Notes under the pieces: model-generated
What the model was told of the DNA's origin: nothing
Database searches by the model: none
The model's input: only the letters and a program-made list of their open reading frames with translations
Shown: piece after piece, positions 1-64,000 of the stretch
Layout of the letters: every line of letters begins with the position of its first letter
Position numbering within the stretch: position 1 is the stretch's first letter
Translations under genes and position numbers: made by a program
Source: Sphaerisporangium rubeum
GTDB taxonomy: Bacteria > Actinomycetota > Actinomycetes > Streptosporangiales > Streptosporangiaceae
DNA: 64,000 bases
Reading direction: 5' to 3'
NCBI RefSeq assembly: GCF_014207705.1
Contig: NZ_JACHIU010000001.1
Span: forward strand, 4,828,501 to 4,892,500

Positions 1-431
1 TCGTCCTCCAGGAGTCGCCGTCTGCGGAGTGGGGTCATCGATGAGCTTTACTGACTACGGCAGAGCTCGTCACCCTTTTCTCCGGATTCGGTGCAGTTTA
101 GTGATCGTTGGTCGTTGATGGGGTGGGGCCGGGTTGCGGGAAGCCTGGCGGCATGGCCGTTCACCTGCGGCGATGCGGATTGGTTATAACAGGGGTGGCG
201 GTGGCCAGGGGAAACGGCCGGTGGAGTCGTTGACCGGGCCGGGAAATGGCCGGTCAAGGTGGCCGCGGTTTACGCGGAGGCGATTCGGCGCCGCGTGCCG
301 GACCGGGGAATTCGCCGCCGTACGACCACCGGCATCCACTACCTTAAGTAGCCATCTGAACACTTCGGGGAGTGGCGCCTGCATGGGATGGCCTTCGCCT
401 CGGCCGTCTCCCCGCACGACGCGGGAGTGGC
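1..431. other. Intergenic region upstream of the first regulator
   Basis: I see no convincing gene in this stretch. The open frames crossing it lack ribosome sites and recognisable domains. It holds an inverted repeat, TTGACCGG at 230-237 and CCGGTCAA at 250-257, which could be an operator or a hairpin. The last ~60 bases carry the promoter and ribosome site of the XRE regulator. Confidence 0.5.
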
Positions 432-1259
432 ATGCCGCACATGACGAGGATCGACCCTGAGGACTCCGCGCGGGCCCGTTTCGCGTACGAGTTGCAGCGG
501 CACCGGCTGTTGGCGAAGCTCACGCAGGGGCAGCTCGGGAGGCGTATCGGGTTCTCGGGGAGCCTGATCGGGGCCGTGGAGAACCTCAAGCGGACGCCTA
601 GTGACGATTTCGCGAAGCGGTGCGACCAGGTGTTCGGGCTGGACGGGCTGTTCACGAGGCTGCACAGCGACGGGTGGCCTCCGCCGCCGCCGGTTCCTGA
701 GCACTTCCGCAACTGGACGCTTGAGGAGCGGCGGGCTTCGGGGTTGCAGATCTGGGATCCGTTCCTGGTGCCGGGGATCTTCCAGACGGAGGCGTACGCG
801 CGCCGGGTGTTCGAGCGCGCGCCGGGGATCACGCCGGAGGAGGTCGAGGAGCGGGTCTTCGGCCGGATGCAGCGCAGGAACCTGCTGAGCCAGGCGGAGC
901 CGCCGGCGATTCTCAGTGTGATCGACGAGGGGGTGTTGCGGCGGCCCATCGGCGGGGCCACCGTGATGCGGGAGCAACTGGAATTCCTTCTGGAGATCTC
1001 ACGGCATCCCAAGGTAACCATACAAATCGTGCCATATGCCGCTGAGGCGGTACCGGGGTTGCTTGCCGCTTTTGTTATAGCGGAACAACGCGGCACGGCT
1101 TGTGCGGTATATGTGGATTCCATACCGGAGGGTCGGACGGTGACGGAGCGGTGCATGATCTCGCTGCTCACGGCACGGTACGACGCCATCCGGGCGGAGG
1201 CGCTTCCTCAGTCGCTTTCGCTTAAGTTAATCAGAGAAATTGCCGACAAATGGATTTAA
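432..1259 (+). CDS. XRE-family regulator with DUF5753 domain
   Basis: A 275-residue DNA-binding protein of the actinobacterial XRE-DUF5753 (Scr1-type) family. An N-terminal helix-turn-helix at about residues 12-70 (core LTQGQLGRRIGFSGSLIGAVE) is followed by the DUF5753 region, with its hallmarks VPGIFQTEAYAR and VLRRPIGG. ATG 432 is chosen because GGGAG at 423-427 lies 4 nt upstream; an upstream GTG at 372 and ATG 441 are less well placed. The stop overlaps the DUF397 gene by 10 bp, so the two are probably translationally coupled. Such pairs are common in actinomycetes, and some (WhiJ-like) affect development. The ligand and targets here are unknown. Confidence 0.9.
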   Translation: MPHMTRIDPEDSARARFAYELQRHRLLAKLTQGQLGRRIGFSGSLIGAVENLKRTPSDDFAKRCDQVFGLDGLFTRLHSDGWPPPPPVPEHFRNWTLEERRASGLQIWDPFLVPGIFQTEAYARRVFERAPGITPEEVEERVFGRMQRRNLLSQAEPPAILSVIDEGVLRRPIGGATVMREQLEFLLEISRHPKVTIQIVPYAAEAVPGLLAAFVIAEQRGTACAVYVDSIPEGRTVTERCMISLLTARYDAIRAEALPQSLSLKLIREIADKWI

Positions 1260-1468
1260 GCACGGCGAAGTGGTACAAGTCCAAGTTCAGCGGGGACACC
1301 GGGGGGCACTGCGTGGAAGTGGCGAACAATCTGCGCGGGGTGGTGGCGGTCCGCGACTCCAAACGGCCGAGCGCGACGGTGCTCGTGACCACACGCGCGG
1401 GGTGGTGTCAGTTCGTGGACGACCTCAAGACGGGATGTTTCATCCTCAACCGCAAACTGGTGTACTGA
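1250..1468 (+). CDS. DUF397 small protein
   Basis: A 72-residue DUF397 protein. The family signature is plain: W-x-KS near the N-terminus, a short HCVEVA segment, VAVRDSK, and a C-terminal aromatic and hydrophobic tail. DUF397 proteins are nearly always encoded beside an XRE-DUF5753 regulator and are thought to act as its partner, sometimes described as a toxin-antitoxin-like or regulator-effector pair; the biochemistry is unsettled. ATG 1250 lies inside the 3' end of the regulator gene. A second pair of the same kind lies at 40777-41880 in this window. Confidence 0.9.
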   Translation: MDLSTAKWYKSKFSGDTGGHCVEVANNLRGVVAVRDSKRPSATVLVTTRAGWCQFVDDLKTGCFILNRKLVY

Positions 1469-1613
1469 CCGGCGAGCCGCGCCGATCTCGGCTCCGTACG
1501 GTGAGCGGATCGGCGGTCACGTCGCGCGCGGTTCCTCGACACCGGTGTCGCGCTCGGCTGCTGAGCCCGGAAAAGCACTGGTCCCGGGCCGGGGTGGCGG
1601 TGACAATGTGGCG

Positions 1614-2120
1614 ATGAGCATTCGCGTCGCCGGTGCGGGGGAGCTTGGTCTGCTGCAGGAGATCGAGCGGGCTTCCGGGGAGTTGTTCCGCGGGGTCGGG
1701 ATGGGGCCGGTGGCCGACGACGAGCCGTATCCGCTGGAGGTGCTGGCGCGGTTCCAGGGGTCGGGCCGGGCCTGGGTGTCGGTGGACGGGGACGATCGGC
1801 CGGTCGCGTATCTGATCGCGGAGGAGGTGGACGGCAATCTGCATCTGGAGCAGGTGTCGGTGCATCCGGCCGCGGCGCGGCGGGGGCTCGGGAGGTCGTT
1901 GATCGAGCACGCGGCCGATCACGCGAAGGCGGCGGGGTTGCCGGCGCTCACGCTGATCACGTTCACGCGGGTGCCGTGGAACGCGCCGTACTACGAGCGA
2001 TGCGGGTTCTGGGGGCTGGACGACTCGGAGCTGACGCCGGGGTTGCGGGCCCGGCGCAGGCGTGAGGCGGAGCTCGGGCTGGACCGGTGGCCGCGGGTCT
2101 GCATGCGGCGCGACCTCTGA
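1614..2120 (+). CDS. GNAT-family N-acetyltransferase
   Basis: A 168-residue cytoplasmic GNAT acyltransferase that would move an acetyl group from acetyl-CoA to an amine. The acetyl-CoA loop RRGLGRSLIEHA and the preceding strand LEQVSVHP are clear, as is the late YERCGF motif typical of family enzymes. ATG 1614 is preferred over GTG 1545 because it starts directly before the first strand (IRVAGAGE); the ribosome site (GGCGGTGA) is weak. The C-terminus continues about 30 residues past YERCGF, with an Arg/Glu-rich stretch. The substrate cannot be predicted. Tandem repeats start soon after the stop codon. Confidence 0.85.
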   Translation: MSIRVAGAGELGLLQEIERASGELFRGVGMGPVADDEPYPLEVLARFQGSGRAWVSVDGDDRPVAYLIAEEVDGNLHLEQVSVHPAAARRGLGRSLIEHAADHAKAAGLPALTLITFTRVPWNAPYYERCGFWGLDDSELTPGLRARRRREAELGLDRWPRVCMRRDL

Positions 2121-2555
2121 CGGCGGGTGCCGGGTCGGTGTATGGCGGCCTCTGGCGGCATGTGCCGGGTTGATACACGGCCGGACTCTGGCGGCATGTG
2201 CCAGGTCGGTGCGCGGCGTGGTGTGGTGGCACGTGCCGGGTCGGCGGCAGCGTGGTGTGGCGGCATGTGCCGGGTCGGGGGGTGGCCTGATCTTTATCGC
2301 GACGAGTTGTCGGTGTTCAGACGGCGGCGGATCAGGGTGAGGGAGAGTAATTCGTCGTGGGGAATGTCCGCGTGCGGACAGTGTCGGGAAAAAACCGTGC
2401 TAAGGGTCGCGAAAAGGTGGCGTGGTGCGCCGTGTCCTTCTAGAAAGCTTTAGCGTGGTAAGGGCCTGACGCCGGAGCGTCATAGTCGCTTCGTGAAAGC
2501 AGAGTCGCGCGGAAGGTCCCTCGCACCCCCTGATCGCTTCGAGGAGACGAACGGT
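2121..2555. other. Repeat-bearing intergenic region
   Basis: No gene is supported in this 435-bp gap. Its first half is the ~35-bp tandem repeat listed separately. The second half (about 2290-2540) is less GC-rich and probably carries the promoter of the next gene. A strong ribosome site, GAGGAG at 2541-2546, serves ATG 2556. Confidence 0.6.
2154..2275. repeat. Four-copy ~35-bp tandem repeat
   Basis: Four copies of a 17-bp block close to GGCGGCATGTGCCGGGT start at 2154, 2190, 2225 and 2259, so the period shrinks from 36 to 35 to 34 bp. A degenerate fifth copy (GGCGGGTGCCGGGTC) lies at 2122-2136. The core GGCATGTGCC, or GGCACGTGCC in copy three, is a near-perfect palindrome. Spacers are less conserved but share CGG-rich ends. 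It lies just after the GNAT stop codon. Confidence 0.8.
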
Positions 2556-5387
2556 ATGCCTGTCCGGGCCGATGATTCACAGGACACTTACCAGCGCTCC
2601 TACGACGGGGTGCGCGAGTTCCTGCGGGTGTTCGACCAGATCCGCATCCGGCCGACGCGGCGCAGTGGCGACCTGCCGGTGCCGGTGTTGTCGGTGACGG
2701 GGCCGTCGAGTGAGACGGTGGCCGTCGCCAACGCGTTGGAGGACCGGTGTGCCGGCACGCCGTTCGCCGACCTCGCGCCGTCTGAGGAGCCGACGTCCGC
2801 CACGTCGCAGGCGACACCGTACTCGGGGCTGGTGGCGCGATTACGAGAGGTGAGCCGTGAGCTGGCCTCGGCGGCGCCGCGCGGGGAGGCGCATCTGCGG
2901 TTCCCGTTGCTGGCGCAGGTGCTGTGGCTGCTGGAGCTCGACGCCGCCGACGGCGATGACGTCCGTCTCCACGACAGCGTCAAGCGGGCCGTACGGCGGC
3001 GGCGGATCAGGCCAGGCAACGAGCCGGACGCGCGCAACTTCTGGGCCAACGTGCGCGCGTACGCCGAGGGGCCGCTGCCGGCGTGGGCCGCGGCGACGGC
3101 GCTGATCAGCGCGACCCTGGCCGAGAAGCTCGCCACCTGGCTCGGCATCGCCACCATCGCCATCGGCCTGGTGGTCGGCGCGGCGCACGTGTTGCTGCTG
3201 TCGCGGAGCTGGGCCGGCCGGCGGCGGTACAAGTGGTTCTGCCGGCAGCCCTATCTGGTGCCGGCGAAGTCGCGTAACCCGCCGAAGAACTTCAATGAGT
3301 TCGCGGTGCGGGTGATCAAGGCACGGAACCTCGCACTTTCTCCTCATGCGGCCGAAGCCGGTGCGGCGAAGCCGAGTGCGCCGGAAGCCGGCCAGGTCAC
3401 GGCCGGGGAAGAGGTGGACAAGCGGCGTGAGCAGCGGCGGCAGGCGATCGAAGGCATCGAGCATCTGCTGGTGAACGCGTTTCTGCATGATCTGCGGCAG
3501 GGGTACGAGCGCAGTCTGTGGAAGTTCTGGCGGCGGGTCGCGTGGGCCCGTACGTCGTTGCCGGTGCTGCTGGTCCGCGGGGGTGACACCCGGCTGGTCA
3601 CGCTGATCGAGGAGGTCAGGGCCGGGACAGGGCTGCTCGACCCGCTGATGGTCGTGGTCACCGGCTCGGCGGCACGGACCGAGCTGCCGCCGGCGGGTGG
3701 TACGGAGACGCTGGAGGGCCGGCCCGGGTTCGCCGAGGAGCTGTGGGAGCAGTGGCAGGCCGAGCTGGCCAGGGACCGCGTGCTCGGCTCGCGGCGGCTG
3801 ATCCGGATCGTTCTGAAGGACGGGGACACGCGACTGCTGGGGAGGTCGCATGTGCCGGTGCGCACCCGGCGGCGGCCGGTGCTCGCGCATCCGTTGCTGC
3901 CGGTGCTGACGGTGACGGCGTTGGTGGCGATATCTCTGATGCGCGTGGGGACGACGGCCGCGTCGAACTGCGCGCCTTCCATCTGGTGGGAGAGGGGCAC
4001 CGGGGAGTGTGTCGGGTTCGGGTACGACTATTTCGGCTACACACCGCGGCTGGAGCCGGTGCTCACCGAGATCGACAAGGCCAACAAGGCGATCCTGGAC
4101 TCGGGCCGGCCGTACGCCACAGTGGTGTACTTCGGGAAGCTGACCAACCCGAGGAACGGTGGCGACGACCCGCTCACCGACATTCACGGGGAACTGGCCG
4201 GCATCGCGGTGCAGCAGCGCCTGCTCACCCGCAACAGCTCTGACGGCAGCAAGCTGCGGATGCGCGTGCTGGTGGCCAACGCCGGGTCCGACTTCAGGTA
4301 CGCCGAGCGCGTGGCTGAAGAGGTGCTGCGGAGAGTCAACGAGGACCCGACGATCGTCGGAGTGGTGGGGCTCGGGGAGAGCCGCCAGGAGGTGCAGAAT
4401 GCTCTGCGTATCCTCGGCCGCAAGGCTCTGCCGATGGTCACGACCACGTCCACGTTCGACGACCTCGGGACGCGGGAGGACGGCGGGGACATCCCGTCGT
4501 ACTTCCCGCTGGCGCCGCCGAACAGTGAGCTGGCCGCCACAGCGGCACGGTGGGCCAGATCGGGCCTCCCGTCGGCCGGCCTCGCTCCGTCGAAGAAGGC
4601 GACGGTGTTCGCCGACACGTCGATCAGGGATCTGTTCGGCAGGGACCTCGGAAAGCGCTTCGAGGCGGCGTTCGGGAAGGATGCGAGGAGGGTCGAGTTC
4701 GAGGACGCCGGTGAGCTGGAGCAGTTGGTGAAATCCGAGTGCTCCGTGGAGAGCCGGCGGCCGGATCTGGCGTACTACGCGGGTCGATCGGGGCAGTTCG
4801 GCGCGTTCCTCACGGCGCTCTCCACATCGGAGTGCGATCACGTCACGGTCATGGCCAGCGACGACGTCACGCAGTACGTGAACGACAACGCGCCGCGGAT
4901 CGGACGCGACATCCAGCGTGTGGTGTACGTGGCGCTGGCGTCGTCCAGTGTGTGGGAGTTCACGGCGAAACACTCGCCGAGCTTCTACGGAGAGCTGAGG
5001 GACCTCGTCAAGGTGCTTGAGCTGCCGAAGGAGGATCCGCACAACCTGCCGTCGGACGCGTACGCGGTGCAGGCGTACGACGCCACCGAAGCGTTGATGC
5101 AGGCGGCGCAGAAGGCGTACTCCGACCAAGGCGGGTCGGCGTCCGTGGCAGGAGAGCCCGGCGCGGTCGACCGGGGTGGGGTTCTGCTGGCTCTGGAGCG
5201 GCTCGGACCGATCTACGGCGCCAGCGGCGTCATCCGGCTGCGCGACGCTCCCGATCACCGGCACGCGCTCGACCGTCCCATCGTGCTGATCAGCATCGAC
5301 GCGAACGGCCAGCAGACGACGATCGGCCGCTGCGGCCAGTTGGACCGGGAGAAGGAATTCCCCCGGTGCGCGAGTTCGACTCCCTGA
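2556..5387 (+). CDS. Two-TM protein: degenerate NTPase-like half plus PBP1-like half
   Basis: A 943-residue membrane protein. Residues ~35-110 resemble the start of a STAND/AAA-type NTPase (VPVLSVTGPSSETVAVANAL), but the Walker A GK[S/T] is missing. A first hydrophobic segment lies at about residues 190-215. A segment LPVLLVRGGD...DPLMVVVTG at about 335-375 recalls the Walker B region of such NTPases. A second TM segment is at about 455-475. The remainder (~residue 510 onward, from ATVVYFGKL) looks like a type-1 periplasmic-binding-protein domain of the branched-chain amino-acid receptor kind (VVGLGES, LPMVTTTST, YYAGRSGQFGAFL). ATG 2556 has GAGGAG 9 nt upstream. It has no ABC partner genes, so a sensor role is more likely than transport. 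Confidence 0.75.
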   Translation: MPVRADDSQDTYQRSYDGVREFLRVFDQIRIRPTRRSGDLPVPVLSVTGPSSETVAVANALEDRCAGTPFADLAPSEEPTSATSQATPYSGLVARLREVSRELASAAPRGEAHLRFPLLAQVLWLLELDAADGDDVRLHDSVKRAVRRRRIRPGNEPDARNFWANVRAYAEGPLPAWAAATALISATLAEKLATWLGIATIAIGLVVGAAHVLLLSRSWAGRRRYKWFCRQPYLVPAKSRNPPKNFNEFAVRVIKARNLALSPHAAEAGAAKPSAPEAGQVTAGEEVDKRREQRRQAIEGIEHLLVNAFLHDLRQGYERSLWKFWRRVAWARTSLPVLLVRGGDTRLVTLIEEVRAGTGLLDPLMVVVTGSAARTELPPAGGTETLEGRPGFAEELWEQWQAELARDRVLGSRRLIRIVLKDGDTRLLGRSHVPVRTRRRPVLAHPLLPVLTVTALVAISLMRVGTTAASNCAPSIWWERGTGECVGFGYDYFGYTPRLEPVLTEIDKANKAILDSGRPYATVVYFGKLTNPRNGGDDPLTDIHGELAGIAVQQRLLTRNSSDGSKLRMRVLVANAGSDFRYAERVAEEVLRRVNEDPTIVGVVGLGESRQEVQNALRILGRKALPMVTTTSTFDDLGTREDGGDIPSYFPLAPPNSELAATAARWARSGLPSAGLAPSKKATVFADTSIRDLFGRDLGKRFEAAFGKDARRVEFEDAGELEQLVKSECSVESRRPDLAYYAGRSGQFGAFLTALSTSECDHVTVMASDDVTQYVNDNAPRIGRDIQRVVYVALASSSVWEFTAKHSPSFYGELRDLVKVLELPKEDPHNLPSDAYAVQAYDATEALMQAAQKAYSDQGGSASVAGEPGAVDRGGVLLALERLGPIYGASGVIRLRDAPDHRHALDRPIVLISIDANGQQTTIGRCGQLDREKEFPRCASSTP

Positions 5388-5551
5388 CCGGAGCAGGCGG
5401 GGCTTCGCGATCGCGGAAGCGGTGCGAGATCGGGATTTGTCGGATATCGGACCCAGGCCGGTTGGTGGACCAGGTCGAGTCGGGAGGTCGGATCGGAGGG
5501 GTAGGCCGAGAGGGGATGTGATCGGGGCCGATCGGCGGGTTGGATCGTGCC

Positions 5552-5605
5552 CGATGGTCGGCCTTTCGATGGTCGACCCTCGATGGTCGACCCTTCGATG
5601 GCCGG
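5552..5605. repeat. 15-bp tandem repeat, about 3.7 copies
   Basis: Units related to CGATGGTCGACCCTT begin at 5552, 5567, 5581 and 5596. They are 15, 14 and 15 bp long, followed by a diverging partial copy. Each full unit contains TGGTCGRCC; in copies two and three this holds the palindrome GGTCGACC. Confidence 0.75.
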
Positions 5606-5616
5606 TGCCAGGGATC

Positions 5617-5656
5617 GCGTGTCTGGCGTGGCGTGTCCGGCGTGGCGTGTCTGGCC
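5617..5656. repeat. 14-bp tandem repeat, about 2.9 copies
   Basis: GCGTGTCTGGCGTG occurs at 5617-5630, then GCGTGTCCGGCGTG at 5631-5644, then a partial copy at 5645-5656. It lies 12 bp downstream of the 15-bp array but is unrelated in sequence. Confidence 0.7.
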
Positions 5657-5842
5657 GCTCCTGACGTTGCGGGCCACCTCGACCGCGCGGGGTACGTCTG
5701 CCGCGGCCGGGTCCGGTCGAGCGAGGCGGTGCCGTGGACAGCTCCTGGGTTCCGCCGGTAGATACAGCTTCTGTTTTCCTTCGTTCCTCGACCAGTCCGG
5801 GGGGTTGGACCCTGGGGAATTGATCCGGGGTTGATCCGGGGG

Positions 5843-6322
5843 TCAGATGTGGCCGGTGATGGTGGTGCCTTCGCCGACGACCGAGTTGACGGTGAGGGTG
5901 CCGCCTACCTCGCTGAAGCGGCGTTTCATGAGGTCGAGGCCCCGGCCGGCGCGGGTGCCGGGGGTGAAGCCGACGCCGTTGTCGCTGATGGTGAGTTTCA
6001 GGCCGGTGCGGGAGGTGGTGAGGGCCAGGGAGAGGGTGTGCGCGCCGCTGTGTGACTCGACGTTGGACAGGGCTTCCTGGAGGACGGCGTAGACGGCGTC
6101 GGCCACGGGGGTGGGGACACGGTCGGTGGGGAGGGCCCAGACCTCCACCGTGATGCCGGTGCGGTCGGACCACTCGGTCAGGTAGTCCTCGATGGTCTGC
6201 GACAGACCTCGTCGTCCGCGCATGCGCAACTCTTCGTACAAGTCCCCCAACCCTCCTGGGAGCACCGCTCCAGTGCGACGTGATCCCGGCCCCACCGCGT
6301 CCAGCCTGGTCCGTGAAACCAT
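5843..6322 (-). CDS. Stand-alone HATPase of NarL-type sensor-kinase class
   Basis: A 159-residue protein that is essentially one histidine-kinase ATPase domain. It has the N box QEALSNVESHS, the G1 box DNGVGF and the G2 segment GRGLDLM. The sequence before it (DLYEELRMRGRRGLSQTIEDYL, continuing to RTGI) matches the linker after the HisKA_3 dimerisation helices. However, the phospho-acceptor histidine helix, any sensor domain and any TM segments are absent. ATG 6322 is taken as the start; a longer frame to 6436 adds only low-quality sequence. No response regulator is adjacent. It may be a truncated kinase or a free-standing ATPase that works in trans. Confidence 0.65.
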   Translation of the reverse strand: MVSRTRLDAVGPGSRRTGAVLPGGLGDLYEELRMRGRRGLSQTIEDYLTEWSDRTGITVEVWALPTDRVPTPVADAVYAVLQEALSNVESHSGAHTLSLALTTSRTGLKLTISDNGVGFTPGTRAGRGLDLMKRRFSEVGGTLTVNSVVGEGTTITGHI

Positions 6323-6498
6323 GATCGACGCTACCGGTGCGTGCTCAACGAGCGATTGAGATTGGTTTGGTGCTGCCGAGACGTCCGCCGGGTACGGCGG
6401 TTGAGTCCCGTCCCCCCGAGTTATGCCCAGCAACACTCTTGGTCACGCTACTTACCGGTACGGGTAGATGCGCGAAGGTCAAGTAGGGAGGGCCGGGG

Positions 6499-8508
6499 CT
6501 ACTCCTTGTCGGCGGGGTCGAGGCCGCGGCCGGAGCGGTTCAGGCGGGAGAGGTAGTCGTTGTAGGCGTCGAGTTCGGCGTCGCCGGTGCCGCCGTCGCG
6601 GGCCGCCTTGGCGTCGGCTCTGCGGTCGGCGCGGCGGGACTTGCGGTTCTCGTCGCGGTACCACTGGAAGGCCAGCGCGATGAGGACGATCAAGGTGGGG
6701 ATCTCGCCGAAGGCCCAGGCGATGCCGCCGCCGGCCTGCTGGTCGGCCAGGGACGGCGAGCCCCAGGTGCGGCCGAGCTGGTCGTACCACTCGGCGGCGA
6801 TCACGGTCCCCATGTTCATCAGGGCGATGCCGAAGAACGCGTGGAACGGCATGGTGACGAACAGCAGGAGCAGGCGGCCGACGTACGGCAGCTTGGTGGG
6901 GGCCGGATCCACGCCGATGATCACCCAGAAGAACAGCGAGCCGCTGATCAGGAAGTGGAGGGTCATCGCGATGTGGCCGAGGTGCTCCTCCATCGCGGCG
7001 GCGAACAGCGGGGTGAAGTACAGCGCGTAGGTCGAGGTGATGAAGATCGCGGTGGCGATGGCGGGGTGGGTGATCACCTTGACGGCGCGGCTGTGCAGGA
7101 TGGTGACGAGCCACTCGCGGGGGCCGCGGTCGCCGCGGCGCAGGGCCGGTTTGAGCGCGCGCAGCGCGATGGTCACCGGAGCGCCGAGCACGAGGAAGAT
7201 CGGCACGATCATGGACAGCACCATGTGCTCGGCCATGTGGACGCTGAACAGCACCGGCGCGTACTTGGCGACGCCGCTCTGCGTGGCGAGCACGAGCAGC
7301 AGGACGCCGACGGCCCAGGCGACGGTGCGGCCGGTGGGCCAGTGGTCGCCGCGGCGGGACAGGCGAACGACGGCGGCGCCGTACAGGCCGGCGAGCACGG
7401 CGGCGAGCGCGCCGAAGAACAGGTCGAACCACCACAGGGTGGCGAGGTTGGCGAGGCTGATCGGCGGCGGGACGAGGTAGCCGAGGAGCTCGAACGCGCG
7501 GTCCACCGGCAGGTCGAGCGGTGGCGGCGCGGTGCGGGACAGCGCCACGGCCACGCCGACGGTGCCGAGCATGACGACGGCCTCGACGGCGGCGAGCCGC
7601 AGGAACGCGCCGGAGCGGCCGGAGGTGAGCTCGGGGACGGTGCGGCCCCGGTGCCACCAGCCGATCGCGCCGAGAGCGGCGAACGCGACGATCTTGGCGA
7701 GCAGCAGGACGCCGTAGGAGCTGATGAACAGCTCGGTGATCGAGGTGAGGCGCGCGATGGCGCTGAACAGCCCGGACAGGCCGACCCCGATGAAGCACCA
7801 CAGCGCGGCGCGGGAGAAGCGCCGCGCGGCCACGCCGAGGTCGGCGCCGCCGCGCAGGCCGTGCGCGCACAGCACCAGCAGGCCGCCGACCCAGACGGCG
7901 AGCACGAGCAGGTGGAGGGCCACGCCGGTGGTGGCGAGGCTGTGGTTGGGTGAGGAGGCCGAGTGGCCGGTGAGCGCCGGCGGCAGCAGGGTCGCGAGGG
8001 CCAGGATCAGCAGGCCCGCGGCGGCGCCCGCGGTGATGGCGCCGCGGCTGAACAGCGCGATGGCCGTGCCGAAGAGGACCACCAGGGTCAGGGCGATGCC
8101 TTGGGAGACCTGGCTGGCGTAGCTGGTCAGCTCGTCGCCGCCGAGCACCTCGATCACCGGCAGGCCGAGCGTCTCCGACAGGCTGAACACCAGGGTGGAC
8201 GCGGCGGCGGCGGCCCAGATCAGGCCACCCCAGGCCGCGGCCCTGGTGTAGCCGAGCGCGGTCTTGCCGAGGAGCCCCTTGTTGTTCGGCAGCAGCACCG
8301 ACGCCATGAGCAGCATGCCGACCGTCAGCACCCCGGCGATGTCCATGGTCGCCTTGGACAGCGGCAGGGCCCACCGGGTCAGCGTGCCTTCGTCCGGCAG
8401 CCCCGGGATGATGCGCGGCGTCGCGGCGCCCCCGGCGATCAGCGCCACCGCGAGGGCCCCGACCGCGACGAAGGCCCCGGCGAGCCCGAGCCTGAACGTC
8501 TTGGTCAT
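6499..8508 (-). CDS. CopD-CtaG fusion copper membrane protein
   Basis: A 669-residue polytopic membrane protein. The N-terminal half (about residues 10-320) is a CopD-like copper-resistance domain, with HLLVLAVWVGGLLVL and a GLFSAIARL helix. The C-terminal half (about 340-620) is a CtaG_Cox domain (FSVHMAEHMVLSM, HFLISGSLFFWVIIGVDP, MPFHAFFGIALMNMG), a family tied to copper delivery to cytochrome c oxidase. The His/Met pairs inside the helices are plausible copper ligands. The C-terminal ~50 residues are charged and cytoplasmic. Fusions of this type are common in actinobacteria. It lies downstream of copC on the same strand with a 127-bp gap, so copper import or delivery by the pair is likely. 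Confidence 0.9.
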   Translation of the reverse strand: MTKTFRLGLAGAFVAVGALAVALIAGGAATPRIIPGLPDEGTLTRWALPLSKATMDIAGVLTVGMLLMASVLLPNNKGLLGKTALGYTRAAAWGGLIWAAAAASTLVFSLSETLGLPVIEVLGGDELTSYASQVSQGIALTLVVLFGTAIALFSRGAITAGAAAGLLILALATLLPPALTGHSASSPNHSLATTGVALHLLVLAVWVGGLLVLCAHGLRGGADLGVAARRFSRAALWCFIGVGLSGLFSAIARLTSITELFISSYGVLLLAKIVAFAALGAIGWWHRGRTVPELTSGRSGAFLRLAAVEAVVMLGTVGVAVALSRTAPPPLDLPVDRAFELLGYLVPPPISLANLATLWWFDLFFGALAAVLAGLYGAAVVRLSRRGDHWPTGRTVAWAVGVLLLVLATQSGVAKYAPVLFSVHMAEHMVLSMIVPIFLVLGAPVTIALRALKPALRRGDRGPREWLVTILHSRAVKVITHPAIATAIFITSTYALYFTPLFAAAMEEHLGHIAMTLHFLISGSLFFWVIIGVDPAPTKLPYVGRLLLLFVTMPFHAFFGIALMNMGTVIAAEWYDQLGRTWGSPSLADQQAGGGIAWAFGEIPTLIVLIALAFQWYRDENRKSRRADRRADAKAARDGGTGDAELDAYNDYLSRLNRSGRGLDPADKE

Positions 8509-8635
8509 GGCCTCGCCACCGTGTCTCGCGCCACGCCGCAGGTGAGGACACCTGGGGCCGGGAGGTCGCCGTGAGAAGCCGCCGGCGGGTCAGGGGAGAC
8601 GCCGTGCGGTGGTGGGGCCGGGGTGCGCGGAGGGG

Positions 8636-9235
8636 TCATGTCTTCTTCCGCATGGTGATCAGCAGGCCGATGCCGACGCCTGCGATGCCGAAGACGACGA
8701 TCCAGACCCAGGCGGGGACGCCGCCGCGCTGCTCGGTGGCGTCGGCGGCGGGGGTGGCGGTGACCTCGGAAGGTTCGGTGGAGGCGGTGGTGGCCGCGCT
8801 CGGGGTGGCGTCGCCGGCCGGGGGGGCCAGGGTGTCGGTGGGGGACGGGGACGCCTCGGGGGACGGCTCGGGGGCCTCGACGGTGAAGGGGATCTCGCCT
8901 TCCACAGGGTGGCCGTCGGCGGAGACGACGCGCCAGGCGATGGTGTACTTGCCTGACGGGAGCGGGCCCGCGACCTTCTGGGTGATCACGGGGCCGTCGG
9001 CGTCCGGCTTGCCGTCGGCGTAGGCCTTGCCGCCGGCGTCGCGCACGAGGACCACGGGGAACTTCACGGACTCGGTGAAGGTGAGCTTCACCTCGTCCAG
9101 GGTCTCCACGGTGGCGCCCTTCTTGGGGCTGCTGCTCTTGAGAGCCGTGTGCGCGAGCGCCGGGGTCGCGATCACCGTGCCGGAAAGGACGGCGATCACG
9201 AGCGCGAGCACTGCGGCGAGCGGGGACGTCTTCAT
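8636..9235 (-). CDS. copC: CopC-family copper-binding protein, membrane anchored
   Basis: A 199-residue exported protein. A signal peptide ends ATPALA before His29, so the mature protein begins with the N-terminal His that supplies the CopC Cu(II) site. A second conserved His is in SADGHPVEG. The CopC beta-sandwich covers residues 29-125 (HTALKSSSPKKGATV, VKLTFTESV, GKYTIAWRVVS). A Pro/Ala/Ser/Thr-rich linker follows. A C-terminal TM helix (WVWIVVFGIAGVGIGLLI) with the tail RKKT anchors it. It probably hands copper to the CopD-CtaG protein. Its ribosome site, AGGGGG, ends 2 nt from the ATG and lies inside an inverted repeat described separately. Confidence 0.93.
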   Translation of the reverse strand: MKTSPLAAVLALVIAVLSGTVIATPALAHTALKSSSPKKGATVETLDEVKLTFTESVKFPVVLVRDAGGKAYADGKPDADGPVITQKVAGPLPSGKYTIAWRVVSADGHPVEGEIPFTVEAPEPSPEASPSPTDTLAPPAGDATPSAATTASTEPSEVTATPAADATEQRGGVPAWVWIVVFGIAGVGIGLLITMRKKT

Positions 9236-9237
9236 AA

Positions 9238-9307
9238 CCCCCTAAGGCTACTCATGGACACCTCCGGTCCCCACCTCGCGTAGCCGTCCTGTGGACGACT
9301 TAGGGGG
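9238..9307 (-). promoter_or_regulatory. Inverted repeat covering the copC ribosome site
   Basis: On the coding strand, CCCCCTAAG (9307 to 9299) is a perfect 9-base complement of CTTAGGGGG (9246 to 9238). The latter contains the AGGGGG ribosome site two bases before the copC ATG. The 52-nt loop includes a small GTCC/GGAC hairpin. If transcription starts upstream of 9307, the stem would hide the ribosome site. It could alternatively be a DNA operator. Confidence 0.5.
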
Positions 9308-9481
9308 ATCGGGAGCAGGTTTCCCTTGAGAGCCGCCTCCAGGGGTCGCGTCGGGACCGGAGTCGTCGACCTCGCGGCCACGTGGCAGGCCGACCGGACA
9401 GGCCTCGCGGATCGGCGCACGCAGAGCCGGACTTCGATCGAGACTCACGAGCCGGCACACGGAACCAGGCATCGAGCGGGG

Positions 9482-9520
9482 CCCGGCCGGCGCGGAGTTG
9501 AGGGCTCCGCGGCGGCCGGG
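9482..9520 (-). terminator. Hairpin after the TPR-regulator gene
   Basis: CCCGGCCG (9482-9489) pairs with CGGCCGGG (9513-9520). The inner arms 9490-9497 and 9505-9512 continue the stem with one mismatch, giving a ~16-bp stem and a 7-nt loop. There is no U-tract, which is usual for actinobacterial terminators. It begins 6 bp after the stop codon at 9527. Confidence 0.6.
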
Positions 9521-9526
9521 TGGGTC

Positions 9527-10810
9527 CTACAGGCCGGCGCAGGCGAGTGCGCGGTGGTAGGCGGCTTCGCTGGCCTCCTCGTCGCCGAGTTGTTCCAGTG
9601 CGGTGGCCGTGGTCAGCCAGCCCTCCGCGGCCCGGCGGGACGGGGGGGTGTTGACCAGCATGCTCTCCACGACGGTCAGCTCGGCGGAGGCCTCCTCGCT
9701 CTGGTGGAACAGCAGCAGAGCGTTGCCGAGGACCAGGTGGGCCTCGGCGAGGAGCGCCGAGGTGCGCTCGTCGAGCATGTCCCTGCCGCGGCGCGCGTAC
9801 TCGACGGCCTTGCCGGGGTCGCCGAGGACGATCTCGGCCTTGGCGAGGTTGACGAGGCACCGCGCGATGTCCACGGTGCTCGCCGACGACTCACGCAGTT
9901 CGCGCTCGCCGCGCAGCATGAGGTCGCGGCAGGCCTGGGCCTCGGCGGGACGCACACGCAGCCGCAGCAGCGCGTACGCCTGGCGGAGCCGTGCGAGGTT
10001 GCGGGACTCGCCGGTCTCGGACTGGACGGCGAGGGCACGCTCGGCGAGGCTGAGCGCCTCCTCGCCGCGGCCGGAGCTCTCGGCGACCAGTGCCGCGTTC
10101 CAGCACGCGGCGACGACGGCCCTCGGGGTGTTGAGGTTCTCGGCGGCGGTCAGCAGTTCGCGTGCGAACTGGCTGGCGCGCAGCAGGTCGCCCCGCACGA
10201 GGTAGGCCGCGAGCAGGGTGGCGCCGAGCTCGACGAGCTCGTCGTTCCATGCGGGACGGCCGGTGCCGAGCAGGGCCACCTCGCCGACGCGCACGGCCGC
10301 GGCGAGGTCGCCGCGCTCGCGGTGGCAGCGCGACAGCGCGACGGCGACGGCCACCGGCCGCTCCCCCGCGTCGCCGGCGTCGTGCAGCCGCGTGAGCACG
10401 GTGATCGCCTCGTCCAGGTCGCCGCAGGCCTCGCTGGCGAGCGCGTAGCCGAACTCGGCACGCTGCCGCAGGGGGGCCAGGCCGGCGAGACTGCCGTCCT
10501 CGAGGAGCTCGGCGTAGCGGCGCCGCGCTTCGGCGACCTCGCCGTTCTCCAGCGCCATGGAGGCGTAGTTGAGACCGAGTTCGAGATCGTGCATCTGCTC
10601 GGCGGTCACGCCGTTGATCAGATAGGTGAGCGAGCATTCCAGTTTGGCGGCGAGCAGTTCGAGCACCGCGACCGTGGGAGTTCGCTTCCCGCTCTCGATC
10701 AGTGATACATAACTATCCGACAACTCAGGGTGAGCCAGTTGCGCTTGCGATAGACCGCGTTGACGACGGATCGTCTTGATTCGCTGTCCAATAAGATCTT
10801 GACCGCTCAC
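9527..10810 (-). CDS. XRE-TPR transcriptional regulator (RRNPP-like architecture)
   Basis: A 427-residue cytoplasmic regulator. Residues 7-65 form an XRE helix-turn-helix (IRRQRGLSQAQLA, SDSYVSLIESGKRTP). From about residue 70 to the end the protein is all alpha-helical pairs of TPR type (AEARRRYAELLEDG, GDLDEAITVLTRLHDAG, DEEASEAAYHRALA), with no effector enzyme domain. GTG 10810 is chosen because AGGGGG lies 6 nt upstream; a longer frame to 10870 would run into the divergent peptide gene. HTH plus C-terminal TPR is the layout of Rgg, PlcR, NprR and PrgX, cytosolic receptors of small exported peptides. The neighbouring divergent gene encodes just such a peptide. The role as a peptide receptor is inferred. 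Confidence 0.85.
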   Translation of the reverse strand: MSGQDLIGQRIKTIRRQRGLSQAQLAHPELSDSYVSLIESGKRTPTVAVLELLAAKLECSLTYLINGVTAEQMHDLELGLNYASMALENGEVAEARRRYAELLEDGSLAGLAPLRQRAEFGYALASEACGDLDEAITVLTRLHDAGDAGERPVAVAVALSRCHRERGDLAAAVRVGEVALLGTGRPAWNDELVELGATLLAAYLVRGDLLRASQFARELLTAAENLNTPRAVVAACWNAALVAESSGRGEEALSLAERALAVQSETGESRNLARLRQAYALLRLRVRPAEAQACRDLMLRGERELRESSASTVDIARCLVNLAKAEIVLGDPGKAVEYARRGRDMLDERTSALLAEAHLVLGNALLLFHQSEEASAELTVVESMLVNTPPSRRAAEGWLTTATALEQLGDEEASEAAYHRALACAGL

Positions 10811-10827
10811 CGGCACCCCCTGAAGAT
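10799..10827 (+). promoter_or_regulatory. Possible promoter of the small peptide gene
   Basis: TTGACC at 10799-10804 is followed after 17 bp by GAAGAT at 10822-10827, which would start transcription ~30 nt before the peptide ATG. The -10 match is weak. The -35 box overlaps the start of the divergent regulator gene (start codon at 10808-10810), so the regulator could control both genes from one site. Confidence 0.3.
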
Positions 10828-10864
10828 GTAAGCCCCGGAAGACTGCGACAGACGGGAGTCCATC

Positions 10865-11002
10865 ATGCATCGCCGCCGCCTTGCGCTATGCGCCCTAGTA
10901 GTTTCCTTCACAACCATGTTCGGCCTCGCTGGCATCGGTACGTCCGCGCACGCCGCCGCAGCGACATACAACGTCCGCGCGGATTGGCACTTCTGCTGCT
11001 GA
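10865..11002 (+). CDS. Small secreted peptide precursor (candidate signal peptide)
   Basis: A 45-codon gene, too short for most gene finders. The ribosome site GGGAG (10854-10858) is 6 nt before ATG 10865, and the stop is TGA 11000-11002. The product has a textbook Sec signal: MHRRR, then the hydrophobic core LALCALVVSFTTMFGLAGIG, then TSAHAAA. This leaves a short mature tail, for example ATYNVRADWHFCC if cleaved after AAA. The codons include CTA, CTT, GTA and GTT, unusual beside the surrounding GC-rich genes. It starts 54 bp from the divergent XRE-TPR regulator. It is probably an exported signal acting on that regulator; a secreted antimicrobial or modified peptide is an alternative. Confidence 0.8.
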   Translation: MHRRRLALCALVVSFTTMFGLAGIGTSAHAAAATYNVRADWHFCC

Positions 11003-11014
11003 TCAGTAGCAATA

Positions 11015-12616
11015 TCAACCCGCCCTTAACGCAAGGAAAAGATCCACTCTGTCCGCCATAGAGGACAGATCTCGCCCGGTCAGCTCCTCGACGCGTCGAA
11101 TACGGTATCGCACGGTGTTCACGTGCACGTGCAAACGCTCGGCGCAGATGTTCCAGGACCCAGCGCAGTCCAGGAACGTACCGAGGGTGCGGACCAGCTC
11201 TGACTGGTGGCGACGGTCGTAGACGAACAGCGGTGACAGGATCCGGTCCGCGAAGGACCGCCGCACATCGTCGGGAACGGTGGCCAGCAACAGAGCATGT
11301 GTGTAGATCTCGTCGCTGGTCACCACTCCCCCGCCGCGCGCTTCGGCCAGCCGACGCGCGTGACCTGCCTCTTCTGCTCCCCCCCGCACGGCGCCTGGCC
11401 CGGTCAGCGCGGCGCTGACGCCGACCGACACCCGGCTCTCGGGCAGCCCGGCCTGGAGCGTCGACACCCGCTGGGTCAGCAGGCCCGACAACGCTCGCAC
11501 GCTACGCTGCACTTGCATCTGCACGAGATTCCGTCCTTGCACATGCACGGGATCCGAATGTTGCAAATGCACGATCTCATCAGTACCGAGAGTACGCAAT
11601 GGCACGAGGGCTACAGCCCCGTCCGCTCCCGCCGCCGCGACCACCCGGCGCTCCAGCATCTCCTCCAGAACACGACCCCCTAGGACCGCCGGATCAGGCC
11701 CCTCTGTGGCCCCCGGCCGTACCACGGTGGCCGTCACCACGGCGTACGGCTCCTCCGGGTCGATCCCGCACGTGCGCAGCCGCGCCGCCAGTTCGGCGGT
11801 CCCCGCGGTGCCGGACGACGCGGCGCCGATGAGCTGCTCGGCGAGCCGCCGCTCCACCCGGCGGCCCTCCTCACGGCGGCTGCGTTCCAGCGCGGCGCAC
11901 GCGGCCAGCTCGTAGCCGGTGTCGGCGCGGTCCAGCAGGTCGCCGCCGCAGGCCAGGGCCCAGCCCGCGGCCCGGTGGGCCCGGTCCACCGCGAACAGGG
12001 TGAACGGGCCCTGGGGGGTGCGCACCAGGTGCGGCAGCCGGGTCGCGGCCAGGTACTCGCGGGCCAGCAGGCCGGCCGTCCCCTCGGCGAGACCGCCGGC
12101 GACGACGGTGCCGACCGCCGAGATCACCGCGCCGGTCATGCCGAGCTCCCCGGCGATCAGCGCGCACAGTTCGTCGAGGCCCGCGCCTTCGGCGACCGCG
12201 GCGACGATCCTGCGGTGCCGGCCGAGCGCGCCGCGCAGGTCGCCGGCGTGGGACTCCACCGCGTCGCTGAGCGTGCGGAACGACACCTCCTCCGGCACGT
12301 CGAGCAGCGGCAGGTCGTGTTCGCGGCACGCCTCCACCAGGTCACCCGGCACGTGGCCGAGCCAGGCGCGGCCCGCGGCGAGCGCGCCGACCCCGGCCGC
12401 GGCGAGGATCTCCACGAAACGCCGCGAGTCGCCGGGGTCCCTGCGCCACATCAGGCCGGTCAGCACCAGCTCGCCGCCTGCCAGGTAACGGCCGGGGTCG
12501 GGGAGGTCGGTGATGTAGACGCCGGTCACCCGCCGGTCCAGGTGGTGGTCACCGGTCAGCAGGGTGACGGCGCCGAGGCCCCGCGTCCCGAGCAGCTCAC
12601 TTATCCGCACAGACAC
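11015..12616 (-). CDS. PucR-family transcriptional regulator
   Basis: A 533-residue regulator. The N-terminal PucR domain (about residues 1-125: VRISELLG, RRVTGVYITDLPDPGRYL, LVLTGLMW) resembles those of purine-catabolism regulators. The C-terminus carries the PucR helix-turn-helix (GSWNICAERLHVHVNTVRYRIRRVEELTG). Between them lies a GGDEF-like region that includes an eight-residue repeat (VHLQ.., VHVQ.., VQMQ..) encoded by a 24-bp DNA repeat. GTG 12616 (VSVRISELLG) is the likely start, though no good ribosome site is seen; GTG 12610 is possible. It is divergent from a xanthine-dehydrogenase-type gene 112 bp away, which it probably controls. Confidence 0.88.
   Translation of the reverse strand: MSVRISELLGTRGLGAVTLLTGDHHLDRRVTGVYITDLPDPGRYLAGGELVLTGLMWRRDPGDSRRFVEILAAAGVGALAAGRAWLGHVPGDLVEACREHDLPLLDVPEEVSFRTLSDAVESHAGDLRGALGRHRRIVAAVAEGAGLDELCALIAGELGMTGAVISAVGTVVAGGLAEGTAGLLAREYLAATRLPHLVRTPQGPFTLFAVDRAHRAAGWALACGGDLLDRADTGYELAACAALERSRREEGRRVERRLAEQLIGAASSGTAGTAELAARLRTCGIDPEEPYAVVTATVVRPGATEGPDPAVLGGRVLEEMLERRVVAAAGADGAVALVPLRTLGTDEIVHLQHSDPVHVQGRNLVQMQVQRSVRALSGLLTQRVSTLQAGLPESRVSVGVSAALTGPGAVRGGAEEAGHARRLAEARGGGVVTSDEIYTHALLLATVPDDVRRSFADRILSPLFVYDRRHQSELVRTLGTFLDCAGSWNICAERLHVHVNTVRYRIRRVEELTGRDLSSMADRVDLFLALRAG
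11513..11573. repeat. Three-copy 24-bp repeat inside the PucR gene
   Basis: TTGCATCTGCACG (11513), TTGCACATGCACG (11537) and TTGCAAATGCACG (11561) repeat at exactly 24 bp, keeping the reading frame and giving an eight-residue protein period. The stretch is lower in GC than the rest of the gene. The 13-mer closely matches TTGCAAGTGCACG at 42002-42014 in the promoter of the anti-sigma-type ATPase gene. Confidence 0.8.
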
Positions 12617-12728
12617 CAGGCTAAGCGCGCCGCTTTGGACGAACCTACAACCGGTCGCGGCGGCCGGCGGCGGCGTTTCGCGGTCGTGTCCATTGGCCGC
12701 CTCATCGGGGCCTTGATGTACTGCCGGA

Positions 12729-15005
12729 GTGAGCCATACCACGAGCGGTCAGAGCCGGACGGCGCCGGCGGGCCTCGGCGTGGGGGCCAGCGCGCCTCGG
12801 CCCGACGGCACCCTGAAGGTCACCGGCGAGTTCGCCTACTCCTCCGACCTGTACCTCACCGGCATGCTGTGGGGTGCCACCCTGCGCAGCCCGCACCCGT
12901 CGGCGTGGATCAGGTCGATCGACGTCGGACCGGCGCTGGCCATGCCGGGGGTGCACGCCGTGCTGACCCACGAGGACGTGCCGGGTGAGAAGTTCTACGG
13001 CCTCGACGTCAAGGACCAGCCGGTGCTCGCCGTCGACCAGGTGCGCTACCAGGGTGAGCCGGTCGCGATCGTGGCGGCCGACCACCCGGAGACGGCGCGG
13101 CGCGCGGCGGCGGCGATCGTCGTGGAGTACGAGGAGCGCGAGCCGGTCACCGACCCGCGCCGTGCGGCGTTCGACGCGGACTGTCCCAAGGTGCATCCGC
13201 GCGGCAACGTCGTGCGGTACCAGCCGGTGCGGGTGGGGTCGGTGTTCGAGGCCGACGTCGTGGTGCGCGGCGAGTACGAGGTCGGCATGCAGGACCAGGC
13301 GTTCCTCGGGCCGGAGTCGGGGCTCGCGGTGCCGGCCGAGGACGGCGGCGTCGACCTGTTCGTCGCCACGCAGTGGCTGCACGTGGACCGTGAGCAGATC
13401 GCGCCGTGCCTCGGACTGCCGCAGGACAAGGTGCGGCTGACGCTCGCCGGGGTCGGCGGCGCGTTCGGCGCGCGCGAGGACCTGTCGATGCAGGTGCACG
13501 CGTCCCTGCTGGCGCTGCGCACCGGACGGCCCGTCAAGATCGTTTATGGCCGGCAGGAGTCGTTCCACGGCCACGTGCACCGGCATCCGGCGCGCATGCG
13601 GTACGAGCACGGCGCCACCGCCGACGGCCGGCTCGTGTACGTGAAGGCCGAGATCGTGCTGGACGGCGGGGCCTACTGCTCGTCCACCCCCGCGGTGGTC
13701 GGCAACGCCGCCTCGCTCGGCGTGGGGCCGTACGAGGTGGCCAACGTCGAGATCGACGCGTACGGCGTGTACACCAACAACCCGCCGTGCGGCGCGATGC
13801 GCGGGTTCGGCGCGGTGCAGGCGTGCTACGCCTACGAGTCGCAGATGGACCGGGTCGCGCAGGCGTGCGGGCTCGACCCGGTGGAGGTCCGGGTGCGCAA
13901 CGCGGTGGCGCAGGGGTCGCGCCTGGCCACCGGCCAGGTCATCGAGTCGCCGGCGCCGCTCGCCGGCATGCTCAAGGAACTGGCCGCGACACCGATGCCG
14001 CCGGAGCGCGCCGGCTCGGACCTGCGGTCGCTGCCCGGCGGCGTGGCGCAGACCACGCACGGCGAAGGGGTGCGGCGCGGCGTCGGGTACGGCGTCGGGA
14101 TCAAGAACATCTGTTACTCGGAGGGGTTCGACGACCACTCGACGGCGCGGGTGCGGATCGAGCTGCTCGGCGGCGAGCCGCACGTCCTCGTGCACACCGC
14201 CGCCGCCGAGGTGGGTCAGGGCCTGGTGATGGTGCAGGCGCAGATCGCGCGCACCGAGCTCGGCGTCGAGCGGGTCACCGTGGCCCCCGCCGACACGACC
14301 GTCGGCTCCGCGGGTTCCACGTCGGCGTCCCGGCAGTCGTACGTCACCGGCGGGGCCGTCCGTGAGGCATGCCTCGCGGTGCGCGAACGGCTGGACGCGC
14401 TGCGTGCCGCGAACCCCGAGTCGTCGCTGGCCGAGATCCTGGAGACGTCGGGGCCGGTCGAGGAGACCCGCGAGTACCGGCACCGGCCGACCTTCCCCAT
14501 GGACCCGGTGACGGGCCAAGGCGACTCGCACGTGCAGCTCGCGCTGTGCGTGCACCGCGCCGTGGTGGACGTGGACGTGGACCTCGGCCTGGTGAAGGTC
14601 GTGGAGCTGACGGCCGTGCAGGACGTCGGCAGGATTCTCAACCCGCTCGCGCTGGAGGGACAGATCCACGGCGGCACCGCGCAAGGGCTCGGCCTCGCGC
14701 TCATGGAGGAGATCCAGGTGCGCGACGGCCGCATGCTGAACCCGTCGTTCACCGACTACCTGATCCCCACCGTCCTCGACATGCCGCCGATGACCATCTC
14801 GATCCTGGAGAACCCCGACCCGGACGCGCCGTACGGCCTGCGCGGCGCCGGCGAGCCCCCCACGCTGTCCTCGACCCCCGCCATCGCCGCCGCCGTGCGC
14901 GACGCGACCGGCCTCGCGCTGCCGAGGATCCCCCTGCGGCCGGCCGACATCGCACTGCCGGCCGGCGACGTGGCCGGCGGCGCGGTCACCGGCGCGGTCA
15001 GGTGA
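12729..15005 (+). CDS. Xanthine dehydrogenase-type molybdopterin-binding subunit
   Basis: A 758-residue large subunit of the xanthine oxidase family, hydroxylating purines or aldehydes at a molybdenum centre. Visible motifs are GGAFGARED, MRGFGAVQ, TAAAEVGQG and STSASRQSY around the Mo cofactor, and LRGAGEPP with Glu709 as the expected catalytic base. GTG 12729 is used; the ribosome site is weak. Divergence from a PucR regulator suggests purine catabolism. The FAD and 2Fe-2S subunits normally encoded beside it are absent on either side, so they must lie elsewhere or this is an orphan paralogue. The 3' end overlaps the convergent neighbour by 8 bp. Confidence 0.9.
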   Translation: MSHTTSGQSRTAPAGLGVGASAPRPDGTLKVTGEFAYSSDLYLTGMLWGATLRSPHPSAWIRSIDVGPALAMPGVHAVLTHEDVPGEKFYGLDVKDQPVLAVDQVRYQGEPVAIVAADHPETARRAAAAIVVEYEEREPVTDPRRAAFDADCPKVHPRGNVVRYQPVRVGSVFEADVVVRGEYEVGMQDQAFLGPESGLAVPAEDGGVDLFVATQWLHVDREQIAPCLGLPQDKVRLTLAGVGGAFGAREDLSMQVHASLLALRTGRPVKIVYGRQESFHGHVHRHPARMRYEHGATADGRLVYVKAEIVLDGGAYCSSTPAVVGNAASLGVGPYEVANVEIDAYGVYTNNPPCGAMRGFGAVQACYAYESQMDRVAQACGLDPVEVRVRNAVAQGSRLATGQVIESPAPLAGMLKELAATPMPPERAGSDLRSLPGGVAQTTHGEGVRRGVGYGVGIKNICYSEGFDDHSTARVRIELLGGEPHVLVHTAAAEVGQGLVMVQAQIARTELGVERVTVAPADTTVGSAGSTSASRQSYVTGGAVREACLAVRERLDALRAANPESSLAEILETSGPVEETREYRHRPTFPMDPVTGQGDSHVQLALCVHRAVVDVDVDLGLVKVVELTAVQDVGRILNPLALEGQIHGGTAQGLGLALMEEIQVRDGRMLNPSFTDYLIPTVLDMPPMTISILENPDPDAPYGLRGAGEPPTLSSTPAIAAAVRDATGLALPRIPLRPADIALPAGDVAGGAVTGAVR

Positions 15006-16683
15006 GGTCGCCACGCTCGCAGGCCACGCCGTCCTGGTCGCCGTCGACGTACCAGTGGTACTCGGGGTGCACACCCTTGGTGTAGGGGCCGTACCCGGCG
15101 GCGTTGGCCAGCTTGCAACTGGCGAACCGCTTGTCGGGTTTCCGGGTGGCGGTGCTCTGCGGCGTGGTCGCGGACGGGCTCGGGGAGGTCTGCGCCACCG
15201 GCGTGGTGCCGCCGGTCTGGCCTCCCGGTGACGAGCCGGTCGGGGGGGTCAGCGGCATGGCGCCGGCCCCGTTCGAGGTGGGACCGCCGGTGGCTGTGCC
15301 TCCCGGCGCGCTGGGGCCGCCGGACGGCCCCGTGTTCGGGACCGTGTTCGGGTTCGCGGACGGCACGGGGTTCGGGTTCGGGACGGTGTTCGGGTCCGCG
15401 GCCGGCGCGCAGGTGCTCGTGCCGCCGGGGTTGAGCGGCGCGTTCTGGCCTTGACCGTCGGGGACGCCGGACTGGCCCTGAGTCGGGGCTCCCGGCTGGC
15501 CCTGGGAGGTGGGAACTCCCCCCGGCTGGCCTTGAGCGTTGGGGTCGCCGGGCTGGTTCTGGACCGGGCCGCCGGGCTGGCCCGGGGACGACGGCCCGCC
15601 TGGCTGGCCCTGCGAGGTCGGCGCACCTGGCTGGTTCTGGCCGTTGGGGACACCGGACTGGTTCTGGCCGTTCGGGACCCCCGGCTGGGCCTGGTTCGGG
15701 TCGGTCGGGGGGCAGGTGCTCGGGGCCGGGGCGGCGCCGGTGCCGAGGAGGCGGCCCACCAGGGAGTCGGCCTGGTCCTTGGTGAAACCCGAGATGCTCA
15801 GGCTGTCCACGGTCAGGGGCTGGGCCACCCGGGGTGCGGCGACGACGCGGTCGGACACGACGACGGCGAGCTGCTGGTCCAGGGAGTCGCGGGTGAGGTC
15901 GGAGACACGGTCGCGGCTCTCGGGGGGCAGGACGACGCGGACGGCGTACTTGTCGTCCCGCTCGGCGACGGCCTCGACCTTGAGCACGGAGGTGACGGTG
16001 ACGCCGGGGGCGAGCTGGTAGCAGGTGGTGGAGGTGTCGTCGAGCACGGCCTCGGCGCCGGGGCACGGGGCGGCCCGCACGCCGGTGACCGGCGCGAAGT
16101 GGATGGTGGTGGCCAGGCGGCGCGGCGGCGCCACGCCGAGCGGCACGTCGGGCTGGCTGGTCATCAGTACGGCGATCGTGCCGAGCACCCCTGTCACGAG
16201 CACCACGACGACCAGCGCCGTCACCAGCGCGATCGTCGTGGACCGCGCGGCGCGCGGCGGCCCCGCGGGCCCACCCGGCTCACCCTCAGGCGCCGGGCCG
16301 TCGGGGCCCTCGGGCCCCATTGGCTCCTCCGGCCCCGCGCCACCGGGTCCGGCGAGCTCCTCGGGTTCGCTGAGCGGCGGCTCCTGCGGCGGCAGCGGCG
16401 GCTCGGTGTGCCGCCATCCGGTCGTCGCCGCGGACCCCCAGGTGAAACCGGACGGGTCGGTGAGCGGCCCGTCGTCCAGCCTCTGGCCCGCGGACCTGGT
16501 GGCGGGCCACGGCCCGGCGTCGGCGTCCTGCGACCACGCGTCCGCCTCACGCGCGCGCCATTCGTCGGGCTCCAGCGGCCTTCCGGTGAGGACTTCTGTG
16601 GGGAACTCGACAGGCTCTGCCGGCTGCCCGGCCTGTTCGCCTGGCGGGCCGGTGTGCCCGTAGTTCCCCTGATCGTTACGCAT
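14998..16683 (-). CDS. Membrane protein with SecDF-P1-like and excalibur domains
   Basis: A 561-residue single-pass protein. Residues 1-145 are acidic, Pro/Gly-rich and cytoplasmic. One TM helix follows (TTIALVTALVVVVLVTGVLG, ~148-170). Then comes a region resembling the SecDF P1 head (AVRVVLPPESRDRVSDLTRD, QLAVVVSDRVVAAPRV, ISGFTKDQADSLVGRL). A ~190-residue low-complexity linker is rich in GQPGG and NPN units. The C-terminus is an excalibur calcium-binding domain (FASCKLANAAGYG, WYVDGDQDGVACER). ATG 16683 has AGGGG 5 nt upstream. It is not a SecD protein: the export channel helices are missing. A cell-envelope role is likely but unspecified. Confidence 0.75.
   Translation of the reverse strand: MRNDQGNYGHTGPPGEQAGQPAEPVEFPTEVLTGRPLEPDEWRAREADAWSQDADAGPWPATRSAGQRLDDGPLTDPSGFTWGSAATTGWRHTEPPLPPQEPPLSEPEELAGPGGAGPEEPMGPEGPDGPAPEGEPGGPAGPPRAARSTTIALVTALVVVVLVTGVLGTIAVLMTSQPDVPLGVAPPRRLATTIHFAPVTGVRAAPCPGAEAVLDDTSTTCYQLAPGVTVTSVLKVEAVAERDDKYAVRVVLPPESRDRVSDLTRDSLDQQLAVVVSDRVVAAPRVAQPLTVDSLSISGFTKDQADSLVGRLLGTGAAPAPSTCPPTDPNQAQPGVPNGQNQSGVPNGQNQPGAPTSQGQPGGPSSPGQPGGPVQNQPGDPNAQGQPGGVPTSQGQPGAPTQGQSGVPDGQGQNAPLNPGGTSTCAPAADPNTVPNPNPVPSANPNTVPNTGPSGGPSAPGGTATGGPTSNGAGAMPLTPPTGSSPGGQTGGTTPVAQTSPSPSATTPQSTATRKPDKRFASCKLANAAGYGPYTKGVHPEYHWYVDGDQDGVACERGDLT
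15441..15700 (-). repeat. Low-complexity coding repeat (Gly-Gln-Pro-rich linker)
   Basis: This stretch encodes irregular repeats of the form GQxGxP, such as GVPNGQNQ, GAPTSQGQ and GGPSSPGQ, inside the preceding gene. At DNA level it shows repeated GGCTGGCCCTG-like blocks. It is probably a flexible extracellular spacer and is prone to length variation. Confidence 0.7.
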
Positions 16684-16984
16684 CCTCACCCCTGTGACCG
16701 CTTGATGCTCCGACGAGCCTATCCGAGAGGTGCGGCGACAGGGCTAACCGCCTGAACAGCCGCCAGGCAGGGGGATGGCGGAAGATCTCCGGACGCTTTG
16801 CCGTCTGCTGAGGGTAATTCCTGGTGGCATGGTCCTTGGCGGGGGTTTTTCGGGGAAGGGGCCCAAGGGTGACAAGCGTCCGGCGCCTCCACCCCCCGGC
16901 GCCGGGGACGTCGGCGCCTGCGGTGCGCGGCGGTCCCCCGCGGGAGGCGGCCCGCCGGTCGAGGGGCGACGGAGGAGTTCCCAC
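16684..16984. other. Divergent promoter region before ald
   Basis: This ~300-bp gap lies between divergent genes. No gene is supported. It should contain both promoters, but I cannot identify convincing -10/-35 boxes. The strong ribosome site GGAGGAG at 16971-16977 belongs to ald. Confidence 0.5.
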
Positions 16985-18100
16985 ATGAAGGTCGGAGTAC
17001 CCCGAGAGGTCAAGGACAACGAGTACCGCGTCGCGCTGACCCCGGCCGGTGCGCACGAGTTCACGGCACGCGGCCACGAGGTGCTGGTGGAACGGGGAGC
17101 GGGGACGGGGTCGTCGATCCCGGACGAGCAGTTCGCGCGCGCGGGGGCCGTCATCGTCGACTCGGCGGAGGAGGTGTGGCGCGACGGCGAGCTGATCTTG
17201 AAGGTCAAGGAGCCGATCTCGTCGGAGTACTCCCTGATGCGTGAGGGCCAGGTGCTGTTCACCTACCTGCATCTGGCCGCGTCACGCAAGCTCACCATGG
17301 CGATGCTGGAGTCCGGCGTCACCGGGATCGCGTACGAGACCGTGCAGACGGCCACCGGCGCGCTTCCCCTGCTGGCCCCCATGTCGGAGGTCGCGGGCCG
17401 GATCGCGCCGCAGGTCGGCGCGTATCACCTGATGCGGCAGGGTGGCGGCAGAGGGGTGCTGATGGGTGGGGTGGCGGGGGTGTACCCGGCGAAGGTCGTG
17501 GTGCTCGGAGCCGGGGTGTCCGGCATGAACGCCGCCGTGGTCGCGCTCGGCATGCAGGCCGAGGTGCTGATCCTGGACAAGAACATCGACCGGCTGCGGC
17601 AGGCCGACACGATCTACCGGGGCCATCTGCGGACGGTGGCGTCCAACGCCTACGAGATCGAGCGCGCGGTGCTCGGCGCCGACCTGGTGATCGGCGCGGT
17701 GCTGGTGCCCGGCGCCAAGGCGCCGAAGCTGATCTCCAACGAGCTGGTGTCCCGCATGAAGCCGGGCTCGGTGCTCGTGGACATCTCGATCGACCAGGGT
17801 GGCGCGTTCGAGGACTCCCGGCCGACGACGCACGCGCACCCGACGTACAAGGTGCACGGCTCGGTGTTCTACTGCGTGGCGAACATGCCGGGGGCCGTGC
17901 CGCACACCTCGACGTACGCGCTGACCAACGTCACGCTGCCGTACGCCACGGCCATCGCCGACAAGGGGTGGCGCGCGGCGCTGGCCGACGATCCGGCGCT
18001 GGCCCACGGGCTGAACGTGCACGCGGGCCGGCTCACCAACCACCCCGTGGGCCAGGCGCACGGCGTCGAGGCGGTCGATCCGGAGGAACTGCTGCGCTGA
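16985..18100 (+). CDS. ald: Alanine dehydrogenase
   Basis: A 371-residue NAD-dependent L-alanine dehydrogenase, converting alanine to pyruvate and ammonia and the reverse; full length for the family. The N-terminus MKVGVPREVKDNEYRVALTP is diagnostic. The substrate-binding Lys and His regions (LILKVKEP, LFTYLHLA) and the Rossmann segment VVVLGAGVSGMNAA are present, as is VDISIDQGG. ATG 16985 follows GGAGGAG at 7 nt spacing; a longer frame upstream to 16775 has no similarity. It is a monocistronic gene in nitrogen and redox metabolism and converges with the DUF3105 gene. Confidence 0.97.
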   Translation: MKVGVPREVKDNEYRVALTPAGAHEFTARGHEVLVERGAGTGSSIPDEQFARAGAVIVDSAEEVWRDGELILKVKEPISSEYSLMREGQVLFTYLHLAASRKLTMAMLESGVTGIAYETVQTATGALPLLAPMSEVAGRIAPQVGAYHLMRQGGGRGVLMGGVAGVYPAKVVVLGAGVSGMNAAVVALGMQAEVLILDKNIDRLRQADTIYRGHLRTVASNAYEIERAVLGADLVIGAVLVPGAKAPKLISNELVSRMKPGSVLVDISIDQGGAFEDSRPTTHAHPTYKVHGSVFYCVANMPGAVPHTSTYALTNVTLPYATAIADKGWRAALADDPALAHGLNVHAGRLTNHPVGQAHGVEAVDPEELLR

Positions 18101-18140
18101 GCCGCCGCGTCAGGGACGGCTCAGCGCGACTCGGCGCGGC

Positions 18141-18875
18141 TCAGGACGACGGGGTGGCGCTCGGCGCGGCGGTGTCGGACGGCATGGTGGGGTCCGGGGC
18201 CGGAGCGGTGCCGCTGGCGCTCGGCTCGGGGGTGGCGGCCTTGTCCGGCAGCGGGTTCTGCGCGGCCGGCAGGTCGGTGCTGCCCGAGCCGCCACAGGTG
18301 GCGCCGTACTCCGGTGTGGTGGACGGGTTCTGCTTGTACTTGCTGATGTACTTCGGCAGGCGCGGGTCGTCGGCGCTGTTGAGCTTCAGCTGGTGGTTCC
18401 ACGAGCTGACCACGACCGGCGCGGACAGGCCGGGGTAGGGGCTGAGCACCATGTAGTCGGTGGTGACGAGGGCCTTGAGCTTGTCCACCTGGGGCTTCGG
18501 CAGGTCGGGCCGGTAGGTGATCCACACCGCGCCGTGCTCCATGGAGTGGACGGCGTTCTCGTTGTTGACCGGCTCGTCGTAGACCTTGCAGAGCTGCCAG
18601 GTGGGGTTGTGCTCACCGCCGACCGGGGGGTTCTCCTTGTAGGTCACCTTGGCGGACGTGTGACCGGCACCCTTGTAGCTGTAGGTGGTCACGCCGTCCA
18701 GGGACGACTTGGCCCGCTCGTTGATCACGTAGTACCCGACGACACCGACCAGCACCGCGATGATGAGGCCGCCCGTACCCCACATGAGCAGTGCCGCGCG
18801 CCGCTCCTTGCGCTTCTGCGCGGCGCGCACCTTGGCGAGCTGCTCCCGCCGAGCCTGCGTCCTCTCCTTGGCCAT
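18141..18875 (-). CDS. DUF3105 membrane-anchored protein
   Basis: A 244-residue protein. It has a basic N-terminus (ARREQLAKVRAAQKRKERR), one TM helix (ALLMWGTGGLIIAVLVGVVG), then an extracytoplasmic DUF3105 domain with the family signature VGGEHNPTWQLCKVYDEPV and VHSMEHGAVWITY. His, Cys and Met residues cluster in these motifs. A Pro/Ala/Ser-rich C-terminal tail follows. The function of DUF3105 is not established. It is divergent from a DUF305 gene, a combination often seen in actinobacteria, which suggests a shared, possibly metal-related, envelope task. Confidence 0.9.
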   Translation of the reverse strand: MAKERTQARREQLAKVRAAQKRKERRAALLMWGTGGLIIAVLVGVVGYYVINERAKSSLDGVTTYSYKGAGHTSAKVTYKENPPVGGEHNPTWQLCKVYDEPVNNENAVHSMEHGAVWITYRPDLPKPQVDKLKALVTTDYMVLSPYPGLSAPVVVSSWNHQLKLNSADDPRLPKYISKYKQNPSTTPEYGATCGGSGSTDLPAAQNPLPDKAATPEPSASGTAPAPDPTMPSDTAAPSATPSS

Positions 18876-19006
18876 ACTGGTCCTCCACCGCCCGCGTCAC
18901 GTTTGCGTTTTCTGTCAAGCCGCCTGGCTTACGTGGAGGATAGTGGGTAAGTAATAAGGTTTGCGTCTATCGCCCTTGTCATCCCTGCCTCAGGACTCAC
19001 TCAGCC

Positions 19007-19654
19007 ATGAATCTTTCACGTACCCGCCAGATTCTGGTCGTGCTCGTGGCGTGCGCGCTGACCGCGGTGGTGACCGTGTTCGTCACCCGCGCGGCGGGCC
19101 CGCCGGGGGACGACTCGCCGGAGGCGGGCTTCGCGCGCGACATGGCGGTGCACCACGCGCAGGCCGCCGAGATGGGGTTCTCGCTGCGGGACAACAGCGA
19201 CGACCAGCCGATCAGGAACCTGGCGTACGACATCATCACCACGCAGACGGCGCAGCGCGGCATGTTCGGCGGGTGGTTGCAGCAGTGGGGCCTGAACCAG
19301 GCCAGTGACCGCCCCCCGATGGCGTGGATGGCCGGCCACGGCGGACACGGCGCGGCGGCGTCGCCGTCCCCCGGCGGGGTGCCGCGGATGCCGGGGATGG
19401 CGAGCGACGAGGAGATGGAGCGCCTGAAGGCCACCAAGGGCAAGGACGGCGAGATTCTTTTCCTGCAGCTGATGATCCGCCACCACGAAGGCGGGGTGGA
19501 CATGGCCAAGGCGCTGCTGAAGCTGTCGAACCGGCCCGAGGTCCGCACCATGGCGCAGCACATCGTGGACACGCAGGACAGCGAGATCCAGCTCATGACC
19601 GAGATGCTCACGGCGCGCGGCGCCAAGCCGTACCCGTCGATCCTGACGGAGTAG
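19007..19654 (+). CDS. DUF305 ferritin-like exported protein
   Basis: A 215-residue exported or N-anchored protein. A hydrophobic segment (ILVVLVACALTAVVTVFVT) is followed by the DUF305 four-helix domain. The paired signatures FARDMAVHHAQAAEMG and LMIRHHEGGVDMA carry the conserved His residues. A His/Gly/Met-rich segment (MAWMAGHGGHG) lies between them. DUF305 proteins are often found beside copper and metal genes. ATG 19007 follows a sequence with little ribosome-site similarity. It is divergent from the DUF3105 gene across 131 bp that contains AAGCC/GGCTT at 18917-18930. Confidence 0.9.
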   Translation: MNLSRTRQILVVLVACALTAVVTVFVTRAAGPPGDDSPEAGFARDMAVHHAQAAEMGFSLRDNSDDQPIRNLAYDIITTQTAQRGMFGGWLQQWGLNQASDRPPMAWMAGHGGHGAAASPSPGGVPRMPGMASDEEMERLKATKGKDGEILFLQLMIRHHEGGVDMAKALLKLSNRPEVRTMAQHIVDTQDSEIQLMTEMLTARGAKPYPSILTE

Positions 19655-19661
19655 GCGGCGC

Positions 19662-20723
19662 TCAGCCGGTGGCCATCTCCTCGGTGATCGCGGCGGCGAA
19701 GGCCTCGATGTCGCTCTCGGTGGTGTCGAAGGACGTCATCCAGCGGACCTCGCCGGTGGCCTCGTCCCAGGTGTAGAACCGGAACCGCTTGCGTACCCGG
19801 TCGGCGACGGCGCGCGGCAGCATGGCGAACACCGCGTTGGCCTGCACGGGACGGGTCACGGTGACGCCGGGGATGGCGCGCACGGTCTCGGCGAGCAGGG
19901 CCGCCATGGCGTTGGCCCGGCGCGCGTTGCGCAGCCACAGGTCCCCGGCGAGCAGCGCCTCGAACTGCGCCGACACGAAGCGCATCTTGGAGGCGAGCTG
20001 CATGGAGCTCTTGCGCAGGTAGATCATGCCGCGCGCGGCGTCGCGGTTGAGCACGACGACGGCCTCGCCGAACATCAGGCCGCTCTTGGTGCCGCCGAAC
20101 GACAGCACGTCCACGCCGGCGTCGGTGGTGAGGGCCCGCAGCGGCACGTCGAGCGCCGCGGCGGCGTTGGCGAGGCGCGAGCCGTCGAGGTGGACGACCA
20201 TGCCGAGGCCGTGCGCGTGCGCGGTGACCGCGGCGATCTCCTCGGGGGTGTACAGCGAGCCGAGCTCGGTGCTCTGCGAGATCGACACGACCCTCGGCTG
20301 CGCGCGGTGCTCGTCGCCGAAGCCCCAGGCCTCCTGGTCGATCAGCTCGGGGGTGAGCTTGCCGTCCGGGGTGGTCACCATGCGCAGCTTGATGCCGCCG
20401 GACTGCTCGGGTGCGCCGCCTTCGTCGGTGTTGAGGTGGGAGGAGTAGGCGCAGACCACGGCCTCCCAGGGGGAGGTCATGGCGCGCAGCGCGACGACGT
20501 TGGCGCCGGTGCCGTTGAACACCGGCCACACCTCGGCGTCGTCGCCGAAGTGGCGGCGGAAGACGTCGCCGAGGGCCTCGGTGTAGACGTCCTCGCCGTA
20601 CGCGGGCTGGTGACCGCCGTTGGCGAGGGCCACGGCCTCGAGGATCTCGGGGTGGGCCCCGGCGTAGTTGTCGCTGGCGAACCAGCGCACCCGCGGGTCG
20701 TGCCGTCGTCGCGCGTCGGTCAT
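19662..20723 (-). CDS. Threonine aldolase-like PLP enzyme
   Basis: A 353-residue fold-type I PLP enzyme of the threonine aldolase / beta-eliminating lyase group, which would cleave beta-hydroxy amino acids such as L-threonine to glycine and an aldehyde. Key segments are NGTGANVVALRA, VVHLDGSRLANA and the PLP-lysine motif LSFGGTKSGLMFGEAVV. ATG 20723 overlaps the stop of the upstream SDR gene (ATGA), which fixes the start and indicates translational coupling. It is the last gene of the DUF6421-SDR-aldolase operon. The physiological substrate is unknown. Confidence 0.9.
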   Translation of the reverse strand: MTDARRRHDPRVRWFASDNYAGAHPEILEAVALANGGHQPAYGEDVYTEALGDVFRRHFGDDAEVWPVFNGTGANVVALRAMTSPWEAVVCAYSSHLNTDEGGAPEQSGGIKLRMVTTPDGKLTPELIDQEAWGFGDEHRAQPRVVSISQSTELGSLYTPEEIAAVTAHAHGLGMVVHLDGSRLANAAAALDVPLRALTTDAGVDVLSFGGTKSGLMFGEAVVVLNRDAARGMIYLRKSSMQLASKMRFVSAQFEALLAGDLWLRNARRANAMAALLAETVRAIPGVTVTRPVQANAVFAMLPRAVADRVRKRFRFYTWDEATGEVRWMTSFDTTESDIEAFAAAITEEMATG

Positions 20724-21397
20724 GTGGTGAGGTCCAATCGTTCGCCGTTGACCTCGCTCGCCGGCCGGTCCCACAGGCTCGCGACGGCGTCGCCGAGCGC
20801 GGTCACGTCGGTGTAGCCGGGGAAGGTCTTCTCCGGGCTCGCGGCGCGCATGGCGTCGTTGACCAGGGCCTTCACCACGAGGATGGTGGCGGCGGAGCCG
20901 GTGTCGCGCAGGGAGTCGGCCAGGGCCAGGGTCCACGCCTCGGCGGCGGCCTTGGCGGCGGCGTACACGGCGCCACCCTGGGTCGGCCTGCGCGCGGCGG
21001 TGGCGGACACGATGGCGAACCGGCCGTCGCCGCCGGCGCGCAGCAGCGGCTCGAAGGCCAGGGTGACGTGCTGCAGGGTGCGGATGAGCTGGGTGTGCAG
21101 CGCGTCCCAGTCGGCGAGGTCGGTCTCGGCGAAGGTCTTGGAGCCGCGCCAGCCCCCCACCAGGTGCACCACGCCGTCCACGTGGCCGTGCTCGCGCTCG
21201 ACGCGGCCGGCGAGGTCGCGCACGGCGGCGAAGTCGGTCAGGTCGACCGCCTCGACGCCGTCGGCGGCGTGCCGGCCGACGCCGATCACGATGTCGCCGC
21301 GCGCCGCGAGACGGCCGGTGACGGCCTGGCCGGTGGGGCCGCCGGCCCCGGCGACGACGACGACACGCGGCCGGTTCTCGGAAGGCACGGAGCTCAT
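20720..21397 (-). CDS. Short-chain dehydrogenase/reductase
   Basis: A 225-residue SDR. The nucleotide loop is GAGGPTGQA, an internal VVHLVGG replaces the usual NNAG, and the catalytic Tyr/Lys lie in YAAAKAAAE. It is slightly short for a classical SDR. It overlaps the upstream DUF6421 gene by 4 bp and the downstream aldolase gene by 4 bp, so the three proteins are probably made in step. The oxidoreductase may act on an aldehyde or hydroxy product of the aldolase; this is an inference from context. Confidence 0.9.
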   Translation of the reverse strand: MSSVPSENRPRVVVVAGAGGPTGQAVTGRLAARGDIVIGVGRHAADGVEAVDLTDFAAVRDLAGRVEREHGHVDGVVHLVGGWRGSKTFAETDLADWDALHTQLIRTLQHVTLAFEPLLRAGGDGRFAIVSATAARRPTQGGAVYAAAKAAAEAWTLALADSLRDTGSAATILVVKALVNDAMRAASPEKTFPGYTDVTALGDAVASLWDRPASEVNGERLDLTT

Positions 21398-23457
21398 GGA
21401 CGGATTCCCTTCGTCGCCTCGATCACGGCGGCCAGCTTACGGCGCAGGGCCTCGTAGAACATGCTCAGCGGGAACTCGTCGGGAAGCACGGCGTCCACCA
21501 CGGCCTTGGGGAAGCCGTCCACCGGCAGCGCCTCGACGCCGCGGGCCCACACCGACGCCGGGTGCGGCGCGACGTACGCGGCGACCAGGCGGTGCGCGGC
21601 CAGCCAGTGGGCCAGTTTGGAGCGGTCGATGCCGTCGCGGTACAGCTTCTCGACCTCGCCGCGCAGGTCGGCCACGCAGGGGGCCACGCGGTCCCAGTCG
21701 ACGCTGAGGCGGTTGTCGGTCCAGCGCACCACGTCGTTCCTGTGCAGGTAGGCGAACAGGAGCTGGCCACCGAGGCCGTCGTAGTTGCGCACCCGCTCGC
21801 CGGTGATCGGGAAGCGGAACAGCCGGTCGAACAGGATGGCGTACTGCACGTAGCGGGCCTGCGGCACGCCTTCGGCCTCCAGCCTCACCGCCTCGCCGAA
21901 GGCGGTGAGGTCGCAGCGCAGCTCCTCCAGGGAGTACAGCCAGTACGGCATGCGCTGCTTGATCATGAAGGGGTCGAACGGCAGGTCGCCGTGGCTGTGG
22001 GTGCGGTCGTGCACGAGGTCCCACAGCACGAAGGTGTCCTGCGCGAGGTCCTGGCTGTCGAGCAGGCGCGCGGCGTCCGGCGGCAGCGCCAGCTTGAGCG
22101 TCTCGGCGGCGGCGCGGCTCACGCTGCGGAACCGCGCGGCCTCGCGGTCGCAGAAGATCGCACCCCAGGTGAAGCGCGGCGGGGTCTCCCGCACGGCGAC
22201 GGTCTCGGGGAACAGCACGGCCGAGTTGGTGTCGTACCCGGCGGTGAAGCCGGAGAAGGCGATCGGCACGAACATCGGGTTGTCGTAGCGGTCCCGTTCC
22301 AGCGCGGCCAGCCAGTCCGGCCACACGGTGCGGATCCAGACCGCCTCCAGGTGGCGGGACGGGTTGCCGTTCTGGGTGTACATGGGGAACACCACCAGGT
22401 GCTCCAGGCCGTCCTCGCGCTGCCGCTCGGGGTGGAAGGCGTTCAGGGAGTCGAGGAAGTCGGGGACGCCGAAGCCGCCGTCCCGCCATTCGCGCAGGTC
22501 GGCCTGTACGGCGGCGAGGTAGGCGGCGTCGTGGGGGAAGCGCGGCGCGAGGCGCTCCACGCCGGCGAGCACACGGTCCAGGATCGGCGCGGCGGCGGCG
22601 GTGTCGTCGACGGAGCCGTCCTTGGCGGTCAGGGGACGCAGGTCCTCGACGGCGGCGGCGAGCGCGGCGAAGTCGGCGTCGTCGTCGCGGCGGCCCGCGG
22701 CGCTCTCCGGGACGCGCGCGGCCCAGGTGACGACGTTGCCCCACAGGCGGGTGTGGCGCAGGTCGCCGATGGAGTCGTCGCCGAACAGGTCGGAGTCGGC
22801 GAACACCACGACCCGGCCGCGGCCGTGCCGCAGCGCCACGGCGAGCGGACGGCCGGCGGGGTCGGCGGTGGGTGAGGTGCGGAACAGGACGGTGGCGTCG
22901 CCTGGCGCGGTGAGCACGCCGGCGCGGTAGAAGCAGGCCTCGCGCGCGCCGGCGGTGAGGTCCTCGCCGGCGCCGTCGAGCTCGGGGGTGCCGAGCACCC
23001 AGGCGGCGACGCCGTTGTAGCAGGCGGCGGGGTCCTGGACGGTGGTGTGCTCGACCTCGACGCCGAACCTCGCGAGCAGTTCGGCGAGGTTGTTGCCGTA
23101 CTTGTCCTGCTCGTGCTCGGCCAGCACGAGCAGGCCGCCGCCGTCGGCGACGTACCGCTCGATCGTGTCGATCTCCCCGGCGGGGAACACGGGGCTGCCG
23201 GTGCCGGTGGTGCGCTCCCAGCGCGTGCCGGCCGGGTGCGCGACGACGAACACGTCGGCGGCGGCGAGCAGTGCCGGGGTGAGGGGCCCCTCGGCGTGCG
23301 CGGTGACGGTGTGGCCGAGGCCGCGCAGCACTTCGGCGGCGCGCGCGTAGCTGTTGTCGTCGGGGTGCGCGGGGTTGATGGCCTCGGCGACCTCGCGCCG
23401 GATCGTCCACGATTCGCTGTGCGCTTCGTCGAACAGCACCCGCGGGAAAGCCGTCAT
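21394..23457 (-). CDS. DUF6421 family protein
   Basis: A 687-residue protein of the actinobacterial DUF6421 family. The first ~230 residues look like a GATase-like/flavodoxin-type fold (VFVVAHPAGT, GGGLLVLAEHEQDKYGNN, RVVVFADSDLF). The rest (~250-687) is the family-specific region, rich in aromatic and His residues (FAYLHRNDVVRW, WDLVHDRTHSHGDLPFDPF). ATG 23457 is preceded by GAGGAGGGG; the longer frame to 23592 enters the promoter. No signal peptide is seen. It leads the operon with the SDR and aldolase. Its biochemical function is unknown. Confidence 0.85.
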   Translation of the reverse strand: MTAFPRVLFDEAHSESWTIRREVAEAINPAHPDDNSYARAAEVLRGLGHTVTAHAEGPLTPALLAAADVFVVAHPAGTRWERTTGTGSPVFPAGEIDTIERYVADGGGLLVLAEHEQDKYGNNLAELLARFGVEVEHTTVQDPAACYNGVAAWVLGTPELDGAGEDLTAGAREACFYRAGVLTAPGDATVLFRTSPTADPAGRPLAVALRHGRGRVVVFADSDLFGDDSIGDLRHTRLWGNVVTWAARVPESAAGRRDDDADFAALAAAVEDLRPLTAKDGSVDDTAAAAPILDRVLAGVERLAPRFPHDAAYLAAVQADLREWRDGGFGVPDFLDSLNAFHPERQREDGLEHLVVFPMYTQNGNPSRHLEAVWIRTVWPDWLAALERDRYDNPMFVPIAFSGFTAGYDTNSAVLFPETVAVRETPPRFTWGAIFCDREAARFRSVSRAAAETLKLALPPDAARLLDSQDLAQDTFVLWDLVHDRTHSHGDLPFDPFMIKQRMPYWLYSLEELRCDLTAFGEAVRLEAEGVPQARYVQYAILFDRLFRFPITGERVRNYDGLGGQLLFAYLHRNDVVRWTDNRLSVDWDRVAPCVADLRGEVEKLYRDGIDRSKLAHWLAAHRLVAAYVAPHPASVWARGVEALPVDGFPKAVVDAVLPDEFPLSMFYEALRRKLAAVIEATKGIRP

Positions 23458-23477
23458 CGTCGTCCACCCCTCCTCGT

Positions 23478-23521
23478 ACAGAAAATATCCGGCATCGTAC
23501 CGATTTATACGGAAAATATAC
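23478..23521 (-). promoter_or_regulatory. Direct-repeat operator candidate before the DUF6421 operon
   Basis: TACAGAAAATATCC (23478-23491) and TACGGAAAATATAC (23508-23521) are direct repeats 30 bp apart, about three helical turns. They are strikingly AT-rich in a very GC-rich region, and lie 21-64 bp upstream of the DUF6421 ATG. They probably flank or overlap the promoter. The binding factor is unknown. Confidence 0.5.
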
Positions 23522-23743
23522 ACAGGGATGTGGGTGAAGCGGGAACTCGTGTCGCGCCGGGCCGGTGCGGCGACGGCCGGTGTCCGCGCCACGCGCCGCG
23601 GCCCCGGGGACCGAGCCGCCGGGAGGCGATCGCAGCGCGCTCAACGACCGATTGCAACTGCGTGACGGCAGCGTGTTGAGGCTTGTCGAGTGCCGGTACC
23701 GCTGCGACGCTGGTAACACACTGATCGGGAATTGGAGGCGGAG

Positions 23744-25432
23744 ATGCCCCGCCTGTACCATCTCGTCGCGGGGTTAGGCGCTCTTGGATCGCTCGCCCTC
23801 GGCGTGCACCCTCACCCAAGCGGCTCGACCGACCGAGTGACGCCTGGAACGGTCCGGGTCGAGGCCCGGTCCCACGTGACGATCAACCTGCTCGACGACC
23901 GGGGGGTCATCCAGCAGGTGGTCCGCGAGTACGACACCCCGGTGGGTTCCGGGAGCGGTTTCGTGGTGGCGCCTGACGGGGTCGTCGTCACCGCGACCGG
24001 TGTCGTGCAGTCCGGCAAGGACCCCGCGGTGTACGCCGCCAACCGCGCGTTCGCCGAGTACTTCGACGTGAACATCCCCGCCGACTTCTCCCGTCACAAG
24101 CTCAAGGACCCCGGCCTCAACCGCCGGCTCCAGGCCTGCTACCCGCCGCAGGGGGCCAACTCCACCTGCATCATCACGGCCGCCACCAAGGTCACCGTGT
24201 TCCCGTTCGCCGACCCGCCGGCCCCCGAGGGCTACCCGGCCGACCTGCTGCACACCGGCGCGTCCGCCGGGGCTCCGGCCGTGCTCAAGATGGCCAAAGG
24301 CGGCGAGGACTCCACCCTGCCGACGGTCCCGCTCGGCGCGTCGCTCGGCAGCGGCATCGAGTCGGTGGACGCGATCGGCACGCCGGTCCGGCCGAACGCC
24401 AAGACGCCGCCGAAGGTCGTGACGGCGCACCTCGACCCGCCGGGGGGCCGCACGTTCAAGGCCGCCGAGCGCGGCAAGCTCGACGACTTCCTGGACGACG
24501 ACGGCCAGGGGGCCGCCGTGATCGACGACGGCAAGAGCGAGGTCATCGGCATGCTCGCCGGTGGCGGCGGCACGGCGCAGACCCTGACCCCCGTGGAGGA
24601 CATCCGCACGGCCCTGGTCGCCGCCGGCGTCACCCCCCGCCGGGGTCCGGTGGACGTGGTGTACGAGACGGCCCTGGCCCCCTACCACAACAAGTTCTAC
24701 GCCAACTCGGTGCCGGTGCTGGAGCAGGTGCTGCGCCTGCGACCCGACCACGCGGTCGCGCAGGACCACCTGCGGTTCGCGCGCGCCAACCGCGGCGCCG
24801 CGCCGTCGGCGTCCCGTACATCCACCGCGGCCGCCGGTGTCCCGGCACCCGACCGCGTCACCTGGTCCCCGTTGGCGCTCGGCGCGGCCGGGGTGGTCCT
24901 CGCCGCCGTCATCGTGGCGATCGCCGTCCCTCTCACCGTCCGCAGGCGCCGCCGCGCCGCCACGGCGCAGCCGCCGCTCGAACCGGTGAGCACCGCCGCG
25001 ACCCGGCCGCCGCACGGCACCATCGAGTTCCCCGCCGCCGGCGGGGGTTCCCACCCGCCGGTCCCCCGTCCCGCCGGGCCGCCGGCCCTGGCGGCCACCG
25101 GCGCGCCGGACACGAGGCCGGCCCCGTCCGGGCCCGAGACGTCGGGGCCGAGGGCCCGCGCCGCGGGGCCGGAGGCCGACAGGTCGGCCGACACCTGGGT
25201 CGCGGGGGCCCGCAGGCCGGGTGCCGACTCTCGTGACGGCGACGGGCCGGGGACGGCGCCGCAGCCCGCGGTAGGGTCGGCCGGTGCCCCCATGCCGTCC
25301 GCAGGCGCGTCCGGTGACGCGTCCGCCGGTGGGGGGCCGTCCGGTCAGCTGCAGTTCTGCACGCAGTGCGGCATGCGGCTCGGCAAGGCGCACCGGTTCT
25401 GCGGGTTCTGCGGTCACGCGGTGGAGCGATGA
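23744..25432 (+). CDS. Trypsin-like-fold membrane protein with C-terminal zinc ribbon
   Basis: A 562-residue protein. It has a signal-like N-terminus (LYHLVAGLGALGSLALGV), then a region resembling trypsin-like proteases (GSGSGFVVAPDGVVVTATGVV). The expected catalytic pattern is not intact: no GNSGGP motif is found, the nearest being GQGAAVIDDG. A TPR-like patch (NSVPVLEQVLRLRPDHAVAQDHL), a TM helix (LALGAAGVVLAAVIVAIAVP), a Pro-rich cytoplasmic linker and a zinc ribbon (CTQCGMRLGKAHRFCGFCGH) follow. ATG 23744 has GGAGG 5 nt upstream. It overlaps the kinase gene by 4 bp, so it is likely a partner or substrate of that kinase. Confidence 0.8.
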   Translation: MPRLYHLVAGLGALGSLALGVHPHPSGSTDRVTPGTVRVEARSHVTINLLDDRGVIQQVVREYDTPVGSGSGFVVAPDGVVVTATGVVQSGKDPAVYAANRAFAEYFDVNIPADFSRHKLKDPGLNRRLQACYPPQGANSTCIITAATKVTVFPFADPPAPEGYPADLLHTGASAGAPAVLKMAKGGEDSTLPTVPLGASLGSGIESVDAIGTPVRPNAKTPPKVVTAHLDPPGGRTFKAAERGKLDDFLDDDGQGAAVIDDGKSEVIGMLAGGGGTAQTLTPVEDIRTALVAAGVTPRRGPVDVVYETALAPYHNKFYANSVPVLEQVLRLRPDHAVAQDHLRFARANRGAAPSASRTSTAAAGVPAPDRVTWSPLALGAAGVVLAAVIVAIAVPLTVRRRRRAATAQPPLEPVSTAATRPPHGTIEFPAAGGGSHPPVPRPAGPPALAATGAPDTRPAPSGPETSGPRARAAGPEADRSADTWVAGARRPGADSRDGDGPGTAPQPAVGSAGAPMPSAGASGDASAGGGPSGQLQFCTQCGMRLGKAHRFCGFCGHAVER

Positions 25433-27231
25433 GCGAGCAAGGGTTCTCCATGCCGCCGCTGGCCGGCGCGCGGGTCGGCGACTACGACGTGGAGGCCGTG
25501 GTCGGCCGAGGCGGCATGGCCACGGTGTACCGGGCCAGGGACCGCAGGCTCGGCCGGGCCGTCGCGCTCAAGGTGCTCGCGCCGCAGCTCACGCAGGACC
25601 CCCGGTTCCGTGACCGGTTCGTCCGGGAGTCGCGGCTGGTCGCGGCGGTGGACCACCCCAACATCATCCCGATCTACGAGGCGGGGGAACGCGACGACCT
25701 GCTGTTCATCGCGATGCGGTACGTCGAGGGGTCCGACCTGCGCGACGTGATCCAGTCGTCCGGCGCGCTGCCGGTGGCCCGCGCGTACCGGCTGTTCACG
25801 CAGATCGCCTCGGCGCTGGACGCGGCGCACCAGAACGGGCTGGTGCACCGCGACGTCAAACCGGCGAACATCCTGGTGACCGAGGGGTCCGAGCGGGACC
25901 CCGAGCACATCTACCTCACCGACTTCGGGCTGACCAAGAGCACGTTCTCGGAGGCCGGGCTGACCAGCCACGGTCATTTCATGGGGACGCCGCGGTACGT
26001 CGCGCCTGAGCAGATCCGCGGGCTCACCGTGGACGGCCGCAGCGACCTGTACGCGTTCGCGTGCGTGGTGTACGAGGCGCTGGCGGGTCAGCCGCCGTTC
26101 CAGCGGGAGACCGAGCTGGCGCTGCTGTACGCGCACGTGTCGCACGAGCCGCCGCCGCTGACGCCGTACCGGCAGGACCTGCCGCACGCGGTGAACCGCG
26201 TCATGGCGCGCGCGCTCGCCAAGACCCCCGGCGAGCGGTTCGGCACCTGCGGCGAGTTCGTGACCGCGCTGCGCGACGCGATCAGCGGCGAGGACGACGC
26301 GCACAGCCCGCCGCGGGGCCGCACCACGTGGCCGCCGGCCGAGGGCCCGGTGCCGCGGCCCTCGGTGGAGCACCAGCCCGCGCGGACACCTCCGGAGGGC
26401 CGTCCCTCCTGGAACCCGCCGGACGGCCACCACCCCGGCCCCTCGTCGTACCCGCCGCCGGCCTCAGGCGGTCACAGCGTGCCGGGTCAGGGGGGGTACC
26501 TGCCGGCCGGCCAGGACGGCCACTCCCTGCCTCCCGGTTACGAGCGGTACGGTCACGGCGATCCCGCGCAGCTCACGCACCCCGGGGCGGAGCCGGCGCG
26601 CAAGAAGCGCGGGGCCCCGGTCGGGGTGCTCGCCGGCGCGGGTGCGGTCGTCGTGGCGCTGGCGGTCGCCGCCTGGCTGCTGTTCGGCCAGGGGACGTCC
26701 CCGCTGGCGGCCCCGGACAAGCGGTATCCCGGCACGACCGCCGCGCCGTTCTCGTTCGAGTACCCGGGGACGTGGTCGGCGGTCACGCACGCCGACGAGT
26801 ACGTGGTGGTGTCCCCGGCCGCGCAGCAGTTCGACGCGTTGTTCTCCGTCCCCATCGCCTCGGACTGGTCGGCCGTCAACCAGCTCCTCGCGAGTTCCCC
26901 CGGCCAGGCGACCGGGGTGTTCGCCAGGGTCAGCGACACCATCACGACGTCCGACTCGCCGGAGTCGCTGCGCCGCAGCCTGAGCTTCGTCCTGCCGGGG
27001 CCGGCCGAGTTCGCCTCGGCGCCGTCGACCGCCACCATCGGCGGCCGTCCGGCGTTCAAGCTCACCGGCGTCGTCAACGACCCCGCTCAGCAGGGCCGTC
27101 TCGACCTGGTGGTCTACATCGTCGGCCGCGGCCAGGGCCAGCCGGTGGCGCTGATCGCGTTCTACTGTCCCCCGGCCAAGTGCGACGCCACGGCCATCGA
27201 CCATCTGCTCGGCACGCTGACCTTCACCTAG
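25429..27231 (+). CDS. Transmembrane Ser/Thr protein kinase (PknB type)
   Basis: A 600-residue Hanks-type kinase. The glycine loop is GRGGMATVY, catalytic Lys48 is in VALKVL, the HRDVKPANIL loop starts at 140, DFGLTK at 165, and APEQ follows. A Pro/Gly-rich juxtamembrane linker (~300-390) leads to a TM helix (VGVLAGAGAVVVALAVAAWLLFG) and a ~180-residue extracellular domain that starts FSFEYPGTWSAV and lacks PASTA repeats. ATG 25429 overlaps the upstream stop (ATGA). The coupling suggests that the protease-like protein senses or is phosphorylated. The 3' end overlaps cbiZ by 8 bp in convergent orientation. Confidence 0.95.
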   Translation: MSEQGFSMPPLAGARVGDYDVEAVVGRGGMATVYRARDRRLGRAVALKVLAPQLTQDPRFRDRFVRESRLVAAVDHPNIIPIYEAGERDDLLFIAMRYVEGSDLRDVIQSSGALPVARAYRLFTQIASALDAAHQNGLVHRDVKPANILVTEGSERDPEHIYLTDFGLTKSTFSEAGLTSHGHFMGTPRYVAPEQIRGLTVDGRSDLYAFACVVYEALAGQPPFQRETELALLYAHVSHEPPPLTPYRQDLPHAVNRVMARALAKTPGERFGTCGEFVTALRDAISGEDDAHSPPRGRTTWPPAEGPVPRPSVEHQPARTPPEGRPSWNPPDGHHPGPSSYPPPASGGHSVPGQGGYLPAGQDGHSLPPGYERYGHGDPAQLTHPGAEPARKKRGAPVGVLAGAGAVVVALAVAAWLLFGQGTSPLAAPDKRYPGTTAAPFSFEYPGTWSAVTHADEYVVVSPAAQQFDALFSVPIASDWSAVNQLLASSPGQATGVFARVSDTITTSDSPESLRRSLSFVLPGPAEFASAPSTATIGGRPAFKLTGVVNDPAQQGRLDLVVYIVGRGQGQPVALIAFYCPPAKCDATAIDHLLGTLTFT

Positions 27232-27871
27232 CGTTCCAGCGGCCCCAGGTGCGCGCGCCGTCGAGGACGGCACGGTGGACGGCGCGCGCGATCCTGGCCC
27301 CCCACACCGACCTCGGGCCGCCGAACGGCTCGGCCGGGCCGTGGTCGGGGGTGGCGACGCAGACGGCGTCGGAGGCGGTGCCGGTGCAGGCGTAGCCGGC
27401 GTCGAGCAGGGCCTGGGTCTTGGCCTCGGTGACGGTCATGACGGCGTTGACGAGCGCGGCGTCGCTCAGCGCGACGGGGACGGCCACGATGATGTTGACG
27501 GTGCCGGGACGAGGGGCCGGGGGACGCGGCTCGGGGTCCTGCGCGCCGTCCGGCGCGGCGGCCCAGGTGGGGACGCGCAGGCCGACGGTGGCGACGGCCT
27601 CGGCGCCGTGGTCGGCGGCACGGGTGTGGTGGTCGACGGACGCCGCGGTCAGCATGCCGACACCGGGACCGGCCGGCGCCATCTGACGCAGGTGCTCCAC
27701 CGGGTCGGTGCGCGAGTAGGCGGCGTCGACCTGCGCGTTCAGCACCCACTCGCCGGGGCCGATGCCGCCGCCGAGGACCGCCGAGGAGATCATGCGCCAG
27801 CCGGGGCCGAACCGCCACAGCAGCGAGGCCAGCCGCGCGCCGTCCTCGTGCCGGTGACTCAGCGACAACAT
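27224..27871 (-). CDS. cbiZ: Adenosylcobinamide amidohydrolase
   Basis: A 215-residue CbiZ-family amidohydrolase, which removes the aminopropanol arm of adenosyl-pseudocobalamin or cobinamide so that the corrin can be rebuilt into cobalamin. The family core is clear: LVNAVMTVTEAKTQALLDAG and GTASDAVCVATP. ATG 27871 has GAGGAG 5 nt upstream. It is the fourth gene after the cobalamin riboswitch, 32 bp behind the transporter ATPase, so it processes the corrinoids that BtuFCD brings in. CbiZ was first defined in archaea and is patchy in bacteria. Confidence 0.93.
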   Translation of the reverse strand: MLSLSHRHEDGARLASLLWRFGPGWRMISSAVLGGGIGPGEWVLNAQVDAAYSRTDPVEHLRQMAPAGPGVGMLTAASVDHHTRAADHGAEAVATVGLRVPTWAAAPDGAQDPEPRPPAPRPGTVNIIVAVPVALSDAALVNAVMTVTEAKTQALLDAGYACTGTASDAVCVATPDHGPAEPFGGPRSVWGARIARAVHRAVLDGARTWGRWNAR

Positions 27872-27903
27872 CGGCTCTCCTCGCGTGCCGGGGCCCGGGA
27901 ATC

Positions 27904-28698
27904 CTACCGGCCGCCGGGACGCACCAGGTGGACCTGGGGGCGGCCGTCCCGGCCGGGGGTGACGGCGACGTGCGCGGCGAAGTGCCGCGACAGGACGGGT
28001 TCGGTGAGCACGTCTCCGGGGGGTCCCGCGGCGACGGGACGGCCGTCGGCCAGCAGGAGGAGGGTGTCGGCGTACTGCGCCGCTAGGCCGAGGTCGTGCA
28101 GGGTGGTGACGACGGTCAGGCCGTCGGCCAGGCGCAGGCTGTCGAGGAGTTCGAGCACCTGCTGCTGGTGGCCGAGGTCCAACGCGGTGGTGGGTTCGTC
28201 GAGCAGGAGCACCGGGGCCTGCTGCGCGAGCGCGCGTGCGATGACGACACGCTGACGTTCACCGCCGGACAGGTGGCCGAGGGGCCGGGTGGCGAGACCG
28301 GTGAGGTCGAGGCGTTCCAGGACCGACCAGGTGACGTCCCGGTCGTGCCTGCTCTCCCTGCCGAGGTAGGGGATGTAGGGGGTGCGGCCGAGCAGCGCGT
28401 ACTCGCGCACGGTGAGGGCCGGCGGCAGCAGCGGGGTCTGCGGCGCGTACGCCATGAGCCTGGCGCGCCGCCGGGCCGGCAGGCCGCGCACGGCGGTGCC
28501 GCCGACGAGCACGTCGCCGCGCACGTCGAGCAGGCCGCTCATGGCGCGCAGCAGCGTGGTCTTCCCCGCGCCGTTCGGGCCGATCACGGCGAGCCACTCC
28601 CCCGGCGCGGCGGTGAGGCCGACGCCGGACAGCACGGGCCGGCCGTCCAGATCGGCGGACAGGCCGGTGACGACGACTCCCCCGCTCCGGCCGGTCAC
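27904..28698 (-). CDS. btuD: Corrinoid ABC transporter ATPase
   Basis: A 264-residue ATPase of the FecE/BtuD type. Walker A is GPNGAGKTTLL, the Q-loop is YAPQTPLLPP, the signature is LSGGERQRV, Walker B is VLLLDEPTTALDLGH, and the switch His is in TTLHDLG. GTG 28698 overlaps the permease stop (GTGA). Family members serve siderophores, haem or B12. The riboswitch upstream and cbiZ downstream make corrinoid uptake the best assignment. The C-terminal ~30 residues (HVAVTPGRDGRPQVHLVRPGG) are typical for the group. Confidence 0.93.
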   Translation of the reverse strand: MTGRSGGVVVTGLSADLDGRPVLSGVGLTAAPGEWLAVIGPNGAGKTTLLRAMSGLLDVRGDVLVGGTAVRGLPARRRARLMAYAPQTPLLPPALTVREYALLGRTPYIPYLGRESRHDRDVTWSVLERLDLTGLATRPLGHLSGGERQRVVIARALAQQAPVLLLDEPTTALDLGHQQQVLELLDSLRLADGLTVVTTLHDLGLAAQYADTLLLLADGRPVAAGPPGDVLTEPVLSRHFAAHVAVTPGRDGRPQVHLVRPGGR

Positions 28699-29699
28699 GG
28701 GTCGGCCGTCCGGGTGGCGCGCAGGACGGCGACGAAGAACGGCGCGCCGACGAACGCGGTGACGACGCCGATCGGCAGCTCGGCGGGGGCCAGCGCGGTG
28801 CGGGCCACCAGGTCGGCGAGGACGAGGAACCCGGCTCCCGCCAGCAGGGACAGCGGCAGCACCACGCGGTAGGAGCCGCCGGCGAGGCGCCGCACGGCGT
28901 GCGGCACGACGACGCCGACGAAACCGATGAGGCCGCCGACGGCCACGGCCGACGCGGTGGCCAGCGACGCCGCGCACAGGATCACCAGGCGGGCCCGTGC
29001 GGCGTTCACCCCGAGTCCCGAGGCCTCGTCGTCGCCGACGGACAGCACGTCGAGCACGCGGCCGTGCGCGAGCAGCACGGCGGCCGACACCGCGGCGTAC
29101 GGCAGGACCATGCGGACCTGCGACCAGTCGGAGCCGATGCCGCCGAGGATCCAGGCGTAGATGCGTTGCAGCCGGTCCACCTTGATCTGCTGCGCGAACG
29201 CCTGCAACGCCGACAGGAACGACGAGACCGCGATCCCGGCGAGCAGCAGCGTGGCCGTGCCGCCGCCGCGTCCGGCGGTGCGGCCGAGCGCGTACGCGAG
29301 CAGCACCCCGCCTGCCGCGCCGCCGAACGCCGCGAGCGGCACCAGCGCGTCCACGTCGACCAGCACGATCATCAAGGTGGCGGTGAACCCGGCCCCGGCC
29401 GCCGCGCCGAGCAGGTAGGGGTCGGCGAGCGGGTTGCGGAACACCCCTTGGTACCCGGCCCCCGCCATGGCGAGCATGCCGCCGACGAGCGCGGCGAGCA
29501 GCACGCGCGGCACCCGGAGCTGGAACAGCAGGCCGTACTCCACCGGTGACAGGCCGGGGTCGGCCGACACCAGCGGCAGCCGGTCGAGCAGCGCCAGCAG
29601 CACCCCTTTGACCGGGATGCCGGCCGCGCCGGCGACGAGCCCGGCGAGCAGGCACGCCACCAGCGCGGCCGACGCGGCGAGGTAGCCGGCCGGCCGCAC
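28695..29699 (-). CDS. btuC: Corrinoid ABC transporter permease
   Basis: A 334-residue FecCD/BtuC-type permease with about ten TM helices. The family landmarks are LRVPRVLLAALVGGMLAMAG, YQGVFRNPLADPYLLG, the cytoplasmic coupling region GLGVNAARAR and GFVGVVVPHAVRRLAGG. GTG 29699, 17 bp after the btuF stop, gives the usual family length, but no good ribosome site is visible, so an earlier overlapping start is possible. It forms the channel with the ATPase encoded next. Confidence 0.92.
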   Translation of the reverse strand: MRPAGYLAASAALVACLLAGLVAGAAGIPVKGVLLALLDRLPLVSADPGLSPVEYGLLFQLRVPRVLLAALVGGMLAMAGAGYQGVFRNPLADPYLLGAAAGAGFTATLMIVLVDVDALVPLAAFGGAAGGVLLAYALGRTAGRGGGTATLLLAGIAVSSFLSALQAFAQQIKVDRLQRIYAWILGGIGSDWSQVRMVLPYAAVSAAVLLAHGRVLDVLSVGDDEASGLGVNAARARLVILCAASLATASAVAVGGLIGFVGVVVPHAVRRLAGGSYRVVLPLSLLAGAGFLVLADLVARTALAPAELPIGVVTAFVGAPFFVAVLRATRTADP

Positions 29700-29716
29700 C
29701 CAGGCGGGCCGCGGGT

Positions 29717-30670
29717 TCAGGCCGCGGCCTTGGCGACGGCCGCGCCGACCGTCTCGATGAGGTCGGCCACCCGCGGTCCCCAGCGGGACGCGATGTCGTC
29801 GTCGAGCAGGACGACCTGGTCCTTGGCGATGGCCGACAGGCCACCCCAGCCGGGCCGCTTGGCCAGGGTCTCCTTGTTCTGGCCGCAGCACTTGGTGTCG
29901 GCGAGGAAGACCAGGTCGGGGTCGGCCTTCACCACGAACTCACCGGACAGCTTGGGGTAGCCGCCGGCCGGGTCGGGGGCCTCGTCGGCGATGTTGACGA
30001 GGCCGAACAGGCCGTAGATCTGGCCGATGAAGGTGGTGGACGTCACCGAGTACGGCGTGCTGTCGAGCTCGTGGTAGAACGTGAGCTTCTTGTCCTTGGG
30101 TGCGGCGGCGGTGAGCGTGTCGATGCGCTGCCGCATCGCGGTGACGGCCTCCTGCGCCTTGGCGGTGTTGCCGGTGGCGGCGCCGAGGTCGGTCATCTGG
30201 TCGTAGCTGTCGTCGAGTTTCACCGCGGCGGGTTCGAGCAGCACCGGCACGCCGACCTTGCCGAGCGCGGCGACGATGCCGCCGGTGTCGTTGGCGAGCA
30301 CCACCAGGTCGGGCTTGGTCGCGATGATCGCCTCGGCGTTGGGCTTGTATCCGGAGAGGTCGGTCTTCGGCGCCTCGGCGGGGAAGGTCGACTGGTCGTC
30401 CACCGCGACGACCTGCGGGCCGGCGCCGACGGCGAACAGCATCTCCGTGGCGCTCGGCGACAGCGACACGACGCGGGACGGCCGGGCCGCCACGGTGACG
30501 GCGCCGTTGCCGGCCTGGACGGTGACCGGGAACGTGCCGGCCGTGGCGGCGGGGGAAGCGGGGGCCGGAGCGGCGGTCGACGCGGCGGGGGCGGGGTCGC
30601 TCGCCCCGCATCCGGCGAGCACCGGCAGTCCGAGCACCAGGCCCGCCACGGCCATGCGAAGCAGCCTCAC
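29717..30670 (-). CDS. btuF: Corrinoid-binding lipoprotein
   Basis: A 317-residue extracytoplasmic binding lipoprotein. The N-terminus VRLLRMAVAGLVLGLPVLAGC ends in a lipobox (LAGC). A short Ala/Pro-rich linker is followed by the BtuF/FepB-type domain (RVVSLSPSATEMLFAVGAG, VAVDDQSTFPAEA, KPDLVVLAND, ILxx-type helical spine). GTG 30670 has AGGAGG 7 nt upstream. A CC pair (DTKCCGQN) near the C-terminus is unusual. It is first in the riboswitch-controlled operon and would capture cobalamin or related corrinoids for BtuCD. Confidence 0.92.
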   Translation of the reverse strand: MRLLRMAVAGLVLGLPVLAGCGASDPAPAASTAAPAPASPAATAGTFPVTVQAGNGAVTVAARPSRVVSLSPSATEMLFAVGAGPQVVAVDDQSTFPAEAPKTDLSGYKPNAEAIIATKPDLVVLANDTGGIVAALGKVGVPVLLEPAAVKLDDSYDQMTDLGAATGNTAKAQEAVTAMRQRIDTLTAAAPKDKKLTFYHELDSTPYSVTSTTFIGQIYGLFGLVNIADEAPDPAGGYPKLSGEFVVKADPDLVFLADTKCCGQNKETLAKRPGWGGLSAIAKDQVVLLDDDIASRWGPRVADLIETVGAAVAKAAA

Positions 30671-30746
30671 GAGGGTTCCTCCTGATCGCCGCGGAGCAGA
30701 GGGACCCGGGTGACGGATCACCCTTTTCCACGAGGGTTGACGGCGT

Positions 30747-30890
30747 CCACGCGGCGTGCAGGCGACCTGGCTCGGCCCTCGGGGGCCTCACAGTTGCGGG
30801 ACAGCGCCGGACTTCCACCGGACTTCGCTGCGCGCCACGCGTACCCGAACCGTACCAATCCCCGGCGGATCCACCAGGCCCGGTCCGGTA
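30747..30890 (-). ncRNA. Cobalamin riboswitch
   Basis: On the coding strand the aptamer core reads AAGTCCGGCGCTG followed by TCCCGCAACTGTGA (complement of 30788-30816), then after a variable stem GAGCCAGGTCGCCTGC (complement of 30758-30773). These match the conserved J6/3 core and the B12-box region of adenosylcobalamin riboswitches. The upstream arm GGTGGATCC...GGTACGG fills the P3-P5 region. The downstream segment to the btuF ribosome site (30671-30746) contains CCCT...AAGGG and can form the expression platform. It should lower btuFCD-cbiZ expression when cobalamin is plentiful. The ends are approximate. Confidence 0.93.
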
Positions 30891-30908
30891 ACGGCCTGGT
30901 TTCCCGTG

Positions 30909-31763
30909 TCAGACGAGCTGGGCCTCGGCGGCGGCGAGCACCTCCTGGAGGTGGAGGCCGTGCGCGGCGTTCAGGGGGTGGTCCAGGCGCCGCTCGCGTA
31001 CGGTGGCGGCGAAGTCGGCGGCCATCTCGGGGAACACGTCGTAGCCGAGGTCGCCGCCGTCCAGGGTCTCGCTGCCGTGCTGGCCGTAGACCGAGACGCG
31101 TGAGGTGCCGCGCTCCACGGTGGCGGCCATGGTCAGCGACGCCTCGCTCACCGCGCCGGTCGCGTGGTCCAGCAGCAGGCCGGTCCAGCCGAGGGGGTGG
31201 CCGTGCGCGCGGACGGCCACGACGCGGCCGAGCGCGGCGTCCAGCATGTCGATCATGTGAGGACCGAGGTCGAGGATGGCGCCGCGCTCGCGCCGCCACG
31301 GCGACTTGATGGTGTGCAGCGCGCCGGAGATGTTGACGGCGTGGCCGCCGAACGGCGCGATGGCGCGGACCCGGTCGAGGAAGGCGCGGGTGGCCGGTGA
31401 GTAGCGGAACGTGAGCACCATCTGGCTCGGCACCCCGGCCTCGGCGATGGCGCCGGCGAGGCGGCGCGCGCCGTCCAGGTCGGCGGCCAGCGGTTTCTCC
31501 AGCAGCAGCGCCTTGCCGGCCTTGGCGGCCCGCGCGGCGAGGTCGGCCTGCACGTGGGGTGGCACGCAGAAGGCGACCGCCTCGCACACCTCGAATAGCT
31601 CCTCGACGCGTTCGTAGACCGGGACGCCGAGCCTGGCGGCGGACCTCGGCCGGCGGGCCCAGACCCCGGCGAGCCGGGTGTGCGGGCCTTTGGCCAATGT
31701 GGGTGCGTGTACCGCCTCGGCCCACGGTCCCGCTCCGACCAGGCCCACAGAAACCGGCTCCAC
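30909..31763 (-). CDS. Gfo/Idh/MocA-family oxidoreductase
   Basis: A 284-residue NAD(P)-dependent oxidoreductase. The Rossmann loop is VGLVGAGPWAEAVHAP, and the EKP motif (LLLEKPLAADLDGA) that carries the catalytic Lys is intact. The C-terminal domain contains GAILDLGPHMIDMLDAALG, the expected substrate-binding His segment. GTG 31763 has GGAG 4 nt upstream; the frame extends to 31952 but those residues look non-coding. Slightly short for the family. The substrate, probably a sugar or inositol derivative, cannot be told. It ends just upstream of the cobalamin riboswitch, but is a separate unit. Confidence 0.88.
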   Translation of the reverse strand: MEPVSVGLVGAGPWAEAVHAPTLAKGPHTRLAGVWARRPRSAARLGVPVYERVEELFEVCEAVAFCVPPHVQADLAARAAKAGKALLLEKPLAADLDGARRLAGAIAEAGVPSQMVLTFRYSPATRAFLDRVRAIAPFGGHAVNISGALHTIKSPWRRERGAILDLGPHMIDMLDAALGRVVAVRAHGHPLGWTGLLLDHATGAVSEASLTMAATVERGTSRVSVYGQHGSETLDGGDLGYDVFPEMAADFAATVRERRLDHPLNAAHGLHLQEVLAAAEAQLV

Positions 31764-32178
31764 AGCGCTCCATTCCCCGAAATGTCGTGATTGTTGGTAA
31801 TACCGTGATGCCGAGCGCGGGCCGTCGCGGGGTCGTCCCCGACGGCACGACGATGCTTTCGGCGGCGGCGGCCTGCGGAAACGTAAGGTGACGAGAGCGC
31901 GGCCCGCCGTCGTACACCCGGTTCGTACGCACGGTCCGGCCCTCTGGTTCACCAGGCCGCGCAGGAACTTGTGCGCATTCTTGGCGATTGCCCCATTGAT
32001 ACGAGTCTGACTACTAGGGGTTGATCGACGTCAGTGATCGTGATAGGTCTCGCATCACGTGTATTTAGCCGTAAGAGCGTTTTGTCTTCTTTGAAGCTCT
32101 TGCGGCACCCGGTGCGCGAGGGAGCACTGTCACCGTCAGTGGTCTTACCGGGTGGACGAAAGTGGGAGACACAACACG
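31764..32178. other. Intergenic region upstream of the diterpene operon
   Basis: This 415-bp gap between divergent genes is less GC-rich than its surroundings, especially from 31970 to 32110. No gene is supported. A possible promoter is TTGATC (32021-32026), 17 bp, TAGGTC (32044-32049). A 10-bp-arm inverted repeat lies at 32069-32106. The ribosome site GGGAGA at 32164-32169 serves the P450 gene. Confidence 0.5.
32069..32106 (+). promoter_or_regulatory. Leader hairpin or operator before the P450 gene
   Basis: CCGTAAGAGC (32069-32078) and GCTCTTGCGG (32097-32106) are complementary at nine of ten positions; the tenth can form G-U in RNA. The 18-nt loop is T-rich. It sits 72 bp before the P450 start, between the putative promoter and the ribosome site, so it may be an RNA leader structure or a dimeric repressor site. 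Confidence 0.45.
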
Positions 32179-33558
32179 ATGCCGTTCGTTGGTGGCGTGC
32201 CGCGGATCCGGCACGCCGTACGAGGCACTCTCACCCGAGCGATGCCACGCCTGGCCCGTGAACCGGCCGACAGCCTGGCGTCGTTGGGTGTGGCCGCGGG
32301 TGGGGACGTCGTCCGGCTGCGGCTCGGGCCGTTCCGTCCTTATCTGGTGACCCACCCCGATCACGTGCAGCACGTGCTGCGGGGCAACTGGACCAACTAC
32401 GTGCGCGAAGGCATGTTCTGGCGTCCGCTGAACCGCCTGCTCGGCGACGGCATCCTCGGTGACGGCGACACCTGGGCCGGCAGCCGGAAGATCCTGCAGC
32501 AGGTCTTCACCGCCAAGTACGTCACCTCGCTGGCCGGCGCCATCGCCGCCACCATCGACACGCGGGTCGCCGAGCTCGACCGGCACGCGAGCACCGGCCG
32601 GCCCGTGGACGCCGCGCGCGAGATGGCCGCCATCGTCAACCAGAGCGTGGTGCGCGTGCTGTTCGGCGACGCCATCTCCCGCGAGGACAGCGAGCGGCTC
32701 ATCACCGCCTACCACACGGCCGACGCGGCGGTGTCGTTCCGCCTGCTGATGCCGTTCCTGCCGTACGGCATCAGGGTGCCCGGCGACCGCGCGTTCCTCG
32801 CCGCGGTGCGCACCGTGGACGACGTGGTGCTGCCGGTGATCCGGCGCAGGGCCGCCGGGACCGGCGCGGACGGCGACGACGTGGTGTCCGCGCTGTGCCG
32901 CGCGCACGCGGCGGACGGCGTGGACGGCGTGGACGAGCGGCGGGTCCGCGACGACCTGGTCAGCGTCTACGCCGCCGCCTCCGAGACCACCGCGACCACT
33001 CTGACGTGGCTGTGGCCGGTGCTCGACGCGCACCCCGAGGTGGCGGACGCGTTGTGCGACGAGATCGCCGACGTCGTCGGCAGCGGACCGGCCAGGCCCG
33101 AGCACGTCCCGCAGCTTCGCTACACCATGATGGTGCTGAGCGAGGTGATGCGGCTGTACCCGGCGGGGTGGCTGTTCCCCCGCATGGCGGTGGCCGACGA
33201 CGTCATCGGCGGCACGCGTGTGCGCGCCGGGTCGATGGTGCTGATCAGCCCGTACGTCACGCATCGTCTTGAGGAGTTCTGGGACCGGCCGCTGGAGTTC
33301 GACCCCACGCGGTTCGAGCCGGGCCGGGCCGAGCGGCGCCACCGCTACAGCTACTTCCCGTTCGGCGGCGGCGCGCACCAGTGCCTCGGCCGGCACCTGT
33401 TCACGATGGACGCGCCGCTCATCGTCGCGTCGCTGCTCAGCAGGTACCGTCCCGTGCTGCTCGGCGAGGGCCCCTACACACCGGCGCCGACCGCGCTGCT
33501 GCGACCGGCGCGCCGGGTACGGCTGCGGCTGCGCCAGGCCGCCGCCGGGGCGGTCTGA
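32179..33558 (+). CDS. Cytochrome P450
   Basis: A 459-residue soluble P450. The I-helix oxygen motif is AASETT (266-271), the ExxR pair is E322/R325 in SEVMRLYP, the haem loop is FPFGGGAHQCLGRHL with Cys402 as the iron ligand. It is closer to the longer CYP102/CYP4-like style (long C-terminal half, PERF-like DPTRFEPGR) than to short bacterial CYPs. ATG 32179 has GGGAGA 9 nt upstream. Its stop overlaps the next ATG (TGATG), so it is the first gene of the diterpene operon and probably oxidises the terpene product. Confidence 0.95.
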   Translation: MPFVGGVPRIRHAVRGTLTRAMPRLAREPADSLASLGVAAGGDVVRLRLGPFRPYLVTHPDHVQHVLRGNWTNYVREGMFWRPLNRLLGDGILGDGDTWAGSRKILQQVFTAKYVTSLAGAIAATIDTRVAELDRHASTGRPVDAAREMAAIVNQSVVRVLFGDAISREDSERLITAYHTADAAVSFRLLMPFLPYGIRVPGDRAFLAAVRTVDDVVLPVIRRRAAGTGADGDDVVSALCRAHAADGVDGVDERRVRDDLVSVYAAASETTATTLTWLWPVLDAHPEVADALCDEIADVVGSGPARPEHVPQLRYTMMVLSEVMRLYPAGWLFPRMAVADDVIGGTRVRAGSMVLISPYVTHRLEEFWDRPLEFDPTRFEPGRAERRHRYSYFPFGGGAHQCLGRHLFTMDAPLIVASLLSRYRPVLLGEGPYTPAPTALLRPARRVRLRLRQAAAGAV

Positions 33559-34430
33559 TGACGGCTCGTGTCCTGACCTCCGCCACGGAGGCCGGTTCGG
33601 TGTGCGCGGTGGCGGGCCGGTGCCAGCGCGACCTGCTCGGATGGATGGCCGCCTACCCCGGCCTGTTCTCCGCCGCGCCGTTCGACGCGGGGCTCGCCGG
33701 GACGCTCGGCATGGCCATGGCGTTCAGCGGCCCGTGGTTCGGCGCCGCCGAACTGCGCATGGCGAACAAGGCGTCGCTGTGGGCCTTCGGGCTGGACTGG
33801 CTGGCCGACTACGTCGCCACGTCCGCCGGCGAGGTCGATGCCGTCGCCGAGCGCTGCCTGGCCGTGGCCGGGGGCGGCGCGCCGGCCGAAGGGGACGAGC
33901 TCGGCGTGTTCCTCGCCGAGATCCGCGCCGGGCTCGCGGCCACGCCGTCGTACCCGTGGCTCGGGCCGGTGTGGCGGGACGAGCTGCGGGCCATGCTGGA
34001 GGGGATGCGCCGCGAGCGGGCCTGGCGGGACGCCGGGACGGTGCCGTCGTTCGAGGAGTACCTCGGCAACGCCGCCAACCTCGGCTTCACGTTCGCCTTC
34101 ACCGCGCACCTGCTGCACACCGGCGGCGTCGAGCGGCCCGGCGACCTCGGGCCGGTGCTGGCCGCGGCCGCAGAGGTGCAGCGGGTGATCCGGCTGCTCA
34201 ACGACCTCGGCACCTACGAGCGGGACGTCGAGTGGGGGGACCTGAACGCGCTGTTCCTCGGGGTGCCGCGCGCGGAGGTGGAGCGGCGCGTCGCCGGGCT
34301 GGCGGCGCGCGCCAGGGATCTGATCGCCGCGTTGCGGCCCGGTCTGCCGCGCGTCGCCGACTACCTGGAGCGTCAGATGGACTTCTGCGCGGGGTTCTAC
34401 TCGGCCGGCGACTACTGGGGAAGCCTGTGA
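33558..34430 (+). CDS. Class I diterpene synthase-like protein
   Basis: A 290-residue all-helical terpene synthase-like enzyme, which would ionise a diphosphate, probably one made by the class II cyclase next door. The Mg-binding NSE-type motif is NDLGTYERD (N215, T219, D223). A canonical DDxxD is not seen; the nearest is DWLAD (D80, D84) in the correct region. ATG 33558 overlaps the P450 stop, and its own stop overlaps the next GTG. This layout of class I and class II genes is that of labdane-related diterpene clusters in actinomycetes. No GGPP synthase gene is in the window. Confidence 0.82.
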   Translation: MTARVLTSATEAGSVCAVAGRCQRDLLGWMAAYPGLFSAAPFDAGLAGTLGMAMAFSGPWFGAAELRMANKASLWAFGLDWLADYVATSAGEVDAVAERCLAVAGGGAPAEGDELGVFLAEIRAGLAATPSYPWLGPVWRDELRAMLEGMRRERAWRDAGTVPSFEEYLGNAANLGFTFAFTAHLLHTGGVERPGDLGPVLAAAAEVQRVIRLLNDLGTYERDVEWGDLNALFLGVPRAEVERRVAGLAARARDLIAALRPGLPRVADYLERQMDFCAGFYSAGDYWGSL

Positions 34431-36100
34431 CGGGCCCCGGCCGCGCGGACGTCGCGGCCCGGGCCCGCGACGTGGTGCGGGACCTGCTCACCAGCCCCCG
34501 TGGTGAGGTCTCGCCGTCGGTGTACGAGACCGGCCGCGTGGTGGCCCTGGCCCCGTGGCTGTCCGGCCACGGTGAACGCGTCGCGTACCTCGTCGCCACC
34601 CAGGGGACGGACGGCACGTGGGGCCCGCACGAGCGGTACGCCTTGGTGCCGACGCTGAGCGCCGCCGACGGCCTGCTCGCCGAGCTCACGGCGGCGCGGC
34701 GCGGGGACGCGGCCGGCGGCGGGCCGGAGGCAGAGGCGGTGGCCGCCGCCGCGCGCCGAGCGATCCGCGCGCTGTGGCGCCTCGGCGACGCGCCGGGCCC
34801 GCACGGCGGCGGCGCGCTGCCGGACACCCCGGCGATCGAGCTGATCGTCCCGGCCCTGGTCGACTCGATCAACCGGCGCCTGCGGGAGCTCGGCCCGCCG
34901 TCCGCCGTCCCGCTTCCCCTCCCCGACGGCGCGGACGGCACCCGCCTCGCCGCCGTACGCCGGCGGCTGCTGTCCGGCGCGCCGGTCCCCGAGAAGCTGC
35001 TGCACGCGCTGGAGGTGGCGGGGGACGCCGCCGTCCGCGCGCCAGGCGTCCACCCCTCACCGTCCGGCGTCGTCGGCGCGTCCCCCGCCGCCACCGCCGC
35101 GTGGCTCGGCGCGTCCGGCTCCGCGGACTCCTCGGCGGCGTGTTCCTTCCTCGACGAGGTGGCGTCAGCCCACGGAGGGCCGGTGCCGTGCGGAGTGCCG
35201 ATCACGGTGTTCGAGCGCGGCTGGGCCCTGAGCTGGCTGGTGCGGGCCGGGGTGCCGGTCGCGGTCCCCGAGGAGCTCGGGGTGAGCCTGCTCGGGTCGG
35301 CGGAGCCGGGAGGGGTCGCGGCGGGACCGGGGCTGCCGGCCGACGCGGACACCACGTCGGTGGCGTTGTACGCGCTGGCGCTGCTCGGGACGCCGAAAGC
35401 TCCCGACAGCCTGTGGGACTACCACGTGGGGCCGCATTTCTGCACGTGGCGCGGCGAGGAAGGGGTCTCGACGACGGTCAACGCGCACGTGCTGGACGCG
35501 TTCGGCCGGTACGCCGCGGCGGCCCCGCGGGCACGGCCCCGGTACGCGGCCGTCATGGCGGAGCTGGCGGGGTGGCTGGCGGCACGGCAGGACGACCCGG
35601 GGAGCTGGAGCGACCGCTGGCACGCCTCGCCGTACTACGCCACGGCGTGCTGCGCGCTGGCGCTCGCCGAGTTCGGTGGCGCGGGGACGGCGGCGGCGGT
35701 GCGGCGCGCGGTGCGGTGGACCCTGGAGACACAGCGCGACGACGGCTCGTGGGGGCTGTGGCACGGCACCGCGGAGGAGACCGCGTACGCGCTGCACCTG
35801 CTGCTGCTCACGGGACGGCGCGGCGACGTGGCGGATGAATCGCTCGACGCGGCGGCGCGCGGTTATGCGTACCTAAGGCGTACAGAGCGAAATATCGGAA
35901 TAAAAAGCAACGGACGAGAGGGATGGGAGGTTTTTCCCCCTATGTGGCATGACAAAGACCTGTACCTCCCGAGAACCATCGTGCGTGCCGTGGTGACCGC
36001 GGCGCTCCATCTCGCGCAGCGCGAGCCCGCGATCACTGCGTGGTACCAGGCAGGACAGCGCGGTGAGCCCGTCGTGGCGCGCAGCGGGGACCACGGATGA
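34427..36100 (+). CDS. Class II diterpene cyclase (DxDTT type)
   Basis: A 557-residue class II terpene cyclase, which starts cyclisation of geranylgeranyl diphosphate by protonation. The acid motif DADTTS lies at residues 306-311, as in bacterial labdane and halimadane cyclases. The N-terminus (GEVSPSVYETGRVVAL) and repeated QW-like segments (TQGTDGTWGPHERY, LETQRDDGSWGLWHG) fit the family. GTG 34427 overlaps the upstream stop by 4 bp. The last ~75 codons (about 35860-35960) are notably lower in GC than the rest, although the C-terminal motif (YLPRTIVRAVVTAALHLAQ) is intact. The product is likely a bicyclic diphosphate passed to the class I enzyme. Confidence 0.92.
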   Translation: MTGPGRADVAARARDVVRDLLTSPRGEVSPSVYETGRVVALAPWLSGHGERVAYLVATQGTDGTWGPHERYALVPTLSAADGLLAELTAARRGDAAGGGPEAEAVAAAARRAIRALWRLGDAPGPHGGGALPDTPAIELIVPALVDSINRRLRELGPPSAVPLPLPDGADGTRLAAVRRRLLSGAPVPEKLLHALEVAGDAAVRAPGVHPSPSGVVGASPAATAAWLGASGSADSSAACSFLDEVASAHGGPVPCGVPITVFERGWALSWLVRAGVPVAVPEELGVSLLGSAEPGGVAAGPGLPADADTTSVALYALALLGTPKAPDSLWDYHVGPHFCTWRGEEGVSTTVNAHVLDAFGRYAAAAPRARPRYAAVMAELAGWLAARQDDPGSWSDRWHASPYYATACCALALAEFGGAGTAAAVRRAVRWTLETQRDDGSWGLWHGTAEETAYALHLLLLTGRRGDVADESLDAAARGYAYLRRTERNIGIKSNGREGWEVFPPMWHDKDLYLPRTIVRAVVTAALHLAQREPAITAWYQAGQRGEPVVARSGDHG

Positions 36101-36123
36101 CAGGAGGACCGACTTAACTCGAC

Positions 36124-36137
36124 ATCTTTACAAAGAT
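36124..36137. promoter_or_regulatory. 14-bp palindrome upstream of the conservon
   Basis: ATCTTT-AC-AAAGAT is a perfect AT-rich palindrome 24 bp after the diterpene-cyclase stop and 174 bp before the CvnA start. Nothing similar occurs nearby. It is a plausible operator. Confidence 0.4.
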
Positions 36138-36190
36138 CACAGTGGTCGGTCGTGGCGCCGTTTTCCCACGTGCTAAGGTCGTCCGACGTA

Positions 36191-36226
36191 AGCGGTGATA
36201 TGCCACCAGTCCCCTGATTCACCGCT
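36191..36226. promoter_or_regulatory. 8-bp-arm inverted repeat upstream of cvnA
   Basis: AGCGGTGA (36191-36198) and TCACCGCT (36219-36226) are perfect complements separated by 20 bp. They lie ~85 bp before the cvnA start and could be an operator or an RNA hairpin in its leader. Confidence 0.4.
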
Positions 36227-36310
36227 ATATTCCGATAAGACGATACACGTAGGGATGTTCGCCGGGCTGCCGTGCCACGGGATTCCCGAATAGCCGCCTG
36301 GGGTGGAGCC

Positions 36311-38755
36311 GTGCGCTTGCGTAACTCGCGTGTCCGGGTCAAGGTGACCGCGCTGCTGGTGTCGCTCATCGCCCTGTGGGGTTTCGCCGCCTGGGTCACC
36401 ACCCGTGAGGGCCTGAACGTCCTGTCGGTGTCCACGCTCGACTCCGGCGTGGCCGTCCCCGCGGAACGGCTGCGCGACGAGCTCCAGCGCGAGCGCCGCC
36501 TCACCGTCGTCGCGCTGGCCGACCCCGGCTCCTCCGCGCGCCGCAGCGCGCTGACGGCACAGCGCCGCCGCACCGACGTCGCCGTCGCCGACTTCGGCCG
36601 CCTCACCTTGAGCGACGGCACCCGGCGCGCGGCGGACGCGCAGCTCAACCGGCGCATCGACCAGGCCAACAACCAGGCGGCCGTGCTGCCGGGCCTGCGC
36701 AAGCTCGTGGACGCCGGCACGGTGGACCGCGGCAGCGCCGCCACGACGATCACGAAGATCATCGATTCGCTGTACAAGATCTACGACTCGATGGCCACGC
36801 TGGACGACTCGGAGTTCGCCAAGGACACCCGCACGTTCATCCAGATCAGCCGGGCCCTCGAACTGCTCGCGCAGGAGGACGCCATCTCCGCCGGCGCGCT
36901 GGTCGCCGGCGGCTTCAACGACGCCGAGCGCGCCAGGTTCGCGCAGAACGTCGGCGCGCAGCGTTTCCTGCTGTCCACCGCGGCCGACGAACTGCCGGCC
37001 GCCGACCGCGCCGACTACGACGCGTTCACCGCGGCCGAGCCGTACAAGCGCCTGCGCCGCCTGGAGGACCGGCTGATCCAGTCGCCGCGCGACGAGTCTC
37101 CGCCGGTGGACGCCGCCACCTGGGGAAACGCCTCAAGCGACGTGCTGGTGCAGATGGACAGGCTCATCACCGTCGGCGGTGACCGCCTCGTCGACCGGGC
37201 CACCCCCATCGCGGTCGGCGTCGTCGCGCGACTGGCCCTCGCCGGCGGCCTCGGCCTGATCGCCGTCATCGCGTCCATCGTGCTCGCCATCACCACGGCC
37301 CGCGCGCTGGTGCGGCGCCTGGAGGAACTGCGCGCCGCCGCGCTCGACCTCGCCGCCAGAAGGCTCCCCTCGGTGGTGGACCGCCTCGGCCGGGGTGAAG
37401 AGGTGGACGTGGCGTCCGAGGCGCCGCCGCTCGCGGTCGGCAGCGACGCGATCGGCCAGGTCGGCCAGGCGTTCAACACCGTGCAGGAGACCGCGGTGCG
37501 GGTCGCGGTGCAGCAGGCCGAGATGCGGCGCGGCTACCGCGCCATCCTGCTCAGCCTCGCGCGGCGCACCCAGTCGTTGGTGCACCGGCAGCTCACCGTG
37601 CTCGACACCATGGAGAAGCGGGAGTCCGACCCCGCCGAACTGGCCGACCTGTTCCGGGTGGACCACCTGGCGACCCGCATGCGGCGCAACGCCGAGAACC
37701 TCATCGTGCTGTCCGGCGCGTCCCCCGGCCGCGCCTGGCGCCGCTCGGTGCCGATGGTGGACGTGGTGCGCGGCGCGCTCGCCGAGATCGAGGACTACAC
37801 CCAGGTCGAGCTGAGCACCATGGACGACGGCGAGCTCGCCGGACGCGCCATCGGCGACGTGATCCACCTGCTGGCCGAGCTGATCGAGAACGCCGTGTCG
37901 TTCTCGCCGCCGTTCGCGACCGTACGGGTGAGCGGCCAGGTGGTCGGCAAGGGCTACGTCGTCGAGATCGAGGACCGTGGCCTCGGCATGAGCTCCGAGG
38001 ACCTCCAGGAGGCCAACGCGCGCATCGCGGAGCCCCCGGAGTTCAAGCTCACCGACACCCCGCGTCTCGGCCTGTTCGTGGTCAGCCGCCTCGCGGCCAG
38101 GCACCGCATCCAGGTGACGCTGAAGTCCTCGCCGTACGGCGGCACCACCGTCATCGTGCTGCTCCCCCGCGAGCTGATCGACCCCGACGCCGACGCTCCC
38201 GACGGCTCCGGCGTGCCGGCCTCCCGGGAGGACACCGGCCGGTCGGCGTGGAGCCCCGCCGGGGAGGACGAGCGCAGGGATCCCCGTCCCGACCTGACCC
38301 GCGGCCCCGGCCGCCAGCCCGAGCCCGACGTCACCCCCGAGCACCCCGGCGAGCCCGGACTCCCCGGTGAGACCGGTGAGACCGGCGGGGATCGCGCCGT
38401 GCGGACGGCGCGCACCGTACAGGCGCACGAGGCCGTCCCGCCTCGTCCGCGAACCGCCGACGTGCCGCCGCCGTCCCCCGAGCCCGCAGGCGGCGCGGCG
38501 ACCGAGCACGCGCCACCGGCGCCGACGGTGTTCACCACACCGTCGGGCCTCCCCCGCCGGGTGGCGCAGTCGCACCTGGCCCCCGGCCTGCGCGACGAAC
38601 GACCCGCGGCGGCACCCGCACGGCCCGCCGCGGAACGCACACCAGAGGAGACCCGCCGCATGCTCGCGGCCTTCCAGTCCGGTACAGAACGCGGCCGCGC
38701 CGACGCCGCCCGCCCACCCCACCCAGATCACGGCGATCCGGGGGAAGGAGCGTGA
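36311..38755 (+). CDS. cvnA: Conservon sensor protein CvnA (NIT domain, HATPase)
   Basis: An 814-residue membrane sensor. Residues 1-35 include the first TM (VKVTALLVSLIALWGFAAWV). The extracellular helical region to ~300 is of nitrate/nitrite-sensing type. A second TM (VVARLALAGGLGLIAVIASIVLAI) precedes a HAMP-like segment, a helical LSLARRTQSLVHRQLTVLD region and a HATPase domain (LLAELIENAVSFSPP, IEDRGLGMS). The C-terminal ~180 residues are Pro-rich and disordered. GTG 36311 gives the usual MRLRNSR start; GTG 36272 is possible. Conservons couple such kinases to small GTPase-like proteins. It overlaps cvnC by 1 bp, leaving no room for cvnB. Confidence 0.92.
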   Translation: MRLRNSRVRVKVTALLVSLIALWGFAAWVTTREGLNVLSVSTLDSGVAVPAERLRDELQRERRLTVVALADPGSSARRSALTAQRRRTDVAVADFGRLTLSDGTRRAADAQLNRRIDQANNQAAVLPGLRKLVDAGTVDRGSAATTITKIIDSLYKIYDSMATLDDSEFAKDTRTFIQISRALELLAQEDAISAGALVAGGFNDAERARFAQNVGAQRFLLSTAADELPAADRADYDAFTAAEPYKRLRRLEDRLIQSPRDESPPVDAATWGNASSDVLVQMDRLITVGGDRLVDRATPIAVGVVARLALAGGLGLIAVIASIVLAITTARALVRRLEELRAAALDLAARRLPSVVDRLGRGEEVDVASEAPPLAVGSDAIGQVGQAFNTVQETAVRVAVQQAEMRRGYRAILLSLARRTQSLVHRQLTVLDTMEKRESDPAELADLFRVDHLATRMRRNAENLIVLSGASPGRAWRRSVPMVDVVRGALAEIEDYTQVELSTMDDGELAGRAIGDVIHLLAELIENAVSFSPPFATVRVSGQVVGKGYVVEIEDRGLGMSSEDLQEANARIAEPPEFKLTDTPRLGLFVVSRLAARHRIQVTLKSSPYGGTTVIVLLPRELIDPDADAPDGSGVPASREDTGRSAWSPAGEDERRDPRPDLTRGPGRQPEPDVTPEHPGEPGLPGETGETGGDRAVRTARTVQAHEAVPPRPRTADVPPPSPEPAGGAATEHAPPAPTVFTTPSGLPRRVAQSHLAPGLRDERPAAAPARPAAERTPEETRRMLAAFQSGTERGRADAARPPHPDHGDPGEGA

Positions 38756-39147
38756 TGACCAGCCTCTCCGACGACCCAGGCCAGGAGCAGTGGCTGGATG
38801 AGGAGGCCGGGAGGATCGTCCGGCCGTACGTGATGACACGCGGCAGGACCAAGCCGAGCCGCGGCAAGTTCGACCTCATCACCCTCGTCATGACCGTGGA
38901 GGCCGTCGCGCCGGGCCAGCCCGGCCTCGGCCCCGAGCACCACACCATCATGGACATGTGCGAGGAACGGCCGCTGTCGGTGGCCGAGATCGCCGCGCAC
39001 CTGGACCTGCCGGCCGGCACGGTCCGCGTGCTGCTCGGCGACCTGCTCGACCGGCGCGTCGTCGCGATCCAGGAGCCGCACCGGGGTAGCGACGTGCTGA
39101 GTCTGGACACCTACAAGGCGGTGCTCAATGGCCTTCGGGCGCTCTGA
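38755..39147 (+). CDS. cvnC: DUF742 conservon protein CvnC
   Basis: A 130-residue DUF742 protein. The signature IVRPYVMTRGRTKP is followed by the helical MCEERPLSVAEIAAHLDLPAGTVRVLLGDLL (a winged-helix-like core). ATG 38755 overlaps the cvnA stop (TGATG) and the gene overlaps cvnD by 20 bp. In characterised conservons CvnC works in a membrane heterocomplex with CvnA, CvnB and CvnD. Normally a ~130-residue roadblock/LC7 protein, CvnB, is encoded between cvnA and cvnC; here it is missing. Confidence 0.95.
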   Translation: MTSLSDDPGQEQWLDEEAGRIVRPYVMTRGRTKPSRGKFDLITLVMTVEAVAPGQPGLGPEHHTIMDMCEERPLSVAEIAAHLDLPAGTVRVLLGDLLDRRVVAIQEPHRGSDVLSLDTYKAVLNGLRAL

Positions 39148-39724
39148 GGTGCGTTCCGCGCCGGTGAAGGTGCCGACGGCGGTGAAGATCCTCATCGCCG
39201 GGGGCTTCGGCGCCGGCAAGACCACCATGGTCGGCTCGGTCTCGGAGACCCGGCCGCTGCGCACCGAGGAGATCCTGAGCGACCGCGGCGCCGGCGTCGA
39301 CGACCTGACGGGGGTGGAGGGCAAGTCCACCACCACGGTCGCGATGGACTTCGGCCGCATCACCATGGGTGACGACCACGTGCTTTACCTGTTCGGCACG
39401 CCGGGCCAGGAGCGGTTCTGGTTCGTGTGGGACGAGCTGGCGATCGGCGCCATGGGTGCGGTGGTGATCGCCGACACCCGCAGGCTGGACGGCTGCTTCC
39501 CGTCGGTGGACTACTTCGAGCGGCGCCGCACGCCGTTCGTGGTGGCCGTCAACTGCTTCGACGGCGCACGCTCCTACGATCTGGACGAGATCCGGATGGC
39601 GCTGGACCTGAACGCGCGGATCCCGGTGGTGCTGTGCGACGCGCGCCGCCGCGAGTCGAGCAAGAACGTGCTGGTCACCCTGGTCGAGCACGCCATGCGC
39701 GCGCGCCACCCGGCGGCGACCTGA
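39128..39724 (+). CDS. cvnD: Conservon GTPase-like protein CvnD
   Basis: A 198-residue small GTPase-like protein of the conservon type. The P-loop is GGFGAGKTTMVGSVSE, the G3-like motif is LFGTPGQERFWFVW, and the base-recognition loop is NCFD (for NKxD). A helix-rich C-terminus follows (ESSKNVLVTLVEHAM). ATG 39128 lies within cvnC. It would switch between nucleotide states in response to CvnA. It is the last conservon gene; the next gene is unrelated. Confidence 0.95.
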   Translation: MAFGRSEVRSAPVKVPTAVKILIAGGFGAGKTTMVGSVSETRPLRTEEILSDRGAGVDDLTGVEGKSTTTVAMDFGRITMGDDHVLYLFGTPGQERFWFVWDELAIGAMGAVVIADTRRLDGCFPSVDYFERRRTPFVVAVNCFDGARSYDLDEIRMALDLNARIPVVLCDARRRESSKNVLVTLVEHAMRARHPAAT

Positions 39725-39795
39725 GCCCCGCCGCCTCCCGCCGCTGAGCGTCCCCCGGCGGCCCGTGAGGCGCGCCGGTCGTGGATGATGGCGCG

Positions 39796-40377
39796 ATGGA
39801 GGAGCTCATACTTCTGCGGCACGGCGCGACCGCGTGGAGCACGGCCATGCGGCACACCGGCCGCACCGACGTACCGCTCACACCGGAAGGTGAGGAGCAG
39901 GCCCGCGCGCTGGCCGGCGCGCTCAAGGGCAGGACGATCTCCCTGGTGCTGAGCAGCCCCGCGCGGCGGGCCCTGCGCACCGCGGAACTGGCCGGCCTGA
40001 CCGGCGTCAGGACCGACACCGACATGTGGGAGTGGGACTACGGAGGTTACGAAGGCATCACCACGGCCGAGATCCGCGAGACCAGGCCCGGATGGTACCT
40101 GTGGCGCGACGGGGTGATCCCCGGGGACGCCGAGCATCCCGGCGAGACGGTGGAGCAGGTCGGGGAGCGGGCCGACCGGGTGATCGCGCGAGCGCTGCCC
40201 GCGGACGGCACCGTGGCGCTGGTCGCACACGGTCATTTCCTGCGCGTGCTGGCCGCACGGTGGCTGGGGTTGCCGCCGCGCGACGGGAAGTTGTTCAAAC
40301 TGGACACAGGGACGGTGTCGGTGCTCGGCTTCGAGCACGGTGAGCGCGCCGTCGGCCGCTGGAACGCGCCGATCTGA
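39796..40377 (+). CDS. Histidine phosphatase family protein
   Basis: A 193-residue phosphoglycerate-mutase-like phosphatase. The catalytic RHG motif is at the N-terminus (ILLRHGATAW), the second basic motif is SSPARRALRTAEL, the acid is in the GEtVEQ region, and the second His lies in VALVAHGHFLRVLA. ATG 39796 follows the cvnD stop by 71 bp; no clear ribosome site is seen. The substrate may be a sugar phosphate or phosphohistidine and cannot be specified. Confidence 0.92.
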   Translation: MEELILLRHGATAWSTAMRHTGRTDVPLTPEGEEQARALAGALKGRTISLVLSSPARRALRTAELAGLTGVRTDTDMWEWDYGGYEGITTAEIRETRPGWYLWRDGVIPGDAEHPGETVEQVGERADRVIARALPADGTVALVAHGHFLRVLAARWLGLPPRDGKLFKLDTGTVSVLGFEHGERAVGRWNAPI

Positions 40378-40383
40378 CGCGGG

Positions 40384-40656
40384 TCAGGTGACGGGGGCCG
40401 CCGTCGGCTGGGGGCCGCGTCCCGTCAGCCATTCGAGGACCTTGCGGTGGCCGCGGCGTGCGTCCTCGAAATGACCCCAGCGCCAGTATCGGGGCTGGTC
40501 ACGAACCCCCGTGACCCACGTGCGGTACGCCACGGCACGGTTGCCGTCCTCTGTGGAGGCCGCGGACGCGACACCGTAGGTACGGATCACGACGCGGCCC
40601 CCCGGCGCGAACAACACGTCATCGGCGACGGGGTAGAGCGTCATCTGGTCCAGCAT
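40384..40656 (-). CDS. Small uncharacterised protein
   Basis: A 90-residue soluble protein I do not recognise. It begins MLDQMTLYPVADDVLFAPGG and holds RVVIRTYGVAS, and ends in a basic YWRWGHFEDARRGHRKVLEW segment. ATG 40656 has GGGAG 6 nt upstream, which favours it over the ATG at 40674. It converges with the histidine phosphatase gene (6-bp gap) and precedes nothing on its own strand. The aromatic and Arg/His-rich C-terminal half suggests a folded domain and not an accidental frame. Confidence 0.6.
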   Translation of the reverse strand: MLDQMTLYPVADDVLFAPGGRVVIRTYGVASAASTEDGNRAVAYRTWVTGVRDQPRYWRWGHFEDARRGHRKVLEWLTGRGPQPTAAPVT

Positions 40657-40776
40657 CGGGGCTCCCAGGGACATCAAGCGCAGCGGAGGCCACCAGTGTG
40701 CCGGATCGGATGAACGACCCCGGTTACGCGATGCGCGCTCTCCGGTTAACCGGACGCGCGATATGTGAACAGGACG

Positions 40777-41013
40777 TTACGCGACCAGATTGTCGAACTC
40801 CCCGTCCTTGACGCCGAGCACGAGTGCCGCGATCTCGGCGCGGGTGTAGATGAGGGCGGGACCGTCCGGAAATCGAGAGTTGCGGACGGCGACACCTCCA
40901 TCGGGGAGCTCGGCAAGCTCGACGCAGTTGCCCTGCGAGTTGCTGTACAGGCTCTTCCGCCAGGCCACTCCGGTCAGGCTGGTGGCCGGCATTCCGTTAT
41001 AGGGCTGGGTCAT
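40777..41013 (-). CDS. DUF397 small protein
   Basis: A 78-residue DUF397 protein with the family markers WRKSLYSNSQGNCVELAEL and VAVRNSRFPDGPALIYT. Its ATG directly abuts the stop codon of the XRE-DUF5753 regulator, so both are on one transcript. As in the pair at 432-1468, it is presumably the functional partner of that regulator. The C-terminus (VLGVKDGEFDNLV) is the part that varies most between family members. Confidence 0.92.
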   Translation of the reverse strand: MTQPYNGMPATSLTGVAWRKSLYSNSQGNCVELAELPDGGVAVRNSRFPDGPALIYTRAEIAALVLGVKDGEFDNLVA

Positions 41014-41880
41014 CTAGATCTCTCTGAGTATGTCGCCGAGGATCTCGGCGGTGCCCCCAGGCGTTGTGCTTTCGACGCACAGTTGTTCCATGGCGGTGAG
41101 GTACGGATCGACGTCCTCACGTTTGTCCAGGTAGAGGGCACCCCATAGCTGCTCGACGTAGACCACGTCCGAAAGGTCGGACTCCGGAAAACGCAGGATG
41201 CTGAACGCCCCACCCTCGGCCGCGTGCATGCCGAACTGGAACGGCATCACTTGCAGGGTGATGGACGGCAGGCTCGCCACCGCCATCAGGTGCTGGATCT
41301 GCTCGTACATGATCTCCTTGCCACCGATCGGCCGCCTCAGCGCGGCCTCGTCGATGACCGCCCAGAGCCGCGGACCGTCCTTCCGGGTGAGACGTTCCTG
41401 CCGTTCCAGGCGCATGTGCACACGCCGATCGATCTCGTCCTCGGTCACGTCCGGCCAGCCGAGCCTGATCACGGTGCGCGCGTACGCCGCGGTCTGGAGC
41501 AGGCCTGGGATGAACTGCACCTCGTAGGTCCGGATGGTCTGGGCCGCTTCCTCGAGACCGATGTACGTGTTGAACCATGCCGGTAGCAGATCGCTGTACT
41601 TTTGCCACCATCCGGGTGCGTTGGCTTCGCGGACCATCTCCAGCAGCCCGCGGCGGGCGGCGTCGTCGTTGACGCCGTAGAGCGTGAGCAGATCCTCGAC
41701 GTCACGCGTCTTGAACCCGACCCGGCCGAGCTCCATCCGGCTGATCTTGGACTCCGAGGCGCGGATGTGGAAACCCGCTTCCTCCCTGCTGAGTCCCCGA
41801 TCCTCGCGCAACTTGCGCAAGCTGGCGCCCAGCATGATTCGCCGGACCGTTGAGCCGGTACCCGGGGGGTCGATCGACAC
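41014..41880 (-). CDS. XRE-family regulator with DUF5753 domain
   Basis: A 288-residue regulator. The helix-turn-helix lies at ~residues 17-70 (LRKLREDRGLSREEAG, ASESKISRMELGR). The DUF5753 domain shows WFNTYIGLEEAAQTIRTYE, FIPGLLQTAAYAR, and ALRRPIGG. GTG 41880 has GGAGG 7 nt upstream and is preferred to the longer frame to 41910. Divergent from the ATPase gene at 42026 with a shared 145-bp region carrying the TTGCAAGTGCACG motif, which is the likely site of autoregulation. The co-encoded DUF397 protein follows without a gap. Confidence 0.93.
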   Translation of the reverse strand: MSIDPPGTGSTVRRIMLGASLRKLREDRGLSREEAGFHIRASESKISRMELGRVGFKTRDVEDLLTLYGVNDDAARRGLLEMVREANAPGWWQKYSDLLPAWFNTYIGLEEAAQTIRTYEVQFIPGLLQTAAYARTVIRLGWPDVTEDEIDRRVHMRLERQERLTRKDGPRLWAVIDEAALRRPIGGKEIMYEQIQHLMAVASLPSITLQVMPFQFGMHAAEGGAFSILRFPESDLSDVVYVEQLWGALYLDKREDVDPYLTAMEQLCVESTTPGGTAEILGDILREI

Positions 41881-41971
41881 GTGCCTTCCTCCGGTTGTGG
41901 ACTGGATCACAGTCTGTCAAAGATCGCGCGTGTAGTCCCCTTTCGTGACCTCTTGTACCAACCGTAGCGCC

Positions 41972-42014
41972 TGCACGTAGCTTCTGCACGTGCATTCGCT
42001 CTTGCAAGTGCACG
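41972..42014. promoter_or_regulatory. TGCA-rich motif array in the divergent promoter
   Basis: The array contains CTGCACG (41971-41977), the palindrome TGCACGTGCA (41985-41994) and TTGCAAGTGCACG (42002-42014). The last runs directly into the GGGAG ribosome site (42014-42018) of the ATPase gene. The motif lies between two divergent genes and resembles the 24-bp repeat inside pucR. A regulator bound here could control both directions. Confidence 0.5.
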
Positions 42015-42025
42015 GGAGCTGATCC

Positions 42026-42559
42026 ATGATGATCTGTGTGCACTCCACGGACCTGACTCGTGGGGGGAACCAGTGGTCGGCGTTCGACTGGTGGCCCCCG
42101 ATCGGCTGGTGGCCCGAGCCGGCGCGCGACCTCGCCCCTGCCGGGGCCTGCACCTCGAGCGCCACGTTCGTCCTCACGCCGCACGCGCGGTCCGCGCACG
42201 CCGCGCGGTGCTTCGCCGCCGGCAGCCTCACCGGGTGGGACATGTGCGACCTGGTCCCCGACATGGAACTGGTCGTCTCCGAGCTCGCCACCAACGCGCT
42301 GCGGCACGGCCTGGCCTCCGGTGGCGCGCACCCGCACGCCGACCGCGCCGACCTCGTCCGCATGTCGATGATCCGCAAAGGCTCGCTGGTCACCTGCGTC
42401 TTCGCCGACCCCGGGTCGGCCGTCCCCGTGCTGCGCCGCGCCGCCGATCTCGCGACCGGCGGCATGGGGCTGCACATCGTGGAGTCGATGAGCCTGCGCT
42501 GGGGCTTCGACCCCCTGTCGCCGTACGGCAAGGTCGTCTGGGCCGTGCTGAAGAGCTGA
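42026..42559 (+). CDS. Anti-sigma-factor-type ATP-binding protein
   Basis: A 177-residue HATPase of the RsbW/SpoIIAB-like group common in actinomycetes. The N box is VVSELATNALRHG, the G1-like segment is VFADPGSAVP (degenerate), and the G2 loop is GGMGLHIVESMSLRWG. The N-terminal ~45 residues are Trp-rich and unusual (FDWWPPIGWWPEP). ATG 42026 has GGGAG 7 nt upstream; ATG 42029 is possible. In similar loci an ATPase of this kind sits beside an XRE-DUF5753/DUF397 pair, and the three may form one developmental switch. Kinase activity on a partner protein is not established. Confidence 0.85.
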   Translation: MMICVHSTDLTRGGNQWSAFDWWPPIGWWPEPARDLAPAGACTSSATFVLTPHARSAHAARCFAAGSLTGWDMCDLVPDMELVVSELATNALRHGLASGGAHPHADRADLVRMSMIRKGSLVTCVFADPGSAVPVLRRAADLATGGMGLHIVESMSLRWGFDPLSPYGKVVWAVLKS

Positions 42560-42786
42560 CGGCAGATGCCACCCACCCGCTCGGGGAGGGGAGGCCCACC
42601 GTACGCGGCGGGCTCGATGCCCCCTGAGCTGGGAACACGGCACCGGCGTCGCCGGACGCGTGCGCCGCGGCGTCGACGCGCGGCCAATGAATCAGGGCCT
42701 ATTCTGCTACGTCGAACCCGCCGGACCTGTGCTCTGCATTACGGTGGCATCTTGGTGACTTCCGCGAGACCTTCGAAAGAGCCGTG

Positions 42787-45165
42787 ATGGACGATCACCT
42801 GCTCGCCTGGCTGACAACTCTTGATGAAGACCGGCTCGCGCGCGTCCTGGCCGGTCGGCCCGACGCCATCGCCGCGCCGTGGCCGCGCCGCCTGGACACC
42901 CTGGCCCGCCGCCTGAGTGACAACTTCGCCGTCATGGAGGTCATGCGCGGCCTCCCCCTGCCGCCGCTGGAGATCCTCCAGGCCTGCCTCGTCGTCGGCG
43001 ACCGCGCCACCCCCGACGAGCTGGCCCGGTTCCTCGGGGTGACCACCGCCGAGGTCGTGCCGTGGCTCGACGGCCTGTACGACAAGGCGCTCGCCTGGCC
43101 CGGCCCCGGCGGCTCCCTCCACCTCGCCGAGGCCGTCGCGCGCTGGTGGACGGCCCCCTGCGGCCTCGGCGAGCCCCTGGCCTCCTACCTCGACTCCTGG
43201 ACCCTCAACTCAGAAGGCCTGCGCCGCATGAGCCGCGCGCTCGGCCTGTCCGCGCAAGGCGGCAGGCGCCAGCTCATGGCCCGCGTCACCGCGGTGCTCG
43301 GCGACGCCGAGCGGCTCGCCGATCTGCTGCGCGAGGCCCCCGACGGCACGGTCAGCCTGCTCGACGAGTTCGCCTGGGACGGGCCGGTGCGCGGCGTCGA
43401 CGGCAACCGCTTCGTCGCGCTCGACAGCCCCGAGAAGTGGGCCGCCGAGCGCGGCCTGCTGTACCGCACCCAGTGGGACATCGCCGAGATGCCGCGCGAG
43501 GTCGCGCTCGCGCTGCGCGGCCCCGACTACCGCGCGCCGTTCACCCCCGAGCCTCCGGCGCTCGGCACCGTGGCCGCCGACCCCGCCGAGGCCGGCCACG
43601 CCATGTGCCTGGCCGCGCCGCACGCCGTGGACCGCGCCGCCGCGCTGCTGGAGAACACCGACAAGACGCCGCTGCCGCTGCTCAAAGGCGGCGGCGTCGG
43701 CGTGCGCGAGGTGCGCCGCGTCGTCAAGGAGACCGGCTGCGCCGAGGACGAGGCCCGGCTGCTGCTGGAGGTCTGCGCCGTCGCGCGGCTGCTGGCCTTC
43801 GACGACGCCGCGGAAGGCCTGATCCCCACCAAGCGGTTCGACGCGTGGCGCCTTGAGGACGCTCCGGCGCGGCTGCGCACGCTGCTCGCCGCCTGGTGGC
43901 GCATGGAGCGCTCGTCGCTGCGCCGTGTCTCCGGCCGCTACCCCACCGTGCTCGGCGACGACCCGGCCGGTGAGACCGTGGCACGCGTGCGCAGGGCCGT
44001 GCTCACCACGCTCGCCACCCTGCCTGAGGACGCCACGTTCGCCAGCCTTCCCGAGCTGGTGCAGGCCGTGCACTGGCGCGCGCCGCTGCTCGACCGCGAG
44101 CTGCTCACCGAGTGCTGCCCCGCCGTGCTCGCCGAGGCCCGTCTGCTCGGCCTCATGGCCGGCGACAGCCTCACCGGCCTCGGCCGCGCGCTCGCCGCGC
44201 TCGGCCCCGGCGTCGCCGGCGACGAGCAGGACGAGTCGGTGCCGGAGGTCGAGCACGACCCCGGCCTGGTCGAGGTGTCCGTACGGGCCCTCGCGGGTGC
44301 GCAGCGCACCGCGTTGTTCGGCGCCGACCTGACGGCCGTCGTCACCGGTCCCCCCGCGGCCGAGTTGTCGTCGCTGCTCGACCGGGCCGCCGACCGCGAG
44401 TCCAAAGGCGCGGCGTCGGTGTGGCGGTTCAGTGCGGCGAGCGTGCGGCGCGCGCTGGACGCCGGGTACTCGGCCGAGTCCCTGCTCGAAGAGCTGCGTG
44501 CCGCCGGCACGGTGCCGCAGCCGCTGGCGTACCTCGTCAAGGACGTCGCGCGGCGGCACGGCGAGGTGACGGTCACCACGGTCGGCTGCATCATCCAGGG
44601 TGACCCGGGGCTGCTCGCCGAGATCGCCGCGCACCGCCGCCTGACGCGGCTCGGCCTGCGCCTGCTGGCCCCCACCGTGCTCGCGTCGTCGGCCGCCGCC
44701 GACCGCACCCTCACCTCGCTCCGCGAGGCCGGCTACGCGCCGGTCCCCGTGGACGACACCGGCGAGATCGCCGTACGGCGCGAACCCGCCGGCGGCCGGC
44801 TGATCCTGCTCCCCGGCGGCCGGGTGGCGGAGCTGGAAAGCCCTCCGCCGATCATCGCCGACCCGCCACCGGACCCGCGTGAGCACGCGCAGCGCCTCAT
44901 GCGCAGCGGCCCCGACGAGCAGGCCGCGGGCCAGACATGGGCCGTCATCGGCCGCCTCGCCACCCGGCTCCCCACCGCGCAGCAGTCGCTGCTCGGTTTC
45001 GTGGTGGACCGCGGCGTCCGCGCGCTGATCACCCTGTCCGACGGCATCACCGCCACCATCAGCCACGGCGAGCTGCGCCGCGGCGTCCTCGACGCCTGGT
45101 GCGAGGAGGCCGGCGACTACCTGGAGTTCCCGCTCGCCGAGATCGCGTCGGTCACCAGCGGCTGA
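42787..45165 (+). CDS. Helicase-associated (XPB/Ssl2-like N-terminal) domain protein
   Basis: A 792-residue cytoplasmic protein of the actinobacterial helicase-associated family (Helicase_C_3 region). It is largely helical with Leu/Arg-rich winged-helix-like parts (TPDELARFLGVTTAEVVPWLDGLY). The conserved C-terminal core contains SVWRFSAASVRRALDAGYSAESLLEELRAAG, PLAYLVKDVARRHG and VGCIIQGDPGLLAEIAAHRRL. No DEAD-box or Walker motifs are seen, so it is not itself a helicase. Homologues are often linked to XPB-type helicases in DNA repair; none is nearby. ATG 42787 follows GTG 42784; no strong ribosome site is visible. Confidence 0.85.
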   Translation: MDDHLLAWLTTLDEDRLARVLAGRPDAIAAPWPRRLDTLARRLSDNFAVMEVMRGLPLPPLEILQACLVVGDRATPDELARFLGVTTAEVVPWLDGLYDKALAWPGPGGSLHLAEAVARWWTAPCGLGEPLASYLDSWTLNSEGLRRMSRALGLSAQGGRRQLMARVTAVLGDAERLADLLREAPDGTVSLLDEFAWDGPVRGVDGNRFVALDSPEKWAAERGLLYRTQWDIAEMPREVALALRGPDYRAPFTPEPPALGTVAADPAEAGHAMCLAAPHAVDRAAALLENTDKTPLPLLKGGGVGVREVRRVVKETGCAEDEARLLLEVCAVARLLAFDDAAEGLIPTKRFDAWRLEDAPARLRTLLAAWWRMERSSLRRVSGRYPTVLGDDPAGETVARVRRAVLTTLATLPEDATFASLPELVQAVHWRAPLLDRELLTECCPAVLAEARLLGLMAGDSLTGLGRALAALGPGVAGDEQDESVPEVEHDPGLVEVSVRALAGAQRTALFGADLTAVVTGPPAAELSSLLDRAADRESKGAASVWRFSAASVRRALDAGYSAESLLEELRAAGTVPQPLAYLVKDVARRHGEVTVTTVGCIIQGDPGLLAEIAAHRRLTRLGLRLLAPTVLASSAAADRTLTSLREAGYAPVPVDDTGEIAVRREPAGGRLILLPGGRVAELESPPPIIADPPPDPREHAQRLMRSGPDEQAAGQTWAVIGRLATRLPTAQQSLLGFVVDRGVRALITLSDGITATISHGELRRGVLDAWCEEAGDYLEFPLAEIASVTSG

Positions 45166-45248
45166 CCGCCGGCTGGAGTCTCACAGCGGCGACCGGCCTG
45201 TCACCGGAGACGCTGCCGGTCCTCCACCTGAGTTCTCGCCGGCCGACC

Positions 45249-45275
45249 GGCCCGCCGTCCGTGGAGCGGCGGGCC
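45249..45275. terminator. Bidirectional hairpin terminator
   Basis: GGCCCGCCG (45249-45257), a 9-nt loop, and CGGCGGGCC (45267-45275) form a perfect 9-bp stem between two convergent genes. It lacks a U-tract on either side. Confidence 0.6.
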
Positions 45276-45282
45276 CGCCTGG

Positions 45283-47895
45283 TCAGGGGACCAGGGTCAG
45301 CGTGTCGGTGGCGTCCGCCTTCACGGCGCGTTCGGTGTGGCGCATCGGGGTGGTGCCGCCGGTCCCCCACAGCTCCGCCTGGTCGGCGTAGGCGGCGTGG
45401 AAGGCGTGGCCGGAGGCGCCGGTCAGGTTGACCCAGCGGGACCGGTCGAGGTCGGCGAGGTCCACGACCATGCGCATGGACGGCACCCAGTCGACCTCGT
45501 ACCCCTTGGTGGCGTTCCAGCCGGTCGCGTCCACCGCGTCCTTGCCGCCGCCGAGACGCAGCGGACCCCGGTTGAACAGCCACTCGACCGGGCCGATGCC
45601 GGAGGTGCCGAAGGTCTCGTTGGTCAGCTCCAGCGTGTGCAGGTCACCCCAGCGCCACTCCCCCGGCGTGCCGCCGAGCCGTTCCCGCAGTTCGGCGCGC
45701 GCGTCGGTCATGGCGGCCCGCAGCGTGTCGTCCATGGTCTCGGCGGCGGGGGTGCGGGTGTCGTCCCAGAAGGGGTCGGCGGGCCGGTCGAGCAGGCCGC
45801 GCACCACCTCGTACCATCGGTCGCCGCCGGTGGGCCGGCCGCCTTCGGGGAGTTCGTCGTCGAACGTGCGGCTCAGCAGGTGGCGCCACACGGCGTTGAA
45901 GTACGCAGCGGCGGCCGAGTCCGGCCCCTGGGTGCGGTCCCAGGTCTCCAGCAGCTCGCGGATCTCCCCGTCGGGGACGCCGGCACGCAGCAGGTGGGGG
46001 ACGAGCGTGGGGGCCAGCGTGTTGGCGGTGTCCATCTGGATGTCCCCCATGGTCGCCGCCGTCATCTTCCCGGCGGCGAGGGCCTCGCGGATACGCTGCG
46101 TGATGCGCTGTGAGCGGTGGCCGTAGGCCCAGTCGGAGGTCAGGAAGTGGTCGTACCCCGGTCCTGTGGCGGCGTTGTTGGCGGTGACGATGTAGCCCTC
46201 CGGCGGATTGTACGCCGAAGGCAGTTCGTCGAACGGGATGAAACCTGTCCATTCCGCTTCGCTGGTCCAGCCCTTGGCGGGCCAGGTGCCGTCGCCTTTC
46301 GCGCGGACCGGGATGCGGCCGGGGGCCTGGTAGCCGATGTTGCCGTCCACGTCGGCGTACACCATGTTCTGCGCGGGGACCTCGAACAGCGCCGCCGCCG
46401 CGCGGAACTCCTGGAAGTTCCGCGCGGTGTTGAGCAGCAGCAGCGCGTCGGCGGTGCGGCCGGGGTCGAGCGCGGTCCAGCGAAGCGCCGCCTCCAGCCC
46501 GTCCTTCGGCTCCCCCGCCGCCGCTGCCGCGCCGGGGACGGCCCTGGTGGCGTTGTCCAGCACACCGGAGACGATGGGGCCGTGCCGGGTGGCGCGCACC
46601 GAGAGCCGCTCGGCGGCGCGGCCCGCCACCTTGATCTCCTCGGTGCGGACCTCCATGGGACGGTAGGCGCCGTCCACCTCGTAGGTGTCCCCCTTGGTCC
46701 GCTCCAGGTACAGGTCAGCCACGTCGGGTGCGAGGTTGGTGAAACCCCACGCCACACGGTCGTTGTGGCCGATGACGACGCCTGGCAGGCCGGAGAACGT
46801 GTAGCCGGTGACGTCGTAGGGGCAGGCGGCGGATCTCACGCGGCAGTGCAACCCGGCCTGGTACCAGATGGACGGGATGCGCGGGCCGAGGTGCGGGTCG
46901 TTGGCGAGCAGCGGCTTGCCGGTGGCGGTGTGCGCGCCGGCGACCACCCACGAGTTGGAGCCGATGCCGTCCCTGTCGCCGCCTTTCGTGCCGAGCGGCG
47001 ACGGCACCACGCGCAACGTGCGCGCCACCGCGGCGAGCGCGGCGGCCGTACCGGAGTCGCCGTCCTCGGCCGTACCGGGGTCGCGGTCGCCGGACCCGGC
47101 GGCGGCCGTTCTGGGGTCGCCGTCCGTGCCGGTCTTCTTCGCGGCCGGACGGGCCGGCTTGGCGCCGCCGCGTGCCGGGCCGGTGACGATCGGAGCGTGG
47201 CGGTCGAAGGGGTAGGCGGGGTAGAGCTGCGCCACCCGGTCCTTCGGCAGCACGGAGGCGTACAGCGCGCGCCGCAGCTCGTCGTCCATGTTGGAACGCA
47301 GGTCCCACGCCATCGCCTTGAGCCACGCCAGGGAGTCGGCGGGGGTCCACGGCTCGGGACGGTAGGAGCCGTTGGTGAGGCCGAGCACGACGTACTCCAG
47401 GCTGCGCTCGGCGAACCCGTCGTGCGCCGTCATCCAGGCGTTCACCCCGGCGGCGTAGTCGGTGAGCGCCTGCCGGGTCGCGGCGCTCAGCAGAGCGAGC
47501 TCACGTTCGGCGGTGCGCCGCCAGCCGAGGGTGCGCACCACCTTGTCGACGTCCAGGGTGGAGGCGCCGAACAGCTCCGACAGCCGGCCGGCGGTGGTCT
47601 TGCGCCGGAAGTCCATCTCCCAGAACCGGTCCTGCGCGTGCACGTATCCCTGTGCCATGAACAGATCGTGCGGGGTGTCGGCGTAGATGTGCGGGATGCC
47701 GTGCGCGTCGCGCAGCACGGTCGCCTGCCGCTGGAGGCCCGGCAGCCGTAGTTCCCCGCCGGTCTGCGGGAAGGATCTGCGGACCGTCCAGACGGCCGCT
47801 CCGGCGAGCAGGACGGCGAGTACCACGAGGACGGTGAGCACCCGGGCCGTCCAGCGCAACGGTGTGGGCAACCCGGCGAACGGTGCGATCCTCAA
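45283..47895 (-). CDS. Penicillin acylase family N-terminal-nucleophile hydrolase
   Basis: An 870-residue exported acylase of the penicillin G acylase / AHL acylase superfamily. An N-terminal TM or signal segment (VLTVLVVLAVLLAGAAVWTV) is followed by the alpha chain (RDAHGIPHIYADTPHDLFMAQGYVHAQDRFWEMD). The nucleophile is Ser313 in GIGSNSWVV, exposed by self-cleavage, and the oxyanion and Asn regions are in the beta chain. A ~55-residue Gly/Asp/Ala-rich spacer precedes the Ser. TTG 47895 is used as the start, with AGGGG 3-4 nt upstream, and is uncertain. Substrates may be beta-lactams, acyl-homoserine lactones or acylated peptides; none is indicated by context. Confidence 0.92.
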   Translation of the reverse strand: MRIAPFAGLPTPLRWTARVLTVLVVLAVLLAGAAVWTVRRSFPQTGGELRLPGLQRQATVLRDAHGIPHIYADTPHDLFMAQGYVHAQDRFWEMDFRRKTTAGRLSELFGASTLDVDKVVRTLGWRRTAERELALLSAATRQALTDYAAGVNAWMTAHDGFAERSLEYVVLGLTNGSYRPEPWTPADSLAWLKAMAWDLRSNMDDELRRALYASVLPKDRVAQLYPAYPFDRHAPIVTGPARGGAKPARPAAKKTGTDGDPRTAAAGSGDRDPGTAEDGDSGTAAALAAVARTLRVVPSPLGTKGGDRDGIGSNSWVVAGAHTATGKPLLANDPHLGPRIPSIWYQAGLHCRVRSAACPYDVTGYTFSGLPGVVIGHNDRVAWGFTNLAPDVADLYLERTKGDTYEVDGAYRPMEVRTEEIKVAGRAAERLSVRATRHGPIVSGVLDNATRAVPGAAAAAGEPKDGLEAALRWTALDPGRTADALLLLNTARNFQEFRAAAALFEVPAQNMVYADVDGNIGYQAPGRIPVRAKGDGTWPAKGWTSEAEWTGFIPFDELPSAYNPPEGYIVTANNAATGPGYDHFLTSDWAYGHRSQRITQRIREALAAGKMTAATMGDIQMDTANTLAPTLVPHLLRAGVPDGEIRELLETWDRTQGPDSAAAAYFNAVWRHLLSRTFDDELPEGGRPTGGDRWYEVVRGLLDRPADPFWDDTRTPAAETMDDTLRAAMTDARAELRERLGGTPGEWRWGDLHTLELTNETFGTSGIGPVEWLFNRGPLRLGGGKDAVDATGWNATKGYEVDWVPSMRMVVDLADLDRSRWVNLTGASGHAFHAAYADQAELWGTGGTTPMRHTERAVKADATDTLTLVP

Positions 47896-48019
47896 GTCCC
47901 CTGACCTTTCCCTTCACATGTGCGCATCACAGTATGAGGTGCGTCCATGTGCGCCGGATCACCGGCAGGCGGCGCTTCGGCCACCGCTCGGACTCAGCGG
48001 AGATCAGTGCCGGCAGGAG

Positions 48020-48838
48020 TCAGGGGCCGGGTTTGCGGCCCACGCCGCCGACGGTCCAGATCCGCTCGGGGTTGCGCGCCGCCAGCGGGTGGTCCGGCCG
48101 CCACTGCCGGATGTACACCAGGCCGGGGTCGATCAGTTCGGTGCCGTCGAAGAACCTGAGCACCTGCTGCCGGGTGCGGGAGGCGTCCTCGGTGCGGCGG
48201 AAGATGCGCTGGTAGACCGGCACGACCCGGTCGGCGGTCTTCGGCCGGGAGTCGAGCACGGCGTGCGTGACGACCAGGTGGCTGCCGGCCGGCATCCAGT
48301 CGCGCAGCTCGCCGACCCTCTTGTACGGCTCGTCGACGTCCGGGGTGAACTGCAGGCGGTGCGGGATGATCACCACCACCGGCAGGGCCGGGTCGATCAG
48401 GCGGCGCGTGACCGGGTCGTCGATGATCGCGTCCGGGTCGAGCAGGTCTCCCTCGACCATGCCGGTGTCGTCGTCGGTGGCGACCAGGGCCCGGCCGTGC
48501 GACAGCACGACCGGGTCGTCGGCGACGTACACCACACGCGCTCGCGGCTGCGTCTCACGAGCGGCGACGTGGGTGTTGCAACTGGACGGCAGGCCCGCGC
48601 CGACCACGAGGAACTGCGTCATGCCTTCTGCGGCGAGATGGCGCACCACTCTGCCGTGGAACTCCTTGAGCTCCACCGTCATGGTCCGGATCTCCGGAGC
48701 GTAGGAGAGAAGCTCCTCCGCGGCTTTTCGGTCCGCCGCGAAATGGTCTTTTCCATCAAGGAAATAATTCGCGATCCGGGCCCAATTCGGTGCCGTGACG
48801 TCAAGCCCATCGGATCCTCCGCGGACCTCGTCCCCCAC
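48020..48838 (-). CDS. DUF574 SAM-dependent methyltransferase
   Basis: A 272-residue protein of the actinobacterial DUF574 (S-adenosylmethionine methyltransferase-like) family. Its markers are ANWARIANYFLDGKDHFAADR-type N-terminus, a SAM-loop variant FLVVGAGLPSSCNTH, VVYVADDPVVLSHGRAL and PVVVIIPHRLQF. GTG 48838 has a G-rich ribosome site (GGGGGG) upstream. These proteins are numerous in actinomycetes and often sit next to DUF397/XRE-type modules; their substrates are unknown. Confidence 0.92.
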   Translation of the reverse strand: MGDEVRGGSDGLDVTAPNWARIANYFLDGKDHFAADRKAAEELLSYAPEIRTMTVELKEFHGRVVRHLAAEGMTQFLVVGAGLPSSCNTHVAARETQPRARVVYVADDPVVLSHGRALVATDDDTGMVEGDLLDPDAIIDDPVTRRLIDPALPVVVIIPHRLQFTPDVDEPYKRVGELRDWMPAGSHLVVTHAVLDSRPKTADRVVPVYQRIFRRTEDASRTRQQVLRFFDGTELIDPGLVYIRQWRPDHPLAARNPERIWTVGGVGRKPGP

Positions 48839-49030
48839 GCTTCCCCCCTCACCTGGAGCACGGGCCGACGCGGTATCAACCGGACGAAATACCGTAAATC
48901 CCCGCGGCCCTCTACGAACTTCACGTCCGTCGTCGGGAGCACCAACATACCCATTTTACGAGCTAACCTCTCGAAAGCCGGGCTCGTGACATGATTCAGG
49001 CCGACATCCCCGCAGGTGGGAGAAAACTAT

Positions 49031-49582
49031 TCACTTGATCGTCACGTGGGTGAAACGTGTCTCGAACCCCGGACCGGACGGCGCGGCGCACATCACGCCG
49101 GCGAGAGCGGGAGGGCCCGGCGGGAAATAGGCCAGGCGCAGCATCGTCTCCGGCTTCGCGCCGTCCAGGCCGTACCGCACGACCACGGCGTCACCCTTCT
49201 TCTGGAGGTCGAGGGTGATCTCCTGCGACGGCTTGGCGGGGACGGTGACCGACCAGTCGGAGAAGCCCCGGGTCACCACCGTGCTCAGGTGGAGGCCGCC
49301 GTCGACGTACTCGGCCCCCGCCTTGATCCAGTTCTCGTCGTCGATGTGCAGCACCAGGCCCGCCTGGTCGTACTGCGCCGCATACGCTCCGCCGAACGTG
49401 GCCGTCAGCAGCGCGTCACCGGTCACCGTGGTGCCGAACATGTGCGCCGAGCTCACCTTGTAGTTGTAGAACGTGGTCTGCCAGAGGTCGGTGCGGGCCT
49501 CCGCCGTGATCCGCAGGTCCTCGCCGGCCGTCCAGTTCGCGGGCTCGTTGATCCACCGCCAGCCGCTCAAATCGTCGATCAT
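49031..49582 (-). CDS. DUF1349 beta-sandwich protein
   Basis: A 183-residue soluble protein of the DUF1349 (concanavalin-like fold) family. It is recognised by WRWINEPANWTAG, TDLWQTTFYNYKVSSAHM, YDQAGLVLHIDDENWIKAGAEYVDG and VTRGFSDWSV. ATG 49582 is preferred over a longer frame because the domain begins there. No signal peptide, so it is cytoplasmic. The family may bind carbohydrate or nucleotide-like ligands; function is not established. Confidence 0.92.
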   Translation of the reverse strand: MIDDLSGWRWINEPANWTAGEDLRITAEARTDLWQTTFYNYKVSSAHMFGTTVTGDALLTATFGGAYAAQYDQAGLVLHIDDENWIKAGAEYVDGGLHLSTVVTRGFSDWSVTVPAKPSQEITLDLQKKGDAVVVRYGLDGAKPETMLRLAYFPPGPPALAGVMCAAPSGPGFETRFTHVTIK

Positions 49583-49667
49583 GTGGCGAACCCTACCGAC
49601 CGGCCTCGTGGGAGCGCTCTCCGAAAGTCGGGTCACCGTCGACGGCCCCGCCGCATAGGCTTTGCCT

Positions 49668-49988
49668 GTGACCGACCCGAAGTTCGAGATCCAGATGCTT
49701 CACGACCGCGTCATGGTCAAGACAGAGCAGGAGACCGAGGAGCGGCGCAGTTCCGCCGGCATCGTCATCCCCGCCACCGTCACGATGGCCAACCGCCTCG
49801 TCTGGGGAGAGGTGTGCGCCGTCGGGGCCAACGCCAGGCTGGTCAAGGCAGGCGACAAGGTGCTGTTCAACTCCGACGACCAGTACGAGGTCGAGGTCGG
49901 CGGCCAGGTGTACCTCGTGATGCGCGAACGCGATCTGCACGCCGTCGCCACCCCGCAGACCGAGCAGGGCACCGGCCTGTACCTCTAG
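49668..49988 (+). CDS. GroES-like co-chaperonin family protein
   Basis: A 106-residue GroES-fold protein. It has MLHDRVMVKTEQETEERRSSAGIVIPA (the mobile loop region) and GEVCAVGANARLVKAGDKVLFN. The C-terminal half continues EVEVGGQVYLVMRERDLHAV. It lacks a groEL neighbour and is divergent from typical GroES in the loop, so it may be a specialised GroES paralogue found across actinobacteria. GTG 49668 is chosen over TTG 49662. It overlaps the convergent gene by 4 bp. Confidence 0.9.
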   Translation: MTDPKFEIQMLHDRVMVKTEQETEERRSSAGIVIPATVTMANRLVWGEVCAVGANARLVKAGDKVLFNSDDQYEVEVGGQVYLVMRERDLHAVATPQTEQGTGLYL

Positions 49989-50425
49989 GCCAGAGCCTTC
50001 GTCAGGAACATCTGGGCCATGCTCAGCAGATCGACCCCAAGGCTCAGTTTCAGCATCAGCCACACCAGGACCGCCGCGAAGGCCAGCGTCACGGCCGCCA
50101 CCAGCACGCGCACCAGCCAGTTCTGCCGCATCAGCCAGTCGGTCCACGCCGACACCGTGCGCTTGGCGAACTGCAGCAGGCGGTGAGCCCACTCGAACTC
50201 CGTGGCCAGCACCGCCAGCCCCGCGAACACGATCAGCCAGCCAGGTCCCGGCAGCGGCACGAGCACCAGCCCCGTGACCACCAGCGCGGTGCCGAGCACA
50301 CCGACCACGATGCGCAGGGTGAGCCGGCCGGTGCGGGTGGACCGCACACTGTCCACCCAACCCATGAAACCTTCACGCCGGACATCAGGAGAGGCGTCGT
50401 CCTGCCGCTCATCGGTCACCGCCAC
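49985..50425 (-). CDS. PGPGW-type small membrane protein (TIGR02611)
   Basis: A 146-residue integral membrane protein with the PGPGW signature (VLVPLPGPGWLIVFAGLAVL) flanked by helices LRIVVGVLGTALVVTGLVL and VRVLVAAVTLAFAAVLVWLML. A soluble N-terminus of about 35 residues precedes them. GTG 50425 has GGGGG 8 nt upstream. Actinobacterial TIGR02611 proteins have no known function. It overlaps the GroES-like gene tail-to-tail by 4 bp. Confidence 0.88.
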   Translation of the reverse strand: MAVTDERQDDASPDVRREGFMGWVDSVRSTRTGRLTLRIVVGVLGTALVVTGLVLVPLPGPGWLIVFAGLAVLATEFEWAHRLLQFAKRTVSAWTDWLMRQNWLVRVLVAAVTLAFAAVLVWLMLKLSLGVDLLSMAQMFLTKALA

Positions 50426-50743
50426 GCCGTACACCCCCAATAGCCGCCTTCCACCTGCCCACAATATCCAGCGTCATGAAAACGACGCTCATCCCGCAGG
50501 TGGAGCCTGGTATACGACCTGGGGATGGGCCCGGCCAGGACGTGTCCGCCGATTTTCGGACAGGCCGGCGCGGCGTCCGGCACACGGCTCGCGCCACAGG
50601 GCCCAGTGCGCCGTCCCGGCTTGATCAGGTTAGGTCTTCTCAACCGGCGGATCTGAGGTTATCCAGGAGCGGAGGGCCGGTGGAACGCGCCAAAACCCAC
50701 CGCGCGGCGGCACACCGGCCTGACGTTCCGGTCCCCGAGGCGG
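50426..50743. other. Divergent intergenic region
   Basis: No gene is supported in this ~320-bp gap. It holds an inverted repeat, AGCGTC (50470-50475) and GACGCT (50484-50489), near the PGPGW-gene side. The promoter of the secreted-protein gene should lie at about 50620-50700; I cannot fix its boxes. Confidence 0.45.
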
Positions 50744-51844
50744 ATGGACAACGCGATGAGCCGATTACTTCCCGTATTCCTACGAGTCCTCTGCGTCATC
50801 GGCCTGCTGACGGCCGGTGTCGCCGCCGGCACCGCCGCCGAGGCCGCGGTACCCAACCGGTGGGGCTTCGCGCTCGTCGACGTCACGAGCGGCGTCCCCG
50901 ACCCGTCGCACCAGGCGGGAAGCTGGCCCGCCGGGTTCAACGTCACCGTGACGAGCGGCGGCGTCGGCCAGTACTTCGTGAAGTTCCCGCAGATCGGCGT
51001 GCCGAACGGCGGGGTGGTGCACGTCACGGCGCTGTCGCAGACCGCCGTGTGGTGCCAGGCGCAGAAATGGGGCATGAGCGGCGCCGACGAAGTGGTGGCG
51101 GTACAGTGCTACCGCTTCGGCGGGACGCCGGAGAACACACGGTTCAGCATCGTGTTCGAGGAGAGCAGCGGCTGGGGTGCCATCGTGCAGGGACTCGGCT
51201 ACGTCCACTGGACCGGCTCGGGGATCGGCACGCAGTTCAACTCGACCGGCACGGTGAACTCGGTGACCCCGACCGGTGTCGGGGTCTGGACCGTGAAGAT
51301 GCCGAATCTCGGCCCGTCGGTCATGGCCGGCGGCATCCAGGTGACCGCCGTGAACTCCAGCATGCCGGCCCGCTGCAAGGTCGGCGCCTGGGCCCCGACG
51401 ACGTCGGGGCAGCTCATCCAGGTGCGGTGCCACAACGCGACCAACGTCCCCGTCGACACCGGCTGGACCATCACCTACCAGTACACCAGGGCCGTGACGG
51501 GGGGTGCCGCGCCGCCGCGGTACTTCGGCTACGTCTTCGACAACTCACCCGCCAACCCCGGGCCGTACACGCCGGTGCCGGCGGGGGTCACGTTCAACTC
51601 CGTGGGCTCGTTCAACGAGATCCAGAGCGCGGGTCCCGGTCAGCGTATGGTGACCTTCCACAAGATCGGGGTGCTGCAGGACAACGTGCAAGTCACCGCG
51701 TACGGTCCCGGACCGGAGTTCTGCAACCTCGTGACCGTGTGGGGCACCTGGGGGATGGAGGTCACCGTGCGCAACGTCATCTGTTACAGCGGCACGACCA
51801 GAGTGGACCAGCCGTCCATGGTGGCCTACACGTCCGCGTCCTGA
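50744..51844 (+). CDS. Secreted protein with three ~100-residue repeats
   Basis: A 366-residue exported protein I do not recognise. The signal peptide (FLRVLCVIGLLTAGVAAGTAAEA) is followed by three divergent repeats. Each has an aromatic-Gly start (RWGFALVD, GWGAIVQGLGYVHW, RYFGYVFDN), an N-terminal FN(V/S) strand, a VxFxxIG-type strand (VKFPQIGV, VKMPNLGP, VTFHKIGV) and a Cys pair (WC..QC, RC..RC, FC..IC) probably forming a disulfide. All-beta structure is likely. ATG 50744 is used; ATG 50756 is possible. No enzymatic motifs. It converges with the GH74 gene, beyond a strong terminator. Confidence 0.75.
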   Translation: MDNAMSRLLPVFLRVLCVIGLLTAGVAAGTAAEAAVPNRWGFALVDVTSGVPDPSHQAGSWPAGFNVTVTSGGVGQYFVKFPQIGVPNGGVVHVTALSQTAVWCQAQKWGMSGADEVVAVQCYRFGGTPENTRFSIVFEESSGWGAIVQGLGYVHWTGSGIGTQFNSTGTVNSVTPTGVGVWTVKMPNLGPSVMAGGIQVTAVNSSMPARCKVGAWAPTTSGQLIQVRCHNATNVPVDTGWTITYQYTRAVTGGAAPPRYFGYVFDNSPANPGPYTPVPAGVTFNSVGSFNEIQSAGPGQRMVTFHKIGVLQDNVQVTAYGPGPEFCNLVTVWGTWGMEVTVRNVICYSGTTRVDQPSMVAYTSAS

Positions 51845-51863
51845 CCGCCGCGGCACACAGGCA

Positions 51864-51895
51864 GGGCCCGGCACCCGCGCAGGGGTGCCGGGCCC
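51864..51895. terminator. Bidirectional hairpin terminator
   Basis: GGGCCCGGCACCC (51864-51876) pairs perfectly with GGGTGCCGGGCCC (51883-51895) around a 6-nt loop. This 13-bp stem lies 20 bp after each of the convergent stop codons and is a clear transcription stop. Confidence 0.85.
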
Positions 51896-51915
51896 GCTTC
51901 TCATGCGGCGGCCGG

Positions 51916-54900
51916 TCAGCCCACCGTGCAGCTGATCTGCGACGGGATGCTGTTGTTGTTGCCGTTCCAGCCGCTGTTGAAGCCGAACGACGTACCGGCA
52001 CCCGCGGCGAGGTTCCCGTTGTAGGAGACGTTGCGCGCGGTCACCTGCGCGCCGGACTGGGTGACCGTGGCGTTCCAGGCCTGGCTGACGACCTGGCCGT
52101 CGGCGAACGTCCAGCGGACCGTCCAGCCGGTGATGGCCGAGGTGCCGGTGTTGGTCACCGCGACGTTGGCCGTGAACCCGCTCGGCCAGGAACTGGCGAT
52201 CGAGTAGGCGGCCGTGCAGCCGCCGCCTCCGCCGCCGGTCGTGCTGAACGTCACCGAGTTCGACGCCGGCGACGAGTTGCCGGCCGCGTCCCTGGCGACC
52301 ACGTAGAAGGTGTACGTCGTGGACGCCGTCAGGCCGGTCAGCGCGAACGAGTTCGTGGTCGCGGTGCCGACCTTCACGTCGGTCGTCCCCGCGCGGTACA
52401 CGTCGTACCCGGTGACCCCCACGTTGTCGGTGGACGCCTGCCACGACAACGTGGCACCCGACGACGTGATCGACGACGCGGCCGGCGTACCCGGCCGCGA
52501 CGGCGCGGTGGTGTCCCCGCCGCCGGTCGTGGTGAACGTCACCGTGTTGGACGCCTGCGAGGTGTTGCCGGCCGCGTCCCTCGCCACCACGAAGTACGTG
52601 TACGACGTGGACGCCGACAGACCCGTCAGCGTGAACGAGTTGGTCGTCGGGGTGCCGACGCTCACGTCGGTCGTCCCCGACCTGCGGTACACCGTGTACC
52701 CGGTGACGCCGACGTTGTCGGTGGACGCCGTCCACGTCAGGGTCGCGCCGGTGCTGGTGATCGACGACGCGGCCGGCGTACCTGGCCGCGACGGCGCCGT
52801 GGTGTCCCCGCCGCCACCGGTGGTGGTGAACGTCACCGGGCTGGACTCCGGCGAGGAGTTCCCCGCGGCGTCCCTCGCCACCACGTAGAACGTGTACGAC
52901 GTGGAGGCCGTCAGGCCGGTGAGCGCGAACGAGTTCGTGGTCGCGGTGCCGACCTTCACGTCGGTCGTGCCGGCCTCGCGGTACACGTCGTAGCCGGTGA
53001 CGCCGGTGTCGTCGGTGGACGCCGTCCACGTCAGGGTGGCGCCGGTCGACGTGATCGACGACGCGGCCGGCGTGCCGGGCTTCGACGGCGGCGTGGTGTC
53101 CGGCGTGGTGCCGCCGGTCCGGTCGCCGTAGATGACGCCGCGGCCGTTGGTGCCGATGTACACGCGGCCGTAGATCCGCGGGTCGCCGGTCAGGGCCTCG
53201 CCGATGTTGCCGTACTGGTGCTGGTCGTCGTTGATGCGGACCCAGGTCGCGCCGGTGTCGTCGGAGCGGAACACGCCGCGCACGCCGTCGATCTTGGCGA
53301 TGGTGAACAGCGCCTGGTTGGTACGGCCCGGCGCCGCCTTGCCGAAGCCGATGTTGTCGGCCTCGGTGACGTTGGACAGCTTGGTGAACGACGCGCCGGA
53401 GTTGGTGGAGTGCCACAGGCCGTACGCGCCGGTGCTGCTGCCGCCGGCCAGCCAGATGTCACCCTCGGTGCCGGGGAGCGCCTTGAAGCGGACGTTACCG
53501 GTGGCCGGCAGGCCCGTCGCGGCGGTACGGGTGAAGGTCGCGCCGCCGTTGGTGCTGACGTAGAAACCGCCGGCGGAGAAGGCGTAGAACTTGTTCGGGT
53601 TCACCCGGTCGGACTCGATGATCGAACCGGCGGGGGCACCGGACGCGGCGCTCCAGCTGTTGCCGTACCCGACCGAGTACACGACCTGCTGGCCGGGGTC
53701 GCCGGGGGCCCACACGAAGCGGCTGCCGTCGGCGTTGGCGGCCACCGTGCCGCCGTTGTTGACCCCGCCGGGCTCGGTGCCCTGGAACCAGTTGGCGCCG
53801 CCGTCGGTGGAGAACGCCACATGGCTGTCGTTCGGCCGGTCCGAATCGGTGAAGTTGCCGGCCCTGACCATGATGCTCGGGTTGGTGCCGGCGTAGTCGA
53901 GGCTGGTGGTCGTGGTGAACACCGGCGAGGTGAACATCATCGACGGGACCTTGGTGAGGTCGGTGTGCCGGAACCCGCCGATGTCGCCGAGGCCGCTGAT
54001 CAGCGGTGCGCCGGACGGCGGGCTGATCAGGTCGAGCACGGCGGTCTCCTCGAGGCCCGCCGCCGTCGGCTTGATGGTGAACTGGCCGCCGCTGTCCCAC
54101 TGGCGCAGGTCGGTGGTGCCGTAGATGGTGGCGCCGGTGCCGTACATCATGCGGTTGGAGTCGAAGGGGTCGATCTCCATGGACTCGACCATCCAGCCGA
54201 GCTTGGGGGTGATCTCCGGAGGCTGGGGGTTGGTGCCGAAGGTCAGCCACGGGCTGGAGCTGATGTCCATCTTGTAGCGGAACGAGCGGTTCGGGTAGCT
54301 GGTGAAGTCCCACACGCGGGTCCACGTGGCGCCGGAGTCCGTGCTGCGGAAGAAGATCGCGTCCGGCCACCAGGAGTTCAGTGTGGCGACCATGAGCGTG
54401 CCGGGCCGCTGGCGGTCGATGGTGAGGCCGCTGTAGCCGAAGTAGTCGTCGGAGCTGCTGGACGCGATCGGGCTGATCTGCGTCCACGTGCCGGTCGCCG
54501 TCGCGTACCGCCACACCTCACCCTTGGTGCCGTTGTAGGGGCCGCCGCCGTCGCTGGTCGCGATGAACAGGTAGCCGTTGGTGGTGTCCAGCACACCCTT
54601 GTGCGCGATGTACCCGGTCGGCTGACCGGCGACGCGCTCCCAGGTGGTGCCGCCGTTGGTGGTGCGGTACACGGTGTTCGCCTTGTCGGCCACACCCACG
54701 TAGATCGTCTGGGTGGCGTTGCCGCTGGTGCCGGTGCGCTTGTCGAACGTCACCCACACCACACCCTGGTTGTCGCCGCCGTAGGCGTCACCGGGGGTCT
54801 CGGCGTAGTTGCCGGCGTTGGGGAAGCTCGTGACCTTGGACCACGTCACACCGGAGTCGGTGCTGCGCCACAGGCCGTTGCCGCTCGGCGCGCCGAAGTA

Positions 54901-55407
54901 CAGGACGCTGTTGCGGTTGGGGTCGATCGCGAGGCGCTCACCCATGCCGCGGCCCGGCATGTTGCCGCCGAGCTTGAACGGCAGCACGCTGCGCTGCCAG
55001 GTGGCCCCCTTGTCGGAGGACCGCAGGATCGCGCCGGGGTTGGGGTCCCAGTCGTTGGTGTACATGCCGGCCGCGACGTAGACCTTGTCGGGGTCCACCG
55101 AGTCGGTCGCGAGGCTCACCACGCCGTTGTAACCCCAGTTGTCGAAGCCCACCCAGTCGAGCAGCGGGATCCAGGTCTGCGTCGACTGGTTCCAGCGGTA
55201 CGCGCCGCCGATGTCGGTGCGCGCGTAGATGAGGTTCTGCTGGGTCTGGTTGAAGATGATCCCCGGCACGAAGCCGCCGCCGGCGATCTGGACGTTCTTG
55301 AACGTGTACGGGTCGGACGCCGCCGCCGTCACCGGTGGGGCCTCCACCCCCGCGGTGAAGCATGCCGCCATCAGGATGGCGAGCAGCCCGAAGAGCTTTC
55401 TGCGCAT
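51916..55407 (-). CDS. GH74 xyloglucanase with three FN3 and CBM2
   Basis: A 1163-residue secreted multidomain glycosidase. The signal peptide (LFGLLAILMAACFTAGVEA) is followed by a two-propeller GH74 domain (~30-780), which cleaves beta-1,4-glucan backbones of xyloglucan. The catalytic Asp residues are expected at D65 (ARTDIGGAYRW) and D475 (GLGDIGGFRH). Sialidase-like Asp-box repeats (STDSGVTW, STDSGATW, SDKGATW) mark the propellers. Three near-identical FN3 modules (PGTPAASSITSTGATLTW) and a C-terminal CBM2 (WTVRWTFADGQVVSQAWNA) follow. ATG 55407 has AAGGGA 8 nt upstream. It would act outside the cell on plant cell walls. Confidence 0.93.
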   Translation of the reverse strand: MRRKLFGLLAILMAACFTAGVEAPPVTAAASDPYTFKNVQIAGGGFVPGIIFNQTQQNLIYARTDIGGAYRWNQSTQTWIPLLDWVGFDNWGYNGVVSLATDSVDPDKVYVAAGMYTNDWDPNPGAILRSSDKGATWQRSVLPFKLGGNMPGRGMGERLAIDPNRNSVLYFGAPSGNGLWRSTDSGVTWSKVTSFPNAGNYAETPGDAYGGDNQGVVWVTFDKRTGTSGNATQTIYVGVADKANTVYRTTNGGTTWERVAGQPTGYIAHKGVLDTTNGYLFIATSDGGGPYNGTKGEVWRYATATGTWTQISPIASSSSDDYFGYSGLTIDRQRPGTLMVATLNSWWPDAIFFRSTDSGATWTRVWDFTSYPNRSFRYKMDISSSPWLTFGTNPQPPEITPKLGWMVESMEIDPFDSNRMMYGTGATIYGTTDLRQWDSGGQFTIKPTAAGLEETAVLDLISPPSGAPLISGLGDIGGFRHTDLTKVPSMMFTSPVFTTTTSLDYAGTNPSIMVRAGNFTDSDRPNDSHVAFSTDGGANWFQGTEPGGVNNGGTVAANADGSRFVWAPGDPGQQVVYSVGYGNSWSAASGAPAGSIIESDRVNPNKFYAFSAGGFYVSTNGGATFTRTAATGLPATGNVRFKALPGTEGDIWLAGGSSTGAYGLWHSTNSGASFTKLSNVTEADNIGFGKAAPGRTNQALFTIAKIDGVRGVFRSDDTGATWVRINDDQHQYGNIGEALTGDPRIYGRVYIGTNGRGVIYGDRTGGTTPDTTPPSKPGTPAASSITSTGATLTWTASTDDTGVTGYDVYREAGTTDVKVGTATTNSFALTGLTASTSYTFYVVARDAAGNSSPESSPVTFTTTGGGGDTTAPSRPGTPAASSITSTGATLTWTASTDNVGVTGYTVYRRSGTTDVSVGTPTTNSFTLTGLSASTSYTYFVVARDAAGNTSQASNTVTFTTTGGGDTTAPSRPGTPAASSITSSGATLSWQASTDNVGVTGYDVYRAGTTDVKVGTATTNSFALTGLTASTTYTFYVVARDAAGNSSPASNSVTFSTTGGGGGGCTAAYSIASSWPSGFTANVAVTNTGTSAITGWTVRWTFADGQVVSQAWNATVTQSGAQVTARNVSYNGNLAAGAGTSFGFNSGWNGNNNSIPSQISCTVG
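52220..53100 (-). repeat. Three tandem FN3-coding repeats
   Basis: Three consecutive blocks of ~290 bp encode nearly identical FN3 modules separated by GGGGDTTAPSRPG linkers. Long stretches of DNA match between copies. This suggests recent duplication or ongoing gene conversion inside the GH74 gene. Confidence 0.8.
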
Positions 55408-55548
55408 GAACGGTTTCCCTTCGAATACGGACAAACCGCCATGCACGATCAGGCGGGACCCTGACCGTCGACCTCCAGCGTGCATGGAACTGTGGTGCTC
55501 GGACGCCTGACACGTCCCGCGCGCAGACTCACACAGCGCGGCCCTGCG

Positions 55549-55564
55549 CGTCAATAGTTTGACG
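55549..55564. promoter_or_regulatory. 16-bp palindrome in the GH74/symporter intergenic region
   Basis: CGTCAA-TAGT-TTGACG is a palindrome with perfect 6-bp arms midway between the divergent GH74 and symporter genes. It is a good candidate for a sugar-responsive (for example LacI-type) operator acting on both, although no such regulator gene is in the window. Confidence 0.45.
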
Positions 55565-55662
55565 ACCATACTTTCTCGGAGTGGGGCCACGATGTGGGCT
55601 GCGTCACAGACCGATCGTTATGCCAGGTGAAAGGGTGGAAAATCCGGGTAGCGGGCCTTGCC

Positions 55663-57336
55663 GTGGCTCCTCACCTGGCTCTGGCGGCCCCCGACCTCCG
55701 GCTGGACGTCAACCTCCTCGACTACCTCATCCTCGCGGTGTACTTCCTCACCGTCCTCGGCATCGGCTTCGTCGCACGCCGGACCATCAAGACCAGCCTG
55801 GACTTCTTCCTGTCCGGCCGGTCCCTGCCGGCCTGGATCACCGGCCTGGCCTTCCTGTCCGCCAACCTCGGCGCGACCGAGATCCTCGGCATGGCGGCCA
55901 ACGGCGTGCAGTACGGCGTCGCGACCGTCCACTACTACTGGATCGGCGCGGTCCCCGCGATGGTGTTCCTCGGCGTCGTGATGATGCCGTTCTACTACCG
56001 ATCCAAGGTGCACAGCGTGCCGGACTTCCTGCGCCGCCGCTTCAACGGCCAGACGCAGCTCCTCAACGCCATCACCTTCGCCGTCGCGCAGATCCTCATC
56101 GCCGGCATCAACCTGTACGCGCTCGCGCTCGTCATGGGTGCGCTGCTCGGCTGGCCGCTGATGCTGTCCATCGTGGTGTCCGCGGCGATCGTGCTCGCGT
56201 ACGTCGTGCTCGGCGGCCTGTCCTCGGCGATCTACAACGAGGTCATGCAGTTCTTCGTCATCCTCGCCGGCCTCATCCCCGTGACCGTCCTCGGCCTGAT
56301 CAAGGTCGGCGGCTTCTCCGGCCTCACCGAGAAGGTCCGGCAGTCCGCGATCGGCGAAGGCGGCCTGCACGCCTGGGCCGGCACCGCGTCCGGCGACAAC
56401 CCGCTCGGCGCGCACTGGATCGGCATCGTCCTCGGCCTCGGCTTCGTGCTGTCGTTCGGCTACTGGACCACCAACTTCGCCGAGGTCCAGCGCGGCCTGT
56501 CGGCCCGCAACACCAACGCCGCGCGCCTCACCCCCATCGTGGCCGCGTACCCCAAGATCTTCATCCCCTTCGTCACCGTCATCCCCGGCCTCGTCGCACT
56601 GGTCCTGTTCAGCGACCTCGGCAAGCCCGACGGCCCCCAGTACAACTACGCGATCCCGCTGCTCATGGGCGACCTGCTCCCCAACGGCGTCCTCGGCGTC
56701 GCCGTCACCGGCCTGCTCGCGTCCTTCATGGCCGGCATGGCCGCCAACATCAGCGGCTTCAACACCGTCTTCACCTACGACATCTGGCGCTCGCACGTAC
56801 GCAAGGACCGTCCCGACGACTACTACCTGCGCCTCGGCCGCTGGGCCACCGTAGGCGGCGTCGTCCTCGGCATCGGCACCGCGCTCATCGCCGCCGGCTT
56901 CAGCAACATCATGAACTACCTGCAGACCCTGTTCTCGTTCTTCAACGCGCCGCTGTTCGCCACGTTCATCATCGGCCTGTTCTGGCGCCGCATGACCCCC
57001 TGGGCCGGCTTCTGGGGCCTCCTGACCGGCACGCTGGCCGCCTTCGCCTCGTACATCCTCTACAAGGCGGACGTCATCGACTTCGGCACCGAACTCAACG
57101 CCACCTTCTGGGGCGCCGGCATCGCCTTCGTCGTCGACGCCGTCGTCTCGGTGGCCGTCACCCTCGCCACCACCCCCAAGCCCGAGAGCGAACTCCGCGG
57201 CCTGGTCTGGGGCCTCACCGACACGACTCTCGCCGACGACTCCGTCAAGGGCGACAAGTCCTGGTACCGCTCCCCCCTCGTCCTCGGCGCCGGCGCACTG
57301 ATCCTCTCCGCCGCCATGTACATCCCCTTCATCTAG
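55663..57336 (+). CDS. Sodium:solute symporter (SSS family)
   Basis: A 557-residue transporter with about 14 TM helices. Family marks are FFLSGRSLPAWITGLAFLSANLGATEILGMAANGVQYG, INLYALALVMGALLGW and FGYWTTNFAEVQRGLSARN. GTG 55663 (VAPHLALAAPDLRLDVNLLDY) is the likely start; the frame extends to 55594, and ribosome-site evidence is weak. The group often carries sugars or organic acids with Na+. It is divergent from the GH74 gene and followed at 20 bp by a small membrane protein, so uptake of sugars released from plant polymers is plausible. Confidence 0.93.
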   Translation: MAPHLALAAPDLRLDVNLLDYLILAVYFLTVLGIGFVARRTIKTSLDFFLSGRSLPAWITGLAFLSANLGATEILGMAANGVQYGVATVHYYWIGAVPAMVFLGVVMMPFYYRSKVHSVPDFLRRRFNGQTQLLNAITFAVAQILIAGINLYALALVMGALLGWPLMLSIVVSAAIVLAYVVLGGLSSAIYNEVMQFFVILAGLIPVTVLGLIKVGGFSGLTEKVRQSAIGEGGLHAWAGTASGDNPLGAHWIGIVLGLGFVLSFGYWTTNFAEVQRGLSARNTNAARLTPIVAAYPKIFIPFVTVIPGLVALVLFSDLGKPDGPQYNYAIPLLMGDLLPNGVLGVAVTGLLASFMAGMAANISGFNTVFTYDIWRSHVRKDRPDDYYLRLGRWATVGGVVLGIGTALIAAGFSNIMNYLQTLFSFFNAPLFATFIIGLFWRRMTPWAGFWGLLTGTLAAFASYILYKADVIDFGTELNATFWGAGIAFVVDAVVSVAVTLATTPKPESELRGLVWGLTDTTLADDSVKGDKSWYRSPLVLGAGALILSAAMYIPFI

Positions 57337-57355
57337 ACCTCCCCGGAAGGCCCTC

Positions 57356-57934
57356 ATGACCCCCGACAACTCCCGCCCCGACCCCACCCCTCACGAAGAG
57401 ACCTCCCGGTCAGCCGACCCCCTCAACGAGGAAACCCCTGCGACCGCGGACACTTCCAGGCCCGCCTCCCACGACGAAACTCCTGCCGCCGCCGATGTTT
57501 CCCGGCCCACCTCCCACGAGGACAGCCCCCTGGCCGCGGACACTTCCAGGTCCGCCGGAACCTCCCCCCACCTCACCGAGGCCACCCGGCAGGACGACCC
57601 GCCGCCGAGCGACCGCACCCCCCTCGACGACTGGACCGGTTCCGTAGAGGCCGACTCCACCACCCCGGAGTCGGCTGCCGACCGGGCCGCCAAAGGCCGC
57701 GCCGCGCGCCTGTTCGACATCCGCCGCATCATCGGCGGCCTGTTCCTGGTGTACGGCGTCATCCTCGTCATCACCGGCATCGTCGACGGCAACGACGCGG
57801 TGACCAAGGCAGAAGGCATACGCGTCAACCTCTGGACCGGCATCGGCATGATCGTCGTCGCCGGCGTGTTCATCGGCTGGGAACGCCTCCGTCCCGTGGA
57901 GATCTCTCCCTCCGAAGACGACCCGGCCACCTGA
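57356..57934 (+). CDS. Small membrane protein linked to the symporter
   Basis: A 192-residue protein. The first ~110 residues are acidic and disordered with internal repeats of the form ADTSRPxSHxE (as in ATADTSRPASHDETP, AADVSRPTSHEDSP). The C-terminal part has two TM helices (IIGGLFLVYGVILVITGIV, NLWTGIGMIVVAGVFIGW) preceded by ARLFDIRR. It is transcribed with the symporter, so it may be an accessory subunit. Conserved parts appear to be the LFDIRRIIGGLFLVYG region and the second helix. Function unknown. Confidence 0.75.
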   Translation: MTPDNSRPDPTPHEETSRSADPLNEETPATADTSRPASHDETPAAADVSRPTSHEDSPLAADTSRSAGTSPHLTEATRQDDPPPSDRTPLDDWTGSVEADSTTPESAADRAAKGRAARLFDIRRIIGGLFLVYGVILVITGIVDGNDAVTKAEGIRVNLWTGIGMIVVAGVFIGWERLRPVEISPSEDDPAT

Positions 57935-58083
57935 CCGTCACTGAACCGGATAAGTCACCATACGTGTAACTTTCAGCACGCGAACAGCGAACCCCCAGCT
58001 CACGCCGTCGTCCCCCAACCTCCGACTACCTCGTCCTCCCCGATGGTCCCTACCATCGCCGACAAATCCCCCGGAGGTGGACG

Positions 58084-59244
58084 ATGGCTGCAAGACGCAC
58101 GCTATTGGCAATGCTCACAGCCCTGGTCGGTGTCCTGGCATACCTGGTGATCACACCGGCCCTCCCCGCCAGAGCCGCCACCGTGAAGATCATGCCCCTA
58201 GGCGACTCGATCACCGGCTCCCCCGGCTGCTGGCGCGCACTCCTGTGGAACCGCCTCGTCCAAGCCGGCTACACCGGCCTCGACTTCGTCGGCACCCTCC
58301 CCCCTCAAGGCTGCGGCGTCTCCTACGACGGCGACAACGAAGGCCACGGCGGCGCACTCGTCACCAACGTCGCCGACCAGAACCAGCTCCCCGCCTGGCT
58401 CTCGGCCACCAACCCCGACATCGTCCTGATGCACTTCGGCACCAACGACGTCTGGAGCAACCGCCCCACCCAGACCATCCTCGCCGCGTACAGCAAACTG
58501 GTCGACCAGATGCGGGCCAACAACCCCAGGATGAAAATCCTCGTAGCCAAGATCATCCCCATGAGCGTCAGCTCCTGCCCCGAGTGCGGCAACCGCGTCA
58601 TCTCCCTGAACGCCGACATCCCCGCCTGGGCCGCCGCCAAGAGCACCTCCGCGTCCCCCATCGTGGTCGTCGACCACTGGACCGCCTTCAGCACAGCCCA
58701 GAACACCTACGACGGCGTCCACCCCAACGCCTCAGGCGACCAGAAGATGTCCGACGCCTGGTACCCACCCCTCAAGTCCCTCCTCGACGGCGTGACCCCC
58801 ACCGGCGAACCCACCCCCACAATCACCACAACCCCCACCCCCACCCGTCCCCCCACACCGACCCCGACCCCCACCCCGACCCGAACCCCCACCCCGACCC
58901 CGTCCGGACCCCCCACCCCCACCCCGACCACCTCCCCCGGCGGCTGCCAGGCCACCTACACCGTCACCAACTCCTGGCCCGGCGGCTTCCAGGCCGACGT
59001 GACCATCCGCAACCCCGGCCCCGCCACCGCCCCCGGCTGGACCGTCCGCTGGACCTGGCCCACCGGCCAGACCGTCTCCCAAGCCTGGAACGCCACCGTG
59101 ACCACCACAGGCACCTCGGTAACCGCCAAAAACGCCTCCTACAACGCCACCCTCACCGCCGGCGCCACCACAACCTTCGGCTTCACCGGCACCCACACCG
59201 GAACCAACACCTCTCCAACCCCAGTCACCTGCACCTTCCCCTAA
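58084..59244 (+). CDS. Secreted SGNH hydrolase with CBM2
   Basis: A 386-residue exported esterase. A signal peptide (LLAMLTALVGVLAYLVITPALPARA) precedes an SGNH/GDSL domain: block I MPLGDSITGSPG (Ser), block III FGTNDVW, block V DGVHPNASG (Asp and His). A Pro/Thr linker follows, then a CBM2 (WTVRWTWPTGQTVSQAWNATV) for cellulose binding. CE3-like acetylxylan esterase activity is a reasonable inference. ATG 58084 has GGAGG 6 nt upstream. With GH74 and the symporter it forms a small plant-polysaccharide neighbourhood. A strong terminator follows. Confidence 0.9.
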   Translation: MAARRTLLAMLTALVGVLAYLVITPALPARAATVKIMPLGDSITGSPGCWRALLWNRLVQAGYTGLDFVGTLPPQGCGVSYDGDNEGHGGALVTNVADQNQLPAWLSATNPDIVLMHFGTNDVWSNRPTQTILAAYSKLVDQMRANNPRMKILVAKIIPMSVSSCPECGNRVISLNADIPAWAAAKSTSASPIVVVDHWTAFSTAQNTYDGVHPNASGDQKMSDAWYPPLKSLLDGVTPTGEPTPTITTTPTPTRPPTPTPTPTPTRTPTPTPSGPPTPTPTTSPGGCQATYTVTNSWPGGFQADVTIRNPGPATAPGWTVRWTWPTGQTVSQAWNATVTTTGTSVTAKNASYNATLTAGATTTFGFTGTHTGTNTSPTPVTCTFP

Positions 59245-59275
59245 CCCCCTGACCCTCCCTCCCACCACCAAGATC

Positions 59276-59318
59276 GAGGGCACCCCCACCCGCCCGCCGG
59301 GGGTGCCCTCTCTTTTTT
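59276..59318 (+). terminator. Rho-independent terminator after the esterase gene
   Basis: GAGGGCACCCCC (59276-59287) pairs perfectly with GGGGGTGCCCTC (59299-59310), followed by the T-rich tail TCTTTTTT (59311-59318). This is a textbook intrinsic terminator 31 bp after the esterase stop. Confidence 0.95.
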
Positions 59319-59381
59319 GCCCCCACCCCCACCCGACCCCACCCCAAACACCCCCCGACCTATGAGAGACTCACAGCTTGC

Positions 59382-59458
59382 GGGGCGGTAGCTCAGCCGG
59401 TCAGAGCAGCGGACTCATAATCCGTAGGTCGTGGGTTCAAGTCCCACCCGCCCTACCA
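59382..59458 (+). tRNA. tRNA with CAU anticodon (elongator Met or Ile2)
   Basis: A complete cloverleaf. Acceptor GGGGCGG pairs with CCGCCCT, the D-arm contains TAGCTCAG, the anticodon stem is GCGGA/TCCGT around CTCATAA with anticodon CAT, the T-arm is GTGGG-TTCAAGT-CCCAC, and a discriminator A precedes an encoded CCA (59456-59458). CAU may be elongator Met or, after lysidine modification, Ile2. I favour elongator Met but cannot separate them from sequence alone. The first base of the tRNA lies 63 bp past the esterase terminator. Confidence 0.95.
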
Positions 59459-59474
59459 CCCCCGATCACCGAAA

Positions 59475-59511
59475 AGAGCCCCTGGCCGGCAACTATGCCG
59501 CCAGGGGCTCT
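59475..59511 (+). terminator. tRNA-gene terminator hairpin
   Basis: AGAGCCCCTGGC (59475-59486) pairs perfectly with GCCAGGGGCTCT (59500-59511) around a 13-nt loop. It begins 16 bp after the tRNA CCA end. Confidence 0.85.
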
Positions 59512-59638
59512 CTCGATACGTCCGGCTGTCCACGGCTGAAGGGGACCATCTACGGCTGGTCTTACCCAATGCTTACCCACAGCCGTCCCTCAAAGCTGTC
59601 GGCGAGATCGACGCTCTGCGGCGTAGCGCCGACAACCG
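59512..59638. repeat. Short direct and inverted repeats next to the tRNA
   Basis: CTTACCC occurs at 59561-59567 and again at 59572-59578. ACGGCTG occurs at 59532-59538 and 59552-59558, with its complement CAGCCGT at 59580-59586. No gene is seen here. The arrangement, right after a tRNA 3' end, recalls the arm-type sites beside integrated elements, although no integrase gene is present. Confidence 0.5.
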
Positions 59639-60016
59639 TCAGGCGCTCACCTTCAATTGGTGGACACGCTGCTTGGACAAACCCATGACACGTGCCGTAT
59701 CCGGCTCCGACCAGTGGCTCGTCAGTACTTTCGCGGCCTTGACCGCGAGTTCCGCGGCGCGCTTGGTATGCGCTTCGGCCAGTTCTTTCTCGCGGCTGTA
59801 TTCCGCCACCACCTCCGCCGCCTCCGCGGGAAGGTCGAAGACGAACTCCACGCCAGGAGGCTCCTCGGGCCATGCCCAGGCGTGAATCCCCGCCAAGTCA
59901 CGCTCAAGTTGGGACAGCGAGCTTGCCACGCCGACTCCGTCGACCTCACCGCCAGGGCAGCGCGACACCCACCGTCCGTGCTCGTAGGTGACGACATACG
60001 TGATCATCTTGCTCAT
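59639..60016 (-). CDS. HicB-like small protein with C-terminal helix-turn-helix
   Basis: A 125-residue protein. The N-terminal ~50 residues (YVVTYEHGRWVSRCPGGEVDGVG) resemble the HicB antitoxin fold. The helix-rich middle (AEVVAEYSREKELAEAHTKRAAELAVKAA) leads to a C-terminal segment, ARVMGLSKQRVHQL, that looks like a DNA-binding helix-turn-helix. It overlaps the preceding small gene by 4 bp (ATGA). A toxin-antitoxin or autoregulated accessory module is likely, although a classical HicA partner is not obvious. Confidence 0.6.
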   Translation of the reverse strand: MSKMITYVVTYEHGRWVSRCPGGEVDGVGVASSLSQLERDLAGIHAWAWPEEPPGVEFVFDLPAEAAEVVAEYSREKELAEAHTKRAAELAVKAAKVLTSHWSEPDTARVMGLSKQRVHQLKVSA

Positions 60017-60255
60017 CGGCTGATCCTCTCTATGACCGCCTCAAGCCGCTTGACGGCTTCGCGAAAGAGCTCCGGGTCGCGATCCGGGTCGGCAGGAATC
60101 ATGACGGGAACCGAGACAACGCCATTCTTGATCACACGCAGCGCGCACATATCGCCCCTGAGGTGATACAGCCAGTCAGCTGTAGCACCTGCGGCCGCCA
60201 CGATCGTTGCGACCTCGGCGAGCTGTCGCAGATGCGGGGGAAGGATCTCGGTCAC
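60013..60255 (-). CDS. Small protein paired with the HicB-like gene
   Basis: An 80-residue protein I do not recognise. It is largely helical at both ends (PPHLRQLAEVATIVAAAG and ELFREAVKRLEAVIERIS) with a beta segment (CALRVIKNGVVSVPVMIPAD) in between. GTG 60255 is the start, with a weak AGGG next to it, so it may be leaderless. It is co-transcribed with the HicB-like gene, and both follow a tRNA. It is too different from HicA to claim that identity. Confidence 0.55.
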   Translation of the reverse strand: MTEILPPHLRQLAEVATIVAAAGATADWLYHLRGDMCALRVIKNGVVSVPVMIPADPDRDPELFREAVKRLEAVIERISR

Positions 60256-60274
60256 ACCCTGGAGGCTACTGCAC

Positions 60275-60314
60275 TAGGAAGCCACTTCCTATCACTATAG
60301 GAGCTTGCCTCCTA
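60275..60314. promoter_or_regulatory. Paired inverted repeats (operators of the small module)
   Basis: TAGGAAG-CCA-CTTCCTA (60275-60291) and TAGGAG-CTTGC-CTCCTA (60298-60314) are perfect palindromes with centres 23 bp apart. They share a TAGGA(A)G half-site and lie 20-59 bp upstream of the small-protein start. This is a typical two-site operator for an autoregulator such as the HicB-like protein. Confidence 0.65.
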
Positions 60315-60362
60315 GCTTTCGAGGCGAGGCGAACCTTCTCAGCGTCCGTCCGTTCGCGGTCG

Positions 60363-61202
60363 TCAGTGAAGCCTCTGTGTTCCGATGACCGACAGCACCT
60401 TCAGCTTCTCGTAGCTCTCGCTGCCGGGGACGGCGGTGTAGACGAGCAGCGAGTGGGCCTGGCCCGGGTCGACCAGCCTTTGGCAGTTGAGCTCCAAAAC
60501 GCCGACCTCGGGGTGGACGAAATGCTTGACGTCGTGCGGACGGATGCCGATCTCGTGGTCGGCCCATACCTGGCGGAACTCCTCGCTGCGGGTCAGGAGC
60601 AGGTCGGCGAGGTGCGCGGCGCGGGAGCCGGGGCCGCGGAGGGTGACGATCTCGCGGAGGCCTGAGGCGTACATGCGGGTGAGGAACGGATGTTCCTCCG
60701 GTGCGTACAGCCGCCGCGTGGCGGGGTCGGTGAACCACCGGTACCCCATGCTGCGCGCCGGGCCGGTGTGGCGGGTCGTGTCACCGGTGAGTGCGACACC
60801 CATCGGGGTCTGGCGCAGGGTCTCGCCGAGTTCGGTGACGATCTCCGCGGGGGTGTCGGTGAGCCGATCGAGGACGCGCAGCATGCCGGGGCTGATGTGG
60901 TCGCCGGACGCTCCCCTGGTCGGCGGGTTGTGGCCGGCGAGGCGGAACAGGTGGTCGCGCTCGTCGAGGGACAGGTGCAGGCCCTGGGCCATCGAGGCGA
61001 GCATCTGGCTCGACGGCTGCGGGCCGCGTTCACGCTCCAGCCGTGCGTAGTAGTCGGTCGACATGTTGCACAGCGACGCGACCTCCTCGCGCCGCAGGCC
61101 GGTGGTCCTGCGCCGCGATCCGCGCGGCAGACCGACGTCCTCGGGTTGCAGAGCCTCCCGGCGAGTCCGGAGGAACTCCGCCAGCCCGGCGCGATCGATC
61201 AT
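60363..61202 (-). CDS. XRE regulator with MmyB-like ligand-binding domain
   Basis: A 279-residue regulator. The helix-turn-helix is at ~residues 30-80 (LRREEVASLCNMSTDYYARLERERG). The MmyB-like domain begins ~105 and shows MLRVLDRLTDTPAEIVTELGE, TRRLYAPEEHPFLTRMYASGL and VWADHEIGIRPHDVKHFVHPEVG. ATG 61202 is used. Such regulators usually sit divergent to the oxidoreductase they control, and here the SDR at 61479 is 276 bp away. The MmyB family was named from the methylenomycin cluster; the ligand here is unknown. Confidence 0.93.
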   Translation of the reverse strand: MIDRAGLAEFLRTRREALQPEDVGLPRGSRRRTTGLRREEVASLCNMSTDYYARLERERGPQPSSQMLASMAQGLHLSLDERDHLFRLAGHNPPTRGASGDHISPGMLRVLDRLTDTPAEIVTELGETLRQTPMGVALTGDTTRHTGPARSMGYRWFTDPATRRLYAPEEHPFLTRMYASGLREIVTLRGPGSRAAHLADLLLTRSEEFRQVWADHEIGIRPHDVKHFVHPEVGVLELNCQRLVDPGQAHSLLVYTAVPGSESYEKLKVLSVIGTQRLH

Positions 61203-61478
61203 GTCATTTCCCTCTTCTCCGGTACGGCTCCGGTTCTACCACCTGCGTGAACGGGTAGCCACGGACCGCTGATCCCCCTGTCCCGATCCGAACGGCGGTC
61301 CGGTGAGCCGGGGATCGGCAGTCCCTGGATGCGTCCGCGCCGTCCGGCGAAGCTGGATGTCGTCCCCGGGACGGCGACCCTGTGCCGGGCTGCGGCGGGG
61401 GGCCGCGTACGCGGAGCGGATCGCCTCCGAGGCGCGACAGCGAACCCGGGACGGCACCATGAAGGAGCAGAAGAACCC
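61203..61478. other. Divergent promoter region between MmyB regulator and SDR
   Basis: A 276-bp divergent gap with no supported gene. It should hold both promoters and the regulator's operator. I see no clear palindrome, only the ribosome site AAGGAG at 61462-61467, which is 11 nt from the SDR ATG. Confidence 0.4.
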
Positions 61479-62417
61479 ATGCCACGTGCACGCATCGACA
61501 TCACCGTTCCCGATCTGTCCGGAAAACGGGCCGTCGTCACCGGAGCGAGCGACGGGATGGGGCTGACGATCGCCGCTCGGCTGGCCGCGGCCGGCGCGGA
61601 GGTGATCCTGCCGGTCCGCAACCGGCGCAAGGGTGAGACCGCGATCACCACGATCAAGCGGACCGTCCCCGGCGCGAACGTCTCCCTGCGCGACCTCGAC
61701 CTGTCTTCGCTCGACTCCGTCGCGGCCCTCGGCGAGAGCCTGCGCGGGGAAGGCCACCCCATTCATGTCCTCGTCAACAACGCCGGCGTCATGACGCCGC
61801 CGGACCGGCGGACGACCGCCGACGGGTTCGAGCTGCAGTTCGGCACCAACCACCTCGGCCATTTCGCCTTGGTCGGTCACCTGCTGCCTCTTCTGCGTGC
61901 CGGACGCGCACGCGTGACGTCCCAGGTCAGCATCGCCGCACGTCGTGGCGCCATCAACTGGGACGACGTCAACTGGGAACGCGGCTACCACGGCCAGCGC
62001 GCCTACAGTCAGTCCAAGATCGCCTTCGGGTTGTTCGGCCTGGAACTGGACCGGCGCAGCAAGGCCCACGGCTGGGGTGTCACCAGCAACCTGTCCCATC
62101 CCGGAGTGGCCCCCACCAGCCTCCTGGCCGCTCGTCCCGAGCTTGGCCGTGGCAAGGACACCCCTCAGGTCCGCGTGATCCGCGCACTGTCGGCACGAGG
62201 CATCCTCCTCGGCACCGCCGAGACGGCGGCCCTGCCGGCCCTCATGGCCGCGACCGACACCGAACCCGCCACCTTCTACGGCCCCAGTGGCCCCGGCCAC
62301 CTCGGCGGCCCGCCTGCCGAGCAACGGCTGTACCCCCCGCTGCGCAGCACGGACGACGCCAGGCGCGTCTGGGAGATCTCCGAACGACTGACCAGGACGA
62401 GCATTCCGGCCGCATGA
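61479..62417 (+). CDS. SDR-family oxidoreductase
   Basis: A 312-residue NAD(P)-dependent dehydrogenase. The nucleotide motif is [17 protein letters not shown], the NNAG motif is VLVNNAGVM, and the active-site Tyr and Lys are in YSQSKIA. The preceding SIAARRG carries the catalytic Ser region. A ~60-residue C-terminal extension follows ([21 protein letters not shown]), as in retinol-dehydrogenase-like or oxidoreductase-type SDRs. ATG 61479 has AAGGAG 11 nt upstream. It is divergent from the MmyB-type regulator that probably controls it. Confidence 0.93.
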
Positions 62418-62446
62418 CCGCCACAGGCTGGCCTGTGAGCATCGCA

Positions 62447-62482
62447 CTAACCAAGCGGTTAGATTATTAACCATGTGGTCAA
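62447..62482 (+). promoter_or_regulatory. Tandem TetR-type operators over the hydrolase start
   Basis: CTAACC-AAGC-GGTTAG (62447-62462) is a perfect palindrome; TTAACC-ATGT-GGTCAA (62467-62482) is a near copy starting 20 bp later. The second contains the ATG of the hydrolase gene (62473-62475). These are fitting binding sites for the TetR protein encoded at the end of this operon. Confidence 0.65.
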
Positions 62483-63495
62483 TACTGTGTCGTTCTCGCA
62501 AGACCGCGTCAGATGATCAGACCGAGCCGACCGGAGGCCGGCCACCACGCCGACGCCGGTTCTGGCGGATCACGGCGGCCGTCGTTGCCGCGTTGAGCGT
62601 GCTTTGGCTCGCCTTCCGCGACACCACTCCGGTCGGGCACTTCACGTCCGGTGGAGGCCACGACGAGTTCATGGCCGCCTATCGGCAGGCCATGCGGGAC
62701 CTGCCGGAGCCGGACGCCACGTTGGATCTGCGCACCGGTTTCGGGCTGGTGCGCATGTATCGGTTCGACGGGGCCGACCCGGCGCGGGCACCGATCGTGT
62801 TGCTGCCGGGCCGGGCCGCGGCGTCTCCGATGTGGGCCGGCAACCTGTCGTCGTTGTTGCGTCTGCGCACCGTCTACACCGTCGACCTGCTCGGCGAACC
62901 CGGTGCCAGCATCCAGAACCGGCCCATCGAGAGCGACGCCGACCAGGCGCGCTGGCTTCATGAAGCGTTGACGCAGATGCCGGAGCCTGGTGTCCACCTG
63001 CTCGGTGTGTCCATCGGGGGCTGGACGGCGATGAACCTGGCGATCCGGCAGCCGGAGAAGATCGAAAGCGTGATCCTGCTCGATCCGGTGATGACCTTCG
63101 CCGACCTTTCGCTCGGCGCCATCCTGCGGTCGATCCCGGTCTCCGTGCGCCAGGCGCCGAGAAGCTGGCGGGACGGCTTCAACAGTTGGACAGCCAACGG
63201 CGCACCTGTGGAGGATGTGCCGGTGGCACAGATGATCGAGTCCGGTATGAAGAACTACGTCCTCAAGCTGCCTGGTCCCACACGCTTCTCCACCCGGCAA
63301 CTGGCGAGCGTGGACAAGCCGGTGCTGGTCGTCATGGCCGGCGCCTCCGTGATGCACGACTCGGCCGCCGCCGCGCGGTTCGCCGAGGAGAACCTGAAAC
63401 GCGGCACGGTGCTGACCTACGAAGGAGCGTCGCACGCCGTCAACGGGGAGCAGCCGGACAGGATCGCGACCGACGTCGGACGGTTCCTGCGATGA
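62473..63495 (+). CDS. Alpha/beta hydrolase, membrane anchored
   Basis: A 340-residue alpha/beta hydrolase. The basic, Pro/Arg-rich N-terminus is followed by one hydrophobic segment (FWRITAAVVAALSVLWLAF), so it is probably membrane bound or exported. The nucleophile elbow is GVSIGGWT, the acid region is in LVVMAGASVMHD and the catalytic His is in EGASHAVNGEQ. ATG 62473 lies within an operator palindrome and has no normal ribosome site, so translation may be leaderless. Its last codons overlap the TetR gene by 4 bp (ATGA). The substrate is unknown; the TetR partner should respond to it. Confidence 0.9.
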   Translation: MWSILCRSRKTASDDQTEPTGGRPPRRRRFWRITAAVVAALSVLWLAFRDTTPVGHFTSGGGHDEFMAAYRQAMRDLPEPDATLDLRTGFGLVRMYRFDGADPARAPIVLLPGRAAASPMWAGNLSSLLRLRTVYTVDLLGEPGASIQNRPIESDADQARWLHEALTQMPEPGVHLLGVSIGGWTAMNLAIRQPEKIESVILLDPVMTFADLSLGAILRSIPVSVRQAPRSWRDGFNSWTANGAPVEDVPVAQMIESGMKNYVLKLPGPTRFSTRQLASVDKPVLVVMAGASVMHDSAAAARFAEENLKRGTVLTYEGASHAVNGEQPDRIATDVGRFLR

Positions 63496-64000
63496 CGTCA
63501 GCCGATCAGCCAGGGCCGGGTACGCGTGCCGGACGGCCGTTGACCATCACCGAGCAGGCTCGGCGCTCGCAGCTCATCGCGGCCACCATCGAGTTGATCG
63601 CCGAACACGGCTATGCCGGTTGTTCCCTGCAACGCATCGCCGACGCCGCCGGGATCACGAAGGCGGCGGTCATCTACCACTTCGACTCCAAGAACGCGGT
63701 GCTCCGCGCGGCTTACGAAACGGTGATCGAGTCGCTCACCACTCGCGTGGAGGCGGACATCACCGCCGCGTCCAGTGCCGCCGGAGCCGTCGACGCGTAC
63801 CTCACCTCGCTGATCGGCCATATGGCAGACCATCCCCGGCATGTGCGTGTCCTTGTCGAGGCGCTCGGCGCGGCGGAAGCGATCGGGATCGAGGACGGCC
63901 GGCACTCAGCCGCCAGATGGAGACCACTGGCCGCACTGATCGACGCCGCCGTCGCCGCCGGCGAGTACCACTCCGAAGTGGACAGCCGCACACTGGCGAT
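63492..64000 (+). CDS. TetR-family regulator (runs off the window)
   Basis: The N-terminal ~169 residues of a TetR regulator; the gene continues beyond the window. The helix-turn-helix is at about residues 25-70 (QLIAATIELIAEHGYAG, LQRIADAAGITKAAVIYHFDSKNAVL). The ligand-binding helices that follow include EADITAASSAAGAVDAYLTSL and HVRVLVEALGAAEAIG. ATG 63492 overlaps the hydrolase stop (ATGA). It is likely to repress the operon through the tandem palindromes at 62447-62482. The effector cannot be predicted. Confidence 0.92.
   Translation, partial: MTSADQPGPGTRAGRPLTITEQARRSQLIAATIELIAEHGYAGCSLQRIADAAGITKAAVIYHFDSKNAVLRAAYETVIESLTTRVEADITAASSAAGAVDAYLTSLIGHMADHPRHVRVLVEALGAAEAIGIEDGRHSAARWRPLAALIDAAVAAGEYHSEVDSRTLA

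What the first reader, a model, noticed from the sequence alone, without database searches (positions are those of the whole stretch)
9527..11002. Candidate actinobacterial peptide quorum-sensing pair: XRE-TPR receptor and divergent secreted peptide
The XRE-TPR layout is that of RRNPP receptors (Rgg, PlcR, NprR, PrgX), which bind small re-imported peptides. The divergent 45-codon gene has a strong ribosome site, a textbook Sec signal and a short mature tail ending ADWHFCC. Start codons are 54 bp apart, so one control region can serve both genes. An acidic-aromatic start (D-W) recalls streptococcal SHP and XIP signals. The peptide codons (CTA, GTA, CTT, GTT) stand out in this GC-rich DNA. I know of no characterised RRNPP-type system in high-GC actinomycetes, but I cannot search.
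Basis: partly seen in the sequence, partly recalled or inferred. Interest (0 to 1): 0.92.

Follow-up and report, generated by a model that had tools for sequence, protein, structure and literature searches.

The report
Actinobacterial peptide-signal and receptor gene pair
Beside a receptor-like DNA-binding protein, this soil bacterium and many distant actinobacterial relatives carry a tiny gene for a secreted peptide, which looks like a chemical-messenger system known so far from another bacterial phylum.

Summary
The window (Sphaerisporangium-like, Streptosporangiaceae) holds an XRE-TPR regulator (9527-10810, minus) and a divergent 45-codon secreted-peptide gene (10865-11002, plus), 54 bp apart. 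A divergent signal-peptide ORF lies beside 80 of 80 named orthologues fetched; 71 of 80 end exactly in Cys-Cys, the other nine in W-x-x-P. Strict rules: 76 of 80 regulators against 0 of 372 other ORFs. Distant homologues in other actinobacterial families often have such genes, tails sharing Trp-Pro (NWPHH, GYPWPK, SIDWP, APWPPCC); some are multi-copy precursors (VGDWPH-type x6-8, GNWPDPM x2-5, DISWP x3). The regulator's AlphaFold model has PlcR-PapR-DNA as first PDB match. Best explanation: an RRNPP-like system (secreted peptide, re-import, TPR binding, altered transcription). Export, re-import, binding and targets are inferred. Against it: 32 of 84 distinct distant regulator loci showed no such peptide, nor did 20 homologues of 30-39% identity. 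Nine searches of the paper library found no actinobacterial report; preprints and most subscription journals are not held.

The parts
9527..10810 (-). XRE-TPR regulator, 427 codons plus stop, start GTG at 10810; proposed peptide receptor
   Evidence: Pfam HTH_3 and TPR; AlphaFold model pLDDT 91; first Foldseek PDB match PlcR-PapR7-DNA
10865..11002 (+). 45-codon secreted-peptide precursor gene
   Evidence: ORF; divergent counterpart at 80 of 80 named orthologous loci
10865..10954 (+). predicted Sec signal peptide (residues 1-30, ending A-H-A)
   Evidence: sequence; a permissive [AVSTGIL]-x-A site at residues 22-36 in 81 of 81 precursors
10955..10999 (+). predicted secreted tail AAATYNVRADWHFCC; terminal Cys-Cys is the conserved part
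   Evidence: CC in 71 of 80 orthologous loci; varying codons
10854..10858 (+). Shine-Dalgarno GGGAG of the peptide gene
   Evidence: sequence; GGAG kept in the alignment
10811..10864 (.). 54-bp divergent control region shared by both genes
   Evidence: sequence; offset of the peptide start from the regulator's first matched codon 49-63 bp in 80 loci
8636..9235 (-). copC, conserved same-strand neighbour in Streptosporangiaceae; candidate target only
   Evidence: Pfam CopC; same strand in 78 of 80 loci, median gap 84 bp
6499..8508 (-). CopD/CtaG-like membrane protein (name from recall), conserved neighbour; candidate target only
   Evidence: cluster 1 in 78 of 80 loci

Best explanation
The pair is an RRNPP-like peptide-signalling module. 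The 45-codon gene makes a precursor that Sec exports; signal peptidase, and perhaps a further protease, frees a short C-terminal peptide (here ending ADWHFCC). At sufficient concentration the peptide re-enters the cell through an oligopeptide ABC importer, binds the TPR superhelix of the XRE regulator and changes its binding to DNA, first at the shared 54-bp divergent promoter and probably at further genes (copC and the CopD/CtaG-like gene next door are the conserved candidates in this family). Shown here: both genes, their tight linkage in this family, protein-level conservation of the peptide ends, peptide type following the regulator tree, a PlcR-like HTH-TPR fold. Inferred: export, maturation, re-import, binding, gene control.
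For: Divergent signal-peptide ORF at 80 of 80 named orthologous loci and at 21 of 21 of the closest loci L001-L021 from whole genomes (the sets overlap); strict rules 76 of 80 against 0 of 372 control ORFs. CC or W-x-x-P ends at all 80. Distant homologues: 60 of 93 entries (52 of 84 distinct loci) with a Trp-Pro, aromatic-Pro or CC-tailed signal-peptide ORF against 5 of 136 control ORFs. Multi-copy precursors in two families; in L236 six VGDWPH copies differ synonymously in 50 of 90 codon pairs. Four peptide classes need 6 changes on the 83-row regulator tree against a shuffled mean of 34.6. Model pLDDT 91; first PDB match PlcR-PapR7-DNA, a pheromone-bound phage Rap at rank 12; PlcR and NprR among the best PDB sequence matches. 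Nine SBP_bac_5 oligopeptide-binding proteins in the genome.
Against: No expression, export, binding or regulation data. Many distant homologues have no such ORF (33 of 93 entries; 0 of 20 stretches L141-L160 with a good ribosome site, one of them, L144, at a contig end; 1 of 10 further Streptomycetaceae plasmid homologues has one). The tail before CC varies fast (dN/dS 0.73), also between close species such as Microbispora. L018 has neither CC nor W-P. TPR folds bind many things: most other top PDB matches are eukaryotic or designed TPR proteins, and the PlcR match has modest TM-scores (0.38/0.55).
Confidence: 0.72

Rival explanations
1. The peptide is the regulated effector, not the signal: a secreted Cys-Cys peptide (for example copper-binding, given the copC and CopD/CtaG-like neighbours) is controlled by the XRE-TPR protein, which senses something else.
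For: copC on the same strand in 78 of 80 Streptosporangiaceae loci; vicinal cysteines bind metals (general knowledge).
Against: The nine W-x-x-P loci keep both copper neighbours (9 of 9) but their tails have no cysteine. In the 20 wider stretches of other clades neither neighbour was found, yet peptides occur there. Multi-copy Cys-free units do not fit a metal chelator.
Confidence: 0.12
2. The small gene encodes an antimicrobial or RiPP-like secreted peptide under the XRE regulator's control.
For: Short, variable, secreted and sometimes multi-core precursors occur in such systems (general knowledge).
Against: No modification, dedicated export or immunity gene was recognised among conserved neighbours in 80 loci or in 15 wider stretches of other clades (not every neighbour was scanned against family libraries; Micrococcaceae-like loci do share an ABC exporter pair). 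Peptide class follows the receptor tree.
Confidence: 0.08
3. A toxin-antitoxin-like pair: a small membrane-active peptide repressed by an XRE protein.
For: XRE repressors are common antitoxins (general knowledge).
Against: Cleavable signal peptides with a tail, tandem repeats of a short unit and a TPR receptor-like partner are not expected of toxins.
Confidence: 0.04
4. A cysteine-sensing leader ORF (attenuator) ending in two Cys codons.
For: Consecutive terminal Cys codons occur in such leaders (recall).
Against: It has a signal peptide; in the window the next gene (PucR-type, 11015-12742) is convergent, so nothing lies downstream to attenuate; the 3' stretch folds no better than shuffles (z -0.10); Cys-free versions exist.
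Confidence: 0.02

Closest known systems
PlcR-PapR (RRNPP family, Bacillus cereus group)
   Same: HTH plus TPR regulator beside a short secreted precursor; first PDB fold match and best HTH-TPR match by sequence profile
   Different: Different phylum, divergent gene order with 54 bp between starts, longer TPR part (427 aa against 280-293 aa chains), CC or Trp-Pro peptide ends
NprR, Rap, ComR/Rgg and AloR-AloP systems (RRNPP)
   Same: Two-gene layout, receptor length and TPRs, Sec-type precursor of 10-100 aa; fold match to a pheromone-bound phage Rap
   Different: Known from Bacillota and their mobile elements; RRNPP_detector was run on Firmicutes and viruses only (passages of PMC10075063)
Yeast alpha-factor precursor (recall)
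   Same: In Micrococcaceae-like and Streptomycetaceae-like relatives: signal peptide followed by tandem near-identical peptide units with variable spacers
   Different: Bacterial; paired with a cytosolic TPR regulator; analogy only, not homology

Membership tests
RRNPP quorum sensing | Receptor of 250-500 aa with TPRs (criteria as in PMC10075063, passages seen) | tested here: met
   427 aa; Pfam TPR matches; all-helical TPR superhelix model
RRNPP quorum sensing | Adjacent gene for a 10-100 aa precursor | tested here: met
   45 aa, 54 bp away; 80 of 80 named orthologous loci
RRNPP quorum sensing | Precursor secreted through Sec | tested here: inconclusive
   Signal-peptide-like by my own hydrophobicity and charge score and an A-x-A type site; SignalP not available, export not shown
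RRNPP quorum sensing | Structural likeness to RRNPP receptors | tested here: met
   PlcR-PapR7-DNA is the first PDB match, E 1.3e-7, TM 0.38 (query) and 0.55 (target); eukaryotic TPR proteins score nearly as well
RRNPP quorum sensing | Peptide re-imported by an oligopeptide permease | not testable with these tools
   Nine SBP_bac_5 proteins in the genome make it possible
RRNPP quorum sensing | Receptor binds the peptide and changes its output | not testable with these tools
   Needs binding and transcription assays
Toxin-antitoxin pair | Toxic product neutralised by the partner | not tested
   Judged unlikely from repeats and signal peptides
RiPP or bacteriocin precursor | Linked modification, dedicated export or immunity genes | tested here: inconclusive
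   None recognised among conserved neighbours; neighbours not all scanned against family libraries; an ABC exporter pair neighbours the Micrococcaceae-like loci

The most novel reading that the evidence does not exclude
Actinomycetota carry their own phylum-wide peptide-signalling system: XRE-TPR receptors paired with secreted Trp-Pro or Cys-Cys peptides, in places encoded as tandem multi-copy precursors like yeast alpha-factor, giving a phylum thought to use mainly small-molecule signals a peptide language with many species-specific dialects.
Probability: 0.6. Interest if true: 0.95.

Novelty: new variant of a known kind. Interest (0 to 1): 0.9.

Why it matters
Actinobacterial cell-cell signals are described as typically small molecules, such as gamma-butyrolactones (passages of PMC10075063, and PMC13220807). 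A widespread genetically encoded peptide code would make short synthetic peptides direct tools to probe transcription, and perhaps development or silent biosynthetic clusters, in actinomycetes; several Streptomyces plasmid homologues of the regulator sit beside biosynthetic genes, though only one of the ten read there has the peptide. The conserved repeat units state the probable mature peptide, so the idea can be tested at once.

Tried and rejected
Copper-binding effector, antimicrobial or RiPP, toxin-antitoxin and Cys-attenuator readings were considered (see rivals). Phage origin: one phage record matches the window regulator (MT836207, 37.7% over 76% of it, near the record's end, not followed up); none for the L213 and L263 regulators; no relative in viral contigs. 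Plasmid homologues: the regulator of the window matches 19 plasmid records, of which 7 were read; L161-L166 gave no small signal-peptide ORF and L167 (Nonomuraea) has a CC one. The L263 and L213 regulators match 37 and 31 records, of which 10 were read; only L293 has one with the motif (DIGWP x3; annotated as a hypothetical protein). Consensus promoter scan found none. The second Micrococcaceae-like subfamily (L232, L237-L241, L257, L258, L260, L261) shows no convincing small ORF. XRE-less TPR relatives were listed but not examined. The first tree had two paralogue rows out of frame; it was rebuilt with them corrected, and only the first was drawn. The repeat-copy counts used units picked by a fixed amino-acid pattern, so zero non-synonymous differences there is by construction (L233 allowed D or N, 12 such); the informative part is the number of synonymous differences. 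In one search, sets B and C share eight loci and B and D one, so 60 of 93 entries are 52 of 84 distinct loci; four rows whose match lacks the HTH start were left out (L186, L192, L193, L194), as were its unfetched weaker rows. L215 counts there as a miss although it has GNWPDPM twice without a ribosome-site match, and L177/L208 as a miss although a W-P ORF lies at the other end of the gene. Any signal-peptide small ORF with a ribosome site, motif or not: 67 of 93 against 15 of 136 controls. The tree used 47 of 81 window-plus-named-locus regulators and 36 others, 31 of them chosen because they had a peptide.

Full report
What is there. The window lies in a 7.5-Mb genome; the nearest named regulators are from Sphaerisporangium, Streptosporangiaceae. 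On the minus strand, 9527-10810 encodes a regulator with an N-terminal XRE-type HTH and TPR repeats. On the plus strand, 10865-11002 encodes 45 residues: arginine-rich start, hydrophobic core, A-H-A, then AAATYNVRADWHFCC. Between the start codons lie 54 bp.

Is it a real gene pair? A scan of genome contigs with a 19-row regulator alignment (A1) kept the best 80 of 397 confirmed matches, 55-81% identical to the window regulator. At 80 of 80 there is a divergent ORF with a signal-peptide-like N-terminus, 40-58 aa, mostly 41-50. 71 of 80 end exactly in Cys-Cys; the other nine (Streptosporangium, Planomonospora, Planobispora) end in W-x-x-P with zero or one residue after it (GWNHPD, GWGYPD, SWSYPD, GWVYPG, WQWPI, WNGPW). 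With stricter rules (ribosome site, spacing, length) 76 of 80 pass, against 0 of 372 other ORFs of 200 aa or more in the same loci. Two further loci from the whole-genome search vary: L017 ends YGWGWPG, and L018 has neither CC nor W-P. Codons for CC and the stop vary. Pooled dN/dS within eight genus-level groups is 0.52 for the signal part and 0.73 for the tail: constrained, with a fast tail.

Natural controls. Twenty stretches holding homologues of 30-39% identity (L141-L160), 14 of them a conserved chromosomal paralogue, were read; none has a divergent signal-peptide ORF with a ribosome-site match of 4 or more bases (0 of 20; L144 lies at a contig end, so its upstream side is missing). Four homologues of 35-41% identity in the same family also lack a convincing one (L022, L023, L026, L027), while L020, L021, L024 and L025 (36-46%) have CC-tailed ones. 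So the peptide gene goes with some branches of the regulators, not with XRE-TPR proteins in general.

Beyond the family. A search of 396 genomes of the phylum found regulator matches in 38. Scanning around these and around relatives showed short signal-peptide ORFs, mostly 28-35 aa in the more distant families, with tails GFPWPK, GYPWPK, SFPWGGT, NWPHH, NWPKH, GWPKH, NWPHVP, APWPHCC, APWPPCC, APFPGCCG, PTWPHC, and SIEWP, SIDWP, DIDWP, MIDWP, EIGWP. One named case is a Streptomyces sp. NBC_01006 plasmid with DIGWP x3. In Streptomycetaceae-like genomes the single-copy form lies upstream on the same strand rather than divergently. Counted with one rule, 60 of 93 regulator entries in four sets have such a peptide (52 of 84 distinct loci) against 5 of 136 control ORFs; 33 entries do not. 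In L236 six copies of VGDWPH differ synonymously in 50 of 90 codon pairs; in L222 four copies of VGNWPDP in 21 of 42 (units picked by a fixed protein pattern). Copies this old that still read the same peptide show selection on the unit. In L227, L228 and L229 the copies are identical in DNA, so there they may be recent or homogenised.

Peptide and receptor evolve together. On a tree of 83 regulators the four peptide classes need 6 changes against a mean of 34.6 in shuffles; near-copies make such clustering easier, and most rows outside the named set were chosen because they had a peptide. The nine W-x-x-P loci fall in one clade with support 100. Among 62 CC-type systems tail distance correlates with TPR distance (r 0.41) more than with HTH distance (0.23); the partial correlation given signal-peptide distance is 0.32, and 0 of 2000 permutations reached it. 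This is not a phylogenetically corrected test.

Fold. The AlphaFold2 model of the window regulator, from a 61-row alignment, has pLDDT 91 and pTM 0.80. Foldseek's first match in the PDB is PlcR with PapR7 and DNA (E 1.3e-7, TM 0.38 and 0.55); a phage Rap with its pheromone is rank 12; most others in the top 50 are eukaryotic or designed TPR proteins. A profile search of PDB sequences gives PlcR as the best HTH-TPR protein (E 3.6e-8), then NprR, among designed and eukaryotic TPR proteins. This fits an RRNPP-type receptor without proving it.

Surroundings. In Streptosporangiaceae the regulator is followed on the same strand by copC (78 of 80 loci, median gap 84 bp) and a CopD/CtaG-like gene (78 of 80); the other side varies (PucR-type in 46 loci, xanthine dehydrogenase-like in 46, SARP/BTAD-like in 23; names other than CopC and PucR from recall). 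Neither copper-type neighbour was found in the 20 wider stretches of other clades. Of those, 15 were clustered by gene content: the regulator is the only gene common to most, and the Micrococcaceae-like loci share purine-synthesis genes and an ABC exporter pair among themselves (names from recall). A self-contained two-gene unit fits a signalling module; the copper genes are a lineage-specific candidate target.

Mechanism. I propose Sec export, cleavage to a short C-terminal peptide, re-import by an oligopeptide permease (nine SBP_bac_5 proteins in this genome), binding in the TPR groove, and altered repression or activation at the divergent promoter. Only layout, conservation and fold are shown; the rest is inference from RRNPP biology.

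Novelty. Nine searches of the paper library (listings and starts of abstracts seen) showed no description of such a system in actinobacteria, and the five repeat motifs searched occurred only in two unrelated papers. The RRNPP_detector survey (passages of PMC10075063) covered Firmicutes and viruses; passages of PMC13220807 and PMC7425212 were also seen. The library has no bioRxiv and lacks most subscription papers, so absence there is not proof. I file it as a new variant of a known kind: it meets the layout criteria of RRNPP systems, but binding and re-import are untested.

Noticed in passing
window 6499-9235 (-): copC and a CopD/CtaG-like gene follow the regulator on the same strand in nearly all Streptosporangiaceae loci read (78 of 80), including the Cys-free peptide clade; a possible target operon.
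   Followed up: partly
L181 and L186, just downstream of the TPR gene: Signal-peptide-like small ORFs with strong ribosome sites lie downstream on the same strand (tails GFGMSDGGGF and HTWSDGH), as in Rap-Phr order.
   Followed up: no
one search list, e.g. G557:C1:50599-51615: Micrococcaceae-like genomes also hold relatives that match only the TPR part (open frames of about 340-400 aa), perhaps receptors without the HTH.
   Followed up: no
L288, L289, L290, L292, L293, L294 (Streptomyces plasmids): Homologous XRE-TPR regulators sit beside biosynthetic genes (NRPS, ketosynthase, acyl carrier, ATP-grasp, SARP); one of the ten plasmid loci read, L293, has a DIGWP x3 precursor.
   Followed up: partly
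L182: A 38-aa divergent signal-peptide ORF ends QDCVQVLQYKYCL, a Cys-containing tail unlike the CC or W-P types.
   Followed up: no
phage record MT836207.1, 86-1069: A faecal phage contig encodes a 37.7% identical relative of the regulator, near the end of the record.
   Followed up: no
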